A stretch of DNA of 44,352 nt from Candidatus Electrothrix aarhusensis (GTDB taxonomy: Bacteria; Desulfobacterota; Desulfobulbia; Desulfobulbales; Desulfobulbaceae): the NCBI GenBank assembly GCA_004028505.1, contig MTKO01000080.1, forward strand, positions 1 through 44,352, written 5' to 3'. The notes below the pieces were generated by a model. That model saw only the letters and a program-made list of their open reading frames with translations. It was not told the DNA's origin and did no database searches. Positions 1 to 44,352 of the stretch are shown here, piece after piece. Positions within the stretch are counted from its first letter, which is position 1, and the number at the start of each line of letters is the position of its first letter. The position numbers were made by a program, and so were the translations under genes.

Positions 1-1814
1 TTTTTCGTATTCTTTATTAATGCGGCGGCGCAGGGAACCGATGACTTCTCCATTTTTTTTATAGTTGGCTTCAGTCAAAGCACGGGTTCCGTCGGGATTT
101 TTGGCATAGCTGCGATAGAGTTCGTAAAGCGTGAAGGAGAGCAGGGGTAGGGCACCGGGGGTCTGGAGCACCTCGTTGATCAACGTGTCAATCAGCGTCC
201 GGGGTTCAAAATAGAGCACTTTGGCCGAAGCAGGCTCTTCAATAACCTCCCGTAGCTCGTCCTGGGTCATGGGACGCACTATGAATCGATGCGCCCTCTC
301 CCAATCGCCCTGCCAGAAGTCGAGCTGAGAAATTTGAGATTCAAAATCGGAACGTAAGGTAAGTACGATGCGCAATATTTCGCTGTGGTCTTCCTGAGTC
401 TGTTTCAGTTCCCGGATAAAGGCACCCCGCTTTTCCTCGTGTCGGCATAGGGTAATGAGTTCTTCAAACTGATCAATGACCAGCAGGAGTTTTTGACCCG
501 GATTTTTCCCGGCCCATTGATCGATGAGCTTGGTGAGCGAGATGTTTTTTTCCCGTACTGCACTGACACCGGGCAGCTCCCTGATAAGCAGAGAATGCAA
601 TGTCGGCAGCGGGTCGGCTCCGGGCCGCATTATTTCTTGCGGAATGAACCAGGAAGATGCTTGATCTTCACCGCTTTCTCCCGCTCCTTTTTTTGCCTCC
701 TTTTCCAAGGTAGGCAGCAGGCCCGCCTTGACCAAACTGGACTTGCCCGTACCGGAGGCACCCAGCACCACGATAAACGGCTGCTCCTCCACCTGCTTTT
801 TTAATTCTTCAATCAGGGTAGTGCGACCGAAGAACAGCTCGCTGTCGCCTTTTTCATACGGAGACAGCCCCTTGTAGGGATTGTTTTGTTCGGTCAGATC
901 AGGAGCCGGAGGCAGGTCGAGTTCATACCCCGGCACCAGGAAGATAAATTCACCATGCTCATGTTTGTTGAGGGGCCAGAGTCCGGGCGTCTGGCGATGA
1001 TCGGCCAGTTTTTCAGCCGGTACTTCAACCTCATCTCGGAGATAGAGATACAGTTCCGTGGCTGTGATAACGCCGTCACCGTCTTTCGGGGCTGTATCGG
1101 CGGCACCGTGCAGGGCCTCGAACAGGGCCAGGGCAAAGGGCGAGTGCTGCTGTTCCTGCTGCTGCGCAACGCCGTGTTCTCCCCGTATATTGCCGGAGAG
1201 AATGTCCAGGGCCTTCTGATCATAAGATGCAGAGGTGAGCACCTGCCAGGCCGCATCGCGGATAAAACGATCATAGCGCTCCTTGTAAATCACCTGCGGC
1301 AGCGGTTGAAAATCACGCTTGCTGGACCAGCGGAAGGCTCCGGCAAAGCAGCAGTCGAGGATCGCGAGCATGTGTCGGCAGGGGAGTGCTTCCAAGGCAT
1401 TGTGCAGCTTGGTCATGGCCCAGAAAGTGGAGCTGTCCTCCCGCTTGGCATCCTGAGGGATCAAAAAACCGGCAGGTCCGTCATCCCCGTCTGTCGCGAT
1501 CCGTGCCCGGCAAAATAGACCAGCAGGCGGTCATTCTCAGTAATTTTCTCGGGAAGTTTTTTTGTAAATTCCTTTTCAAGGCGGGCTAGTGTCGCCTTCT
1601 CATCGGTAAGCAGAGTGACTTCATAGCCGTGCTCTTTTTTCAGTATCTTTGCCAACGCACAAGCGTCATTCACTGCTGTGCTCAGGGGAGGAATGCCCTT
1701 GCTGTATTTATCTATCCCGATAACGACAGCGATACTGCGTTTAAATACTGAAGAGGTTGATTTGTCGGCAGACTTGTTGCCCAGAATCAGGCCGCGTTCT
1801 GTTGTGTCCGTCAT
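1..1814 (-). CDS. Caspase-like peptidase / STAND ATPase (partial, one frame break)
   Basis: The gene starts at the ATG at 1814, with an AGGAGG ribosome site 8-9 bases upstream, and runs off the window start. The N-terminal caspase (peptidase C14-like) domain shows the catalytic His motif YFAGHG and Cys motif LDCCFAGAF. A DGDG-x-ITATEL EF-hand-like stretch follows, then the NPYKGLSPYEKGDSELFFGR boundary typical of novel STAND NTPases, Walker A GASGTGKSS and Walker B LLLVIDQFEE. The reading frame breaks near 1501, just after GHG, where a premature TGA appears at 1461-1463. Adding one base to the C run restores an open frame all the way to position 1. It is closely similar to the gene at 3121-7652 over the whole visible length, so the two are tandem paralogues. 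Any WD40 or other sensor would lie outside the window. Family assignment is firm; the biological role (regulated proteolysis, cell death or defence) is inference. Confidence 0.85.
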
Positions 1815-1922
1815 GATATTGCTCCTCCTTTTTCAATGGCTCTTGTTACGTTGTGGTATTATATGTCATGAAAAACGGAAAAACAATTTGGTAACTATGG
1901 CAGCGAGGCAAAAGAGGCTTGG

Positions 1923-2069
1923 GTGCTGATACTGCCAACCTTTGTCCCGCCCCTCTTTTTGATTATTGGCATCCTTATTGCCAATGCGACTCGTGAGGCA
2001 GACGCTGATGAAATTGTGACTATTGATCGTTTTTTCTCTTGTCTTTCTGAATTCCTCTCCGTTGTCTGA
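1923..2069 (+). CDS. Possible 48-codon membrane peptide
   Basis: In the 278-base gap between two minus-strand genes, the plus strand has a short open frame starting at GTG 1923. An AAGAGG sequence lies 5 bases upstream. The peptide begins with a hydrophobic, proline-containing segment (LILPTFVPPLFLIIGILIA) that could span a membrane, followed by a charged stretch. No family is recognised. It could equally be the remnant of a longer gene, since the frame upstream is open to a stop at 1868. A competing minus-strand frame covers the same bases. Support is weak. Confidence 0.2.
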   Translation: MLILPTFVPPLFLIIGILIANATREADADEIVTIDRFFSCLSEFLSVV

Positions 2070-2092
2070 ATTGTGCTCTAACTGCACCTCGT

Positions 2093-3019
2093 TCATTTTT
2101 CCGCTTCATCTATCTTGCTGCGCAATCGTTCCATGCTTGTGGTACGCCAGCCGACCTCTTGTTGCAATCGCTGGATCTCTTCTTCGGAGTCTGTTTTTTT
2201 GATACGGGCTTCAATGGCCTTGATTTGTTCGACCATGATCTCGTATCTGGAGTGCATGTTATCAATTGATTCCGCTTCGTCGGCCTTATCAAAGATGACA
2301 GAATCCATAGCTAAATCATCGATTGAATGCTGTTCGTCGGTCTCAGGGATGATTTGTTTTTTTGGCGAAAGGGTCCGTGTGAACATGAAGGTCGGGGAAA
2401 CGATTTCTATCTCCGCATGATGCAAGGCATCAAGGATGTTCTCACGTAGCTTTGATCGGGTCGCCAGGAATTTCTTGACGTTTTTCAAGATTCCGGCAAC
2501 CCGATATTCTACTGAGTAGTCACCAAGATGAGCGACTTGGACAAAAGGCTCTTCAAGCGGAACCTCTGCTGCGGCCTTGGTCAGCAGGTTTTTTACCTGA
2601 GCATGGGGCACATCATATCCCAGGGAAACAGTCGCAGAAATAACTGTTTTCTCCTTGCGAACAACCTTGCAGGGATTGGTGAGCAGGTAAAGATTCGGCA
2701 ATGTTGTCAAGTCACTGTCTTCTGTTTGAATCTCCGTATGAAGCAGCCCCCTCACTGTCACTTTACCAAAGTATTTTCCTACGCTCAAAAAATTGCCGGG
2801 GCGGAATCTGGAGATACTGGAGAGCATTATTCCGGCCATGAAATTGCTGATAAAGGTGGTGGAGGAGATGGCAATAGCAGCACTGATGATAATACCGAAA
2901 AAGGTGAGCAGAATTTCGGAGGTTCCCTTGTCAGGGGAAAACCGCAGGATGATGAACGGCGTTAATAAAAGAAGAACTGGTACGGCTATATAAATGCCTT
3001 TTCGTATTTTTTCGTCCAT
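2093..3019 (-). CDS. MscS-family mechanosensitive ion channel
   Basis: This 308-residue protein has two N-terminal membrane segments (about residues 9-28 and 34-60). The second runs into the MscS pore and beta-domain signature: SNFMAGIMLSS, then FRPGNFLSVGKYFGKV, then a TTLPNLYLLTNP segment matching the family's 'T.PN' motif. The C-terminal third is charged and probably a coiled coil (about 255-305). MscS proteins open under membrane tension to release solutes. This is a minimal two-helix form with an added coiled coil. The ATG at 3019 follows a good GGAG site. It lies 101 bases downstream of the caspase/STAND gene at 3121-7652 and upstream of its paralogue, all on the same strand, so co-transcription is plausible. 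A role as membrane-permeabilising partner of the caspase/STAND proteins is inference. Confidence 0.85.
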   Translation of the reverse strand: MDEKIRKGIYIAVPVLLLLTPFIILRFSPDKGTSEILLTFFGIIISAAIAISSTTFISNFMAGIMLSSISRFRPGNFLSVGKYFGKVTVRGLLHTEIQTEDSDLTTLPNLYLLTNPCKVVRKEKTVISATVSLGYDVPHAQVKNLLTKAAAEVPLEEPFVQVAHLGDYSVEYRVAGILKNVKKFLATRSKLRENILDALHHAEIEIVSPTFMFTRTLSPKKQIIPETDEQHSIDDLAMDSVIFDKADEAESIDNMHSRYEIMVEQIKAIEARIKKTDSEEEIQRLQQEVGWRTTSMERLRSKIDEAEK

Positions 3020-3120
3020 AATTTTGTCTCCTATAGAATGATGAGCGGAAGATTATTCTTGTTGCGCCTGTGCCCATTCCAGCACTTGGTCGAATTTGGT
3101 TTGGCCAGCCGAGTGAACGA

Positions 3121-6100
3121 TTACCGTTCATTCTCGGCCAAGGCATTTTCTCCATCTAATGCCTTTATCAGCGACTCGGCTTTGTTCAGCAATTCGTTTA
3201 CATCGGCAGGCCAAATCCTGATCTCTGGATAGCCGACTAAAATCCATTTGCCGTCAGGACTCCAAGTTGCTCTGGCAAAAGTCTCAACGTCCAAGTTATA
3301 GCGGGCCATTTCTCGCCCAGTTTCTGCATCCCAGATTCTTACGGTGCCGTCTGAACTGCTTGTCAGTACCCTATCTCCCTTGGGGCTCCATTCTGCTGTA
3401 CTGACCCACGATTCATGCCCGGCAAGAAGAAGGGTTTTGCCGGTTTTATGATTTGTGATCCTTACTTCATTGGAGTGTTGATTCCCTTTTGGAATGTTAG
3501 AATACCACTCTTCCAGCTTGATTCGGAGTACGCAGGGATAGTTAATTCCCTATTTAACCAAAATAATTCTTTTTTCCCGTCTGGGCTTATTGGATCTGGA
3601 AGCAAGTCTTTTAAATTGACAGTTGGAGCACCAGGATTTTCTTTCATACTCCCATCCCCCCAAGACCAACCGTATGTATTCCAGCTTCTTGTTGTTTTAT
3701 TCCAAGTTATTAAAGGAAGACTAGACTCGTCGTGCGGTTTTGATTCTTCATGGCCATGAAAATGACGATTTATAGCAACATTTATCCTTTTTCCATCTTT
3801 TGAAAAAAAAGCTGTTGACAGGTCGTATCTATCATTTGGAATAGCTAGGCTCTCCTTGGCATCCCAACCATTGAGGTTCCATAACGGTTTAATTTCCCAT
3901 ATTAACGCACTGGACGCCCAGAAAAAATCTTCGATACCTGTTCCTACAGAAGCAAGAGCATTGCTATCAGGTCGCCAAGAAAGTGCTGATACAGCAGTTG
4001 TATGTCCATACATTGTTCGTAGCAATTTTCCATCTTCTGCGCTCCAGATGCGTATAGCTACATCGTTACAAAACTCCCCATTAATATCGGAAAAACAGTA
4101 ACCGTGTCCAGTTGCAATAAATCTTCCATTCGGGCTGAGCGTAATTTTATTGCCATCCGCTGAATATTCTATTGGTATTTCATCTTCTTTTAACCTGAAA
4201 TTCAGGTCTGATTCTTCCTTTATTTCGAGTAATAGAATTTTTCTCTCACTTGTATGATCAAAAAATCCTTCTTTGATAATAAGAAAAAGAGATTTGTTTT
4301 TATTGAAGAGGCATTCAAAATAAACTATATTCCAATCGTTATTAATTTTATGTGTAAATACTATGTCATTTTTATCTAACGAATAAATATTAATATTTTT
4401 TTTATCTGCAAAGTATATATATTTATTATTTTTGCTAAATGAAAGTCCAATTGATTCTTCATGTATATCTATCCCGTCATCCAGTATGAGTTTTTCTATA
4501 TTTGAAATATATAATTTTTTATTGTTATAAATTGCCACCTTTGTTCCTGTTGTATTGCATACACTAATGCCTTTGCTGTCACTGATTAATTTTGGATGAC
4601 TCATATTGTCAAGATTAAATAAATGAATAGAGTTTCCGCCGCTGATAAAGAAACGAGAGCTTCCGCACCAGCTAATTGACCAATTTTCTGGCCTTTCCTC
4701 AGGGAGATAGTCTTTGTTTTTTATTTCTTCAATTTTCTGCTTAGTAAATTGATCCCATGCTACCACCTCGCCGTATTCACTGATTGCCGCTAGATATCTT
4801 CCGTTAGGACTCCACTCAATAGAAACTATTTTACCTGTTGTAGCAGGAAGAAAGTTTTTCCATAACGGTGCTGTATTAACGGCTTTGTATAAGGCATCAA
4901 AAGATTCACGCGTAACGTATTTATCCCTCGTTAAAGTTTTTAAAACACTCTTTCTGGCTAATCGAAGAGGCTCTGTGAAAAAAGGGGCGTTCATTTTGTC
5001 CCTGCTAACTCCGTAAGTCTCCCAATCATGAAATATTTTATCTGTATTACTTGATATAGATTCTGATCTTGCGGCTAATTGCACGGCTTCGACTCGGCGA
5101 AGATTTGCTTCAGCTCTTTCTTTTTCGATGATGGCAAATTTCTTCTGCTTTTCCGAAGAAAACCAAAAGATAACAGCAAACGTAAGTAATATGACTGCAA
5201 CTGCTGCTCCAATTCGTGCAGCTTTGGTTTTGCCCCGTTGTGCCAACGCAGTTTCTTCAGCTGCCTTTTGGGCCTTTTCCGCTTCTTCTTTTGCTTTTTC
5301 TAATGCTTCCTTCTCTCGCCGCGCCTGATCCTCCTTTTCCTGCTTTTCTTTTTCGTCCAGCTTATGTGCGGCCTGCAAGAATGCCTGCTCCAGTTCATTC
5401 AGGAATAAGCGATCATTACTGGACAATTCTTTCGTCTGCTGGAGGCGACTGTCCCAGCGTGGTAGACTGCCGGTCTTTCTGCCGTTCTTCTCCCAATCCG
5501 CCGCAGCCCGTGTCAGCTGCCTCTGCAAGAGCATGGCTTCGGCCTCTTCAGCTCGCCATTTGAGCAGTTTGTCCCAGGCAACAATCAGGGCATCATGGGC
5601 CGGTTCAACGTAGGGGTCGGTTTTCCCCTTGGAGGTTTCGCTTTTCCCGCCGACAATCAGGCGTACCTCAAGGAGTCGGTCAAGAATTTTTTCCACCCGT
5701 TCCTTTTCCGCCGCATCAGGATAATCAAGCTCCCATCTTGGTACCCGTCTGCGTGTTACCTCTCCTCCCTCAAAGGCGACCATGCGCAGTAGGATACGCT
5801 TCATGGTCGCCTGATGGTCAGTATCAAATTTTTTATATTCCTGATCAATACGCTGCCGCAACGAGCCAATGACCCCGCCAATATCCTCGTAATCATATTC
5901 GGTCAGGGCACGGTTGCCGTCCTGGCGTTCAGGATCCTTCTGCCGTTCCACATAAAGGCGATACAGCTCGCTGAGGGTGAAGGAGAGCAAGGGCAGGGCA
6001 CCGGGAGTCTGGATGACCTCGTTAATCAGCCGATCCACCAGCTCGCGGGGCTCGAAATAGAGCACCATGACCGAGGCCGGTTGCTCAATGACCTCGCGCA

Positions 6101-7652
6101 GTTCGTTCTGAGTCATGGGCGGCACCACGAAACGGTTATCCTCCTGCCACCAGTCCTTGAGATAGTTTTGGGAAATCTGGGCTTCAAAATCAGAGCGCAG
6201 GGTAAGCACGATGCGGAGCACCTCTCTATGCTCTTCCAGAGCCTGCATCAGTTCGCCGATAAAGTCTTCCCGCTCCTGCTCCTCCTGACAGAGGGTGATG
6301 ATTTCTTCAAACTGATCAATGACCAGCAGCAGTTTTTTACCGGGATTTTTCTTGCACCATTGCCCGATCAGTCCGGTAGCTGTGGAACCTCTCTCTCGTT
6401 CAGGCCGTACACCGGGCAGTTCTGTGATAAGCAGGCTGCGCAGTGCTGCTGCCGGATTTGTGCCGGGCCGCAGAATTTTTTCCGGAATGAACCAGGAAAA
6501 ACCTTGAACCGCATCAACCTCTTTTTCAGATCTATCTGAATTATTTTCTAGCGCAGGCAATAGCCCTGCCTTGACCAGACTGGACTTGCCTGTGCCCGAG
6601 GCCCCCAGCACCACGGTGAAGGGTTGCTCTTCGACCTGCTGGTGCAGTTCTTTGATCAAATCAGTACGCCCGAAAAAGAGTTTGCTGTCGCCTTTTTCAT
6701 AGGCGGACAGGCCCTTGTAGGGATTGTTTTCTTCAGTCAAATCAGGAGCGGGCGGAAGATCAAGCTCATGATCCGGCAGCAGAAAGATGAATTCTCCCTG
6801 CCTGTGTTTGTTGAGGGGCCAGAGTCCGGGCGTCTGGCGGTGATCAATCAGCTGTTCGGCATTGACCTCCACCTGATCCCGGAGATAGATATAGAGTTCG
6901 GTGGCGGTGATGATGCCGTCGCCGTCTTTGGGTGTAGAATCAGCGGCTCCGTGCAGGGCCTCGAACAGGGACAGAGCAAAGGGCGAGTGCGGCTGTTCTT
7001 CATCCTGCGCGACGCCGTGCGTTCCCACCACATAGCCGGACAGGGTGTCCAGAGCCTTCTGGTTATAGGCCGCCGAGGTAATCACCTGCCAGGCCGGATC
7101 GCGGAGAAAGCGTTCATAGCGTTCCCGGTAAATAACAGAGGGCAGAGGCTGGAGGTCACGAGTGCTGGACCAGCGGAAGGCTCCGGCAAAACAGCAGTCC
7201 AGGATAGCCAGCATATGCCGGCAGGGCAGATCGTCCAGGGCCTTATGGAGCTCGGTCATGGGCCAGAAGCTGTCCTCAGCCAGCGTGGCATCCTGGGGAA
7301 TCAGGTATCCTTCAGGGCCGTTTTCGCCGTCCAAGGCGACCCCGTGCCCGGCAAAATAGATCAGCAGACGGTCGTTTGGGTCGATCTGTTCGGGGAGCTC
7401 CTCTTCAAAGACGGCTTGCAGGCGTGAACGGGTGACTTCTTCGATCAGCAGGGTGATGCTGTAGTCATACTGCTCTTCCAGTATCTGCGCCATTCTGCGG
7501 GCATCATTACCTGCCGTGGCCAGCGGAGAAATACCGTTGCTGTATTGGTCTATGCCGATGATGATGGCAAGGTTGCGTTTAAATTCTAAAGATTTGGATT
7601 TATCCGCAGATGCTTTCCCAAAGGTCAAGCCGCGTGTTGTTGAATCTGTCAT
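3121..7652 (-). CDS. Caspase-like peptidase - STAND ATPase - membrane segment - WD40 protein (one frame break)
   Basis: The repaired protein is about 1510 residues. Residues 25-290 form a caspase-like peptidase with His103 (YFAGHG) and Cys154 (LDCCFAG), and a degenerate EF-hand-like DGDG-x-ITATEL. The STAND linker (NPYKGL..LFFGR, about 310-329) precedes Walker A GASGTGKSS (350-358) and Walker B LLLVIDQFEE. A long charged coiled coil (about 745-810) leads to one membrane helix (about 812-832). The rest holds WD40-type repeats, recognisable by WSPNGRYLA, LSPNGRFIA and IRIW motifs. The frame stops at 3462-3464, but the next frame continues WD40 sequence (TVRIWDAETG, WSPDGKWILV) to the TAA at 3121. 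One base added to the C run at 3484-3486 joins them. No clear ribosome site precedes the ATG at 7652; the start matches the paralogue's. STAND proteins oligomerise on sensing a trigger, so WD40 would sense and caspase would execute. This role is family inference. Confidence 0.9.
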
Positions 7653-7751
7653 TAATATAATTATGGGGAGTTCTTATTCTGAGGTTTATTTGAAATAATG
7701 AATTTTTAACTCGCACTCATCATTGCTATTATTGTACGTTGAAGCAGGGCA

Positions 7752-9608
7752 ATGATCAAATTGAAAAAGTACATTCCGAGATTCCTCTCAGCAGGGATAA
7801 AATTATCAGCGATTCATTTTTTTAAACTACAGATATCCGGTATGAAGTTGTCCAGAATTTCTCTTCGTGCGTATCTGGTTCTTATGAATTCGGTACTGCT
7901 CTGTCTTCTCTATCCCTTACTGACAGTTATTTTTATAGGGAAAACAACGGAATTTCGTGATGAGCATTTACGAAAAAATATCACCGCGATGCGAGAGTCC
8001 ATGAAAAATCGCAGTGCCGCTTTGGTACGAAGTATTGGCCTGAGTGTGGGGCAGGCAGCAGCAGGTTATGATTTCACCTTTCTTTCTGATCTGATGGCCG
8101 AAGTGGTAAAGAATGACGAGGAGATGGTCTATTGTCTGGTTATGGATCAGGAACGGCAGGTTCTGGCCCATCCTGATAAAAATAAGTTAGGGACACGTCT
8201 GGACGACGCAATGGCGCGGAGAAACACCAAGCAGCTGTGGCCGGTTTTCCCAAAAACCTTTCCTGACGAGCAGTCCTTGGAGGTTTTTTTTCTGGAAGAA
8301 AAGGATGCCCTCGGAAATACATCACTTTTGGAGGTGATTCTTCCCGTGTACACCGGAGAGAGACTTTGGGGGATCTTGCGTTGTGGTTATACTATGCATT
8401 TTTTGAATAGTAAAATGATCCATGAACATCTTCGTTGGGATAGGCAGATACACGACATGAAAGCGTATTTCATTACTATGATGGGTTTTTTTTTCTCAAT
8501 CTCTGTTTTTATCGCTGTGCTCTTCACCCGGCCCTTGCTGCGTTCCCTTGATGTCCTGAGACGAGGAGTGCATCTGGTGCGTGATGGTGATCTTGAGCAT
8601 GAGATCAGGAAAGATTTGGTCTGTAATGAGTTTGCCGATTTGGCAGACTCATTTAATAGTATGACCAATAGTCTCAGGGGCAGCCGAAAGGATTTAGCTG
8701 ACTACAATAAATCCCTTGAAAAGAAGGTGAATGAGCGCACCCAAGAGCTTAAGGAAGCACAAGATATTATGATTCAGCAGGCCCATGAGGCAGGGATGGC
8801 TGAAATGGCTGTCGGGGTGCTTCATAATATCGGCAATGCTATTACCCCGGCGAAAATCAGCGCAGCTACATTAATCACTCGTCTGAAAAAAAGTCCGTTA
8901 CGGAACAATTTGGCGCAGGTTTTACATTCGTTACGGGATATATTGGAGTCTTCCCATGACTGTGTTGGCGACCGGAGCAAACGAATGCAAAAGATCATTC
9001 AGCTCATTCCAGAATCCATTGCTGAAGAGTACGGACAAGTAGAAACCGCATTGCAACAAATTTGCGATAAGCATAATCATATCGAAGATATTATCCGTCT
9101 GCAAAGGCAGTATGCCCGCGTTCCCATGAGAGAAGCACAGCATCTTGATATCAATCGGGTAGTTCAGGACGCTTTGAACATGTTTCAGGAGTCGTTGCAA
9201 CAGCGAGACGTAAAAGTGGAACGAGCGTTTCAGGATGTTCCTATGGTGCGACTTGAGGAAGTGCATTTTTTACAGATCCTTGTCAATTTGATTAAAAATA
9301 GTTACGAATCCTTTGATGGGGGTAATGTAAAAAATAAAAAGATAATATTATCTTCCTTTTTAGAGGGTAAAGAGCCACATGATGTGATATTCTCGATTCA
9401 AGATAATGGCTGTGGCTTCACGGAGAAAGACAAGGAAAACTTTTTTCGTTTCGGCTACAGCACCAAGGCCAGAGGCTCGGGATTTGGCCTTCACTCCTGC
9501 GCCAATTATCTCATCGCCAACAACGGTTCCATTGACGCCGTCAGTGCCGGTCCTGGTATGGGCTCCGAGTTTATCCTACGCTTACCGACTGACACCTCCC
9601 CGGAATAA
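7752..9608 (+). CDS. Membrane sensor histidine kinase
   Basis: This 618-residue protein has a membrane helix at about residues 38-62, an extracytoplasmic sensor region, and a second helix at about 237-260. A HAMP-like linker and a coiled coil follow (KSLEKKVNERTQELKEAQ). The H-box is the variant VLHNIGNAITP, with the phospho-accepting His at about 358. The N-box is NLIKNSYE (about 513), with G1 DNGCGF and G2 GSGFGLHS, so the ATPase domain is complete. It has no receiver domain. The gene is 23 bases upstream of the hybrid kinase at 9632 and probably forms an operon with it, pointing to a shared signalling route. The sensor's ligand is unknown. The chosen ATG has a weak AGGG-like site; an internal ATG at 7842 is possible but lacks a site. 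Confidence 0.88.
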   Translation: MIKLKKYIPRFLSAGIKLSAIHFFKLQISGMKLSRISLRAYLVLMNSVLLCLLYPLLTVIFIGKTTEFRDEHLRKNITAMRESMKNRSAALVRSIGLSVGQAAAGYDFTFLSDLMAEVVKNDEEMVYCLVMDQERQVLAHPDKNKLGTRLDDAMARRNTKQLWPVFPKTFPDEQSLEVFFLEEKDALGNTSLLEVILPVYTGERLWGILRCGYTMHFLNSKMIHEHLRWDRQIHDMKAYFITMMGFFFSISVFIAVLFTRPLLRSLDVLRRGVHLVRDGDLEHEIRKDLVCNEFADLADSFNSMTNSLRGSRKDLADYNKSLEKKVNERTQELKEAQDIMIQQAHEAGMAEMAVGVLHNIGNAITPAKISAATLITRLKKSPLRNNLAQVLHSLRDILESSHDCVGDRSKRMQKIIQLIPESIAEEYGQVETALQQICDKHNHIEDIIRLQRQYARVPMREAQHLDINRVVQDALNMFQESLQQRDVKVERAFQDVPMVRLEEVHFLQILVNLIKNSYESFDGGNVKNKKIILSSFLEGKEPHDVIFSIQDNGCGFTEKDKENFFRFGYSTKARGSGFGLHSCANYLIANNGSIDAVSAGPGMGSEFILRLPTDTSPE

Positions 9609-9631
9609 AAAACGTACGGAGACTTCTAACG

Positions 9632-11755
9632 ATGAACAACGGTAATAAACGGATCTTGATCATTGATGATGATCAAGATATATGGAAGTCGTATCAACTT
9701 GTTTTGCAACCGGATAGTCAGGATGAAACATCCAGTATGAGTCAGCTTAATGCGCTTCTCCTGGAAGAGCACCCGCAGGAGAATCAGGTCTCTTGGGAAG
9801 AAGCACCGCATTTTGATCTTTCATATGCCTCTCAGGGACAGGAAGGTTATGAAATGGTCAAACAGGCTTTTTATGATAAGAATCCGTTTTCCATTGCTTT
9901 TGTTGATATCCGTATGCCGCCAGGTTGGGATGGCATGGAAACAGCAACCCGCATTCGAAAATTTGATCAAAATATTGAGCTTGTTATTGTTACTGCCTAT
10001 TCTGATCGTTCGCGGGAGGAGATAGCCAGGGTCGTCGGAACGCTTCATAAATTGCTTTTTTTTCGCAAGCCCTTTGATCCAGAGGAACTCATGCAGGTAG
10101 CTGTTTCTCTTTGTGATAAGTGGAATACGGGAAAAAGGGAAGACGAGCAACGGAGAGAGTTGCAAACTATTCTTGACACCAGTCCAGCAGCCATTTTCAG
10201 CGTTGATCAAGAGGATCATGTTGTGGCCTGGAATCCGGCAGCTGAAAAAATTACCGGTTTTTCGGTCGAGGATGTTAAGGGTAAAGCCTGTATCTTCCGA
10301 GAAATATCTGAAGATTCTTTTTGCCGCACCTGTCAAGATCAGACCATTCCCCAGAAGCGGGGCCCTGATCGAGAGTTGACGATCACCACAAAGAACGGTG
10401 CCACGAAGATTATTTGTCTTTATGTTGCCCAGATTGCTTTGGGCAAAGGGGAGGAGACGAGAACAATCTGTAGCTTTTGGGATATCACGGCCTTAAAAGC
10501 AGGTGAACAAGCCCTTTCTGAAAGCAATCAACGGTTGAAGGAAAAAATTGCTACAAATGAACGCCTGCAGAAAGAAAGCCTGCGTTTGCAACAGGAACTC
10601 TATCAGGCCCAGAAGATGGAGGCTATTGGCTTAATGGCAGGAGGCGTAGCTCATGATTTGAATAATATTCTGGCATCCATCGTCGGTTACCCCCAGTTGA
10701 TACGATTTCAGCTTCCTGATAATAAACAATTGCATGAGCTTGCTTTGGCTGTTGAAGAAGCAGGTGAACGAGCTGCTGCGGTGGTTGATGATCTTTTGAC
10801 GGTGGCGAGGGGGGTGGCTGTGGTTAAGCAGGTCGCTGACCTGAACATCTTGGTTGAAAACTACCTTGCCTCGACAGAAGCAAAGGAGGTACAGAAGTTG
10901 CATCCCGAGGTCAAGCTGTCCTCCGACCTGAACCCGCAATTTTTGCATATCAACTGTTCACCGATTCATGTTGCGAAATGTCTTATGAATCTGGTGAATA
11001 ACGCAGCAGAGGCCATTGACGGAAAAGGAGAAGTCGTCATTGAAACAAGCAGGCAGGAAGTTATTGAGGATTCGAGCAATTCTGCCTGTAAGATACAGCC
11101 GGGACAATATGCTGTTCTGCGTGTTCGTGATAATGGCCCTGGGATTTCCGAAGAAGATCAGGAACGAGTTTTTGAGCCCTTTTATACCAAGAAAACCATG
11201 GGGCGCAGCGGTACCGGCCTAGGACTGGCTGTGGTTTGGAATACTTCTCTGGATCATAATGGCTCGGTAACCGTGAGCAGTACCGAGGGCCAGGGGACAA
11301 GCTTTACCCTTCTTTTTCCTTTGACCAATGAAGAAGTTTCTCAAATCAAGAAAATAGAGCCCGGCCTTGAAGAATTGACAGGCACCGGCATAATCATGGT
11401 GGTGGACGATAATGGTCGGCAGCTTGATCTTGCTTGCGGTATGCTAAAGGTTCTTGGCTATGAAGTCATAAAGGCGTCTAGTGGTGAAGAGGCTTTGCAG
11501 CTGTTGGGTGATCAACCAGTGGACTTATTGGTCCTGGATATGCTCATGCCGGGTATGAATGGTCGTCGTACCTATGAAGAGGCAAAGAAGCTCTATCCGG
11601 TGCAGAAGGCGATCATCTCTAGCGGTTTTGCAGCGGATAAAGAGGTACAGAAGGCGCAGGAGCTGGGAGCTGGCAATTTTATCAAAAAGCCGTACACACT
11701 GAAACAATTGGGTCTTGCCGTCCGTGACGAGTTAGCATCCTCACGACAATCGTGA
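9632..11755 (+). CDS. Hybrid sensor kinase (REC-PAS-HisKA-HATPase-REC)
   Basis: This soluble 707-residue protein begins with a receiver domain (IDDDQD, phospho-Asp92 in FVDIRMP, Lys in FFRKPF). It carries an unusual extra 35-40 residues between its first helix and second strand. A PAS domain follows (about 170-290, FSVDQEDHVVAWNPAAE), then a kinase core with His341 in GGVAHDLNNILAS, N-box NLVNNAAEAI, G1 DNGPGI and G2 GTGLGLA. It ends in a second receiver with Asp636 (LLVLDMLMP). There are no membrane segments and no DNA-binding output. The likely route is phosphotransfer from the upstream membrane kinase to REC1, which then tunes this kinase. The ribosome site GGAG lies 11 bases before the ATG. 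The S4-domain gene 61 bases downstream may be in the same transcript. Confidence 0.9.
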   Translation: MNNGNKRILIIDDDQDIWKSYQLVLQPDSQDETSSMSQLNALLLEEHPQENQVSWEEAPHFDLSYASQGQEGYEMVKQAFYDKNPFSIAFVDIRMPPGWDGMETATRIRKFDQNIELVIVTAYSDRSREEIARVVGTLHKLLFFRKPFDPEELMQVAVSLCDKWNTGKREDEQRRELQTILDTSPAAIFSVDQEDHVVAWNPAAEKITGFSVEDVKGKACIFREISEDSFCRTCQDQTIPQKRGPDRELTITTKNGATKIICLYVAQIALGKGEETRTICSFWDITALKAGEQALSESNQRLKEKIATNERLQKESLRLQQELYQAQKMEAIGLMAGGVAHDLNNILASIVGYPQLIRFQLPDNKQLHELALAVEEAGERAAAVVDDLLTVARGVAVVKQVADLNILVENYLASTEAKEVQKLHPEVKLSSDLNPQFLHINCSPIHVAKCLMNLVNNAAEAIDGKGEVVIETSRQEVIEDSSNSACKIQPGQYAVLRVRDNGPGISEEDQERVFEPFYTKKTMGRSGTGLGLAVVWNTSLDHNGSVTVSSTEGQGTSFTLLFPLTNEEVSQIKKIEPGLEELTGTGIIMVVDDNGRQLDLACGMLKVLGYEVIKASSGEEALQLLGDQPVDLLVLDMLMPGMNGRRTYEEAKKLYPVQKAIISSGFAADKEVQKAQELGAGNFIKKPYTLKQLGLAVRDELASSRQS

Positions 11756-11815
11756 TAAGCCAAAAAAATAGGGAAGAGTATCAAGAGTATCCCTTAGGGA
11801 GAGAAGAACGAGAGT

Positions 11816-12040
11816 ATGAGTGATCAAAACATAACCATCTCTATCAGAGATGAATATATAGAGCTGTATAAACTCCTTAAACTGGCAAACGTAGCTGCCA
11901 GCGGAGGGGAAGCAAAGCATATGATCAGCGAGGGGATGGTACGGGTCAACGGCGAGCCGGAAACCAGAAAGCGGAGAAAAACCCGAGTGGGCGAGACCGT
12001 GCAATGCAACGGGGTGGAGATACGAGTCATTGCCGAATGA
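11816..12040 (+). CDS. S4-domain RNA-binding protein (YbcJ/YaaA type)
   Basis: This 74-residue protein is essentially one S4 RNA-binding domain. It has the core KLANVAASGGEAKHMISEG, then MVRVNGEPETRKRRKTRVG, then an aliphatic end. Stand-alone S4 proteins of this size bind structured RNA and are linked to ribosome or tRNA processes, but the specific target is not known. A GGGAGAGAAG stretch about 10 bases upstream serves as ribosome site. It sits between the hybrid kinase and purB on the same strand. Confidence 0.85.
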   Translation: MSDQNITISIRDEYIELYKLLKLANVAASGGEAKHMISEGMVRVNGEPETRKRRKTRVGETVQCNGVEIRVIAE

Positions 12041-12179
12041 TTGCCGATTCTCCGGTGGACTTTTGTGGCGTATTGCGCTAAATGTCCTTCCCGGAACAGA
12101 GAACCTACCAACTTTCACTCAATTTACCCAAGCAAGAGCGCTGCAATAAGCTTGCCTATTGCCTAAAGATATTAAAGAT

Positions 12180-13622
12180 ATGAACAGAGATATTTATCAA
12201 GAACCCTTGGTCAGTCGTTATACTTCCCTGGAAATGCAGGAACTTTTTTCTGAGCGCTTTAAGTTCACTACCTGGCGTCGCTGCTGGATTGCCTTGGCCG
12301 AGGCTCAGCATGAACTGGGCCTGACAATGGTTACCCAGGAGATGATTGATGAACTCAAGGCCCATGCCGATGATATCGATTTTGATGTTGCCGCAGCCAA
12401 GGAAAAGGAGATCCGCCATGATGTGATGGCCCACGTCTATGCCTATGGCCTGCAATGCCCCAAGGCCGAGGCCATTATTCATCTGGGTGCTACTTCTCAG
12501 TTCGTGGTCTGCAATACCGACCTGATCATCCAGAAAAAGGCGCTTCAGCTGATCAAAAAGACCCTGATCAACACGATTGACAATCTTTCCTCCTTTTGCC
12601 GCGAGTATAAGGGGATGGCCACCCTGGGATTTACCCATTACCAGCCTGCCCAGCCTACCACAGTGGGCAAGCGTAATACCCTCTACATCCAAGATCTGCT
12701 CATGGATTTGGAGTACATCGAGGCCTTGGAACAGCAGGTCAAAGCTAGGGGGGCCAAGGGCACGGTGGGTACACAGGCTACCTTCCTGGAGTTATTCCAG
12801 GGGGATCATGCCAAGGTACGTGAGCTGGATCGGCTGGTTTCCGAGAAACTGGGCTTTTCCACGGTGTTTGCAGTCACCGGGCAGACCTATCCCCGCAAGC
12901 TGGACATGAAGACCGCTGAGACGTTGGCCGGTATCGGGACCTCAGCCCATAAATTCGCCGTAGATGTTCGTTTGCTCTCCAACCTCAAGGTTCAGGAAGA
13001 GCCCTTTGCCAAAAAGCAAGTCGGCAGCTCGGCTATGGCCTACAAGCGCAATCCCATGCGTTCGGAGCGGATGACCGGCTTGGCTCGTAAGCTCATGGGC
13101 CTGCCTGCCAATTTTGCCGCCACCGCAGCTAATCAGTGGTTTGAGCGTACCTTGGACGACTCCGCCATTCGCCGGATGGATATGGCCCAGGCATTTCTTC
13201 TTACCGATGCCATCCTCAAGCTGTACGTGAATATCACCAGCGACATGGTGGTCTATCCCAAGCAGGTGGAACGCTATCTGCGGGCGGAGCTGCCTTTCAT
13301 GTCTACGGAAAAAATCCTCATGGCCTGTGTGGAGCAGGGCAAGAGCCGCCAAGACATGCATGAGGTTATCCGGGAGCATTCCGTGGCAGCGGGTTTGGCC
13401 GTGAAAGAGCAGGGCTTGGAAAATGATCTCCTGATCCGTTTGGCTAATGATGAACGGGTGCCCTTTGCCTTGAATGAGCTGGAAGAGATGATCGGTAATT
13501 ACCAGGAATTCACGGGCCGGGCTGCTGAGCAAACTGATGAGTTTCTCGACGAGGTGGTCGGGCCAGTGCTGGAGAAATACCAGGATCAGATCGGCGGGAT
13601 CGATTCTTCGCTCAAGGTGTGA
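12180..13622 (+). CDS. purB: Adenylosuccinate lyase
   Basis: This enzyme of purine synthesis splits SAICAR to AICAR and adenylosuccinate to AMP, releasing fumarate. The 480-residue sequence carries the superfamily signature SSAMAYKRNPMRSE and the active-site His segment GFTHYQPAQPTTVGKR. An in-frame TTG at 12159 would add seven residues. The ATG at 12180 gives the N-terminus MNRDIYQEPLVSRY, which matches how the family begins, so I chose it; neither start has a clear ribosome site. The protein lacks the extra C-terminal domain of some bacterial forms and looks full length. It ends 7 bases before the next small gene. Confidence 0.95.
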   Translation: MNRDIYQEPLVSRYTSLEMQELFSERFKFTTWRRCWIALAEAQHELGLTMVTQEMIDELKAHADDIDFDVAAAKEKEIRHDVMAHVYAYGLQCPKAEAIIHLGATSQFVVCNTDLIIQKKALQLIKKTLINTIDNLSSFCREYKGMATLGFTHYQPAQPTTVGKRNTLYIQDLLMDLEYIEALEQQVKARGAKGTVGTQATFLELFQGDHAKVRELDRLVSEKLGFSTVFAVTGQTYPRKLDMKTAETLAGIGTSAHKFAVDVRLLSNLKVQEEPFAKKQVGSSAMAYKRNPMRSERMTGLARKLMGLPANFAATAANQWFERTLDDSAIRRMDMAQAFLLTDAILKLYVNITSDMVVYPKQVERYLRAELPFMSTEKILMACVEQGKSRQDMHEVIREHSVAAGLAVKEQGLENDLLIRLANDERVPFALNELEEMIGNYQEFTGRAAEQTDEFLDEVVGPVLEKYQDQIGGIDSSLKV

Positions 13623-13629
13623 AGGTGTG

Positions 13630-13875
13630 ATGGAGGATACAGGTAGGGGCACGGCGTGCCGCGCCCCTGAGGGGATGCAAACCTTTTACCTCAGAGTACG
13701 CCCTGATCGGATAGCCCTGTTTCGCTTTCTGCTGGAGGGCTACGACGGTTTAGCTGTCCTCTCCACAATGGATGCTAAACAGGGGCTGGTTAGGTTGATT
13801 GTACCCAAATCCAGGTATGCCGAGCTGTGGCAGCTGTTGATTGCCATTTGCGTAGATTTGTGTCCTGTAGCATAA
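13630..13875 (+). CDS. DUF4911-type small protein
   Basis: This 81-residue protein is recognised by MQTFYLRVRPDRIALF, then FLLEGYDGLAVLSTMD, and an ending with cysteines. It resembles the DUF4911 family, short proteins of unknown function in Desulfobacterota. It begins 7 bases after the purB stop with an AAGG-like site. A GC-rich palindrome (13645-13668) makes up most of the first 15 codons, so the ancestral start may be the ATG at 13675, where family-like sequence begins. Confidence 0.6.
   Translation: MEDTGRGTACRAPEGMQTFYLRVRPDRIALFRFLLEGYDGLAVLSTMDAKQGLVRLIVPKSRYAELWQLLIAICVDLCPVA
13645..13668. repeat. GC-rich palindrome (REP-like)
   Basis: AGGGGCACGGC and GCCGCGCCCCT flank a 2-base loop, with one mismatch in 11 pairs. 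It resembles the dispersed GGGGCACGGC..GCCGTGCCCC palindromes of many bacterial genomes. It lies at the start of the DUF4911-type gene. Only one copy is visible in this window. Confidence 0.5.
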
Positions 13876-14010
13876 GAGAGAGGGATGCTTGTTTAAAATT
13901 TCAATTAAAGTTAGACCGTTAATCCATTTTAGCCGGTTTGTAGATTCCACTTGCAGTGAAGGGGCTATAATAATCGTTTAGCTCATGCGAGTGTGCTGTT
14001 GTTTTTTTTC

Positions 14011-14038
14011 TTGACGACATGCTATGTCTGTATATATG
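14011..14038 (+). promoter_or_regulatory. Candidate sigma-70 promoter for the cytochrome gene
   Basis: TTGACG at 14011-14016 is followed after 16 bases by TATATG (14033-14038). The -35 box is good and the -10 box only fair. It would give a leader of about 155 bases that contains the inverted repeat at 14104-14131. Confidence 0.4.
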
Positions 14039-14103
14039 TTGTGCATGATGTATTCATCCTGACTTTGATTATATTGTTCACAACTCTACCCCGCAGCCGA
14101 ATG

Positions 14104-14131
14104 CTTATTCAGAAATTGGCTTCTGAATAAG
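14104..14131. repeat. Perfect 11-base inverted repeat in cytochrome leader
   Basis: CTTATTCAGAA and TTCTGAATAAG are separated by ATTGGC. It could form an RNA hairpin in the 5' leader or be a dimeric regulator's operator. There is no T tract, so it is not a normal terminator. Confidence 0.6.
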
Positions 14132-14202
14132 GCGTACTGTTGCGGTGGGACGGGTTTTAACGCAGTTTGTATTATAAATTATTTTATTAAGGAGAAGAAG
14201 TC

Positions 14203-14523
14203 ATGAAGTTATCTGTACTTGGTTTTGCTGTCGCATGTCTGTTGGTTGCTGGTTCTGCTTCTGCTAGCGAGGAATTGGCAAAAACAAATAATTGTATGGT
14301 CTGTCATAAAATGGCTGACAAAGCTATGGGCCCCAGCATGCAACTGATTGCAGAGACAAATGCAGGTGGTGATGTTGCAGCCCTTGCAGCTTTCATCAAA
14401 TCTGGTGGCAAAAGTGCAAACGCAGAAACATACAAGGCCGCTATGCCTATGCCTCCGCAGGCAAAGGTAACCGACGCTGATGCGAAAGCACTTGCTGAGT
14501 GGATTATGTCTCTGGCTAAGTAA
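14203..14523 (+). CDS. Periplasmic monoheme cytochrome c (class I, c5/c551-like)
   Basis: The precursor is 106 residues. A signal peptide (about 1-22, ending SASA) exports the mature protein of roughly 84 residues. Heme attaches through Cys31 and Cys34, with His35 as axial ligand (CMVCH). The second ligand is a Met in YKAAMPMPPQ (81 or 83), the usual arrangement in small c5/c551 cytochromes. Such proteins shuttle electrons between periplasmic or membrane redox complexes. The start has a strong AAGGAG site 9 bases upstream. It is monocistronic, with a promoter candidate and inverted repeat upstream and a hairpin downstream. The partner oxidase or reductase is not in this window. Confidence 0.92.
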   Translation: MKLSVLGFAVACLLVAGSASASEELAKTNNCMVCHKMADKAMGPSMQLIAETNAGGDVAALAAFIKSGGKSANAETYKAAMPMPPQAKVTDADAKALAEWIMSLAK

Positions 14524-14584
14524 TCCAGTTTCTGCAAGCTGATTTCTTGTTTGATGCACTGTACAAGTCAAACGAGTAACAGGC

Positions 14585-14611
14585 ATGAGGGTAGGCCACG
14601 CCTGCCCTCAT
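14585..14611 (+). terminator. Hairpin after cytochrome gene
   Basis: ATGAGGGTAGGC and GCCTGCCCTCAT form a 12-pair stem with one G-U pair and a 3-base loop, 61 bases after the stop. The T-rich stretch starts only about 12 bases later, so it is an atypical terminator. Confidence 0.5.
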
Positions 14612-14864
14612 GTTGAGTAGAATTCTTTCTTTAACGTTTTTTTCTGCCTAACCGATCTTCGGCCCGATTTACCACTCTCCCGCATTTATATCCCAGTAAA
14701 GTTCATTTTCTGTTTTTGTTGTCTTGTTATAACGAGGCATTACATAGTTCTGATCTTTCTCAGTTTATATCATTGTATTTATTAAGAAATGAAGAACTTT
14801 TCATGAAAATAACATCAGATAGAGTGTTGTCACTGGTACAAAAGCCTTCGAGATCAGATTCTCC

Positions 14865-14975
14865 CTAGTGCTCTGTAAAAGCTAAAATTTAGGGTTGATA
14901 GTCTCAGCAATTGTTCACTCTTTCGCTTTGACCTGGAGGTAGTAACCCTAAAACTTAGTCATGACTTAGCACTAG
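14865..14975. repeat. 111-base element with 32-base imperfect inverted ends
   Basis: The left arm 14865-14896 begins CTAGTGCT and ends TTTAGGGTT. The right arm 14944-14975 is its imperfect reverse complement, beginning AACCCTAAA and ending AGCACTAG, around a 47-base centre. The outer 8 and inner 9 bases match perfectly and the middle is diverged. It contains no gene and may be a MITE-like remnant or a structured RNA. Confidence 0.5.
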
Positions 14976-15200
14976 AGAATATTGACAGGCCTTTAGCGCA
15001 GGGGAGTGACTTTTCGGCAGGCAATGTGCCCTCTTCTAATATATAAAGAGAAGATTATTCTTTTCAGTTGCTTATGTGCAAGGGTGGTGATAAGATACTG
15101 CCTTATACAGGCAGGAGGCTTTATCTTGGGACTGTTTGTTGCATACTCATGAAGGGCGGTGCCGAATCCGGTGCTAAATTTTACCGCAGGAGAAGATGCA

Positions 15201-15488
15201 ATGAGTGAAAAGGAACTGTATCGGCAAAAAATGAAGGCCCGATTGGATGAATTAATGGCGGATATCGACAAGCTCAAAGCTAAGGCATCCGGGGCATCAG
15301 CAGATGTGAAGCTTAAATTGACCCAGCATATCAATGATATCGAAGTGAAGGTAGACGAGGGCAAGGCGAAGCTGGCCGAACTCGGGAATACCAAAGAGGA
15401 ACGGTGGGAGTCGGTCAAGGAAGGGACCGAATCCGCCTGGGAGGCATTGAAGCACGCTGTTAAGGATGTTTCAGCCAAATTCAAATAA
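15201..15488 (+). CDS. Small coiled-coil protein
   Basis: This 95-residue, highly charged protein is helical throughout, with heptad-like spacing (KARLDELMADIDKLKAKAS, then VKLKLTQHINDIEVKVDEG). It has no membrane segment or signal peptide. Similar short coiled-coil proteins in cyanobacteria and proteobacteria are annotated only as hypothetical or stress-related, so no function is assigned. An AGGAGA site lies 9 bases before the ATG at 15201; a possible in-frame GTG upstream has no site and is rejected. A hairpin follows the stop. Confidence 0.7.
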   Translation: MSEKELYRQKMKARLDELMADIDKLKAKASGASADVKLKLTQHINDIEVKVDEGKAKLAELGNTKEERWESVKEGTESAWEALKHAVKDVSAKFK

Positions 15489-15510
15489 TAGCTTACCTTG
15501 ACTGTACGCC

Positions 15511-15539
15511 GCCCGGATAGAATGCGCTGTTATCCGGGC
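15511..15539 (+). terminator. Hairpin after coiled-coil gene
   Basis: GCCCGGATA and TATCCGGGC form a perfect 9-pair stem around an 11-base loop, 23 bases after the stop. There is only a short T stretch, so it is a weak intrinsic terminator candidate. Confidence 0.5.
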
Positions 15540-15601
15540 TTCCGTTGGGCGGTGCTCCCCGCTTTTGCTAACGGAAACTACCCTGAAATTTGGAGTTTAT
15601 A

Positions 15602-15934
15602 ATGGCTACAATACGAACTACTGCCAATCATCCCGATGGATTTCAAGATTCGCCTTGGTATGAGATAAGGCAACATAAGATATACTCGACAGCATTTCAT
15701 CCTGATGGCTGGAGCGGCTTACCTATGTATGAAATAAAGGGTAACAAAATCTATCCGGCAGTGTCTCACCCTAATGGTTGGTCAAATCTTCCTTGGTACG
15801 AAATCAAGGGCGATAAAATTCACTGCGTAGGAAGCCACCCGCAAGGCCATCAAAGTTTGCCTTGGTATGAAATCGTTTCATCACTACAGCCTGGTAGACA
15901 GTACCTTCCAGGCCAAGCATTCTTTTTTGGGTAG
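15602..15934 (+). CDS. Four-repeat protein (23-residue HP-x-G...P-x-YEI repeats)
   Basis: This 110-residue protein is built from four head-to-tail units with an exact period of 23 residues, beginning at about residues 10, 33, 56 and 79. Each unit begins HPDG, HPNG or HPQG, contains LPWYEIKG or a close variant, and units 1-3 continue K-I-Y or K-I-H. The regular aromatic and glycine pattern suggests a small closed beta structure with fourfold pseudo-symmetry. I do not recognise a named family with certainty and assign no function. The fourth unit degenerates into a short tail. There is no signal peptide. GGAG lies 8 bases before the ATG at 15602; an in-frame TTG at 15590 is a less likely start. 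Confidence 0.75.
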   Translation: MATIRTTANHPDGFQDSPWYEIRQHKIYSTAFHPDGWSGLPMYEIKGNKIYPAVSHPNGWSNLPWYEIKGDKIHCVGSHPQGHQSLPWYEIVSSLQPGRQYLPGQAFFFG

Positions 15935-15978
15935 TACACACCGGCAGATTACATAGATTACAGTACCCCGGTGGGAGT

Positions 15979-16008
15979 GAAAAGGCACGGCACATCGCGT
16001 GCCTTTTC
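15979..16008. terminator. Bidirectional terminator-like hairpin
   Basis: GAAAAGGCACG and CGTGCCTTTTC form a perfect 11-pair stem around an 8-base loop. It has A-rich and T-rich sides and lies between the plus-strand repeat-protein gene and the minus-strand vapC gene. It could end transcription from both. Confidence 0.65.
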
Positions 16009-16021
16009 TCCTCACATCATA

Positions 16022-16100
16022 TAATCATCTTTTTTTTGCATATTGGCCCAACTATTCCGCAGGATAACAATGCGATCAAAGACCGGTCGTTCCAGATAAA
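16022..16100 (-). pseudogene. Displaced fragment of the glnS 3' end
   Basis: Read on the minus strand, this stretch encodes RPVFDRIVILRNSWANMQKK. The C-terminus of glnS at 16750-16840 encodes [20 protein letters not shown]. At DNA level the two stretches align for about 70 bases up to the stop region, with many silent and a few replacement differences and one base missing in the A run. It has no start and no upstream body. It lies directly beyond vapC, so the vapBC pair is bracketed by two copies of the glnS end. This suggests insertion or recombination at the glnS 3' end. Confidence 0.75.
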
Positions 16101-16102
16101 GC

Positions 16103-16480
16103 TCACGGTTTTTTGGGGATGTAGTCCACGTTCACTTGACCTTTAAGATCTACATCAGAAGAGATGATTTTGCAGTTATAGGCTCTTGATGTCGCTACGA
16201 TAATAGCATCCGCCATAGCTAACTTTTCATACAGAGCAATATCTGCGGCGGCAAGCGCAAGGGTGTCATCAAGCGGAATCACCTGCGCGTTTTTCATATA
16301 CCCGGCAGCAAGTAGCGCCTTTTCTTCGCCGACCTCTCTCTTTAAAATCTTATAGACTTCGTAGAGAATGATAGCAGGCATCAGGATGTTATCTGTATCC
16401 ACAAGATGTTCTTTATATTTGTCGGCCAGTATGCCGTCGGTAAACCATTCCAGCCAGCCGCAGGAGTCAACAATAATCAT
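16103..16480 (-). CDS. vapC: PIN-domain ribonuclease toxin (VapC family)
   Basis: This 125-residue protein is a single PIN domain. The acidic metal-binding residues are in place: Asp5 (IIVDSCGWLEW), Glu41 (LYEVYK), Asp91 (MADAIIVATS) and Asp109 (SSDVDL). VapC toxins cleave specific RNAs, often initiator tRNA or the 23S rRNA loop, when not held by the antitoxin. Its start overlaps the antitoxin stop by 4 bases (ATGA), the normal coupling in vapBC operons. The target RNA cannot be predicted. Confidence 0.9.
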   Translation of the reverse strand: MIIVDSCGWLEWFTDGILADKYKEHLVDTDNILMPAIILYEVYKILKREVGEEKALLAAGYMKNAQVIPLDDTLALAAADIALYEKLAMADAIIVATSRAYNCKIISSDVDLKGQVNVDYIPKKP

Positions 16481-16686
16481 ATGACTTGATCCTTTTTCTC
16501 CCGGTAGTCAGCGGTTCGGGCACCGGAGGCAATACCTCTTAACTCATCAAGCGAGGCGTGGGGAATCAGGATGAGCATCTTGTCTTTTTCTATGACGGTC
16601 AGTTTTTGTTTCGGCTTGAGATTCAGATGCTCTCTGACCGGTTTGGGAATGACTACTTGATATTTGCTCGATATAGTCGTCTGCAC
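16477..16686 (-). CDS. vapB: AbrB/SpoVT-type antitoxin (VapB)
   Basis: This 69-residue protein has an N-terminal swapped-hairpin DNA-binding domain (TTISSKYQVVIPKPVREHL, LKPKQKLTVIEKDK) and a C-terminal tail that should bind and inhibit the PIN toxin. The start is GTG at 16686, with AAGGAG 7 bases upstream. A longer frame from 16746 would add 20 unrelated residues and bypass this good site. Such antitoxins repress their own operon. The stop overlaps vapC by 4 bases. Confidence 0.88.
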   Translation of the reverse strand: MQTTISSKYQVVIPKPVREHLNLKPKQKLTVIEKDKMLILIPHASLDELRGIASGARTADYREKKDQVI

Positions 16687-16749
16687 GATTTTCTCCTTTT
16701 TATTGATCGATACAGTCAGTGTAGGTTTTTTGCGAAAAGATGTCAAGCA

Positions 16750-18437
16750 TCATCCTTTCTTCTGCATCTTCGCCCAGCTATCCCGCAGAGTAACAATGCG
16801 GTTAAAGACCGGCTTGTCCGGGCTGCTCTCCTTACTGTCCAAGCAGAAATACCCCTGCCGCTCAAACTGTACCCGATCCTCCAAGCTTAGTTCCGCCAAC
16901 GAGGGCTCCAGGATACTATTCGCTAGAATCTGACAGGAATCAGGATTCAAGAACTCCTTAAAATCCTTTTCCTTGTCCGAGTCCGGGTTTTCCACGCTGA
17001 AGAGCCGGTCATAGAGGCGTACCTCTGCCGGGATGCCGTGCTTGGCCGAAACCCAGTGGATGGTGCCCTTGACCTTGCGTCCGTCCGGGGCCGAACCTCC
17101 GCGAGTCTCAGGATCATAGGTACAGTGCAGCTCAACGACCTCGCCGTTCTCATCCTTGATGGCCTTGTCGCAGGTGATCAGGTAGGCGTAGCGCAGGCGT
17201 ACTTCCCGACCCTCGGTGAGCCGGAAAAACTTCCTCGGCGCATTCTCCAGATAGTCGGCGCGTTCAACATAGATCTCCCGGCTGAAGGGAACCTTGCGGG
17301 TGCCATGTCCGGATTCTGGGGATGGTTCTGCGCTTCCAGTTCTTCTTCCTGCTCTTCCGGGTAATTGGTGATCACGATCTTGAGTGGGTTGAGCACGCCC
17401 ATGACTCTGGGTGCATCGACGTTCAGGTCATCGCGCACTGAGTTTTCCAGCACGCCCATGTCGATCCAGGAATCACGCTTGCCCACCCCGATGGTATCGC
17501 AGAAATTACGGATGGAGGCGGGGGTATAGCCGCGCCGCCGCAGGCCGGAGATGGTCAGCATCCGGGGGTCGTCCCAGCCGTCCACATGGTTTTCTTCGAC
17601 AAGTTGGAGCAGCTTACGCTTGCTCATCACGGTGAAGTTGATGTTCAAGCGGGCGAACTCGTACTGGCGTGGGCGGCAGGGGGTGGCCAGGGTATCCAGA
17701 ACCCAGTCGTAGACAGCCCGGTTGTTTTCAAACTCCAGGGTGCAGATGGAATGGGTGATCTGCTCGATCATGTCGGACAGGCAGTGGCAGAAATCGTACA
17801 TCGGGTAGATGCACCAGGTGTCACCGGTGCGGTGGTGATCCTTGTTCATGATCCGGTAAATGGCCGGGTCGCGCATGATCATATTGGGCGAGGTCATGTC
17901 AATCTTGGCCCGCAGGGAGCAGGTGCCTTCGGCCAGTTCGCCGTTCTTCATCTGCGCAAACAGGGCAAGGTTTTCCTCTACCGAGCGGTCACGGTACGGG
18001 CTGTCCTTACCCGGCTCGGTCAGGGTGCCCCGGTATTCGCGCATATCGTCCGCGTTAAGGTGGCAGACATAGGCCTTGCCCATTTTGATCAGCTGGACCG
18101 CGAATTCGTGGAGTTGGTCAAAATAATCTGAGGAAAAATGGAGATGCTCGCCCCAGTCAAAGCCCAGCCAGCGCACGTCTTTCTGGATGGCGTCCACGTA
18201 TTCGGTGGATTCCTTGCCTGGATTGGTGTCGTCAAAGCGGAGATGGCAGACCCCGTTGTTCTCCTTGGCAATGCCGAAGTTCAGGCAGATGGACTTGGCA
18301 TGCCCGATGTGGAGGAAGCCGTTGGGTTCCGGGGGGAATCGGGTGACGATGTTGCTGTGCTTGCCGGACTTGAGGTCTTCGGCGATGATTTGGCGGATGA
18401 AGTCTAGGGGTTTGGCTGGGGTGTCGATGTTTGTCAT
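16750..18437 (-). CDS. glnS: Glutaminyl-tRNA synthetase (one frame break)
   Basis: This class I synthetase attaches glutamine to tRNA-Gln. The repaired protein is 562 residues, close to the 554 of E. coli. It shows HIGH at 43-46 ([15 protein letters not shown]), the KMSKS equivalent as VMSKRK, and the C-terminal anticodon-binding beta-barrels ending GYFCLDSK and VTLRDSWAK. The frame breaks near 17303, after NHPQNPDM. The other frame continues [17 protein letters not shown] and stays open to the TGA at 16750. One G added to a GG pair restores family-like sequence. As this enzyme is essential where it replaces the GatCAB route, a sequence error is more likely than true loss. The last part is duplicated at 16022-16100. 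Confidence 0.93.
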
Positions 18438-18538
18438 ATTAAAAAATGTTGGAAATAGTTACTTGGTGGTTAAAGATGAGCTGATTGAATTGGTACCCTT
18501 TTGCGCTGTCACTGAAGGCCAGCCATACTTTGCAGCCG

Positions 18539-18552
18539 TGCAATATATTGCA
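18539..18552. repeat. 14-base perfect palindrome upstream of glnS
   Basis: TGCAATATATTGCA lies 102 bases upstream of the glnS start in a 172-base spacer. It may be a regulator site. Nothing else in the spacer is recognised. Confidence 0.35.
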
Positions 18553-18609
18553 GCCTGCTCAATATGTGTGAACATTGTTGCCGCGTTCAAGCTTGGCTAC
18601 GGCATTACT

Positions 18610-19170
18610 CTACTTTTTAGCCATTACAGACGGAAGAAAACGAGCAATGCCTAGTAACCCATACCGGGCAATGAATGTTTGTTTACGTTTATTGAAAAAT
18701 TTAATTAACTCCTCATGAGACTTAGCTTCAAGACAAAAATTTACAAACTTCTTGAATTCATCGCATGATTGTTTCATGTATTCATCTTTCCAATATCCAC
18801 TCATCCTCTCCTTTTTTACCAGATAGAAGAAGCGTTTATTCCAAGCCTGCATAGCCTGCCTATCGCATAACTCTTGAAGGCAAAACATTTGCTCATACAT
18901 GGTGAACTGCATAAATAAATAATGCTTTATTTGCCTCTTCCGCGTTTCAACGCTGTCTTCTTCGTTTGGATATTTACCATCTGGGTAATCAAGCGATGCA
19001 AATAAGTAAACGTCCTGCAATTCAAGCGAGTTCTGATGAAAAAGCCTATCGCTCAAGGCTATATATGATTGCATGGCCTCTTGCTTTTTCATATGATATA
19101 AGCTTAGTAAGCCAAAAAACAAGATGACTGTTTGAACAGCCATAATAATGGTTTGAATAATTGTAGTCAT
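18610..19170 (-). CDS. Membrane-anchored hypothetical protein
   Basis: This 186-residue protein has one N-terminal hydrophobic segment (about 5-24, IIMAVQTVILFFGLLSLYH). A soluble, helix-rich domain follows, with many aromatic and charged residues (FMQFTMYEQMFCLQELCD, SGYWKDEY). The type, one membrane anchor plus helical bundle, is common near mobile or defence genes, but I recognise no specific family and assign no function. It lies upstream of glnS on the same strand, 172 bases away, so it is probably separate. The start at 19170 has no strong ribosome site. Confidence 0.6.
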   Translation of the reverse strand: MTTIIQTIIMAVQTVILFFGLLSLYHMKKQEAMQSYIALSDRLFHQNSLELQDVYLFASLDYPDGKYPNEEDSVETRKRQIKHYLFMQFTMYEQMFCLQELCDRQAMQAWNKRFFYLVKKERMSGYWKDEYMKQSCDEFKKFVNFCLEAKSHEELIKFFNKRKQTFIARYGLLGIARFLPSVMAKK

Positions 19171-19260
19171 GATAACTTTACCTTGGTCTTAGGATTCTTA
19201 TTATTGTTCTTTCTAAAAGAGGTAGTTACAGTACCTGTCCGCCTTAAACCTCCCTAATTC

Positions 19261-19300
19261 GCAGGGAAGTCAGGGCATATCCGTGACTCCACAACCCTGC
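19261..19300. repeat. Nested hairpin in intergenic spacer
   Basis: GCAGGG and CCCTGC enclose AGTCA and TGACT, giving a two-part stem with an internal loop. It lies between the BrnA-like gene and the membrane protein gene, and may be a terminator or structured leader. Confidence 0.35.
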
Positions 19301-19349
19301 CTTCATAGATAAAGAACACCATCTCACCGTTTGCTCGGTATTCTCAGTT

Positions 19350-19553
19350 CTATGTCAAGGTCATACGATGTTCTTTTGCATACTTGCGAAGAGCACGATT
19401 AACCGAATCCGAGTCAGGAAACAGCTTATGCAGATCAGGCGCAATGACAACTATATTGGTTCCTTCCCTATATGACTTTACGTATTTTCCCCGCTCTCCT
19501 GATTTAATCAGTTCAGCAGGATATTCTGATCGTAATGTATCCTTATCCTTCAT
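19350..19553 (-). CDS. Antitoxin partner of BrnT-type toxin
   Basis: This 67-residue protein matches the short antitoxins often paired with DUF497 toxins, with EYPAELIKSGERGKY, then YREGTNIVVIAPDLHKLFP, and an ending NRALRKYAKEHR. It is not the ribbon-helix-helix BrnA type by sequence. It starts 11 bases inside the toxin gene, with AGGAG 10 bases upstream, consistent with translational coupling. It should neutralise the toxin and may autoregulate; this is inferred from the arrangement. Confidence 0.75.
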   Translation of the reverse strand: MKDKDTLRSEYPAELIKSGERGKYVKSYREGTNIVVIAPDLHKLFPDSDSVNRALRKYAKEHRMTLT

Positions 19554-19812
19554 ATGCTTTACGCTCCTGGCGGATCATCCGCCGTGCTGAAATAATACGA
19601 ATCGTGCCTGACCGTTCGGTGTAGGATACAACAAGCGGTGTCCCTTTAGAAGAAACGCCGAAGAGCAAAAAACGGTTTTCTTCATAGGAATGATCCGGGT
19701 CATAGACACAGGACGAGTGTTCGTCATTAAACACTTCGCAGGCTTCTGTAAAGGAAACGCCATGCTTCTTTTTGTTAGTGCGTGCCTTTGTTTTGTCCCA
19801 TTCAAAATTCAT
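19543..19812 (-). CDS. brnT: BrnT-family toxin (DUF497)
   Basis: This 89-residue protein shows the DUF497 pattern: FEWDKTKARTNKKKHGVSF, then EVFNDEH, then R-x-x-LFGVSSKG, and the ending IRIISARRMIRQERKAYE. BrnT toxins are RelE-fold ribonucleases that block translation. The toxin gene comes first and overlaps the antitoxin by 11 bases, the known order for this family. It is the second toxin pair in 4 kb. Confidence 0.88.
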   Translation of the reverse strand: MNFEWDKTKARTNKKKHGVSFTEACEVFNDEHSSCVYDPDHSYEENRFLLFGVSSKGTPLVVSYTERSGTIRIISARRMIRQERKAYEG

Positions 19813-19928
19813 AGATATTTTTTCAGATCAGCCTGTCTGAACATTCGTTGTCTGCTGTTTTATCCGACCACAAATTCACTGTATCGCCTTTGCATTAATT
19901 TGACAAGCTTACAGGATTGCCCGTTATC

Positions 19929-21650
19929 TTACATTGCCTGAAACACCCGGAACCCCTGATTACCGAAACAGTAGATCACAAATTTAGAAATCTCCGCCTT
20001 AGGATATTCCGCACGTAACCCCTCGGCATAGCCATTAATCTGCTCTGTATCCTCAATTCGTACCTGGAAATCCTCAATGCTTGTCTTCATCTTCCTCAGC
20101 TCAGTATTGGAAAAATACTTGAATTCAACTACCCAGCGCAGGCCCGCATATTTTTCATTATACTTGCCCACAAATTCCAGATCGCTTCGCCCCTGGGGAT
20201 AGGAACGCTCCACATGCCAGACAAACCAGCGGGAAAGAAAACGGCTGCACAGTTCGTAAAAGGTGGTGCGGTAGAAGTTTTCATTCACCTGCTGAAAGAT
20301 AGCCTCGGGCAGCTGGGAAACATACTCCTGCCAATACCCGGCAAAAAGCTGTTCCAGGTCGGGCTTGTTGGCAAAGGCCTGCATGATCTCGGCATAGCGG
20401 GTGGATACGTCGATATGATGAATTTCATTAAAATATTGAACAAAGATGGTGCGCATGTTCATATTGGGCAGGCAGAGGAAAAAATCATCCTTGCGGGTCA
20501 GCATGCCGAGGTAAAAAAAGGAGATCGGAAAAAAGGAGGGTTCAAAAAACTGGTACATATTGAATTTCTCAACCAAAAAAGTATCGTCATAGGCAATACT
20601 GTTGTGCAGGGTCAGGCGATCAACAAATTCCTCGGTCAGGGCCGGGTTAGAGGCGGTCAGACGGCGTACCCAAGAAATATCAGTTTTGAGGTTGAGGTCG
20701 GTCAGGTGCTTGGGGATAGTTTTGTGATTCTGGAGCCAGTTGAGGAAATAGAGCACCGAGGTTGAATTATAGAGGCTTTCTCCGTCATCGGTGATGAGCT
20801 GGTAGCCGTTGTACTGGTTTTTCATCAGCGTACCCACCTCGGAACGGGTGGTTGGATCAAGATTCTGGTCTTGAAAGACCGCATCGACTAGGGTGTCTGT
20901 TTCGGCTTGGGTGAAGCCCAGCATGTTTTCAAATCGAGGATCCAAAGTCAGAAAGGTAGCCACGTTAAAACCCGAGGCCATATCATCCATAGTGATAGGT
21001 AACACGCCAGTGATAAAGACATTGGAGATGCTCTGCGTTTCCCGGCCCTGCTTCAGAATCTTGAAAAAGGTTTTGAAAAAGCCGTTGTCCGCTGTTAATT
21101 CCCGGTAAAGCTGATCCTTATTGGCTGTGACCAGCTGATTGGCAAAATTATCGTATTCATCAATGATGATGTACAGCGGCGGCAGCTGGTGATCATGCAG
21201 GTAGCTGAGCAGCCTGCCCAGGCAGTCCGACACCGGATCATCGGTGTCAATCTCCGGCATATCCTTGAGCAGAGCATATTTATTGCGCATATACTTGATC
21301 AGATAATTGCAATGCACCTTGAAGCTGCGCTCAATAGCACCAAGGGTTTTTCCTGGTTCGATAACGGAAAAATTCAGGTGCAGGATAAAGCAGCTGTTCT
21401 GTTTGCCGGTCGGGTGCTGTCCTATCCAGGTATGGCCGAAGAGTTCGCTGAAGCGGCCTGCTGTATTGAGGTCGTAATAATGGTTAAGGAGAGAGCAGAG
21501 CAGGGATTTGCCAAAGCGGCGCGGCCGGAGGAAGACAGGGTTGTTCACCTGCTCCAACTCAGCAAGCCAAGAGGTTTTGTCGACAAAATAGCCATTCTTT
21601 TCCACTAGCTCAGCGTAGTTGGCAATGCCGTAGAGGATGCGTTTTTTCAT
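19929..21650 (-). CDS. AAA-ATPase-like / PD-(D/E)XK nuclease-like protein
   Basis: This 573-residue protein belongs to the widespread AAA-ATPase-like plus DUF1703 type. The N-terminus (GIANYAELVEKNGYFVDKTS) leads to a Walker A-like RPRRFGKSLL and Walker B YIIIDEYDNFA. The C-terminal 150 residues form a PD-(D/E)XK-like nuclease, with the D...E-x-K pattern in RSDLEFVG and WVVEFKYF. Such proteins occur in many copies in gut and sediment bacteria. Their role is unknown, though a mobile or defence link is often suggested. It is the last gene of a run DUF445 - aspartic protease - this gene, 9 bases after the protease stop, so it may be translated from that transcript. Confidence 0.88.
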   Translation of the reverse strand: MKKRILYGIANYAELVEKNGYFVDKTSWLAELEQVNNPVFLRPRRFGKSLLCSLLNHYYDLNTAGRFSELFGHTWIGQHPTGKQNSCFILHLNFSVIEPGKTLGAIERSFKVHCNYLIKYMRNKYALLKDMPEIDTDDPVSDCLGRLLSYLHDHQLPPLYIIIDEYDNFANQLVTANKDQLYRELTADNGFFKTFFKILKQGRETQSISNVFITGVLPITMDDMASGFNVATFLTLDPRFENMLGFTQAETDTLVDAVFQDQNLDPTTRSEVGTLMKNQYNGYQLITDDGESLYNSTSVLYFLNWLQNHKTIPKHLTDLNLKTDISWVRRLTASNPALTEEFVDRLTLHNSIAYDDTFLVEKFNMYQFFEPSFFPISFFYLGMLTRKDDFFLCLPNMNMRTIFVQYFNEIHHIDVSTRYAEIMQAFANKPDLEQLFAGYWQEYVSQLPEAIFQQVNENFYRTTFYELCSRFLSRWFVWHVERSYPQGRSDLEFVGKYNEKYAGLRWVVEFKYFSNTELRKMKTSIEDFQVRIEDTEQINGYAEGLRAEYPKAEISKFVIYCFGNQGFRVFQAM

Positions 21651-21659
21651 ATAATTTCT

Positions 21660-22499
21660 TTATGGCTCCCAGTACAACGTCAGTTTGTCTTCCTTGACCT
21701 CATAGCGTTTCAATCGCTTGAAAAAGGTCATCCCCAATAGAGAGTTGCTCATTTCCGCCTCATTAATCGAGACCCTGATATCATGCAGCTGGATTCCTTG
21801 TACCCTGAAATAGTCAATCCTGACAGAGCTGCCTCGGACAACCCCATTTGCCGTTTCATAGATGCGGTCAAAAGCAAGCTCTGCGGGATTTATTCCCAGT
21901 CTTTTTGCATCGCTAGGAGAAAGCACGATACTGCTGGCTCCTGTGTCGGCTAGAAAAACAACAGGAACGCCATTTACTTCAGCGCGAATATAGAAATGCC
22001 CATCCGAGGACACGGGAAAGGTTACAGAGTTAGGTGTATTCTGGAGACCTTTGGAGGGCATTATCTCGGAGAGAAGCCGATCCTTTATTCCGGCCAGCTC
22101 GTAACGATAGCTGAACCCCACCATGAAGACCAAGCCGATGACCGCCCAGATGGCAAGTTGCTTAATTTTTCTCCACATGTTTCCTGATGCCAAGGTCGCG
22201 CTGGCAAAGAGAATGAAGATACCTGCATAAAGAATCTGCCCTGAGTCCTCACCCAGGGAGAACGCATGAAAGGCGTCATTCAGGTAAATGAGCAGTCCTG
22301 CGAGAACTCCAGCAATACAAAGGAACCGTACAAAGAAACATGAGGAAAACTGGTCAGTCTGCTCAGGCTGCTCTTGCTTCCTTTCTCCATAAAAGTCCAG
22401 AAAGCTCCTGTCCTCCTCGTTATGCGAAGGAGCAGGGGCGGATGGAGTTGGTACACTCCTCGCTTTATCTGGTTTGGAGGTGGAATCTTTCTCTTGCAT
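21660..22499 (-). CDS. Membrane-anchored retropepsin-like aspartic protease
   Basis: This 279-residue protein has a proline-rich cytoplasmic start and three hydrophobic segments (about 53-70, 85-105 and 112-130). The C-terminal single-lobe aspartic protease domain carries the active-site FLADTGASSIVLS and the partner motif NSLLGMTFFKRL. It matches the bacterial 'clan AA, TIGR02281' type, which acts as a dimer, probably on the outer face of the membrane. Substrates are unknown. The start at 22499 has no obvious ribosome site and lies 28 bases after the DUF445 stop. Confidence 0.88.
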   Translation of the reverse strand: MQEKDSTSKPDKARSVPTPSAPAPSHNEEDRSFLDFYGERKQEQPEQTDQFSSCFFVRFLCIAGVLAGLLIYLNDAFHAFSLGEDSGQILYAGIFILFASATLASGNMWRKIKQLAIWAVIGLVFMVGFSYRYELAGIKDRLLSEIMPSKGLQNTPNSVTFPVSSDGHFYIRAEVNGVPVVFLADTGASSIVLSPSDAKRLGINPAELAFDRIYETANGVVRGSSVRIDYFRVQGIQLHDIRVSINEAEMSNSLLGMTFFKRLKRYEVKEDKLTLYWEP

Positions 22500-22527
22500 A
22501 ATAGGGCCGTTGGGGATCTTTGGGGAT

Positions 22528-24128
22528 CTACATCAATATAACGATCAGGTTAAGCAATCCGATCATGAATCCGAGCAGGGCACCAAACAGGTTAATGTAC
22601 TTAAACTGCTCTTCCATAATAGAGAGAAGGAGGCCCTCAAGGCGCATCAGGTCAAGGGAATTTACTTTTTCCTTGACCATGTCCCTGATGTTCAGGGTAT
22701 GCACCAAGCCCGGTACTTCACGAACCAGCATTTTATTGGCTGAAAGGACGATGTACTCGGTGATGCCGTTACGGATTCCTGCTGGCATCAGGTTTTGGAG
22801 AATACCCAGCGGTTTTGATGTCATTCGGTCCACCATCGTATTGATGATCTTGTCGAGCAATTCCCCTGTCTGTTCAGAGCGAAGAACCCTGGACAGCTCG
22901 TTAACAAGGCTTCGACGCATCCTCTCAGCCTGATCTTTGTTCAGGAGCAGGGCCGCACAATCGGCAAGTGGAAGGCGTCCGTGGTCAATCAGCGTCTCAA
23001 ACTGATTTCTGATGGTATCAGAGATCAGTTGCTGCATTTTTTTTGAGCTGAGCATTGCCATAATTTTTTCAGCAAGCTGGTAACAGATCGCCTCCTGTTT
23101 TTCCTGCTCAACATGAATCAGCAAGTTCGCCAGCGGGGTAGCCAAAAAGGTTTTGGTCTGGTCAGCAAGGGCGCGGGCTGCTCGTTCCTGTATATCTGGT
23201 TGTTGCAGCCAGTCAGCGAGGTCATCTTCCTTTTTTTCCAGCCAGATACGGATGGTCCCGTCTATATTGTCTAAGTCGATAAAGCCTTTAGCCATAGCCG
23301 CCATGGGGCCAAGGCTATCCAGAAAATCCTCTACCCCTCCCTTGATAGCGATAACGAGCCGATCACGCATGGAAGGCTCCGCTAGCATATCCGCTGTTCG
23401 GCGTAAGAGCTGCGGTGCCTGTTGCTCAATGGTTGCGCAGATCAGTTGGACCAGTTCTTCTGGAAGAAAATCTTCTACAGCCTTGCCTGATACTGCCGCC
23501 TCGGTCAGTCCTTCCTGTATCCGACGTGCAAGGAGCTTGGTGTTATCAGGGGAGGCGGCCATTTTTTCAAGACAGGCTTCTGTAAAGCAATAAAAGCCTT
23601 TTCGGTCCTCTGCCCGGAGTATTTCATCAAGCCTGCGAGTGCCGAATTTTTCCAGCTGTTCAGGAATAACCTTGTTCAAGGTTTCACGAAACTGATCAGA
23701 GTCGATATAGGTTCGCACCCCGCTTCGCAGTTGATACTTCAGGGTTCTGAGGCCGATTCGGGCATAGGCCTGAAGTGCCGGGGAATGACGGTCTGGATCG
23801 GGCCTAAGTCACGGACTAAAATATCCTGAACCTGATCGTCCACGATCTGATAGAGATGATCCTGGAAAGGCTCTGCGGACAGGGCCGTGCCAATATCTGT
23901 TGCGGTGAGCAGTTTTTCACCCACCATGTCGCCGATGTTTTCGGCAAGTTCATGGCGCTTGGAAGGAATGATCCCTGGGGTCATGGGAACCCGTTTGCCC
24001 AGAATGTACCAAGGGTTCAGGGGGCGAAAGAGCATGCGGATCGCCACCTTATTGGTCAAATAACCGATAAGGGCACCGAGCAAAGGCGGACCGGCATAGG
24101 TGAGAATTTGGGTTGTTGAGAAAAGCAT
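22528..24128 (-). CDS. DUF445 membrane protein (one frame break)
   Basis: The repaired protein is 533 residues. Its start (PPLLGALIGYLTNKVAIRMLF, then GIIPSKRHELAENIGDMVG) is diagnostic of DUF445/YheB-type proteins. The middle is long and helical, and a C-terminal hydrophobic pair (LFGALLGFMIGLLNLIVILM) anchors it. The frame breaks at the G run 23780-23783. One added base joins VIP to ALQAYARIGLRTLKYQLR and the rest. The molecular role is unknown. It is the first gene of a minus-strand run with the aspartic protease. Confidence 0.85.
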
Positions 24129-24499
24129 TTTTTTTGTGTAAGTTAAATCTTAAGAAATCTTAAAAGCCTTAATATCGCTGAATTTTTTCGAGAAAAAACG
24201 GAAAGGGCGATCTTGGTCCACATTGCAGTGCCAAGTTGCTGTATCTAACGTGCAATGCCCATATAATGTTTGTACACAGGCGGAAGATTCCTCCGTCTGG
24301 ATATATGGAATGAAAAGATAAAACATACTTGCGATTCCGTCTACCGGGAATCATAAGGAACATCTTTTTTCCTTTCCGTTTCACTTGGAAACAACGAACC
24401 TTTAGGGTATAGTTCACCACTGTATACGTGTGATTGATACTGTTTCATGACAGTTATGACAGGAATTTTTTATATTCAAGGCAATCTCAAGGCAATTCA
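24129..24499. other. Divergent intergenic region between DUF445 and cooC
   Basis: This is 371 bases without a credible gene. It should hold the divergent promoters. A short inverted repeat (GATTCC/GGAATC near 24335-24355) is visible, but no convincing promoter, riboswitch or operator. An in-frame TTG at 24434 would extend cooC into it, with no ribosome site. Confidence 0.5.
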
Positions 24500-25267
24500 A
24501 TGACCAAAGTTATAGCACTCGCCGGTAAGGGTGGGACCGGTAAAACAACAACCTCGGCCCTGCTTCTGAAATATCTCATCGCCCGCAAAAAGACCCCGGT
24601 TCTTGCTGTGGACGCCGATGCAAACGCTAATCTGAATGAGCTGGTCGGCCTCGACGTGCAAACAACTCTTGGAGAAATCCGTAAGGAGTTGAAGGGCGAT
24701 ATGCCTACAGGTATGAGCAGGGACCAGTACATGGAGATGAAAATTCATCAGGCCCTGATCGAAGAGACAGGCTTTGACCTGATGGTGATGGGCCAACCCG
24801 ATGGGCCGGGCTGTTATTGCGCTGCCAATCAGTATCTGGCCATGACGATGGACAAGCTGGCAGACAACTACGAATACATTATTGTGGACAATGAGGCGGG
24901 GATGGAACATCTGAGCAGGATGAACCTGCGCAGTATTGACTACCTGTTCATTGTTTCCGATCCTTCTGCCCGTGGCATCATGACTGCCCGCCGGATCGCC
25001 GATATCACCGGCCCGCTCAAGCTAGAAATCAAGCACCAGTATCTGATGGTCAACAGGGCACCTGATCCGGTTCCTCGGGCTCTGCAAGCAAAAATTGACG
25101 AGGCTGTTGCTGAGGCGGATATGGACTTGGCCGGGATTATTTCCTCCAGTGACGACCTGATTGATCAGGAACTCAGTGGGGCCTCGTATTTAGAGCTGGC
25201 AGAAGATAGTAAGGTTATTGAGCAGGTTTTTGCCGTCTTTGATGCTATCTTTGAGCATTCAGCATAA
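24500..25267 (+). CDS. cooC: CooC-type nickel-insertion ATPase for carbon monoxide dehydrogenase
   Basis: This 255-residue protein is a MinD/SIMIBI-type ATPase with the deviant Walker A GKGGTGKTT. It has the switch region VDADANANLNE and the CxC motif GPGCYCAAN, which binds nickel at a dimer interface. CooC/AcsF loads nickel into the C-cluster of carbon monoxide dehydrogenase or CODH/acetyl-CoA synthase, so its presence points to CO or Wood-Ljungdahl metabolism elsewhere in the genome. No cooS or acs gene is here. The ATG at 24500 with AAGG upstream is chosen over the upstream TTG. Confidence 0.9.
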   Translation: MTKVIALAGKGGTGKTTTSALLLKYLIARKKTPVLAVDADANANLNELVGLDVQTTLGEIRKELKGDMPTGMSRDQYMEMKIHQALIEETGFDLMVMGQPDGPGCYCAANQYLAMTMDKLADNYEYIIVDNEAGMEHLSRMNLRSIDYLFIVSDPSARGIMTARRIADITGPLKLEIKHQYLMVNRAPDPVPRALQAKIDEAVAEADMDLAGIISSSDDLIDQELSGASYLELAEDSKVIEQVFAVFDAIFEHSA

Positions 25268-25289
25268 GTTGCCAAGATAAGTTGCCAAG
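25264..25289 (+). repeat. Tandem 13-base direct repeat after cooC
   Basis: ATAAGTTGCCAAG occurs twice head to tail; the first copy includes the cooC stop codon. It is probably a small local duplication. Confidence 0.6.
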
Positions 25290-25357
25290 CAGAGTACTTT
25301 GAAAAATTAGTCTAACCTTGATACCTGTCTTTTGGACAGGGCGGTTCATTGCGTTTT

Positions 25358-26278
25358 ATGATGACAGAAGAAGACGGACAGGCCATGATCGAGCTGATTC
25401 GGGTCAGCAAGGTATATCCCCCGGATATCCAGGCTCTCGCGGATATATCCCTGCGGATTAACAAGGGAGAGATCTGTTACCTCACGGGTATGAGCGGGGC
25501 TGGAAAAACCACCCTGCTTCGCATGCTGTGTGGAATTGACACACCGGATCGAGGCTATATTGAGGTTGCAGGTAAGGAACTGAATAAATTAACCGGTGCG
25601 CAAATGCAGGAGTTGCGTCGGAGCATCGGGGTGGCATACCAGGATTTTAAACTGCTACCGGACAAAACCGTGGCCCAGAATATTGCCTTTTCCATGGAAG
25701 TGGCCTATCGGAGCAGGTCGTTTATCCGGCAACGAACCGGGAAATTATTGTCTCTGCTTCGGCTGTCAGATAAAGTGAATACCCGGGCCGGGAAGCTTTC
25801 CAGGGGGGAACAGCAGCGAGTGTCCATTGCCAGGGCTGTAGCTAATGACCCGGTACTTCTCCTTGCTGACGAGCCCACCGGTAACCTTGATACAGAGACC
25901 ACCGAGTTGGTGATGGACCTCTTTCATCATTATAACGAGAAAGGGACGACATTGCTTATCGCCACCCATGATCATTCCATTTATAATTATCCGGGCAGCA
26001 AAGTCGTCACCATTGAACAGGGACGGATGCTTGTTGCCGGTGAATCGAATGATTTCGGCGAATCGACTGAATCCACTAAATCCACTGTACCTATTGCGTC
26101 CACAGCTGCGACCGGTGTGACCGATACCGCCACTCTGAAGGCAGCCAAAAGCGGTCATCAGGAGGACAAGCTCGGTGATCAGATTATCATGAACAGAGAC
26201 CTCGGTGATCTCGGAGATATTGATCTTGGGGAGCTTGGTGTTCTTGGGGATGTCAGGAGAAAAGGGGCCGGAGTATGA
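25358..26278 (+). CDS. ftsE: Cell-division ABC transporter ATPase FtsE with C-terminal tail
   Basis: FtsE hydrolyses ATP with FtsX at the septum to switch on EnvC-type amidase activators. The ABC core is complete: Walker [11 protein letters not shown]-loop AYQDFKLL, signature LSRGEQQR, Walker [11 protein letters not shown] and switch His in ATHDHS. After the normal end near residue 225 there is an extra tail of about 80 residues. It holds a Ser/Thr stretch ([10 protein letters not shown]) and an Asp-Leu-Gly run ([14 protein letters not shown]), unusual for FtsE. The start is uncertain: ATG at 25358, 25361 or 25385 (the last gives the canonical MIEL start). The stop overlaps ftsX by 4 bases. 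Confidence 0.9.
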
Positions 26279-27162
26279 AATTTCTCTTTGCTGTTCTCAG
26301 TCAGACTTGGCGCAATATTATTGAAACCTGGCGCAGTCAACTCCTCTCTCTGGTGACTATTACCCTATCTGTCCTGATTTTTGCTTTTTTTTACTTGGTC
26401 TACATGAATGCCCTCCATGCAGGCGATCTCTTAAATAATGATCTCCGCCTGATTGTTTATTTGGAAGAGCAACCGGATCATTCCCTGCAAGAGGAATATC
26501 GCCATAAAATTGAAAAATTTGATCAGGTTGAAAGGATAGAGTTTGTTTCTCGGTTGGAGGCCTATGATCGTTTTAAGGAGCAACTGAATGAGAACGAGGA
26601 TGTTTTACAGGAAATACCCCATGATTTTCTGCCGCCCTCTATTGAGATCTTTCCCAAGAGAAGCCTGGATACACTGTCGCGGATAAAACTCTTTTCCGAA
26701 TACCTTCAGTCTCTTCCAGGGGTGCTCAAAGTGCAGTACGGTAGGGAGTGGGTGGAACGTTTTTATTCCTTTATCCAGTTGCTCCGTATTATTGTTCTCC
26801 TTTCAGGTGCGCTGCTCATCCTGACCACAACCTTTATGATGGGCCATTCTATCCGCCTGACCATGTTGACTCGAAAAAAAGAGCTGGAACTCTTGCGCCT
26901 AGTGGGCGCTTCGGATAATTATATCCGTTTTCCTTTTTTCCTGGAAGGTGCCATTCTTGGAGTCCTTGGGGCCGGAACCGGACTCGGCGCTCTCTATCTT
27001 CTGTTCAGTTGGATTCAGCTTCGTTTCAGCGGGCAGGCAATGCAGGGGATGTTTACCTTTAATTTTTTCAGTGGAACATCTGTTGGCATGATAATTTTAT
27101 TGGCTGTACTCCTCTGCGCAGGGGGAAGTTTCACCTCAACCCGCAAGATTCTCAATCTGTGA
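26275..27162 (+). CDS. ftsX: Cell-division protein FtsX
   Basis: This 295-residue membrane partner of FtsE has an N-terminal helix (about 21-45), a periplasmic domain (about 46-165) and three C-terminal helices. The FtsX/MacB-like motif LTRKKELELLRLVGAS lies before the third helix. The periplasmic domain is the expected docking site for EnvC, which is encoded next. The gene overlaps ftsE and envC by 4 bases at each end, a tight three-gene operon. Confidence 0.93.
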   Translation: MKFLFAVLSQTWRNIIETWRSQLLSLVTITLSVLIFAFFYLVYMNALHAGDLLNNDLRLIVYLEEQPDHSLQEEYRHKIEKFDQVERIEFVSRLEAYDRFKEQLNENEDVLQEIPHDFLPPSIEIFPKRSLDTLSRIKLFSEYLQSLPGVLKVQYGREWVERFYSFIQLLRIIVLLSGALLILTTTFMMGHSIRLTMLTRKKELELLRLVGASDNYIRFPFFLEGAILGVLGAGTGLGALYLLFSWIQLRFSGQAMQGMFTFNFFSGTSVGMIILLAVLLCAGGSFTSTRKILNL

Positions 27163-28367
27163 GTATGAAGGCCTGTATATTACTGCGCCCTTTGTTGATA
27201 CGCCTTTTCCTGCCGCTTCTTTGCGTTGTTCTTGGCCTGGCAGATTTTCCAGAAGAGGCGGTCGCCTCAAATGAGCAGAATAAGGTAAGGATCCATATCG
27301 GGGAGTTGCAGCATGATATCAAGATACAGCTTGATAAAATTCAGCAGAAAAATGAGGCTGAGCGTGAAATTCTTGACCAGCTAGATGAGATAAACCGTAA
27401 GCTTACTCGGCAGAAGGAAAAAGCAACGGTTCTGCTACGACGATTAATTGAACAGAAAAAGGTGTTGCAGGATCTCAATGAGAAAATCGGTCAGGCAGAA
27501 GAAAAGAGAAACAGCCTTAAGGGGCACATGCTGAAAAGGCTACGGTCTTTTTATATGATGGGAAGGGTCGGCATGCTTAATGTGACCTTTTCTAAGAAGG
27601 AGCTTCCCGAGCTCATGCTTTTTTCTGATTCATTTGAGAATTTAGTTGCATATGATAAAGATATTGTCCTGCAATACCGAGATGCCTTGAATGAGTTGGA
27701 GCAGGCCGTGCTCTCGCGTGAGCTGGAAAAATCATTACTTGAAGAGTTGGTTCGTCAGTCTGAAGAGGAACAGCAGGTTCTCTTTATCTTGCGTGCAGAA
27801 CAAGAGCAGTTGTTGGATGCGATTAAGCAGGAAAAAAGCGTCTATCAATTGGCTGTTGATGATATGCGTCAGGCGGAACAGGACCTGCTGGATGACCTGA
27901 TGAGGCTCAGGATTGAGGATAAGCTTGATAAGGAGCAGGGACTCCTCTTGGGAAAAGGACGATTGTCTGCTCCTGTCACGGGCACTGTGCTCTATCGCTT
28001 TGGAGACAGCATCCAAACTGGTTTGAGAAAAGGGGATACCACGAAAGGTATAACCGTTGCCATTGAGCCGGGAACCTCTGTGCATGCCGTGTACAAGGGC
28101 AATGTCGTGTTTGCAGATTATAAACGCGGTTATGGCAATGCTGTTATTATTGATCACGGTGGGAATTACTTTACCATTACAGCCCGTCTCGATGAAATTT
28201 TTGTTCACAAGGGAGATACTGTTGAGCAAGATCAGGAAATTGGGGCCAGCGGCGATATTGCAACGCTCTATGATCCTGGCGTGTATTTTGAAATTCGGCA
28301 CAGCAATACGCCATTGGATCCTTTGGAATGGCTTGAGATAGAAAAAAGCTCGGCAAATGAGTTTTAA
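27159..28367 (+). CDS. envC: EnvC-like murein hydrolase activator
   Basis: This 402-residue exported protein has a signal peptide (hydrophobic residues about 10-28). A long coiled coil (about 38-235) should bind FtsX, and a C-terminal LytM/M23 domain spans about 265-395. The M23 zinc ligands are missing: the usual H-x-G-x-D and H-x-H positions read as GITVAIEPG and VYFEIRHS. As in E. coli EnvC, it should therefore activate amidases and not cut peptidoglycan itself. The start is GTG 27159, overlapping the ftsX stop; ATG 27165 is a close alternative. Confidence 0.92.
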   Translation: MSMKACILLRPLLIRLFLPLLCVVLGLADFPEEAVASNEQNKVRIHIGELQHDIKIQLDKIQQKNEAEREILDQLDEINRKLTRQKEKATVLLRRLIEQKKVLQDLNEKIGQAEEKRNSLKGHMLKRLRSFYMMGRVGMLNVTFSKKELPELMLFSDSFENLVAYDKDIVLQYRDALNELEQAVLSRELEKSLLEELVRQSEEEQQVLFILRAEQEQLLDAIKQEKSVYQLAVDDMRQAEQDLLDDLMRLRIEDKLDKEQGLLLGKGRLSAPVTGTVLYRFGDSIQTGLRKGDTTKGITVAIEPGTSVHAVYKGNVVFADYKRGYGNAVIIDHGGNYFTITARLDEIFVHKGDTVEQDQEIGASGDIATLYDPGVYFEIRHSNTPLDPLEWLEIEKSSANEF

Positions 28368-28497
28368 TTTTTGTAAAATGTTGGCTTCGGGTAGGTGCTA
28401 GGGTCAGAAAAAAATGCCGAACGATTGATAATCTGATAGACTGTAAGTATTTTTTTGAACACGTTTTTTTGGAGAGGCTCATTTTGTTAGGGGCTTG

Positions 28498-29856
28498 GTG
28501 CAAATTCTTTTCATAAAAATCAAGTTTATGAAAAGAAAACTTTTACAGCTCATTCTGCTCTTGCTTTGCATCACTTCTGCTTATCCGGTGTATTCTGCAA
28601 CAGAGAAGGGACAGAAGGAAGCGGAGACCTATAAACATCTTGAGACCTTTGCTAATGTTCTTGATCTCTTACAGAAGCATTATGTGGACAAGGTGGAGAG
28701 CAGTGATGTCCTTATAGGGGCCATTAATGGCATGCTTAACTCGCTTGATCCTCATTCGTCATATATGTCACCAGAGGATTTTAAGGAGCTTCAGGAAGAC
28801 ACCAGGGGCAGCTTCAGCGGGATAGGCATTGAGGTGACGGTTCGTGACGGAGTATTAACGGTCGTTTCGCCGATTGCCGGTACTCCTGCGTATAAGCAAG
28901 GCGTGAAGGCCGGTGATCAGGTTGTCAGGATTAATAATATATCCACCCAAGGTATGACCTTGCCGGATGCAGTAAAAATACTGCGAGGAAATAAGGGGGA
29001 AAAAGTAGCGATCACCATCAGACGTGCCGGTCTGAATGAGCTGCTGAATATGGTGTTTGTTCGTGATATTATTCCACACCACTCAGTCATTGCGCAAAAA
29101 CTTGAAAAAGGCTTCCATCGTATTCAAATTACAAGTTTTCAAGCCACCACAACCCGTGATTTTAAGAAGGCGTTGCGCAAAGCTGCAAAGGACGGAGTGA
29201 TTCAGGGGCTTATTCTTGACCTGCGTAATAATCCTGGTGGGTTGCTTGATCAAGCTGTGCAGATCGCTGATGTTCTTCTTGAAAGCGGAGTTATTGTGAC
29301 CACAAGGGGGCGCGAAAAAGAAAATGATATGCATTTTGAGGCACATCCGGGGAAAGTTCGATATACCTTTCCGGTGATTGTGCTGGTGAACGGAGGCTCT
29401 GCCAGTGCGTCAGAGATTGTTGCTGGTGCCTTGCAGGATCATAAAAGAGCTGTTATTTTGGGAACAAGGACCTTCGGTAAGGGGTCAGTGCAGACAGTTG
29501 TCCCTTTGCCTAACGGGGCAGGTGTCCGACTAACCACTGCTCGTTATTATACACCCAGCGGAAGGTCTATTCAGGCAACAGGAATTGTGCCGGATATGAT
29601 TATTCCCTATGAGGAAAAAGAGATAACAGGGCAGGGGAGCGCCCCTGATATTCGCTTGCGAGAGGAAGATTTGCCGCATCATTTTGAAAATAACGGTTAT
29701 GAAAAGATTGATGAGCAGGGGCAAAAAAAGAAGAAAAAGACTCGGTCGAAAAATCTTGCCGTAAATGAAATTTCTGATCGGTTAGCAAAAGATAACCAGT
29801 TGCATGCTGCTTTATTTATTCTGAAAAACATGGCTAGCACGTTACAGAAACACTGA
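28498..29856 (+). CDS. ctpA: Carboxyl-terminal processing protease (S41)
   Basis: This exported PDZ serine protease trims or degrades periplasmic proteins. It has a signal peptide (KRKLLQLILLLLCITSAYPV), an N-terminal helical part (LDPHSSYMSPEDF) and a PDZ domain (about 95-175). The S41 core has the catalytic Ser in NGGSASASEIVAGAL and the Lys in FGKGSVQT. The C-terminus has a lysine-rich stretch before a final helix. GTG 28498 has AGGGG upstream; ATG 28528 is the alternative and starts directly at the signal peptide. It follows envC by 130 bases, a pairing common in Desulfobacterota. Confidence 0.93.
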   Translation: MQILFIKIKFMKRKLLQLILLLLCITSAYPVYSATEKGQKEAETYKHLETFANVLDLLQKHYVDKVESSDVLIGAINGMLNSLDPHSSYMSPEDFKELQEDTRGSFSGIGIEVTVRDGVLTVVSPIAGTPAYKQGVKAGDQVVRINNISTQGMTLPDAVKILRGNKGEKVAITIRRAGLNELLNMVFVRDIIPHHSVIAQKLEKGFHRIQITSFQATTTRDFKKALRKAAKDGVIQGLILDLRNNPGGLLDQAVQIADVLLESGVIVTTRGREKENDMHFEAHPGKVRYTFPVIVLVNGGSASASEIVAGALQDHKRAVILGTRTFGKGSVQTVVPLPNGAGVRLTTARYYTPSGRSIQATGIVPDMIIPYEEKEITGQGSAPDIRLREEDLPHHFENNGYEKIDEQGQKKKKKTRSKNLAVNEISDRLAKDNQLHAALFILKNMASTLQKH

Positions 29857-29906
29857 AAAAGATCTGCGAGATATGATCGTTTCTTTACTATGCTTTCGGT
29901 TGTGAC

Positions 29907-29935
29907 TTGACAAAAAACTTTTTCTTGAATATATA
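29907..29935 (+). promoter_or_regulatory. Strong sigma-70 promoter for tRNA-Gly
   Basis: TTGACA (29907-29912), a 17-base spacer and TATATA (29930-29935) lie about 100 bases before the tRNA. This is the best consensus promoter in the region. Confidence 0.7.
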
Positions 29936-30036
29936 ACCAGTTCTTAATGCGCTGATGTTAAGGGTCATCAAGAGAGACAGGATGTGTGAAAATCCGACAG
30001 GGTGGCGTTTATGCAGTGCTGGTAACAGATGTGGGG

Positions 30037-30112
30037 GCGGGTGTAGCTCAGTTGGCAGAGTACAAGCTTCCCAAGCTTGGGGTCACGGGTTCGAACCCCG
30101 TTACCCGCTCCA
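30037..30112 (+). tRNA. tRNA-Gly (anticodon CCC)
   Basis: The 76-base sequence folds as a complete tRNA. Acceptor arm GCGGGTG pairs with TACCCGC (last pair G-U). The D arm contains TAGCTCAGTTGGCAGAG. The anticodon stem CAAGC/GCTTG holds the loop TTCCCAA with anticodon CCC at 30070-30072. The T arm is ACGGG-TTCGAAC-CCCGT, and the CCA end is encoded at 30110-30112. It reads GGG codons. A strong promoter precedes it and a T-tailed hairpin follows. Confidence 0.97.
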
Positions 30113-30183
30113 TCAGTTACCTGGAGCAGATGTTGTCATTTGTTTGATGTCAGCATAGCTTTCAACAGTTTCGGGATGTTGTG

Positions 30184-30209
30184 AAAGTGGGCTTTGCCCG
30201 CTTTTTTTT
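30184..30209 (+). terminator. Rho-independent terminator after tRNA-Gly
   Basis: AAAGTGGGC and GCCCGCTTT pair around a TTT loop, with one G-U, followed by an unbroken T run to 30209. Confidence 0.85.
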
Positions 30210-30357
30210 ATTGTTTTTATCGGAGATATGCCCAGTTTTGATGATTTCGTCGATATAATAGGGACGAAGGGTATAACAGATAATCAGGGTTGCCAATATT
30301 TGCGGCCTCTGCCTCTGGAAAAACAAAATATTTTTATAGTTGTAGTGAAGGTGCTGT

Positions 30358-30825
30358 GTGGGAACGGATCGAGTAATCAGAATAGTTGAAAATTTTGCCA
30401 CCCCTCTTCTTGATGAGATGGGCTTGGAACTGGTGGAAGTGCAGTTCAGGCAGGAATCCGGCTGGGTACTGCGACTATTCATTGACCGTAACGAGGGTCT
30501 TAATGTTGATGACTGTGCCTCTGTCAGCAGACAAGTGGCGACCTACCTAGAAGTCGAAGACATTATACGACATGCGTACACCCTTGAAGTCTCATCGCCG
30601 GGAGCAGAACGCCCGTTGAAACGTTTAGAGGAATTTATTCGTTTCTCTGGGAAAAAAATCAGAGTGAAACTCAATGATCCTGTTGATAATCAACGCGTTT
30701 TTTGCGGAATTTTAACAGGTGTGAATGAAGAAAAGAACAGTATAACGTTGGCGGTGGACGGCTCCGACGCGAAACAGATGGTGATTGACCTTAGAGCTGT
30801 TGCACGAGCACGTCTGAGCCTCTAA
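30358..30825 (+). CDS. rimP: Ribosome maturation factor RimP
   Basis: This 155-residue protein is required for late 30S subunit maturation. It has the N-terminal alpha/beta domain (ELVEVQFRQESGWVLRLFID) with the family signature LEVSSPGAERPLKR, and a C-terminal SH3-like barrel (VFCGILTGVNEEKNSITL). The GTG start at 30358 has GAAGG upstream. It is first in the rimP-nusA-ylxR-infB-rbfA cluster; the terminator at 30184 separates it from the tRNA. Confidence 0.95.
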   Translation: MGTDRVIRIVENFATPLLDEMGLELVEVQFRQESGWVLRLFIDRNEGLNVDDCASVSRQVATYLEVEDIIRHAYTLEVSSPGAERPLKRLEEFIRFSGKKIRVKLNDPVDNQRVFCGILTGVNEEKNSITLAVDGSDAKQMVIDLRAVARARLSL

Positions 30826-30883
30826 CGGCTCTGAATATCTGGCCTTACTGTATGCTTCGGCAAAGGTCGAAGGTGGAGAAAAA

Positions 30884-32463
30884 ATGATGTCTGGTGGAGA
30901 AAATTTAAAGCGTATACTTGATCAGATTTGTCGAGATAAAGGCATTGATCGTACATTACTGGTGGATGCCATTGAAGAAGCTGTGCGGTCCGCAGTGCGA
31001 AAAAAATTCGGCGGTCGACGTGATATAGAGGTACAGTTCAACGAAGAACTCGGTGAGATTGAGGCCTTTCAATATCGCACAGTGGTTGACGATGTTTGGG
31101 ATGAGGATACCGAAATCCATATCGACGACGCAAGAGTGCTTGACCCAGATATCGAACTTGAGGATGATCTCGGTGAAAAGATGGAGAATATTGCTGAGCT
31201 CGGTCGCATTGCAGCACAGTCGGCCAAGCAGGTTATTATTCATCGACTGAGAGACGCGGAACGAGAAGTTATTTTTGAGATGTTCCGAGATCGGGAAGGC
31301 TCCATAGTCAACGGTATTGTGCAGCGTTTTGAACGCGGAAAGATGGTCATCAATCTTGGTCGAACCGATGCCGTGTTACCGCGTGAAGGGCAGATCCCTA
31401 AACGATCCTTTAAACAGGGCGATCGGATTCGAGCTTACTTGCAGGAGGTTCGGCAGGAGTCTCGTGACTCCCAGCTGATCTTGAGTCGAACCTGTAATGA
31501 ATTTTTAATTAAATTATTTGAGCTCGAAGTGCCGGAAATCGCCGAGCAGATTGTGAAAATCATGGGTGCTGCCCGCGAGCCGGGATTTCGTGCGAAAATT
31601 GCCGTTACCTCAACGGAATCCGATGTGGACCCGGTAGGTGCCTGTGTGGGCATGAAAGGTGCCAGGGTACAGAATGTGGTGCAGGAGCTTCAGGGAGAGC
31701 GTATTGATATTGTGCCCTGGAGTCCAGATCCGGCGAAATACGTCTATAATGCCTTGGCACCAGCCGAAGTGAGTATGGTGATCGTTGATGAAGAGCAGCA
31801 TTCCTTGCTGGTCGTTGTCCCGGATGACCAGCTGTCATTGGCCATAGGTCGGCAGGGACAGAACGTTCGGCTCGCCTCCCGTCTACTGAGCTGGCGTATT
31901 GATGTAAAGAGTGAACAACGCTATGAGAATCTCGCAAGTCGGGATATAAGAGTCTGTTGGTCATTGACGGGGTTGATGAGGCAAAAGCGGATAAATTGGT
32001 TGCGGCCGATATACATTCAGCAAGGGACTTTGCTGAAGCTGATATTGAAAGTATTATGCGATTTGTCGGTGTCAGTGAAGATCAGGCTGCTGTTCTGAAA
32101 CTCCAGGCTGCGGATATCCCCGTGATAGCAGACAGCCCTCTGGATGAAGCAGAACGTCTTTTTTCCACACCGGTTGAGCAGGCTGAAGAAATATCGGGCG
32201 ACGCATCGGATGACGAATTGGGCAACAGGATCACTGATGACGAGTCTGTGCCTCAGCAGGCTGTGAATGACGACGAAGAAGATGAAGTAATGCCTGGAAA
32301 TACGGTTGAACAGGAAGATCTGCCTGAAAATATTCCAGCGCAACCTGCCCAGGAGCAAGGGCAGGAGATTATGCCTGGAAATGTTCCAGAGCAACCTGCT
32401 CAGGATCAGGAGATTTTGTCCCCGCAGGAGCAGGACACTGTAGATGGTAACAGACTGTCATGA
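30884..32463 (+). CDS. nusA: Transcription elongation/termination factor NusA (one frame break)
   Basis: NusA binds RNA polymerase and controls pausing, termination and antitermination. The repaired protein is 526 residues: N-terminal polymerase-binding domain, S1 domain (GSIVNGIVQRFERGKMVINL), and KH domains (DPVGACVGMKGARVQNVV; LAIGRQGQNVRLASRL). A helix-hairpin-helix repeat follows (VIDGVDEAKADKLVA; MRFVGVSEDQAAVLK). The frame breaks near 31950, where the first frame leaves NusA-like sequence; one added base gives RSLLVIDGVDEAKA. The last 110 residues form an acidic Gln/Pro/Glu-rich tail with a duplicated MPGN-(T/V)-(V/P)-EQ motif, poorly conserved in the family. Confidence 0.94.
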
Positions 32464-32478
32464 GGTTTTAATAACGAA

Positions 32479-32700
32479 GTGAAGAAAGGGCATATCCCGA
32501 TTCGCACCTGTAAAGGGTGCGGACGGAAGGCCGAAAGAAGTGAGCTTGTTCGCTTGGTATGGTGTGAGGGCGCCTTGCAGGAGGATTTGGACGGCAGAAT
32601 GTCCGGTCGAGGGGTGTACAGCTGCAAAGATGAGCAGTGCAGAAATCGGCTGTCAAAGAAGAAGAAAATGCTGAGGCGAGCATTTCGCCTTCATGGATAA
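32479..32700 (+). CDS. ylxR: YlxR family RNA-binding protein (DUF448)
   Basis: This 73-residue basic protein has the YlxR pattern: [20 protein letters not shown], then [12 protein letters not shown]. YlxR usually sits between nusA and infB, as here. It binds RNA and has been tied to RNase P and transcription control in other bacteria. The GTG start at 32479 is 16 bases after nusA, with no strong ribosome site. Confidence 0.93.
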
Positions 32701-32764
32701 CTTAACGTGTAACTTAGAACTTGAGTTAACGCAATACCAAGAGAAAAGGTTACGGGAGTACTTG

Positions 32765-35449
32765 ATGAGCAGAGTCCGCATTTACGAACTGGCAAAGGAA
32801 GCCGGTCTCAAAAGCAAAGAGCTGGCAGATAAATTGATAGATATGGGGTATCCTGTCAAGAGCCTCAGTTCTACAGTTGACGACAATATGGCTGCCGATA
32901 TTCGCCGTAAAGTGTTGGGCAAGGCAACTGCTGAAGTCACCGAAAAGCCGATAGGGATGAAAAAACAAACAGCTGTGGTACAAAAAAAGAAAACTACAAC
33001 AGTGGTACGACGTCGTTCAAAAGCGTTGAAAGATGAGATCGCCCAAAAAGCTGAAGCGAAAGAGCAGGACGGGAAAGATAAGGTGAGAGCAGCATTGAAA
33101 GATGAGGTTTCTGCGACAGCAGATACGGTATCGCAACCGGCTAAAACGGAAGCGGAGCTTCCTGCTCAACAGCAACCGGTGGCAAAGGTAGGGGAAGCTA
33201 CTGCAGAAAGCGACAGCAAAGGGAACAAGACTGTCACTTCAGAAGCAGCAGCACAGGGGAGCAACGAGGCGAATGCCCAGAAAAAAGCTCCAGGGAACAA
33301 AGAGCCGAAACGTGCTAAAGGGCTTGCAAAAATCGTTGGTCGGGTAGAGTTGAATTTAGCAGATACAGAGAAACCCGCACCGCGTCGTAATACTCCTCGA
33401 CCAAGCAGAGGGGGGAGAAAGGGTGGGCCAGCTGCTGCGGCCCCCGAAGCCCAGAATCCGACGCCTGCTGCTGGACGTGGTAAGGACCGCAAGAAAACCA
33501 AGCGCGTTGTTGAGATAGAGACAACTCCAGATAAGACCAAAAAGCCTGGTAAAACGGCCAGAAAAGGTCGTCAGCGGGTCGATTTTTCAGGCGGTGGCGG
33601 CGGCGACTATAATCAGTCGTACCGGGGACGGAGGAAAAAAGACAAACGCCGTAAAAGTAAGGTTTCTTCCACGCCGGTGACTGAGAGTAAGGCCATTAAA
33701 AGACGGATCAAAGTCTTTGACACGATCAATGTCGGTGACCTTGCGAAACGGATGGGGATTAAGGCCAATGAGGTCATTGCGAAGCTGATGGGACTCGGCG
33801 TGATGGCCACCCTGAATCAGGCCCTTGATCTGGACACAGCGACCTTGGTGGCGGCTGATTTTGGCTATGAGGTTGAACAGGGCATGACGGAAGAGCTGGG
33901 AATTGAGGCTCTGCAGAAAGAAGAAAAAGGTGGAGAAAGGCAGCCTCGTTTTCCTGTTGTCACTGTTATGGGCCATGTTGATCACGGTAAAACATCTATT
34001 TTGGATGCTATCCGAAGAACAGATGTTGCCGAGGGAGAAGCAGGCGGTATTACCCAGCACATCGGTGCCTATCATGTACAAGCCCCGTCTGGAGATATTA
34101 CCTTTGTTGATACACCCGGCCATGCTGCTTTCACGGAAATGCGCTCCCGTGGTGCCAAGGTTACGGATATCGTGGTGCTCGTTGTTGCTGCTGACGACGG
34201 TGTCATGAATCAGACCAAGGAAGCTATTGCTCATGCCAAGGCGGCTGAGGTGCCCATTGTCGTGGCAATTAATAAGATTGATAAAGAAAATGCCGATCCG
34301 GCTCGTGTTATTCGTGAGCTGGGTGATTTTGGCCTGATTCCTGAAGACTGGGGCGGAGATACGATCTTCTGCGAGACCTCGGCTAAGAAAGGTATTGGTG
34401 TTGAAGAGTTACTGGAAAGTATTCAGTTGCAAGCTGAAGTTCTTGAGTTAACAGCTGATTCAGCTCGAAAGGCTAAAGGGACAGTGATTGAAGCGCAATT
34501 GCATAAGGGCAGAGGCTCTGTTGCAACGGTCTTGGTGCAGGAGGGAACCTTGCGCACTGGCGATTATTTTATTGCCGGACAATACAGCGGTAAGGTGCGC
34601 TCCCTGATTAATGATCGCGGTGAATTTGTTGACGAGGCAGGTCCTTCCTTGCCGGTTGAGGTCCAGGGATTATCCGGTGTGCCCCAGGCCGGTGATGAGT
34701 TCTTGGTTGTCACGGATGAGAAAATGGCGAAATCTGTTTCCGATGTCCGTCAGCTCAAGGTTCGTGAATCTGAATTGGCCTCTGTATCCAAGGTTTCACT
34801 GGATAATCTGTTTGAAAAAATGGCTGAGCAGGAGATGAAGGAATTGCGCGTTATTCTTCGTTCCGATGTTCAGGGAACGTTGCAGGCCTTTGGTCAGGCA
34901 GCGGCGAAATTATCCACTGATGTTATCCGGGTACGGGTGCTCCATGAGGGAACCGGTGCTGTGACGGAGAATGACATTCATCTTGCTTCAGCCTCTGATG
35001 CGATTATTATCGGCTTTAATGTCCGTCCTGCGGTCAAGGTCAAAGAGCTTGCTGAGCAGGAACATGTTGATATCCGCACCTATGATGTTATCTATCATGC
35101 CTTGGAAGATATTGAAAAGGCTATGGTGGGCATGCTGGAGCCGGAATTTGTCGAACGCGTCATCGGAACCGCCGAGGTCAGAGATACCTTCTCCGTGCCC
35201 AAGATCGGAACCATTGCCGGTTGTTTTATTATCGACGGCAAGATTGAACGCAATGCAGGGATTCGAGTCCTGCGTGATTCAGTGGTTATATTCACTGGAG
35301 TCATTGACTCGCTCAGGCGTTTTAAAGACGATGTCAAAGAAGTGGCCACCGGCTACGAGTGCGGAATCGGGGTGGAAAATTATAACGACATCAAAATCGG
35401 CGATACCCTTGAGGCCTTTGTCATGGATGAGGTCCAGGCAACTCTGTAA
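32765..35449 (+). CDS. infB: Translation initiation factor IF-2
   Basis: IF-2 is the GTPase that brings initiator tRNA to the 30S subunit and promotes subunit joining. The protein is 894 residues with this start. An IF2_N domain ([15 protein letters not shown]) precedes a long Lys/Ala/Arg/Gly-rich linker (about 60-310). A second IF2_N-like domain follows ([17 protein letters not shown]). The G domain has GHVDHGKT (about 403), [13 protein letters not shown] and SAKKG, then domains II-IV. An upstream in-frame ATG at 32693 overlaps ylxR. The ATG at 32765 has GGGAG upstream and gives the standard IF-2 start. Confidence 0.96.
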
Positions 35450-35487
35450 TCTGGCAACGGGCCGGGAAAGATTTTAAGGCGGAACTC

Positions 35488-35880
35488 ATGGAATTTGATT
35501 TTAACCTACCCGGGCTGGGACGACCGAAAAGTTCGCGTCCCGAGAGAGTTGCTGAGGCAATTCATCAGGAACTCTCTATCCTGTTACAGCAGACAGTTCG
35601 CGATTCCAGGCTGAGCGGGGTGTGTATCTCCAAGGTGCAGATGACACCTGATTTGAAGCGAGCCAAGATATACTACTCGCTTCTTGAAGGCAACTCTGCT
35701 TCGGCAGCCCAAAAGGGAATGGAGAGAGCGCGAGGTTTTTTTCGCTCTCATATCGCTAAAGCAATGGATCTGCGCCACACTCCTGAATTAGTGTTTCTTT
35801 TCGATAATAAGCATAAAGAAATCGAACGGCTTGATCAACTTTTTGTGCAGATTGATCAGGAAAAAGAGAAAAAGGAGTAA
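35488..35880 (+). CDS. rbfA: Ribosome-binding factor A
   Basis: This 130-residue KH-type protein assists 16S rRNA 5' end maturation in the 30S subunit. The family features are RPERVAEAIHQELSILLQ, then LSGVCISKVQMTPDLKRAKIYYS, then LRHTPELVFLFDN. It is 38 bases after infB and 1 base before nrnA. Confidence 0.95.
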   Translation: MEFDFNLPGLGRPKSSRPERVAEAIHQELSILLQQTVRDSRLSGVCISKVQMTPDLKRAKIYYSLLEGNSASAAQKGMERARGFFRSHIAKAMDLRHTPELVFLFDNKHKEIERLDQLFVQIDQEKEKKE

Positions 35881-35881
35881 C

Positions 35882-36897
35882 GTGAGTAAGAGAGCAGCTG
35901 GTCAGGCTATTGCATCTGTTAATAATTTTGTTCTTGCCACCCATATCAGGCCAGATGGCGATGCCCTTGGCTCTACGTTTGGCTTAGCCATATCTTAAAG
36001 ATGATGGGTAAAGAGGTGCTCTGCTATCTTGAGCAGCCTGTTGCTGACGTGTATAGTTTCCTGACTCCTGATGTTCCCATTGAAACCGATTTTACGCGTA
36101 TTGCAGCCTTTGCTGACAAATGCGGTGATGACATTATGGGCATTGCTTTGGACTGCGGTGATTTGGGACGGTTAGGTGACCAGGGAGGGGAGCTGAATAA
36201 TATTCATCCCTTTTTGGTGATTGATCATCATCAGGGCAATAAGGGCTTTGGGGATCTGCATTGGGTGGAGCCGCATCGTTCATCCACCGGTGAGATGGTC
36301 TATGACTTGGCCGAAGAACTGGGCGTTGCAGATCAGCTGTCCAGAGAGGCAGCAGAATGCCTCTACACCGCCATTGTTACGGATACCGGATCCTTTCGTT
36401 ACGCTTCAACCACAGAACACACCTTTGCCGTTGCCGGTAAACTGATTAATCGGGGAGTGCCCCCTGCCTCTGTTTGTCAAAAGCTTTTTGATAATGCCTC
36501 CTTTGGCAGTCTGCAACTGACACAGGCTGTCCTTGCCACCTTGCAAACTTTTCTGGACAATCAGGTCGCTGTGATCCGGCTGACTCAGGAGCTGCTGCAA
36601 CAGACCGGAACAACCTCTGAAGATGCCGAGGGCCTGATTAATTTTCCCCGCTCCGTCAAAGAGGTCAGAGTTGCTGTCTTTTTAAAAGAGGGAAAGCCGG
36701 GCACAGATCAGATTACGATCAGCCTGCGAGCCAAGGGAGATTGTGATGTTGCCAAGGTGGCTGCTCAATTTTCTGGAGGCGGACATCGGAATGCAGCCGG
36801 TTGCCGGGTACAGGGGAAAACTATGGATGAGGTTTGTGCCATGCTGATTCCGGCGCTTGAGCAGGCTCTCCGGCAGCAAGAGAACAATCAGGTATGA
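35882..36897 (+). CDS. nrnA: DHH/DHHA1 oligoribonuclease (NrnA/RecJ-like; one frame break)
   Basis: The repaired protein is 338 residues. The GTG start at 35882 follows AAAGGAG. Motif I THIRPDGDALGS is followed by a frame break near 35988. One added C (GCCCAT) gives LAHILKMMGKEVLCYL and an open frame to 36897. Later motifs are ALDCGDLGRLG, VIDHHQGNKGF (DHH), IVTDTGSFRY, and DHHA1 with FSGGGHRNAAG near the end. Such enzymes degrade short RNAs (nanoRNAs) and can dephosphorylate pAp. The location between rbfA and truB is the usual one. Confidence 0.92.
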
Positions 36898-37697
36898 CGG
36901 AAAAAGTATCTGCTGTCGCTGCTGTCACCCTAAATGTGCAGGAGCCTGTCACAGGAGTTTTGCTTGTTGACAAGCCTGTGGGTCAGAGCTCTTTTGCCGT
37001 GGTCAAAAAGGTACGCTGGCTGCTGGGAGTTAAAAAGGTCGGGCATGCAGGGACCTTGGATCCCTTTGCCAGCGGTTTGCTGGTTATCTGTGTAGGACGA
37101 CCTGCGACCCGCGAAATTGATGCCTTTATGGTCGGGCAGAAGACCTATCAGGCGGTGTTGCAGCTGGGCAAGGAAACCGAGACACAGGATCCTGAAGGCG
37201 AGGTCACCTCGGTCAGGCCGGTACCCTTATTGTCTGTTGAGGAAATTACGGGCGTAACCAAAGAGTTTGTTGGGCCGCAAATGCAGGCACCTCCACCGTA
37301 CTCGGCTGCAAAACATAAGGGCAAGCCCTTGTATCATTATGCCCGTCAAGGGATTATGATCAAGAAGGAAGCTAAACCGATAGAGATTTTTTCTTTAGAG
37401 GTTGACGGCTACGATCCTGCGAGCGAACAGTTAACCATAACCGTTATATGCAGCAAAGGGACCTATATCAGGGTGCTTGCTGCCGATATCGGTGAAAAGC
37501 TCGGTTGCGGTGCCTATCTCACCGCCTTGCGCCGTACCCAGAGCGGCTGTTTTTCTGTTGATGAAGCCATTGACGGAGAGGGCTTGTTCCGTAATGATTG
37601 CAGTAAGAATTGCAGTCAGGATTCGGGTTATGATGTTGGGTCTGATCTCCTGATAAGCAAGATGCGCACGGTTGAGCAGGCTTTAGAAAACGTATAA
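36894..37697 (+). CDS. truB: tRNA pseudouridine-55 synthase TruB
   Basis: This enzyme makes pseudouridine 55 in the T loop of tRNAs. The catalytic Asp lies in VGHAGTLDPFASGLL. VDKPVGQSSFAVV, QAPPPYSAAKHKGKPLY and CSKGTYIRVLAADIG are further family motifs. At 267 residues it lacks a long C-terminal PUA domain and has instead a short Ser/Asn/Cys-rich tail. It overlaps nrnA by 4 bases. Confidence 0.95.
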   Translation: MTEKVSAVAAVTLNVQEPVTGVLLVDKPVGQSSFAVVKKVRWLLGVKKVGHAGTLDPFASGLLVICVGRPATREIDAFMVGQKTYQAVLQLGKETETQDPEGEVTSVRPVPLLSVEEITGVTKEFVGPQMQAPPPYSAAKHKGKPLYHYARQGIMIKKEAKPIEIFSLEVDGYDPASEQLTITVICSKGTYIRVLAADIGEKLGCGAYLTALRRTQSGCFSVDEAIDGEGLFRNDCSKNCSQDSGYDVGSDLLISKMRTVEQALENV

Positions 37698-37707
37698 AAG
37701 AGACATT

Positions 37708-37730
37708 CATTTTCGCAAAGGGCGAAAATG
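37708..37730 (+). promoter_or_regulatory. Hairpin in rpsO leader
   Basis: CATTTTCGC and GCGAAAATG form a perfect 9-pair stem with a 5-base loop in the 160-base truB-rpsO spacer. A second short stem (CCATAT/ATATGG) follows. There is no T run directly after it, so a leader structure for S15 autoregulation or an RNA processing site is more likely than a terminator. Confidence 0.45.
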
Positions 37731-37857
37731 GTGCATTGTTCCCCATATTTCTTTCCTCGGATATGGAAAAAAGGAGCAATTTGATTCCAGACTTTGGCGA
37801 GGCTGAGGAAAAGAAGGCTTTGCCTAGAGCAGAAGGACAACATTTTGGAGGTGCGTA

Positions 37858-38127
37858 ATGGCACAGAGTACAGCAAAAAAAGAAGAGATTATCAAGAAGT
37901 TTGCAACCTGCGAGGGTGATACCGGTTCTCCAGAAGTACAGGTTGCTCTGATTTCTGATCGGATCACCTACCTGACTGACCATTTCAAGACCCATGCCAA
38001 AGATCATCATTCCCGTCGTGGTCTGCTGAAGCTAGTTGGTCAGCGTCGCAGTCTTTTGAAATATCTAAAGAAGAAAGATATCAATCGGTATCGTTCCTTG
38101 ATTCAAGAGCTCGGTATCAGGAAGTAA
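37858..38127 (+). CDS. rpsO: 30S ribosomal protein S15
   Basis: This 89-residue protein binds 16S rRNA early in assembly. The family motifs [32 protein letters not shown] and [12 protein letters not shown] are complete. GGAGG lies 6 bases before the ATG. A strong terminator follows, so pnp probably has its own leader or depends on read-through. Confidence 0.97.
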
Positions 38128-38160
38128 TGTATACCTTGTTGCGATTTTTTTGATGTGGTA

Positions 38161-38202
38161 AAAATTTCCTGTTACGCCTCGTTGTGTAGCAGGAAATTTT
38201 TT
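38161..38202 (+). terminator. Rho-independent terminator after rpsO
   Basis: AAAATTTCCTGTTAC and GTAGCAGGAAATTTT pair over 15 bases with one G-U, followed by further T residues. Confidence 0.85.
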
Positions 38203-38280
38203 GTTGTATCAGCGCGACTTGATCAGTTCCCTCCCCTAAAAAAGCCAAGATACGTTTCAGTCGATTATAAAGCTTTTTAT

Positions 38281-38314
38281 GAGCCTGCTGATTCTCGCTC
38301 GCAGAAACAGGCTC
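38281..38314 (+). promoter_or_regulatory. Hairpin in pnp leader
   Basis: GAGCCTG and CAGGCTC pair around a 20-base loop, about 145 bases before pnp. In enteric bacteria the pnp leader folds into an RNase III-cut hairpin for autoregulation; a similar role here is inference. Confidence 0.4.
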
Positions 38315-38459
38315 TTCCATATTTTAAATTATCAAGCTGAAAAAAAATAATACAAAGATCCGACTGGCGGGTCTGAGAAGAAATACTGTCCCGAGCAGGT
38401 AACGTAGTTGCTCAAAAAATGTGAATGCAGCCGGGATAGCTGAACGCAAAGGAGTTTGC

Positions 38460-40550
38460 ATGTATACAAAGAAAGAAGTCGAAATCGGTGGGCGCTGTAT
38501 GTCCTTTGAGACCGGCAAGATAGCAAAACAAACCAGTGGTTCCGTTGTGGTAAACTGCGGCGATACCATGGTTCTTGTCACCGTGGTTGCAGATAAAGGG
38601 ACAAAAGATGCTGGCTTTCTGCCCTTGACCATTGAATACCAGGAGCGAATGTATGCTGCCGGACGTATTCCGGGCAATTATTTTCGCCGTGAAATCGGTC
38701 GTCCTTCGGAAAAGGAAATATTGACCTGCCGACTTATTGACCGTCCTTTGCGCCCGCTTTTCCCCAAAGGGTATATGTCCGAGACCCAGGTGATTGCAAC
38801 AGTCTTTTCAGCTGACCAGGAGATTGACCCGGATATTTTGGCTATGAACGGTGCCTCTACGGCACTTTCCATTTCCGATGTACCGTGGGCAGGTCCTATG
38901 CTGCCGCCAGAGTCGGTTATGTTAATGATGAGTATATCTTGAATCCTACAGCGAGCCAGCTGGAAAAATCCTCCATGAACTTGATAGTTGCCGGAACCGA
39001 GGCCGCTGTAGTTATGGTGGAAGGTCGGACGGGCGAGTTGAGTGAAGAGATTATTCTTGAGGCGATCTTTTTTGCCCATCAGGAGATTCAGCCGCTCATC
39101 ACCATGCAGAAGGCTTTGCAGGAAGAGATCGGCAAGAAGAAACGGGAAGTTGTTGCTCCTCAGGTTAACGAGCCTCTGAAGGCAAAGGTTGCGGAAGCCG
39201 CTGCTGCCGGAATGGATGAGCTTGTTACAATTGCTGGCAAGATTGAACGCAGTGCCCGCTATGACAGCCTGAAAGACGAGGTCCTTGCTGCCATTGATGA
39301 GGAGCTGTACGAGAGCGAAAGGGAAGTTTTCGATGTGCTGGGCGCATATAAGAAAACTATCATGCGCGATCGGATTGTTAATAAGGCTTACGCCTGGATG
39401 GCCGGAGCTTTGATCAGGTCCGCCCCATTGAGTGTGAAGTCGGGGTTCTGCCAAGGCGCATGGTTCAGCACTGTTCACCCGAGGTGAGACCCAGGCTCTG
39501 GTTGTCGGTACTTTGGGATCTGAGCGTGATGAACTGCATGTAGAGAGCCTGAAAGGCGATACCTACCGTCGCTTCATGATGCATTATAACTTTCCTCCCT
39601 TTTGCGTGGGCGAGGCTCGCTTCATGCGCGGTCCCAGCCGTCGTGATATCGGGCACGGTACCCTTGCTCGACGAGGTATGGAAACGGTGTTGCCTGATGC
39701 AGCTGATTTTCCGTATACCATGCGCGTGGTTTCAGAGGTCCTGGAATCCAACGGTTCTTCCTCTATGGCCACGGTCTGCGGGGCAAGTCTTGCTCTGATG
39801 GATGCTGGTGTGCCCATCAAGGCCCCGGTTTCCGGTGTTGCTATGGGCTTGATCAAGGAAGGTGACAAGGTGGTTGTGCTCACTGATATCCTTGGTGATG
39901 AGGATCATCTCGGTGACATGGACTTCAAGGTTGTGGGCACGGCTGAGGGTATTTCTTCGCTCCAGATGGATATCAAGATTGACGGGGTTGATCGGGAGAT
40001 TATGTCCAGCGCTTTGGCACAGGCCAAAGAGGGACGTCTCCATATTCTGGGCAAGATGGAAGAGGCTCTCGGCATTCCGCGAGAAAATGTTGCTGAGCAT
40101 GCGCCTAAGTACGTCACCATAAAGATCAATCAGGATAAGATTCGTGATATCATCGGGCCGGGCGGTAAAGTGATCCGGGAGATGACAGCGGAGTTTGATT
40201 CCAAAATTGATGTGGATGATGACGGGACTATTAAGATCTTCTCCAAGAGCACAGAATCTGCTGAGGCTCTGGTGGCTCATATTGAAGGCATGACAGCTAT
40301 GCCCGAGATCGGCAAGATCTATAACGGTCTGGTGAAGACCATTAAGGATTTTGGTGCCTTTGTGGAAATTCTGCCCGGCACGGATGGAATGGTTCATATC
40401 TCCGAGCTGGCTGCGGAACGAGTGAATAAGGTGACTGATGTCTTGCAGGAAGGCGAACGGGTCAATGTCAAGGTTGTTGATGTTGACGGGCGCGGGCGCA
40501 TCCGCTTGAGCCGTAAGGCTGCTCTGGCGGAAGAAGGGTCAGAGGCGTAG
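38460..40550 (+). CDS. pnp: Polyribonucleotide nucleotidyltransferase (three frame breaks)
   Basis: PNPase is the phosphorolytic 3'-5' exoribonuclease of RNA decay. With three single-base additions the gene encodes 697 residues, a normal length. The breaks are near 38899 (restores [15 protein letters not shown]), 39385 (restores [20 protein letters not shown]) and 39459 (restores [17 protein letters not shown]). The first RNase PH domain, helical linker and second RNase PH domain ([17 protein letters not shown]) are followed by KH ([15 protein letters not shown]) and S1 ([17 protein letters not shown]). AAAGGAG lies 6 bases before the ATG at 38460. The three losses together return to the first frame. 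Confidence 0.95.
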
Positions 40551-40610
40551 AACCCTTCTGCTTGCTCAGGGAACTGAAGCTGGGATCAGTTCAGTTCCTG
40601 AGCAGCAAGC
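40532..40610. terminator. Two hairpins between convergent genes
   Basis: AGAAGGGT/ACCCTTCT (40532-40559) spans the pnp stop. A larger stem (40560-40578 with 40590-40610, bulged) pairs GCTTGCT..CAGG-AACTGAA. It overlaps the last codons of the opposing gene and probably ends both transcripts. Confidence 0.6.
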
Positions 40611-41860
40611 GGAATGATTTTTGCGAGTTGCATTTTGGTCAAGGCCTGATTACCGTCTTTGTCCAGAACGGCAATGAGGTGAAAAGGGACCCTTGATTTA
40701 GCTCCAGATGAGCAAAGAATAATAATGGCATCCTGTGTTTTCAGGGTGAGTTCGTTGCAGGTATGCAGGCCTGAGCATTCCGCCTTTTCATGAGCCGAGC
40801 GAAAGACATCGTTAAATACTGCGCCGACACTTGCAAGATCAAGGCTGGAGTCAAGACAGTCAGCAGCAATAGTCTCTCCTGTGAAGTCCATTATTCCTGA
40901 GCCCTTATATCCTTTTATTCCTCGAAGCCTTTCCAATATTGATTCCAGGCTGGTGGTACAGCCTTCTGTTGAACAGAAGGCCAGCGGAACATTATTTTTT
41001 TCAGCAGCAGGAGTAGTAGGGGCTACCGGTCCAATAATCAGGTCATCTGCCGGGGCATATATTTCCTCTTCCTCATCATCTTCTTCTTCATTCCGGACTG
41101 CCTGACGCCAGTCCCCTTCAAAGGCTCTATGATGATCTTTGGCACCATCGGGCCGGGGAGGTAGTTCCAGGGTTTCACCTGGCTTGACCTCATCTTTCAT
41201 CTTCATGGCGTCCATAATAATGGACATCAGTTCCCCTTTAATTCTTCGCCGAATTTCTAGCTTGGGTAATGCTTTGATCTTAAAGCTCACATTGTCCATA
41301 GCAATCAGGCGACAAGCCGCCTCGTATTCTTGTAGGTCTCCGTATTCAGCATCATAGAGTTTGCCCTGATGAATGTACAGCAGGCCTTTATTTTTCGGTG
41401 AGGTTCCGACTTCAAGCAGACAGGTTTTTTCGTCCATTTCTAATAGCTGTAAAAATGATCCCACCGAAACGCCTTTCAGGTTTCCACTGGCAATATCTTC
41501 ATTTAGTATATTAGTAACAATTTTAACAAGTTGCTTGACACGGATTGGTTTGAGTAAAATTTCTCGCACCCTGCCTTCCAGCTCGGCAACTTTTTCTTCG
41601 TCTTTGCATCCTGTAATAACAACAATGGGAATGTTTGGATGAAAATTCTCTATATATTCAATAAGATGCCAACCGTTTATCTCGCCCGGCATAATGAGAT
41701 CCGTCACAAGCAGGGAGATTTCGACCTGACTTAATATTTCAACAGCCTCTTTTCCATTGCTGGCATAGACAGGGGTAAAAAAATCACCGTACCCCTTCAG
41801 TTGCTCTTCGAGCAGAGCCAGAGCGAATAGATCATCATCAACTATCAGTATATCGTACAT
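40586..41860 (-). CDS. Response regulator with PATAN (DUF4388) and roadblock-like domains
   Basis: This 424-residue protein starts with a receiver domain (IVDDD, phospho-Asp54 in LLVTDLIMPG, Lys in EILLKPIRV). A PATAN/DUF4388 domain follows (about 128-200, GNLKGVSVGSFLQLLEMDEKT, GLLYIHQGKLYDAEYG). An acidic linker (NEEEDDEEEEIYAP) leads to a C-terminal part (about 305-420) that resembles roadblock/LC7 folds (GSGIMDFTGETIAADCLD). It has no DNA-binding domain. Such proteins act through protein contacts, often with small GTPases such as MglA or with motility machinery; here the partner is unknown. AAGGAG lies 6 bases before the ATG. Confidence 0.85.
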   Translation of the reverse strand: MYDILIVDDDLFALALLEEQLKGYGDFFTPVYASNGKEAVEILSQVEISLLVTDLIMPGEINGWHLIEYIENFHPNIPIVVITGCKDEEKVAELEGRVREILLKPIRVKQLVKIVTNILNEDIASGNLKGVSVGSFLQLLEMDEKTCLLEVGTSPKNKGLLYIHQGKLYDAEYGDLQEYEAACRLIAMDNVSFKIKALPKLEIRRRIKGELMSIIMDAMKMKDEVKPGETLELPPRPDGAKDHHRAFEGDWRQAVRNEEEDDEEEEIYAPADDLIIGPVAPTTPAAEKNNVPLAFCSTEGCTTSLESILERLRGIKGYKGSGIMDFTGETIAADCLDSSLDLASVGAVFNDVFRSAHEKAECSGLHTCNELTLKTQDAIIILCSSGAKSRVPFHLIAVLDKDGNQALTKMQLAKIIPLAAQELN

Positions 41861-42371
41861 ACTCTACTCCTTATCTCAATAAAATCAGGGGTATATTCTG
41901 TCTGATTTTTTGATTTGACAATATGCGGACCGATTGAGTGATGAGGAATTCTGTTCTCATAATGTGTTTAGGCAGCGCTGGTCAGCTGCTCGTAACGGGG
42001 GATTGCTGATAGGATAATTCTATGGTATTCTTTCAGCTTTATACCCTATCATTAAACTGCTTATTTTTTGAGCAGAGACATTCAGTTTTTTACCCAAAGA
42101 GGAACCGGAGAAGTGCGTAAAGGTTTTTTCTTTCTTATCCGCTTTTGGAATTCATTATTAATGTAGTTGGACTATCTAAACGACTATCACAGAAAAAAAT
42201 GACAATCAAATAAATTTTTTGTACTCGGAACGTGCATACGTTTTTCTTTTAACAGAAGATCGAATTATATCAGTACAATGCTTGTTTTCCCGACAAGACG
42301 GGAAAACCTGGAGGTTTTCTTGGCTAGATCGGATTCAATAACAGAAACAAACAAAAGAACGGAGGAAAATT
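41861..42371. other. Divergent intergenic region (response regulator / serA)
   Basis: This is 511 bases without a credible gene. AAAATCAG/CTGATTTT (41881-41909) lies in the leader of the minus-strand gene. AACGT-GCAT-ACGTT (42229-42242) is a possible operator. The serA leader hairpins are at 42284-42319. I see no consensus promoter. Confidence 0.55.
42284..42319 (+). promoter_or_regulatory. Attenuator-like competing hairpins in serA leader
   Basis: GTTTTCCCG (42284-42292) pairs perfectly with CGGGAAAAC (42299-42307). The latter's GAAAACC (42302-42308) can instead pair with GGTTTTC (42313-42319). The two stems exclude each other, as in attenuation leaders, 53 bases before the serA start. No T run follows, so control could act on translation or through a bound protein. 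Confidence 0.5.
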
Positions 42372-43571
42372 ATGACCACCTGCCCGATTGCTATAATGAA
42401 TGCTGTTGCCTCAGAAGGACTGGATATTTTTGGTGCGAAGTATCAGCTGGATGTTGATCCAAAAGAGGCCTTAGGGCTTGTACTGCGCAGTTCTCCCGTG
42501 GATCTGGATGCATTCCCGAATCTGGTGGCTATTGCCAGAGCTGGGGCCGGAGTAAATAATATTCCAGTGGATGAGGCTTCGGAGCGCGGAATATGCGTAT
42601 TTAACACACCCGGTGCCAATGCTAATGCCGTTGTTGAGCTGCTTTTTACAATGTTGGGCATTTCTCTGCGCAATGTGCAACAGGGTATGTCTTTTTGCGA
42701 TGGATTGCAAGGGGATGATGAAGAAAAACTCAATGCCGAAGTAGAGGCCAGGAAAAAGGGGTTTAAGGGGATGGAAATGTCCGGCAAGACCCTGGGTGTG
42801 ATCGGGCTCGGACAGATCGGAGTGCGGGTGGCCAATATGGGCATCCACCATAATATGCGGGTTATCGGCTATGATCCTTATCCGGTGATGGATAATATTC
42901 ATGACCTGCTGCCGGATGTGGAGCTGGCTAAGGCGCGGCGTGATCTTTTGGCCCAGGCGGATTTTGTTTCCGTACATGTTCCTTTGAATAAAAATACCAA
43001 GGGTCTGGTGAATCAGGAATTCATCGATTTTATGAAAGAGGATGCCCTGCTCTTTAACTATGCCCGTGGCCCGGTTGTGGATGAGGATGCCGTCCTTGAG
43101 GCTCTTGAGAGCGACAGGATTGCAGGTCATATTTCTGATTTTCCCTCCCCCAAGCTGATCAATCATGAAAAAATTTTACTGACGCCCCATCTCGGTGCCT
43201 CCACTGCGGAATCGGAAGGGAACTGCGCCTGTATGGCTGTCAAAGAGTTGAAAGGGTACCTAGAATACGGGAATATCACACATAGTGTTAATTTCCCCAA
43301 TGTAGAGATCATCCCCACCGTCTGGGTCCATACCCGTTTGATTGTAATCAATAAGGATACGCCGGGAATGATTGGGCTTATGAGTAATATTCTTGGACAG
43401 CATGGTATCAATATCATGAGCTATACCAATAAGAGCAACGGCACTATGGGGTATAACATTATTGATACGGCAACGGCTGTGTCGTCGGAGGTTTGCAAGG
43501 AGATTGAAGCGGTTGAAGGGGTGATCAGGACACGGGTTATTTCGTTGAAAAACAGCTCGGGCACAGTTTGA
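42372..43571 (+). CDS. serA: D-3-phosphoglycerate dehydrogenase
   Basis: This enzyme takes the first step of serine synthesis, oxidising 3-phosphoglycerate with NAD. The 399-residue form has the substrate-domain signature ARAGAGVNNIPVDEA, then the NAD site GVIGLGQIGVRVA. The family's FNYARGPVVDEDA and catalytic His LLTPHLGASTAES follow. A C-terminal ACT domain (about 325-395, NKDTPGMIGLMSNILGQHGIN) usually senses serine. GGAGG lies 6-7 bases before the ATG. The gene has its own structured leader and a terminator-like hairpin. Confidence 0.95.
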   Translation: MTTCPIAIMNAVASEGLDIFGAKYQLDVDPKEALGLVLRSSPVDLDAFPNLVAIARAGAGVNNIPVDEASERGICVFNTPGANANAVVELLFTMLGISLRNVQQGMSFCDGLQGDDEEKLNAEVEARKKGFKGMEMSGKTLGVIGLGQIGVRVANMGIHHNMRVIGYDPYPVMDNIHDLLPDVELAKARRDLLAQADFVSVHVPLNKNTKGLVNQEFIDFMKEDALLFNYARGPVVDEDAVLEALESDRIAGHISDFPSPKLINHEKILLTPHLGASTAESEGNCACMAVKELKGYLEYGNITHSVNFPNVEIIPTVWVHTRLIVINKDTPGMIGLMSNILGQHGINIMSYTNKSNGTMGYNIIDTATAVSSEVCKEIEAVEGVIRTRVISLKNSSGTV

Positions 43572-43602
43572 GAAAATGAGCTCACCTCTCCTGCATCGAA
43601 TC

Positions 43603-43633
43603 GCCCCGCCTCAAAACTTCTTTTTGGCGGGGC
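43603..43633 (+). terminator. Hairpin after serA
   Basis: GCCCCGCC and GGCGGGGC form a perfect 8-pair stem around a 15-base loop, 31 bases after the stop. A second small stem (TCCGC/GCGGA) follows. There is no T run after it. Confidence 0.55.
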
Positions 43634-43750
43634 TCCGCCGATCTGCGCGGAACAGCAAACCTGTATGTTCCGGTCAAATTATTTTTCGTCTCCCTAATGC
43701 TCAAGCCAGTTAGCCCCAGTTACCCATCTAGGCCGTGACAAAAAAATAAT

Positions 43751-43773
43751 AATTGAGTATTTTTTACTCGATT
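43751..43773. promoter_or_regulatory. Inverted repeat just upstream of promoter
   Basis: AATTGAGTA and TACTCGATT, with one mismatch, surround a T5 centre directly before the -35 box at 43779. Its placement suits an activator or repressor site. Confidence 0.45.
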
Positions 43774-43778
43774 AACCC

Positions 43779-43806
43779 TTGACAAAACAAAAGAGATGGG
43801 TATTAT
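43779..43806 (+). promoter_or_regulatory. Consensus sigma-70 promoter
   Basis: TTGACA at 43779-43784, a 16-base spacer and TATTAT at 43801-43806. It would start a leader of nearly 400 bases that includes the riboswitch-like element. Confidence 0.7.
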
Positions 43807-43871
43807 ATATACATATAAGGTTCATTTTATAATGAATGAATACTCTTTTTGCTTTCTGTTCGGAAGCCGAG

Positions 43872-43948
43872 AGTTGATAATGCCACAGTCGTCGTGAGGC
43901 GGTGTCGGAAAGCTGCGGGTCTCTTTAAAGAGAGATAGCCGGGTTACC
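43872..43948 (+). ncRNA. Candidate GEMM-family (cyclic dinucleotide) riboswitch, variant
   Basis: The 3' half resembles GEMM-I aptamers (c-di-GMP, and the c-AMP-GMP variants of Geobacter). It has CGGAAAGCTGCGGGTC, a hairpin TCTCT-TTAA-AGAGA, then AGCCGGGTTACC. In the 5' half, CCACAG precedes a short stem capped by a GNRA loop (GTGA), as in the family, but the usual GCAAACC-like stretch is missing or shortened. The CGGAAAGC junction resembles the Geobacter c-AMP-GMP type more than the typical ACGCAAAGC. Placement between a strong promoter and a terminator-like hairpin supports a switch. A lost base or a true variant could explain the short 5' half. Confidence 0.5.
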
Positions 43949-43985
43949 TTCTTTTGTATCTGATCGGAAAGTGTCTCATGAAATC

Positions 43986-44018
43986 CAAAAAAGAATCCTC
44001 CTTCAAGATTCTCTTTTC
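43986..44018 (+). terminator. Terminator-like hairpin, possible riboswitch expression platform
   Basis: AGAATC and GATTCT (43992-44012) pair around a 9-base loop, extended by A4 against CTTTT, and followed by T-rich sequence, 38 bases after the riboswitch-like element. Confidence 0.5.
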
Positions 44019-44194
44019 TCTAAAAATACCGGCTGACTTCTTTTCAGTCGCGGTTGCATTCCTCCTTTCCTCTATAAAAGATCTCCAGGTAGCCCTGTCG
44101 GACAATACGGAATACCGTTCTGTGTTCATCAGACAGCAATATTAATCGGATACGTTTTTTACAGTCTCAGTTTATTTGAAAAAAGGAGAGGAAA

Positions 44195-44352
44195 ATGGAA
44201 ACAACATATGACTGGACATATGAGTATTGTGACGAATTAAAGAAGATTGATCCCCAGTATGAAAGGTTTTGCATGATCATGAATGAATTGTCAGTGATTA
44301 GAAGTTTTTTTCTAAACCACTTGGATCTCAGGGGGCATGGTCGGAAAAATTT
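44195..44352 (+). CDS. Hemerythrin-like protein (partial, runs off window)
   Basis: The ATG at 44195 follows a strong AAAGGAGAGG site and the frame is open to the window end (52 complete codons). The visible part has YDWTYEYCDELKKIDPQYER and CMIMNELSVIRSFFLNH. This matches the start of bacteriohemerythrins: a Trp near residue 7, then a '(I/V)D-x-Q-H-x-x-L...I-N-x-L' helix. Here the first iron-ligand position is Tyr (DPQY) in place of His, so iron binding may be altered or absent. Assignment rests on 50 residues and is tentative. Confidence 0.45.
   Translation, partial: METTYDWTYEYCDELKKIDPQYERFCMIMNELSVIRSFFLNHLDLRGHGRKN

Follow-up and report, generated by a model that had tools for sequence, protein, structure and literature searches.

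The window analysed here is the entire 44,352-nt contig MTKO01000080.1 (C66) of Candidatus Electrothrix aarhusensis, and its left-hand end carries two minus-strand genes with caspase (PF00656) and nSTAND1 (PF20703) domains. As a sequence-only reading of this DNA had proposed, the two genes are related and share their orientation; the long piece of copy 1 is 71% identical to copy 2 at the protein level. The main open frame of copy 2 (3462–7652, minus strand, 1396 aa) has the order caspase–nSTAND1–TM–WD40. Its caspase domain (residues 26–277, 6822–7577; 69.4 bits, E = 4.7e-19) retains His103 and Cys154 and is followed by the NTPase (residues 311–727, 5472–6722; 358 bits, E = 1.2e-106) with the Walker A motif GASGTGKS, a single TM segment predicted by hydropathy (residues 814–832, 5157–5213) with a basic N-side flank, and WD40 repeats (PF00400, 38.5 bits). 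The stop at 3462 is probably not the natural end of the gene, since the repeats continue in a second frame of the same strand (3121–3495; 48.4 bits, E = 9.9e-13) and the tail motif, KFDQVLEWA in the genus, is encoded in a third by a 53-nt repeat core (3059–3111, minus strand; 43 of 53 positions match). With its His/Cys dyad, Walker A NTPase and C-terminal WD40 repeats, the receptor belongs to the metacaspase–NACHT/STAND–WD40 type.

In copy 1 (1–1814 as a whole), the reading frame breaks between the His and Cys motifs. The 5' piece (1461–1814, minus strand; PF00656, E = 1.1e-12) carries the His motif and stops after the break, and the second piece (1–1464, minus strand; PF20703, 247.7 bits, E = 3.9e-73) carries the Cys motif and nSTAND1 and is truncated by the contig end. 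An intact His/Cys pair, claimed for both genes, is thus present in copy 2 only, the motifs of copy 1 lying in two frames. The missing 3' part of copy 1 is very probably found on a second contig, at C123:12911–16135, where a TM segment and WD40 repeats are encoded (WD40 tail, 74.1 bits). Both copies would therefore carry these elements, which had been read as an addition of copy 2; they are present there and are probably not unique to it.

A further caspase gene, here called X, occupies C123:9428–12838. It is convergent with what is probably the 3' part of copy 1, and 72 bp separate the two. X is outside the window and does not form one operon with the receptor in the source genome. We infer that C123 joins C66, with about 81 bp between the contigs unseen. 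The order on the plus strand would then be a 180-aa gene, X (+), copy 1 (−), an MscS-type channel gene (−), copy 2 (−) and a histidine kinase gene (+), and the locus would be the right-hand portion of an island of about 15 kb, present in some genomes and absent from others, that spans both contigs. The sibling genomes G003, G005, G006 and G001 have an empty site, and homology to it resumes at about 7831, in the histidine kinase flank (7831–9608, plus strand). Five of the eight genus genomes have no close receptor; X is present in all three that do, split over two contigs in G001.

X consists of a caspase domain, an unassigned middle region and an α/β-hydrolase. The middle region has no Pfam match, and a profile built from 30 X proteins of cyanobacteria matched nothing in the PDB along the stretch between caspase and lipase. 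Judged from gene neighborhoods, the recurrent partner of the receptor is X and not the MscS gene. The neighborhoods came from 78 homologous loci (73 cyanobacterial, 4 Chloroflexota and 1 Desulfobacterota, that of G001), with 689 ORFs clustered and 95 receptor ORFs set aside. The X family occurs in 52 of these loci (48/73, 3/4 and 1/1, respectively) and is by far the commonest neighbor; the next family reaches 14 of 78 loci and the others at most 6. A stricter HMM count places X in 46 of the 78 loci (44/73 cyanobacterial, 1/4 Chloroflexota and 1/1 Desulfobacterota), upstream and on the receptor strand in 41 of them. The hydrolase part is seen in 35 of the 46 and is not visible in 11, among them the sole Chloroflexota match. 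For 60 loci the sequence reaches 4 kb or more upstream; X was found in 42 of these, and in 25 it lies directly upstream within 500 bp. The arrangement of two proteases that had been suspected at this locus does exist, though differently composed, as a caspase–nSTAND1 receptor and a caspase–hydrolase X; the X gene lies beyond the window, beside the caspase–nSTAND1 gene given the inferred contig join. Among viral contigs, X gave only partial, weak matches at three loci.

The pair also travels on plasmids. Across 72,556 plasmid records, receptor matches occurred on four and X matches on nine, all four being among the nine. Three receptor plasmids have X directly upstream, with 398, 148 and 320 bp between the matches, and the fourth encodes a 3057-aa fusion of both caspases, the hydrolase, nSTAND1 and a Peripla_BP_6 end. 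Because the X matches on the three separate-gene plasmids extend only to residue 649 in two cases and to residue 602 in the third, where identity is 26.4%, the hydrolase part of plasmid-borne X is visible only in the fusion.

The protease–NTPase halves of the receptors are conserved and their sensor ends variable. Copy 2 and gene C of G003 share 86.7% DNA identity over 2116 nt and about 50% or less beyond, and GC content drops from 0.50–0.62 to 0.26–0.43 across most of the sensor. Simple-pattern counts in the 78 homologues recovered the His motif in 77, the Cys motif in 78 and Walker A in 77; one receptor from cyanobacteria matches the defence model HEAT-ARM_XIII in its sensor (209.8 bits). 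Of the 74 homologues in which nSTAND1 is followed by more than 150 aa, 65 have a TM segment (hydropathy at least 1.6). The N-side of the segment is the more positive in 65 of 69 homologues, which suggests a sensor probably located outside the cytoplasm. The 3057-aa fusion has no segment above the hydropathy threshold, which counts against a universal membrane anchor.

By their sequence, these genes encode receptor-like proteases of a type that cyanobacteria commonly have. Their order of caspase, NTPase and WD40 is identical to that of metacaspase–NACHT–WD40 proteins and cyanobacterial orthocaspases, as described in excerpts of three papers (PMC3501461, PMC8283722, PMC2853523). The same excerpts report adjacent WD40 metacaspase pairs, α-type metacaspases flanked by WD40 metacaspases, orthocaspases with TM helices (67 of 473) or Peripla_BP_6 (eight), and one metacaspase with GDSL lipase and amidase; they mention no recurrent caspase–α/β-hydrolase partner and no cable bacteria. 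Caspase–STAND–WD40 proteins are already known, and we found the receptor–X pair described nowhere in the available portions of the orthocaspase and conflict-system literature. In the ternary MoxR-vWA-VMAP systems, according to the available part of PMC7159879, the caspase always comes with a neighboring α/β-hydrolase gene and the hosts are likewise multicellular; there a separate gene encodes the hydrolase, whereas X combines hydrolase and caspase in one protein and stands beside a STAND receptor. The EACC1–caspase two-gene system (excerpted from the same source) resembles the locus in its constant caspase, variable C-terminal domains and membrane association, whereas the partner here is X; NCBIfam caspase_w_EACC1 scored 66.9 bits for copy 2 and 36.8 for the second piece of copy 1, below the cut-off of 140. 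Caspases with death-like adaptors next to AP-ATPase genes (PMC8195603, in part) are also operon-linked to a STAND NTPase gene; their adaptor is bDLD3 and their NTPase an AP-ATPase, whereas here nSTAND1 is fused to its own caspase. STAND sensors diversified by DGRs (PMC10907252, in part) share nSTAND1 or NACHT receptors, variable C-terminal sensors and multicellular bacterial hosts with the present case; their CLec sensors are altered by retroelements, whereas here entire sensor segments differ. The second piece of copy 1 scored 14.5 bits for AVAST Avs4 (NCBIfam) against a cut-off of 1500 and is no member of that family. PADLOC defence models returned chiefly a generic caspase match, plus weak mad8 and mad3 matches.

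In the Apaf-1 apoptosome, a STAND NTPase with a WD40 sensor drives caspase activation. The likeness of the receptor to this machine, on which the available part of PMC7159879 also bears, is one of working principle only: Apaf-1 belongs to the AP-ATPase clade, whereas the receptor combines nSTAND1, a caspase in the same chain and a predicted TM helix.

Domain content and the published families, as far as excerpted here (PMC3501461, PMC7159879), make it reasonable to regard the locus as a candidate caspase–STAND system for cell death or defence. We favor, at roughly even odds (about 0.5, island included), a two-protein system of membrane-anchored receptor and X as the core of the island. Most likely, going by these sequences, the receptor is anchored in the membrane and serves death or immunity in the manner of an apoptosome, and the second protease is its effector, often lipase-fused. 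With the layout caspase–nSTAND1–TM–variable C-terminal sensor (WD40 in the source genome), the receptor would bind an infection or damage cue through its sensor, nSTAND1 would exchange nucleotide and then oligomerize, and adjacent caspase domains would activate each other and cut X or other targets. The putative lipase of X might then attack membrane lipids, leading to death or arrest of the cell and protecting kin in the filament. Tandem copies, their protease–NTPase half constant and their sensors different, could provide a small receptor repertoire. A fuller version, in which cyanobacteria and cable bacteria share a recurrent two-protein system whose transmembrane NLR-like receptor monitors the space outside the cytoplasm with exchangeable sensors, forms an apoptosome-like ring and lets its caspase unleash a membrane-destroying caspase–lipase executioner, we advance only tentatively, as a possibility.

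These genes might instead serve housekeeping proteolysis, or stress or developmental signaling. The majority of the loci are cyanobacterial, many of them in filamentous genera, which would suit such a role. The orthocaspase literature, in the excerpts used here (PMC3501461, PMC8283722, PMC2853523), leaves function open as well. A role in conflict, however, fits better with the patchy distribution within the genus, the empty sites, the occurrence on plasmids and the swapped sensors, and we regard a non-defence role as unlikely. A less probable alternative still is that each receptor copy works alone with its own caspase, X being a separate system that shares islands with it. G004, G007 and five of the nine X plasmids do have X but no receptor. 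The strict rule finds no X in 32 of the 78 loci; of the 60 that extend 4 kb or more upstream, 18 give no match. Against such independence stand the rank of X among the neighbor families, its match on all four receptor plasmids and the fusion of both partners in one protein.

Decay of copies 1 and 2 into non-functional genes could be read from the frame breaks in both, and the only receptor copy of G001 has a break as well, within the caspase domain. The breaks do not prove decay, as other genes of C66 are equally affected: pnp is distributed over three ORFs, each matching the next stretch of a single model; the glnS frame ends about half-way through its model, with an apparent C-terminus, judged by eye, in a separate ORF; and nusA, again by eye, seems to run on in another ORF that has no family match. 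The breaks in copies 1 and 2 are therefore probably assembly indels. G003 moreover has three long open copies (1231, 1597 and 1814 aa), the first perhaps shortened by a transposase that lies between it and the second. Decay is thus a very improbable explanation, and the two-protein system remains our preferred one.

The MscS-type gene does lie between the two caspase genes, as had been reported (2093–3019, minus strand; PF00924 β-domain, 36.1 bits, cut-off 20.2; C-terminal PF21082, 22 bits, cut-off 21). E. coli MscS has three TM helices. The protein here has two clear TM segments by hydropathy and a third, overlapping one at 1.52; "minimal" is an arguable term for a product of 308 aa with a C-terminal extension, in which only weak coiled-coil-type matches were found. 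The proposal that it serves two caspase–STAND proteins as a second, membrane effector drew on the shared strand, the short gaps and its location between the copies, and failed the linkage test set with it: MscS lies near the receptor at none of the 78 homologous loci, with an HMM that recovered 18 of 18 control loci, is absent from the regions fetched around the receptors of G003 and G001, and occurs together with the receptor in 1 of 395 phylum genomes, the source genome itself. All four fetched regions around MscS homologues are without receptor and X. The contig with the G001 receptor does carry a distant MscS relative, about 31 kb from the receptor gene. The gene could have been the cargo of a 3'-repeat cassette, being the first after the repeat, yet no second repeat follows it; the next best match reaches 25 of 53 positions (minus strand, 1–3300). 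With no conserved link to caspase genes found, the channel looks like a chance passenger, its place at the locus coincidental, and its role as a second effector is hardly tenable.

To conclude, attention at this locus shifts from a coincidental channel to the recurrent partner X. If the preferred reading is true, a single pair of bacterial genes, common to distant lineages, would tie caspase activation by a STAND receptor to a fused lipase, and would offer a counterpart of the apoptosome in bacteria that is open to testing and has a defined second effector.

The recurrent pairing of the receptor, as we call the caspase–nSTAND1 genes, with X, a caspase–middle region–α/β-hydrolase protein encoded elsewhere in the genome, is a stronger finding than a link between the receptor genes and the MscS-type channel gene among them. 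The window is one contig (C66) of a 3.73-Mb draft genome that comprises 143 contigs and is 89.78% complete. Pfam searches identified a caspase and nSTAND1 in both copy 1 (1-1814) and copy 2 (3462-7652; 1396 aa), as well as WD40 repeats in copy 2, and the 71% identity of the copies over a long piece of copy 1 means that their kinship is not due to chance. The MscS-type gene (2093-3019; 308 aa) lies between them on the same - strand. The sequence-only observation is confirmed in part: it stands for the gene pair, its domains and the position of the channel gene and is corrected for the frame of copy 1, while the channel link is not supported.

An intact caspase His/Cys pair had been attributed to both genes. 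Copy 1 is split over two frames, with the His motif in 1461-1814 and the Cys motif in 1-1464; therefore, the claim is correct for copy 2 only. Copy 2 goes on beyond its stop, with WD40 sequence in another frame (3121-3495) and, in yet a third, a tail motif. These frame breaks were likely caused by assembly indels. As a control, pnp on the same contig consists of three ORFs matching successive parts of one model; glnS ends about half-way through its model, and by eye another ORF probably holds its C-terminus; nusA seems, also by eye, to go on in another ORF, which matched no family. A split pnp and seemingly broken glnS and nusA (together covering 16750-18437, 30884-32463 and 38421-40550) are a sign of an indel-rich assembly. 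Against this explanation, however, the neighbouring orthologues compared are mostly intact, and the only close caspase–nSTAND1 gene of the congeneric genome G001 (L048:10161-15028) is likewise frame-broken within the caspase domain. That break sits close to where copy 1 is interrupted.

The proposed functional link of the channel to the receptor genes is not supported. When the caspase–nSTAND1 alignment was used to scan genomes, the best 80 of 174 relatives gave 78 distinct loci (73 cyanobacterial, 4 from Chloroflexota and 1 from Desulfobulbaceae, on G001's own contig). None of these 78 contained an MscS gene within a searched stretch that varies with contig size, and the same MscS HMM recovered 18 of 18 MscS homologue loci left out of its building. 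Among 395 sampled genomes of the phylum, 3 matched the receptor profile at E up to 1e-25 (at full length only this one), 14 matched the MscS query at E up to 1e-15, and this genome alone matched both. Weaker MscS relatives are common (with an E limit of 0.001, in 42/57 related genomes); one occurs ~31 kb from the receptor on its contig in G001, and another ~17 kb from a caspase fragment on contig C97 of this genome. The regions of four close MscS homologues lack both receptor and X, and the three receptor copies of G003, another genome of the genus, are accompanied by a transposase and X, with no MscS gene among them.

X (1136 aa) has a caspase at its N-terminus and, at its C-terminus, an α/β-hydrolase (PF24096, E 2.8e-18) that bears an HSMGG motif; the long region between them gave no Pfam match. 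Among solved structures, a profile built from 30 cyanobacterial X proteins matched metacaspases (best 2.8e-15) and gave weak matches to lipases (best 0.0016), with no match between the two parts. Clustering of 689 ORFs from the 78 loci (best 80 of 174), in which leaving out the 95 receptor ORFs was the only selection made, placed X as the top family in 52 loci (48/73 cyanobacterial, 3/4 Chloroflexota, 1/1 Desulfobacterota); the next family reached 14 and all others at most 6. A stricter domain rule retained X in 46 of these 78 best-80 loci (44/73, 1/4, without hydrolase, and 1/1, respectively), upstream on the same strand in 41, downstream on the same strand in 4 and downstream on the opposite strand in 1; the hydrolase part was seen in 35 of the 46. 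Where at least 4 kb of upstream sequence was available (60 loci of the same best-80 set), X was present in 42 and absent from 18, and lay directly upstream within 500 bp in 25. In a separate plasmid collection (E up to 1e-60 for the receptor and 1e-30 for X), all 4 records with receptor matches were among the 9 with X. Three carry X directly upstream (398, 148 and 320 bp between matches), their X matches reaching only residues 649, 649 and 602. On the fourth, Nostoc plasmid pNLP1, typed as conjugative, X, hydrolase included, and receptor are fused in one 3057-aa protein (L235:3491-12664) ending in a periplasmic-binding-type sensor (Peripla_BP_6). The other 5 plasmids carry X without receptor; they include Rhizobium and Deinococcus plasmids, on which other caspase genes occur nearby.

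Within the genus, X occurs in 6/8 genomes, with a fragment in G002 and a gene split over two contigs in G001; the 3/8 genomes with a close receptor all have X. Copy 1 reaches the contig edge at the equivalent of copy 2 residue 608, and a - strand fragment at the end of contig C123, the only other match at ≥60% identity in its own genome, begins at a position corresponding to residue 636 and supplies the last part of nSTAND1 together with a TM segment and WD40 repeats. It is very probably the missing 3' part of copy 1. X (C123:9428-12838) is convergent with this fragment across a 72-bp gap, the same spacing as between X and receptor gene B in G003. In the sibling genomes G003, G005, G006 and G001, the C66 histidine kinase gene directly adjoins the 180-aa gene that here lies upstream of X. 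Flank matches end at C123 ~9180 and C66 ~7831, and the stretch between them is ~81 bp in G003, G005 and G006; therefore, ~15 kb sits at this site here, through either insertion in this genome or loss elsewhere. X stands alone before the kinase in G007 and, as coordinates indicate, in G004.

The sensor part is variable. Copy 2 shares 86.7% DNA identity over 2116 nt with G003 receptor gene C, dropping to ~50% or less after ~nucleotide 2250, and GC content falls from 0.50-0.62 to 0.26-0.43 across most of the sensor part; the G003 receptor copies measure 1231, 1597 and 1814 aa. A hydrophobic segment of at least 1.6 occurs in 65 of the 74 homologues having >150 aa beyond nSTAND1, and its N-side is the more positive in 65/69. 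By the positive-inside rule, the sensor would lie outside the cytoplasm. The Peripla_BP_6 sensor of the pNLP1 fusion fits outside sensing, but no TM segment in that fusion reaches the threshold applied.

In nSTAND–WD40 genes of the caspase-like and trypsin-like kinds, a repeat of ~55 bp specifies the tail KFDQVLEWA (window 3059-3111; also fetched regions L184 to L190, L192, L199 and L200). Of 18 fetched regions, 10 contain another copy downstream, mostly 560-1,200 bp off (73 bp in one pair), and 8 have a single copy. Small genes, toxin-antitoxin-like by eye (VapBC, nucleotidyltransferase/HEPN, BrnT), often separate the copies. The arrangement resembles the capture of cassettes at the 3' ends of receptor genes. 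The repeat pattern yielded 34 matches in 8/8 genus genomes (reversed control, 0), and a DNA search found it in 8/40 family genomes and 2/14 genera. A palindrome close to GGGCGTTTCGCGAAACGCCC often lies 3' of the repeat (L184, L187, L188, L190, L192) and elsewhere also occurs alone. The window further encodes an AAA-ATPase_like/PDDEXK_9 protein (PF09820, PF08011; 19929-21650), a possible mobile or defence gene.

Passages of earlier papers describe widely distributed metacaspase–NACHT–WD40 proteins and mention a single metacaspase with a GDSL lipase (PMC3501461), adjacent WD40 metacaspases and α-type metacaspases with WD40 ones on either side (PMC2853523), caspase p20 among the neighbours of WD40 in Cyanobacteria (PMC5587647), TM helices in 67/473 orthocaspases (PMC8283722), VMAP systems in which the caspase has an α/β-hydrolase gene as neighbour (PMC7159879), and caspases linked to AP-ATPase genes (PMC8195603). 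No description of the receptor–X pair emerged from the open-licence papers that the searches listed, judged by titles, abstract openings and, for some, passages of text; as far as these sources reach, the pair has been glimpsed before and apparently not described. A caspase–STAND role of the receptor genes in cell death or immunity is plausible and unproven.
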